The notes beneath the pieces are model-generated. The model had not been told where the DNA came from, did no database searches, and saw nothing but the letters and a program-made list of their open reading frames with translations. This document shows positions 1 through 9,876 of a stretch of 9,876 nucleotides of DNA, in pieces. The position numbers and the translations under genes were made by a program. The stretch is from contig JAUXIQ010000045.1 in the NCBI GenBank assembly GCA_030620925.1, forward strand, positions 1 to 9,876. The letters run 5' to 3'. The stretch's first letter is position 1. The number at the start of each line of letters is the position of its first letter. This DNA is from JAUXIQ01 sp030620925 [NCBI: Nitrospinota bacterium]. Its GTDB lineage: Bacteria; JAUXIQ01.

Positions 1-5
1 CTCAT
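1..5 (-). CDS. Start of a gene running off the left edge (start codon only)
   Basis: An ATG read on the minus strand at 5-3 is preceded by a strong Shine-Dalgarno, AGGGAGGGG (19-11), with a 5-nt spacer. The window ends two bases later, so nothing can be said about the product. By position it follows a solute-binding protein and a permease remnant, so a further transporter gene is possible but is only inferred. Confidence 0.4.
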
Positions 6-55
6 TCTTTCCCCTCCCTAGGAAACATTACCCTTCTATTTTGTCCGACTCAGCT

Positions 56-61
56 ATTATA
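56..61 (-). promoter_or_regulatory. Possible -10 box for the left-edge gene
   Basis: A perfect TATAAT reads on the minus strand at 61-56, about 50 nt upstream of the ATG at position 5. No convincing -35 box lies at the usual 16-18 nt, so this is a weak call that rests on the -10 match and on the strong ribosome binding site that follows. Confidence 0.25.
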
Positions 62-81
62 CAGACTAGGTCGATTCTACG

Positions 82-234
82 CTACTCAAAAAATGAGGCC
101 GCGAAGTTCCGCACGCCGACCATCCCGGAAATGATGCAGAGCTCTGATACTATGGGGAAAAGAGACATGCCCGGGGTGAAACCGTTCAGGCATTGGGTCA
201 GAATAAAAGAGCCCTGATGAATCCACTCGGAGAC
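82..234 (-). pseudogene. Remnant of a LivH-type ABC permease N-terminus
   Basis: After the two tandem TAG stops that end the binding-protein gene, the same minus-strand frame stays open for 50 codons, to a TAG at 84-82. The translation contains LTQCLNGFTPGM, then SLFPIVSELCIISGM and GVRNFAASFF. By eye this follows the N-terminus of branched-chain amino acid permeases of the LivH family, whose usual pattern is LTQLLNGLxLGM, LFLIxSGLTLIFGMMGV, NFAHG, FF. LivH normally follows the binding protein, so the position fits. Signs of decay: no start codon near the beginning, a proline in the first membrane segment, Glu where Gly is usual, and AHG changed to AAS. A stop falls after about 50 residues, whereas the family is about 290. 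Beyond the stop no LivH-like sequence continues. The alternative is a chance resemblance in spacer DNA. Confidence 0.55.
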
Positions 235-237
235 CTA

Positions 238-1458
238 CTATTCCCGGGCCTCCATTATCTCCTCTTCGCTTCTCAGAGCCTCCTCGCCGGGGATTACCAT
301 CAGATTTTTGAGGATGGCGAAGGGATAATCCGGAGAATGCATGGTGGTGCCCCACATGTAGGGCGCCGTACTCTGTCCATCGAACTCGCGGATGGTTATG
401 GGGCCTATGGGAGTATTCAGCGTCATCCCTCTTAGAGCGTCTATAACCTCATCCGTATCCGTGGTTTCGGCCTTCTCGATAGCCGCGGCCAGGAATTTAA
501 TCACGTTATATCCCGACAATGCACCGTTGCCTGCATACTCATCCCTGCGCTTTTTATATTCTTTGGCAAAGGAAATGTTCGCTGCGGTTGCTGGAAAATA
601 GGGTAGATAGTAGGCGGATGCGTATATGCCTTCAGGCATCTCATCCTCCAGGGCCGACACCACGTCCAGATCGCCGGCGGCGAAATTCATGTAGTTAATT
701 TCCTCAAAGAGGTCGTGGGTTTTGGCCTGTTTGATGAAGGCTATGGCGTCTTCGCCCCACAGGGAGCTTATCACTACGTCCGGATCCGCCTCCATTATGG
801 CTGTTATATATGAGCCGAAGTCCCCCTCTCCCAATTTGGGCCACGCTTCACCAACAAACTCCCCCCCCGGCTTGAGTTTCTCGAGGTAGTCGATGAAATC
901 CTCAATAACCCGATGGCCGTATTCATGGTCGGGGCCGATGGTGTAGTAGGTGGTCCAGGGTTTGTCTTTGGCGAAGATGGCCCCGGACCTGCCGAATACC
1001 GTGGTGTTGGTTGTGGTCCTTGCCACGTAGCGATGGCCCTTCTCGCCGGTAAGCGCCGCGGTTTGGGAAATGCCGCTCAGGAACAGCACTTCATTTTCTC
1101 TGGCCACTTCGGAAACAGCCAGGGCCTCGGCATCGCTTATGGCTCCGGCCAGGAAATTCACCTTTTCCTTCAATATCAGTGACCGAGCCCCCTTCACCGC
1201 CACACCGGGTTTGAGTTTTGTCTTCTTCACTATCAGCTTCAGCGGCCTATCCAACACGCCCCCCCGGGCGTTGATCTCATCGACCGCCATTTTCATGCCC
1301 TCAACCGCGGGCTTGGTATAGACCGCAGCATAGCCGCTCAGTCCCCATAGGACACCGATTTTTATCGGTTCAGCCGCGTAGGAAGCCGTGGGTAGAATTA
1401 AGGCTAAAGCAAAGGCAAGAGTCAGCACTGCGGCCCTGATGTGAATCGAATATTTCAT
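238..1458 (-). CDS. Branched-chain amino acid-type ABC transporter substrate-binding protein
   Basis: Periplasmic solute-binding protein of the type 1 fold (Leu/Ile/Val and amide-binding group), which captures a small ligand and delivers it to an inner-membrane ABC permease. The ATG at 1458 is chosen because GGAGGGGG sits just upstream. An in-frame GTG at 1488 would add ten residues and has no comparable site. The 406-residue product starts with a signal peptide (basic Arg8, hydrophobic 9-22, likely cut after Ala28 in ASYA-AEP) and has no lipobox cysteine. The mature start IKIGVLWGLSG, then VEGMKMAVDEINARGGVLDRP, is the family signature. Length is typical. The ligand cannot be read from sequence; amino acids, amides and aromatic acids are all known for relatives. 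No intact permease or ATPase gene follows in the window, only a permease remnant. It is divergent from the oxidoreductase gene. Confidence 0.9.
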   Translation of the reverse strand: MKYSIHIRAAVLTLAFALALILPTASYAAEPIKIGVLWGLSGYAAVYTKPAVEGMKMAVDEINARGGVLDRPLKLIVKKTKLKPGVAVKGARSLILKEKVNFLAGAISDAEALAVSEVARENEVLFLSGISQTAALTGEKGHRYVARTTTNTTVFGRSGAIFAKDKPWTTYYTIGPDHEYGHRVIEDFIDYLEKLKPGGEFVGEAWPKLGEGDFGSYITAIMEADPDVVISSLWGEDAIAFIKQAKTHDLFEEINYMNFAAGDLDVVSALEDEMPEGIYASAYYLPYFPATAANISFAKEYKKRRDEYAGNGALSGYNVIKFLAAAIEKAETTDTDEVIDALRGMTLNTPIGPITIREFDGQSTAPYMWGTTMHSPDYPFAILKNLMVIPGEEALRSEEEIMEARE

Positions 1459-1600
1459 GACCCCCTCCATTTCTCCTAAAAGAGTCACTCAATTTTCAGG
1501 GACCTCTCAAGCACAGAGGATTCCGGCTCCCCCGGCAGGCGAATAATCCTCATAAAACAAATCGATCAGTATAGTCGACGCACTAAATATTTTTTTTATT

Positions 1601-1629
1601 ATAATATTTTATCGGCAGACAAACGTTAA
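1601..1629 (-). promoter_or_regulatory. Candidate promoter for the binding-protein gene
   Basis: On the minus strand, TTAACG (1629-1624) and TATTAT (1606-1601) are spaced 17 nt apart, matching four and five of six consensus bases. The start would be near 1594, giving a leader of about 135 nt. It lies at the edge of a very AT-rich tract (1585-1611) with a run of eight T. A second -10-like TATACT lies nearer the gene but lacks a good -35. Confidence 0.35.
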
Positions 1630-1727
1630 TTTATAACCTCTATTGAAAAACGGAGCGCCTTAAACCCTCAAGCATGGCCGCGCAGCCGCGGGAAAAAATA
1701 TTCTCAATTCGATAAAAACTGCAGATG

Positions 1728-1745
1728 GAGAGTATTCTGACTCTC
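1728..1745. promoter_or_regulatory. Inverted repeat, possible operator
   Basis: GAGAGT, six bases, then ACTCTC forms a perfect 18-bp dyad that ends nine bases before the proposed -35 box of the oxidoreductase promoter. That placement suits an activator or repressor site. No known regulator consensus was matched. Confidence 0.3.
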
Positions 1746-1753
1746 AGGCGGGG

Positions 1754-1781
1754 TTGAAATCCTGGGTCAATCTGATATAAC
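1754..1781 (+). promoter_or_regulatory. Candidate promoter for the FAD oxidoreductase gene
   Basis: TTGAAA (1754-1759) and TATAAC (1776-1781) are spaced 16 nt apart. TG at 1773-1774 sits one base before the -10, making an extended -10. Transcription would start near 1788, leaving a leader of about 120 nt before the ATG at 1907. Confidence 0.45.
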
Positions 1782-1806
1782 TTTGAAGTCAACGTGGGGT
1801 GAAACC

Positions 1807-1848
1807 ATGAATGTCGTCCACGGACAGGGCGGAAAAAATCTCAATTAA
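1807..1848 (+). CDS. Possible 13-codon leader peptide
   Basis: An ATG at 1807 opens a 13-codon frame (MNVVHGQGGKNLN) ending in TAA. GGGGTGA lies 5 nt upstream of the ATG as a plausible ribosome binding site. It lies inside the predicted leader of the oxidoreductase mRNA. No codon bias, attenuator or stalling motif is evident, so it may be chance. Confidence 0.15.
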   Translation: MNVVHGQGGKNLN

Positions 1849-1906
1849 TACGAGAACGTCCTGACTGACACCGTATTTCAGCTTGTGGAAAAAGGGAGGA
1901 GGAGCC

Positions 1907-3196
1907 ATGGCCGGGAAATTCAAATACGTGATAATCGGCAACGGCGCGGCGGGCATAAACGCCCTGGAATCAATACGTCGGGTGGATAAGGAGCCCCGGG
2001 CGGCCATCATATCCTGTGAGAGCGAGCTGGCCTTCTCCAGAACTCTGCTTCCTTACTTCGTGGAAGGCAAGATAGATGAAGAGAAAGTCTTCATCCGGGA
2101 TGCGGAATATTACAGCCGGATGAACGCCGAGCCTGTTCTGGGGGAGGTGGCGGGGATCGATTTCAAAGCGAAATCGGTAAGCCTGGATGGCGGAAATGAA
2201 ATAGGCTACGACAAGCTGCTCATCGCCACCGGAGCCGCACCCACCCTGCCGCCCATAAAAGGGCTGGACCGCGAAAAGGTTTTCACCTTGTGGACGCTGG
2301 ACGACGCCCGTAACGTCATCTCCGCCTCCAAAGGGATCAAGGAAGTGGTAATAATAGGCGCGGGGCTCATAGGAGTACAGTCCTCCCACGCCCTGACCGG
2401 CCGCGACCTCCGGTTCACACTTATCGACGTTGCAGACCATATCCTCCCCCGCATACTGGACCCCGAAGGGGCGGCGATGGTGCAGGGCTTGGTGGAAAGC
2501 GACAAAGTCAAGATAATCACCGGCGCAAACATCACCGAAATAGCCAAAGGCAAAAAGGGCCACACACATTCCATCAAGATAAAAAGCAAAGGCAGTGTTA
2601 ACGCCGACCTAATCATCGTGGGCACCGGCGCCAGGCCGAACGTCTCCTTCATAGAGGGCAACGGCATCGCTGCAGATGCCGGCATCCTGGTGAACGAAAA
2701 GATGGAGACCAGCGTCCCCGACGTATACGCCGCGGGGGACGCCGCCCAGGGGCAGGACGCCCTCAGCGGGGAACAGGTGGTTAGCGGAATATGGACCACC
2801 GCCGTGGAGCAAGGCTCCGTCGCCGGATACAACATGGCGGGCCGCCCCATGAACTACGAGGGCAGCCTCTCGGTAAACGTGGTGGACCTCTTCGGGGTGA
2901 CCGTCGCTTCCGTGGGGGAGACGGGAGACGGCCAGGGATACGATGTGGAGACCTTTACCGACAGCTCCGGAACCACTTCCCGCAGGGTGTTCGTCAAGGA
3001 CGGTGTGATCAAGGGGGCGGTATTCATCGGCCGCTACAGCGACGCCGGGATCATTCAGTGGCTGGTTCGAATGAAGGCGGACGTCGGAGCCTGGAAGGGG
3101 ACCCTGGCCGGCCAGCCCCTCAACATGGGCAAGGTTATGCTGGGCATAAAAGAAGTCGAGCTGGGCCCCCGCTGGCCTTTGCCCGACAAACAGTAA
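1907..3196 (+). CDS. FAD-dependent NAD(P)H oxidoreductase (rubredoxin reductase/NirB-like class)
   Basis: Cytoplasmic flavoprotein expected to pass electrons from NAD(P)H through FAD to a partner. The ATG at 1907 follows GGGAGGAGGAG closely. An in-frame TTG at 1883 would add eight residues upstream of that site and is unlikely. Of 429 residues, GNGAAG (11-16) binds the FAD ADP moiety, ATGAAP (107-112) is the conserved linker, and GAGLIG (151-156) is the dinucleotide fold. Asp174 at the end of its second strand favours NADH over NADPH. AAGDAA around Asp278 closes the FAD site. The last 110 residues resemble the small C-terminal domain of rubredoxin/nitrite reductases. Only one cysteine (Cys37) exists, and the NADH-oxidase/CoA-disulfide-reductase redox position reads SRTLLPYF with no Cys, so dithiol chemistry is unlikely. 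No ferredoxin, rubredoxin or CO dehydrogenase gene is adjacent to name the partner. Confidence 0.85.
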   Translation: MAGKFKYVIIGNGAAGINALESIRRVDKEPRAAIISCESELAFSRTLLPYFVEGKIDEEKVFIRDAEYYSRMNAEPVLGEVAGIDFKAKSVSLDGGNEIGYDKLLIATGAAPTLPPIKGLDREKVFTLWTLDDARNVISASKGIKEVVIIGAGLIGVQSSHALTGRDLRFTLIDVADHILPRILDPEGAAMVQGLVESDKVKIITGANITEIAKGKKGHTHSIKIKSKGSVNADLIIVGTGARPNVSFIEGNGIAADAGILVNEKMETSVPDVYAAGDAAQGQDALSGEQVVSGIWTTAVEQGSVAGYNMAGRPMNYEGSLSVNVVDLFGVTVASVGETGDGQGYDVETFTDSSGTTSRRVFVKDGVIKGAVFIGRYSDAGIIQWLVRMKADVGAWKGTLAGQPLNMGKVMLGIKEVELGPRWPLPDKQ

Positions 3197-3227
3197 CAGC
3201 TTACACCAAAGGATAAAACCAACCTGT

Positions 3228-3244
3228 TCCCGCCTTTGGCGGGA
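3228..3244. repeat. Perfect 7-bp hairpin, dispersed-repeat type
   Basis: TCCCGCC, loop TTT, GGCGGGA forms a tight hairpin 32 nt after the oxidoreductase stop. On the minus strand it follows GTCATTCTGAAT, a context that recalls dispersed palindromic repeats of many bacterial genomes. It may also slow or stop transcription, but no T run follows it. Confidence 0.55.
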
Positions 3245-3268
3245 TTCAGAATGACACTATGCGGAATC

Positions 3269-3293
3269 GTAGGGGCGGGTTTCAAACCCGCCC
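3269..3293 (+). repeat. REP-like element 1
   Basis: The GTAG head at 3269-3272 is directly followed by a perfect 21-base palindrome (GGGCGGGTTT, C, AAACCCGCCC). A short GTAG head plus hairpin is the layout of REP sequences mobilised by RAYT-type transposases. No RAYT gene is in the window. Confidence 0.55.
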
Positions 3294-3298
3294 TCTTG

Positions 3299-3321
3299 GG
3301 GCGTATGCAATACTGCCCTAC
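3299..3321 (-). repeat. REP-like element 2, inverted to element 1
   Basis: On the minus strand, GTAG (3321-3318) is followed by GGC, a bulged A, GTAT, loop TGC, ATAC, GCC. This forms a 7-bp stem with one bulge. It faces element 1, with both heads on the outside, as in a paired REP unit. Confidence 0.5.
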
Positions 3322-3332
3322 AATCGCGGCTA

Positions 3333-3353
3333 TCCCGCGGCAGGCGGGACTAC
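3333..3353 (-). repeat. REP-like element 3
   Basis: On the minus strand, GTAG (3353-3350) is followed by TCCCGC, loop CTGCC, GCGGGA. Its outer arms are identical to those of the hairpin at 3228-3244 and the palindrome length (17) is the same, so the two may be related. Confidence 0.5.
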
Positions 3354-3361
3354 CCACAACC

Positions 3362-3383
3362 GTAGGAGCGGCATCTTGACGCG
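3362..3383 (+). repeat. REP-like element 4
   Basis: GTAG (3362-3365), GA, then GCGGC, loop ATCTT, GACGC: a 5-bp stem with one G-A mismatch. It resembles the common GTAGGAGCGGC palindromes of other bacteria. It stands head to head with element 3, eight bases away. Confidence 0.45.
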
Positions 3384-3442
3384 AGTGTTTCCCACCAGTG
3401 AAATGAATCCTGTCTTGATAGCTTCAGGAAACCCCAGGGGGT

Positions 3443-4402
3443 CTACGTTTCCATGTACTGGCCGAAGTTGCGGAACTTCTGTTCCCGCTGTTTGATGAGT
3501 TCCTGGGGGGAAAAGCAGATCAGCTCTGCGAGGTGCCGGCGAATGACGCGGCGAAGGATGGAGGCGGCCATCTGGTGGTTCCGGTGCGCGCCGCCGGGAG
3601 GTTCTTTGACTATTTCGTCGATGAGTTCATACTCCTTGAGGTCTTTGGCCGCAAGCTTCAGGGATTCCGCAGCCTGTGCGGCCAGCCCGCTGTCCCGGTA
3701 AAGGATGGAGGCGCACCCTTCGGGCATGATCACCGAATAGACGGAATACTGCAGCATGAGCACGCGGTTACCCACGCCCAGCCCCAGCGCGCCGCCGCTG
3801 CCGCCTTCTCCTATGACCACCGATATTAAGGGGACGGTGAGGGTGGCCATCTCCTTCAGGTTCCTGGCGATAGCCTCGGCCTGGCCTCTTTCCTCGGCGC
3901 CCAGGCCGGGATAGGCGCCCGGAGTGTCTATGAAAGTGATGACCGGCCTGTTGAACTTCTCCGCCATCTTCATGAGCCGCAGGGCCTTGCGGTAACCCTC
4001 GGGGTGAGGCATGCCGAAATTTCTGTAAATCTTCTGCTTGGTGCTGCGCCCCTTCTGCTGACCGATGACCACCACCGGCTTCCCCTCGAAACGGGCCAGA
4101 CCTCCAATCACGGCATGGTCGTCTCCGAAGAGCCGGTCGCCATGAAGCTCCACGAAATCGGTCATCATGAGTTTGATATAGTCCTCGGCGTAGGGCCTTT
4201 CGGGGTGCCTGGCCAGCAGGGTTTGCTCCCAGCGGTTGAGCTTGGCGAAGATATCGCGCCTGAGCCGTTTGGCCTTCTTCTGGAGTCGCTTCACTTCGGC
4301 GGTCAGGTCGACACCCTGAGCCCGGGAGACCTGCTGGAGCTCCTCTATTTTGGTTTCCATCTCGAGGATGGGTTTTTCGAAATCTATCGGTTGCGCGGCC
4401 AT
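3443..4402 (-). CDS. accA: Acetyl-CoA carboxylase carboxyltransferase subunit alpha
   Basis: Alpha half of the carboxyltransferase that moves CO2 from biotin on AccB to acetyl-CoA, forming malonyl-CoA for fatty acid synthesis; it works as an alpha2-beta2 complex with AccD. The product is 319 residues, the length of the E. coli protein. A charged N-terminal helical part (about 10-65) precedes the crotonase-like core: HGDRLFGDD (87-95), the [10 protein letters not shown] block (157-166), then [10 protein letters not shown] (198-207), whose backbone amides hold the acyl-CoA oxyanion in this family, and MPEGCASIL. The ATG at 4402 is preceded by TAGGG about nine bases upstream, a moderate site. 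It follows dnaE by 115 nt, the dnaE-accA order also found in E. coli. accB, accC and accD are not in the window. A 19-bp palindrome lies 31 bases before the start, and the 3' side runs into a hairpin cluster. Confidence 0.97.
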
Positions 4403-4432
4403 GATATTAACCCTATTGAAAATATCTCAACG

Positions 4433-4451
4433 TTAATATTAGTAATATTAA
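4433..4451. promoter_or_regulatory. Perfect 19-bp palindrome upstream of accA
   Basis: TTAATATTA, G, TAATATTAA is a perfect dyad with 9-bp arms, centred 40 bases upstream of the accA ATG in the dnaE-accA gap. It could be an operator for a fatty-acid regulator or an AT-rich promoter core. No clear -35/-10 pair was found around it, and it does not match the FapR consensus I know. Confidence 0.35.
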
Positions 4452-4517
4452 TCGGATGATCGGATAAAATGTTTAGCAGACTCGGACGATCAGGTTTTTT
4501 CCTGCGTTATTAACAGG

Positions 4518-7500
4518 CTATTCGAGGTGGATTCTGCCCTGGCCCACGGTCTCTTCGACTTCTTTTACGAACTCGCTCCCAGGGGATACGGAAAGATCAT
4601 CTGAGGCAGATATGGCTACCTCGCCCTTCTCAGGAAACTGGATATGGAAAAGCACCGGACAGTGGCCCCGGTGCTTACTCAACACACTCTTTATTTCCTC
4701 CAGCAGGGCAAGGTCTGTAGCGATGGAGACCAGTTTTATGTGCACCCTTTTTGCGCCGTTTTCGCTCGTCAAAGCACGTATGGAATCTGCTAAGAGTTTA
4801 GCTCCCTCCTCTCCGGAATCAACCTTGCCGCTGATCAACACCGGCTCTTCTCCGCTTAAATAGGGAGAAGCCCCTTCCAGCACACCCGGAAACACTATCA
4901 CTTCCACCGAACCGTGAAGGTCTTCCAAGGTAGCAAAAGCCATTCTATCACCTTTTCGGGTGGTAGTCAATTTGGCTTTGCTGATAACGCCCCCGATGGT
5001 CACATTCTGGCCGTCGGGCAACTCGTGTATGGACTGGGTGTCGCAGTCCCCGTGGAGATTGAGCAGATCCTGGTAGCGCGAGAGGGGGTGGCCGGTTATA
5101 TAAAACCCCAGGGCTTCCTTTTCGAAAGCCAGCAGTTGGCTCTGATCCCACTCCGCGGTCTCCTCCTCGGATGGAGCGTTCCCGGCGGTGGAGGCCATTT
5201 CCCATCCATCAAACAGCGACCCCTGACCCTGGGCGCGATCTTCCTGATGCTTCTGTGCTTTCTCCATGGTGGCCTCAAGTGAGTAGAACAGCGATGCTCT
5301 GGACCGACCCAATGAATCGAAGGCCCCTGCTTTGATGAGGCTTTCTACGACCCGCCTGTTGGTGACGCGCAGGTCGACCCGGGAGCAGAAATCGTCCAGA
5401 CTCTCGAAATCGCCCCCTTCCCCGCGGGCTGCGATGACCGCCTGCACCGCGTTCTCACCCACATTCTTGACGCCGCCCAGGCCGAAGCGGATGCAGCCGC
5501 CGGAAACGGTGAAGGCGCTGTGGCTCTGGTTTATGTCCGGCGGCAGCACCTCCAGGCCCAGCTCCTTGCACTCGGCCATATACTTGATCACTTTGTCCGT
5601 GTTTTCACGGACGCTGGTGAGAAGGGCGGCCATGAATTCAACGGTGAAGTTGGCCTTGAGGTAGGCCGTTCGATAGGCTACGAGGGCGTAGGCGGCGCTG
5701 TGCGATTTGTTGAAACCGTATCCCGCGAAGTGCTCCATCAGATTAAAGATGCGCTCGGCGACCTTCTCCTTAACCCCTGCGGCCTTCGCCCCGTCAAGAA
5801 ACTTCTCCCGCTGCTGGGCCATCACCTCCGGTTTCTTTTTCCCCATGGCCCTCCGGAGGAGGTCTGCGGTGCCCATACTGAAACCGGCGAGCTTTCCGGC
5901 GATCTGCATGACCTGTTCCTGATATAGAATCACGCCGTAGGTCTCTTTGAGGATATCCTCAAGGTCGGGATGCTCGTATTTTATCTGCGTAAGCCCGTGC
6001 TTGCGGCTGATGAAATCTTCGGCCATGCCGCTGCCCAACGGGCCCGGCCGGTAGAGGGCCACCAGGGCGATGATATCCTCAAAGGTTTCGGGTTTCAGTT
6101 TTTTCAATATCTCCCGCAAGCCGGAGCTCTCCAACTGGAAGACGCCCAGGGTGCGGGCATCGGAAAGGAGCTCATAGGTGGCTTTATCGTCGAGGGGCAT
6201 GGTGTCTATATCCACGTCTATGCCCCTTGTCCGGCTGACGATGTCCACGGTGTTCTCGATGAGGGTGAGGGTGCCCAGGCCCAGGAAATCCATCTTGAGA
6301 AGACCCAGGCTTTCGATGCCGTTCATGTCGTACTGGGTGAGGATTTCGTCGTTCTGTCCGCGATAGAGGGGCACCATCTCCAACAGCGGCCGGGGGGATA
6401 TCACCACACCCGCTGCGTGAGTGGATGCATGGCGGGTGAGACCTTCGAGCGTCTCCGCCACCTGGAGCAGGTTGCGCACCTGTTCGTCCGCATCCAGCAT
6501 CTGCCGCAGGCGGGGCTCCTCCTGAAGTGCATCCTTGAGGGTGATGTTCAACCGGTTGGGGATCAGTTTGGCTATGCGGTCCACCTCGCCGTAGGGTATA
6601 TCCATGGCCCGCCCGACATCCCTTATCACGCCTCTGGCCATCATGGAGCCGAAGGTTATTATCTGGGCCACGTTGTGGCGACCGTATTTTTCGTTGACGT
6701 AATCGATGACCCGATCCCTGCGCTCCTGGCAGAAGTCTATATCGATGTCCGGGGGGGATATGCGCTCGGGGTTAAGAAACCGTTCGAAGAGGAGGCCATA
6801 GCGGAGCGGGTCGAGGTCGGTGATCTTCAGCGCGTACGCCGCCAGGCTCCCCGCAGCGGAGCCGCGACCGGGGCCCACGGGAATGCCCTGGCGTCGGGCG
6901 TAATCAATGAAATCCCATACTATTAAGAAGTAGCCCGAGAAGCCCATCCTGGCGATCACTTCCAGCTCATCATGGAGGCGCTTCTGATAGGTTTCTCTGG
7001 GGAAGGCGGCCTGACCACCATCATGGTCGACTTCGGCCAGTCTCTCTTCCAGCCCCTTCAGGGCCAGGTCCTTGAGGTATCCATCCAGGTCGTATCCCGC
7101 CGGCGGCTCGTAGTGGGGGAGGTTTAAGCGGCCGAACTCAAGCTCAAGGTTGCAGCGTTCGGCGATCTCCACTGTGCTGCGGACGGCTTCGGGTATCTCG
7201 GCGAAGAGCCGCTCCATCTCTTCGGGGGGTTTGAAATAGAACTGGTCTGTGGGGAGTCGCATGCGGCCGGGGTCGTTCATGGTGGTGCCCGTCTGCACGC
7301 AGAGGAGCACCTCGTGCGCTTTTGCGTGGGTGCGGTCCAGGTAGTGGCAGTCGTTGGTGGCGGTGAGGGGGATTTCCAGCTTACGGCCCATCTCCCGCAA
7401 CAAGGGGATGAGCTTTTTCTGCTCCGGCAGACCCTGGTCTTGAAGCTCAAGGTAGAAGCACCCCGGCCCCAATATCTCCTTGTAGCGCGCCGCCGCCTGG

Positions 7501-7979
7501 TATGCTCCCTCCTCATCGCCCTGAAGCAGCTTCCTGGGGATTTCGCCCTTGAGACAACTGCTCAATGCTATGAGGCCTTCGGAGTTATCCGCTAAAAGTT
7601 GGTGGTCAATGCGTGGCTTGTAATAAAACCCCTCCATGAAGCCGGCGCTCACCAGCTTCATCAGGTTGTGGTATCCATCGCTGTTTCTGGCCAGAAGAAT
7701 GTGGTGGTATGAGTTATCTCCAGAGCGGTGGTCGGTGGTCCTGTCCAGACGGCTGCCGGGGGCTATATACGCCTCGCAGCCGATGATGGGTTTGATTCCC
7801 GCCGACATGGCCTGCTGGTAGAACTCTATGGCGCCGAACATGTTCCCATGGTCGGTGATGGCCAGCGCCGGCATCCGGTATTCCTGGGCGTGCTCCAGTA
7901 GGGATTCCATCCGGATGGCGCCGTCCAGGAGGCTGAACTTGGTGTGCAGGTGCAGGTGAACGAAGTCTGCATGTTTCAT
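4518..7979 (-). CDS. dnaE: DNA polymerase III subunit alpha (replicative polymerase)
   Basis: Catalytic subunit of the replicative polymerase, which extends both strands while tethered to the beta clamp. At 1153 residues it has normal DnaE length. The N-terminal PHP domain retains residues that line up with all nine metal ligands: His10, His12, Asp19, His44, Glu69, His93, Cys142, Asp210, His212. The palm has GPGRGSAAGSL (369-379), PDIDIDF with Asp411 and Asp413, and KMDFLGL with Asp564, matching E. coli Asp401, Asp403 and Asp555. QGSLF (919-923) is the internal clamp-binding motif, at almost the same position as in E. coli. An OB-fold follows from about 990. The ATG at 7979 has AAGGTC seven bases upstream. 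It lies 86 nt after guaA; no clear promoter or terminator was seen in that gap. No break or frameshift. Confidence 0.98.
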   Translation of the reverse strand: MKHADFVHLHLHTKFSLLDGAIRMESLLEHAQEYRMPALAITDHGNMFGAIEFYQQAMSAGIKPIIGCEAYIAPGSRLDRTTDHRSGDNSYHHILLARNSDGYHNLMKLVSAGFMEGFYYKPRIDHQLLADNSEGLIALSSCLKGEIPRKLLQGDEEGAYQAAARYKEILGPGCFYLELQDQGLPEQKKLIPLLREMGRKLEIPLTATNDCHYLDRTHAKAHEVLLCVQTGTTMNDPGRMRLPTDQFYFKPPEEMERLFAEIPEAVRSTVEIAERCNLELEFGRLNLPHYEPPAGYDLDGYLKDLALKGLEERLAEVDHDGGQAAFPRETYQKRLHDELEVIARMGFSGYFLIVWDFIDYARRQGIPVGPGRGSAAGSLAAYALKITDLDPLRYGLLFERFLNPERISPPDIDIDFCQERRDRVIDYVNEKYGRHNVAQIITFGSMMARGVIRDVGRAMDIPYGEVDRIAKLIPNRLNITLKDALQEEPRLRQMLDADEQVRNLLQVAETLEGLTRHASTHAAGVVISPRPLLEMVPLYRGQNDEILTQYDMNGIESLGLLKMDFLGLGTLTLIENTVDIVSRTRGIDVDIDTMPLDDKATYELLSDARTLGVFQLESSGLREILKKLKPETFEDIIALVALYRPGPLGSGMAEDFISRKHGLTQIKYEHPDLEDILKETYGVILYQEQVMQIAGKLAGFSMGTADLLRRAMGKKKPEVMAQQREKFLDGAKAAGVKEKVAERIFNLMEHFAGYGFNKSHSAAYALVAYRTAYLKANFTVEFMAALLTSVRENTDKVIKYMAECKELGLEVLPPDINQSHSAFTVSGGCIRFGLGGVKNVGENAVQAVIAARGEGGDFESLDDFCSRVDLRVTNRRVVESLIKAGAFDSLGRSRASLFYSLEATMEKAQKHQEDRAQGQGSLFDGWEMASTAGNAPSEEETAEWDQSQLLAFEKEALGFYITGHPLSRYQDLLNLHGDCDTQSIHELPDGQNVTIGGVISKAKLTTTRKGDRMAFATLEDLHGSVEVIVFPGVLEGASPYLSGEEPVLISGKVDSGEEGAKLLADSIRALTSENGAKRVHIKLVSIATDLALLEEIKSVLSKHRGHCPVLFHIQFPEKGEVAISASDDLSVSPGSEFVKEVEETVGQGRIHLE

Positions 7980-8065
7980 GGCATGACCTTAAAAATGAGG
8001 TTGGAATAACAGAACAATAAACTTTGCTTCACTATTAAAGAACGCTTAGCTCTGCTGAAGCCCCA

Positions 8066-9628
8066 TCACTCCCATTCGATGGTGGACGGGGGTTTGGAGC
8101 TGATGTCGTAGACCACCCTGTTCACGCCCCGCACCTCGTTGATTATCCGGTTGGAGATGCTCTGCAACAGGGGATAGGGGAGCTGCACCCAGTCGGCGGT
8201 CATGCCGTCGGTGCTGTGCACGGCGCGGATGCATACCACGTTCTCAAAAGTCCTTTCATCGCCCATCACTCCCACGCTCTTCACCGGCAGGAGCACGGCG
8301 AAGGACTGCCATATCTCGTAGTAGAGGTTCTCCCGCCGCACCTCTTCGAGCAGCACGGCGTCGGCATGGCGCAATACCTCCAGCCGCTCCCGGGTGACCT
8401 CGCCCAATATCCGCACCGCCAGACCGGGGCCGGGAAAAGGCTGTCGCCAGATCACCTCGCGGGGCAGACCCAACTCCTCTCCCAGCAGGCGCACCTCGTC
8501 TTTGAACAGCTCCCGCAGCGGCTCAATCAGCTTCAGGCCCATCTTCTCCGGCAGGCCCCCCACGTTGTGGTGGCTCTTTATCAATGCCGAGGGACCCTTG
8601 AAAGAAACGCTCTCGATGACGTCGGGGTAGAGAGTCCCCTGGGCCAGAAACTCCACTCCGCCCAGTTCCCCGGCGGCCTCCTCAAAAACCCTGATGAACT
8701 CCTCGCCGATTATCTTGCGCTTCCGCTCGGGGTCCTCCACGCCGGTCAACCTGTCGAGGAAGCGCTCAGCGGCGTCTATGAACACCACTTCCATGTGAAA
8801 ATTTTTCCGCAACGTGTCCAGCACTTCCTGCGCCTCACCCCGCCGCAGGACGCCGTTATCCACGAAGATGCAGACCAGCTTATCCCCTAAAGCCCTGTTG
8901 AACAGGACGGCCACCACCGTGGAGTCCACGCCGCCGCTCAGGGCGCAGACCACCTTGCCCCGGCCAACTTTCTCCTTGATCTCCCGTATGGAGTGCTGGA
9001 CGAAGGAGCGCATGGTCCACTGGGGTTTGCAGCCGCAGATGCGGAACAGGAAATTGTTCAGAATCTCGGCGCCCTGGGGGGTGTGCGCCACTTCGGGATG
9101 AAACTGAAGCCCGTAGAGCCCGCGCTCCCCGTCGGCCATGGCCGCAAAGGGGGAGTTCTCCGAGTGGGCGATGGGGGAAAAACCGTCGGGCAGCTCTTCC
9201 ACGCGGTCGCCGTGGCTCATCCAGGCGGTGAAGGAGGTTAGACCCAGCTCATCCAGGCCGTGGAATATGTCCCGGTAATCGTCTACGTATAACTGGGTGC
9301 TCCCGTACTCCCCTTTGAGCGACCTGAGCACCTTCCCTCCCAGGATATCGGCCATGAGCTGCATGCCGTAACAGATGCCCAGTTGGGGCACGTTAAGCTC
9401 GAATATCCGCTTGTCGCAAACGGGCGCCCCTTCGCCGTAAATGCTCGACGGCCCGCCGGACAAGATTATCCCCTTAGGCTGGAACCGGCGCACTTCTTCA
9501 ACGTCGGCGGAGAAGGGCCGGATTTCGCAGTAGACCTTGCCCGCCCGCACACGTCTGGCGATGAGCTGCGTGTATTGGGAACCGAAATCCAATACCAGTA
9601 TTCTATCCTGATACAGTTCCTCTCCCAT
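8066..9628 (-). CDS. guaA: GMP synthase (glutamine-hydrolysing)
   Basis: Converts XMP to GMP using ATP and ammonia taken from glutamine, the last step of guanine nucleotide synthesis in the cytosol. The 520-residue protein has a class I amidotransferase domain with the triad Cys86 (GICYGMQ), His177 and Glu179 (LQFHPEV). The synthetase domain has the PP-loop SGGVDS (231-236). The dimerisation domain ends in the usual KPPSTIEWE. The start at 9628 gives the same N-terminal offset as E. coli GuaA. It is also the first possible start, since an in-frame TAA lies three codons upstream. Its ribosome binding site is poor: AGGA touches the ATG, and GCGG lies about ten bases back. It follows guaB by 14 nt, so coupling to guaB translation is likely and may compensate. 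No unusual residues were seen. Confidence 0.98.
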
Positions 9629-9642
9629 TCCTGATTATCCGC

Positions 9643-9876
<234 letters not shown>

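What the first reader, a model, noticed from the sequence alone, without database searches (positions are those of the whole stretch)
3261..3385. Cluster of four GTAG-headed hairpins in alternating orientation (REP/BIME-like) between two convergent genes
Seen directly: GTAG followed at once, or after two bases, by a palindrome occurs at 3269 (+), 3321 (-), 3353 (-) and 3362 (+). The palindromes differ in sequence but share the head and layout. Elements 1 and 2 have heads outward and form a 53-bp unit; elements 3 and 4 stand head to head eight bases apart. REP sequences tied to RAYT (TnpA-REP) transposases carry a GTAG or GGAG head and occur as inverted pairs. The inference is that this is a composite built by several REP families, possibly also serving as a two-way transcription barrier.
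Basis: partly seen in the sequence, partly recalled or inferred. Interest (0 to 1): 0.6.

Follow-up and report, generated by a model that had tools for sequence, protein, structure and literature searches.

The report
Composite of REP repeat hairpins
Between two bacterial genes lies a cluster of short hairpin-forming repeats of a known transposase-linked type (REP sequences), which occurs in the same order elsewhere in this genome; it is a new example of a known kind of mobile DNA repeat, not a new system.

Summary
In detail: all four GTAG heads lie where stated. The units are dispersed repeats: element 1 (A) has 35 exact copies in the window's genome, reversed control 0; element 4 (D) has 33 at up to 3 mismatches, control 0. 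A and element 2 (B) form a head-outward heterodimer at 19 of 39 A units examined. The A-B-C-D order recurs at four other sites, C being replaced by another palindrome at two; flanks differ.

No complete RAYT transposase gene was found in this fragmented MAG, whose contigs under 3 kb seem masked. One RAYT fragment was, on contig C62, lying between REP ends. In other genomes A and B-like palindromes lie inside or beside RAYT genes, and genomes with A more often carry one (10 of 15 against 93 of 370), partly by construction.

GTAG REPs, their dimers, and REPs inside RAYT genes are published (PMC3733652, PMC6006769). Verdict: a REP/BIME mosaic, new member of a known kind. The transcription-barrier idea found no support and was not properly testable.

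The parts
3228..3256 (-).
   Evidence: Inverted repeat I5; TGTCATTCTGA stands 9-16 bp from A at seven sites including this one
3269..3293 (+). Unit A: GTAG head plus 10-bp perfect palindrome GGGCGGGTTT/AAACCCGCCC
   Evidence: 35 exact copies in own genome, control 0
3298..3321 (-). Unit B: GTAG head plus GGGGCGTAT/ATACGCCCC-type palindrome, partly degenerate in this copy; with A forms the 53-bp head-outward heterodimer
   Evidence: A-B order with 3-4 bp spacer at 19 places (17 with B, 2 with variant B2)
3322..3353 (-). Unit C: GTAG head (3350-3353) plus TCCCGC/GCGGGA hairpin, followed by a tail reading CGCGATT on the - strand
   Evidence: Alignment of five sites; the hairpin is replaced by another palindrome at two of them
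3362..3384 (+). Unit D: GTAG, two unpaired bases, GCGGCA/TGCCGC-type palindrome with one mismatch in this copy
   Evidence: 33 copies in own genome at up to 3 mismatches, control 0
3269..3386 (+). A-B-C-D composite of about 118 bp, the block that recurs as a whole
   Evidence: Same order at C256, C192, C68 and C127 (the last two with another palindrome in place of C); flanks dissimilar
1883..3196 (+). Left-hand convergent gene, pyridine nucleotide-disulphide oxidoreductase family
   Evidence: Pfam Pyr_redox_2, E 9.2e-54
3443..4402 (-). Right-hand convergent gene, accA (acetyl-CoA carboxylase carboxyltransferase alpha)
   Evidence: Pfam ACCA, E 1.3e-147

Best explanation
The cluster is a REP/BIME mosaic: non-autonomous hairpin repeats that a RAYT (TnpA-REP) transposase recognises as single-stranded DNA by the GTAG head and stem-loop, cuts and rejoins. 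A and B are REPs of the long canonical type (three G-C pairs at the stem foot) and form a heterodimeric REPIN; C and D form a head-inward pair, D having two bases between GTAG and stem. The four together recur as one roughly 118-bp block, so the block probably spread as a unit, or was rebuilt by repeated insertion into itself. Shown: repeat nature, copy numbers, recurring order, a RAYT fragment between REP ends in the same genome, and residence of A and B-like palindromes in RAYT genes elsewhere. Inferred: mobilisation by RAYT, movement of the block as a unit, and that the fragment's parent gene was the enzyme at work here.
For: Copies on both strands with controls near zero. BLAST of 3225-3395 against the own genome: 78 matches at E<=10, six others covering 110 or more bases. 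Same A-B-C-D order at four other sites with dissimilar flanks. Own genome, contig C62: a profile of 11 RAYTs has one match, 387-461 (-), E 4.6e-5; a profile of only the stretch after the internal-REP loop gives E 4.6e-7 among 9,982 held peptides, best reversed-peptide control 2.1. The fragment lies between an A copy (529-553) and a truncated A head (381-394). Relatives of a RAYT in 103 of 386 genomes; of 30 parsed RAYT loci 25 carry a GTAG-headed palindrome inside the open frame and all 30 have one inside or within 400 bp. A: 10 of 15 other genomes have this RAYT against 93 of 370 without A, one-sided Fisher P 0.001; B: 5 of 6 against 98 of 379, P 0.006. Published: TnpA-REP acts on GTAG-headed hairpins (PMC8266576, passages).
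Against: No Y1_Tnp gene in the own genome at E<=0.001; only a fragment of about 25 residues, without HUH or the tyrosine region. Head lost in 17 of 33 loose matches to the C hairpin. Five of 15 other genomes with A lack this RAYT subfamily. The co-occurrence is partly by construction: in G009, G097, G281 and G288 some of the counted A copies, and in G157 both B copies, lie within RAYT matches, and the RAYT query itself carries an A body. Only 4 of 18 genomes had a second copy of the RAYT-internal body within the 9-20 kb examined.
Confidence: 0.9

Rival explanations
1. Two-way transcription terminator or mRNA-stabilising hairpins between convergent genes; the repeats are kept for that function rather than as mobile DNA.
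For: Location between convergent genes; strong folds on both strands, z -3.3 and -6.2.
Against: No terminator-like site with a T-run (0.3 expected in shuffles). Sites are not concentrated between convergent genes (8 of 49 clusters, 19 unresolved). Does not explain one conserved block with GTAG heads at unrelated sites and the same unit in distant genomes. Folding strength follows from being palindromes.
Confidence: 0.15
2. A MITE-like element of 118-160 bp moved by an unrelated transposase, in which the REP-like hairpins are internal structure.
For: The block recurs with constant order and nearly constant spacing; AATCGCG at 3322 and CGCGATT after D in other copies are inverted repeats around the C-D half.
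Against: A, A-B, C-D and D also occur apart from the block, and A or B-like units in other genomes and inside RAYT genes. No terminal repeat common to both ends of the whole block was seen by eye.
Confidence: 0.08
3. Binning artefact: the repeat-bearing contigs come from a second organism in the MAG.
For: Repeats are sparse in 20 contigs sampled without regard to repeats; the bin has 3.55% contamination.
Against: G+C of repeat-bearing stretches (mean 0.549, 41 segments) is close to that of the 15 readable sampled contigs (0.541). Sparse hits are expected at about 40 copies per 2.5 Mb.
Confidence: 0.07

Closest known systems
GTAG-tagged REP super-family (Di Nocera et al. 2013, PMC3733652; abstract, opening part, found passages and sections 5, 6, 7, 15, 16 read)
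   Same: GTAG at one end, short stems, head-outward and head-inward dimers, dispersed copies, several families in one genome; two families with an unpaired dinucleotide after GTAG, as in D.
   Different: The parts read do not describe a four-REP block of mixed bodies repeated as one. Figures are not held, so consensus letters could not be compared and no family number is given.
REPs of TnpA-REP subclass 2.4 (PMC6006769; section 13 and passages read)
   Same: Long canonical stem with three G-C pairs at the foot; double-foot forms also occur in this genome (C29, C90); REPs lie in frame inside RAYT genes between HuH and Y motifs, as published.
   Different: Only a RAYT fragment, not a complete gene, was found in the window's genome. 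Assignment to subclass 2.4 rests on these features, not on a tree.
BIME / REPIN of E. coli and Pseudomonas
   Same: Mosaics of inverted REP pairs; E. coli pairs unlike REP types too (PMC8266576, passages).
   Different: Here four REPs of two layouts recur in one fixed order.

Membership tests
GTAG-tagged REP | GTAG at one end of a palindrome of 20-40 bp | tested here: met
   Four units in the window; B and D with stem mismatches
GTAG-tagged REP | GTAG conserved among copies | tested here: met
   A 39 of 39 (biased by how stretches were fetched), B 18 of 21, B2 2 of 3, D 13 of 15, Dg 3 of 5; C only 16 of 33 with a loose pattern. Met for A, B, D; not clearly for C
GTAG-tagged REP | Many dispersed copies on both strands | tested here: met
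   A 19+16, D 17+16; moderate copy number
GTAG-tagged REP | Mainly intergenic, near 3' ends of genes | tested here: inconclusive
   23 intergenic, 7 inside an ORF call, 19 unresolved of 49 clusters, crude ORF calls
BIME/REPIN | Inverted REP pairs with regular spacing | tested here: met
   A-B at 3-4 bp, 19 copies; C-D or Dg-D at 7-9 bp in the five aligned sites
REPtron (RAYT with its REPs) | RAYT gene with the same REP in the same genome | tested here: inconclusive
   Own genome: only a fragment between REP ends on C62, no complete gene; contigs under 3 kb appear masked. Met in other genomes, e.g. G009
CGTC-tagged REP (unit F) | CGTC or TGTC followed by an 8-9 bp stem beginning with A and T | tested here: not met
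   TGTC is followed by about eight bases outside the stem, then a 7-bp stem (feature from PMC3733652 section 6)
Intrinsic terminator | Hairpin followed by a T-run | tested here: not met
   0 found in 3150-3480
REP | Cleavage and mobilisation by a cognate RAYT | not testable with these tools
   Needs biochemistry or a strain series

The most novel reading that the evidence does not exclude
Four REPs of two different layouts, normally served by different RAYT classes, have fused into one roughly 118-bp element that spreads as a single unit and swaps its inner palindrome (unit C) while keeping the frame around it.
Probability: 0.3. Interest if true: 0.45.

Novelty: new member of a known kind. Interest (0 to 1): 0.3.

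Why it matters
It extends GTAG REPs to a genome whose nearest held kin share only the domain, and gives a countable case of a mixed-body REP block recurring in fixed order, useful for asking whether REPs move singly or as mosaics. The C62 fragment shows a RAYT gene cut at REP sequences, and the shared palindromes inside RAYT genes of other genomes would let one pair REP bodies with transposases by sequence.

Tried and rejected
Own-genome RAYT by Pfam family: none. By one protein: five weak matches; on re-reading, two on C94 and one on C59 fall on the REP-encoded peptide, C434 shows no RAYT frame (a later score of 12 bits, E 0.07), but C62 is a true RAYT fragment, confirmed. Nearest relatives by accA: best 61% identity, so no empty-site comparison. 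Neighbourhood test of REP bodies inside RAYTs: outside copies in 4 of 18 genomes (20 regions examined), insensitive. Peptide words VGATHASP, VGAGFKPA, VGAGLKPA, VGATHASPL: no paper in the held library. The REP-inside-RAYT pattern first looked new but is published for subclass 2.4 (PMC6006769). A first unit classifier mislabelled A as E and was redone. One search used stretches chosen for holding the repeat, so it is not an unbiased rate; one search is used instead. The 30 RAYT loci are best matches to a query that itself carries an internal REP, so 25 of 30 may be too high; 31 loci were given, L257 gave no parsed gene and was dropped; no control on other genes was run. An earlier parse of other Y1_Tnp loci read HUH frames at only some loci and is not counted.

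Full report
What is there. Between the stop of an oxidoreductase gene (1883-3196, +) and the stop of accA (3443-4402, -) lies a 246-bp convergent gap. A fifth hairpin, TGTC-headed on the - strand, lies at 3228-3256. I call the units F, A, B, C, D from left to right. B and D are imperfect copies of their families here.

Is it more than chance? A lone GTAG-headed hairpin is not: in 20 contigs taken without regard to repeats (5 of them all N), 7 of 331 GTAG sites had one, and the short motif GTAGGRGC was found 4 times against 9 for its reversed control. The longer units are: GTAGGGGCGGGTTT has 42 places in the own genome against 1 for the reversed control, the full A unit 35 against 0, D 33 against 0 at up to 3 mismatches.

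How the units combine. In 41 stretches of the own genome gathered around the repeats, 39 A units were found, 19 of them paired with B or its variant at 3-4 bp, heads outward; F stands 9-16 bp from A at seven sites. C-D pairs stand heads inward. The order A-B-C-D recurs at C256 and C192, and with another palindrome in place of C at C68 and C127; sequence outside the block differs between sites apart from F, which the window shares with C256. Heads are intact in A 39 of 39, B 18 of 21, D 13 of 15, but in only 16 of 33 loose matches to the C hairpin. The A figure is biased, since most stretches were fetched by a pattern that contains the head.

RAYT in the own genome. The Pfam Y1_Tnp family gave no match. 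A profile of 11 RAYTs from other genomes gave one, C62:387-461 on the - strand, E 4.6e-5. It reads HHGLPEIVRARKTFSSRRINE, the conserved stretch that follows the REP-bearing loop in RAYTs; a profile of that part alone scores E 4.6e-7 among 9,982 held peptides, against 2.1 for the best reversed peptide. One end runs into a truncated A head (381-394); the other side has an A copy at 529-553. HUH and tyrosine regions are absent. I read it as a RAYT relic cut at REP sequences. A complete gene may be missing from the data: the assembly is a 2.50-Mb MAG of 445 contigs, 89.5% complete; the five sampled contigs shorter than 3,000 bases all read as N and the fifteen longer ones do not; and 11 of 33 A sites lie within 300 bp of a contig end against 10.7% expected.

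RAYT in other genomes. G009 has A-type palindromes upstream of and inside a RAYT gene. Of 30 parsed RAYT loci, 25 had a GTAG-headed palindrome inside the open frame, after the HUH motif, and all 30 had one inside or within 400 bp (best matches to a query that carries one itself, no control on other genes). Body A lies inside L233 (the query gene), L234, L235 and L238, and a B-like body, differing from the window family in the loop, in L260. Exact A occurs in 16 of 386 genomes including the own one. Ten of the 15 others have this RAYT against 93 of 370 without A (one-sided P 0.001); for B it is 5 of 6 against 98 of 379 (P 0.006). These P values are a guide only: genomes share ancestry, some counted copies lie in the RAYT genes themselves (G009, G097, G281, G288; G157 for B), and the query carries A.

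What it most likely is. GTAG-tagged REPs in a mosaic: A-B a heterodimeric REPIN of the long canonical type, C-D a head-inward pair, D with the two-base spacer layout. RAYTs act on such hairpins as single strands (PMC8266576, passages). Mobilisation here is inferred. REPs in frame inside RAYT genes are already published for subclass 2.4 (PMC6006769, section 13), and GTAG REPs, their dimers and several families per genome in PMC3733652 (abstract, opening part, passages and sections 5, 6, 7, 15, 16).

What is not supported. The barrier idea: no T-run terminator in 3150-3480; site types among 49 clusters were 8 convergent, 9 tandem, 6 divergent, 7 inside an ORF call and 19 unresolved, by crude ORF calling. 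Filing F as a CGTC REP: its layout does not fit. The idea that a REP inside a RAYT matches REPs nearby: an outside copy was found in 4 of 18 genomes, within 9-20 kb.

Verdict. Observation confirmed; a real REP/BIME mosaic; new member of a known kind, modest interest.

Noticed in passing
L228 / G000:C62:381-553 (- strand): A RAYT gene fragment (HHGLPEIVRARKTFSSRRINE) in the window's own genome, running at one end into a truncated A head and with an A copy on the other side.
   Followed up: yes
Published for subclass 2.4 in PMC6006769.
   Followed up: yes
G203:C2:2300414-2302047: Three RAYT matches in tandem on the same strand, one with a stop inside.
   Followed up: no
L224 (G000:C328), about 938-965: A double-foot GTAG palindrome of another body (GTAGAGACAATTCATGAATTGTCTCTAC) in the own genome.
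   Followed up: no
G000:C392:1762-1814: An A-B pair falls inside a 479-aa ORF call, possibly a REP in a gene or a wrong start.
   Followed up: no
G000:C106:9487-10058: Dense cluster of REP units near a contig end.
   Followed up: no
window 3256-3285, - strand: One promoter-like match (9 of 12) overlapping unit A; 0.1 expected in shuffles.
   Followed up: no
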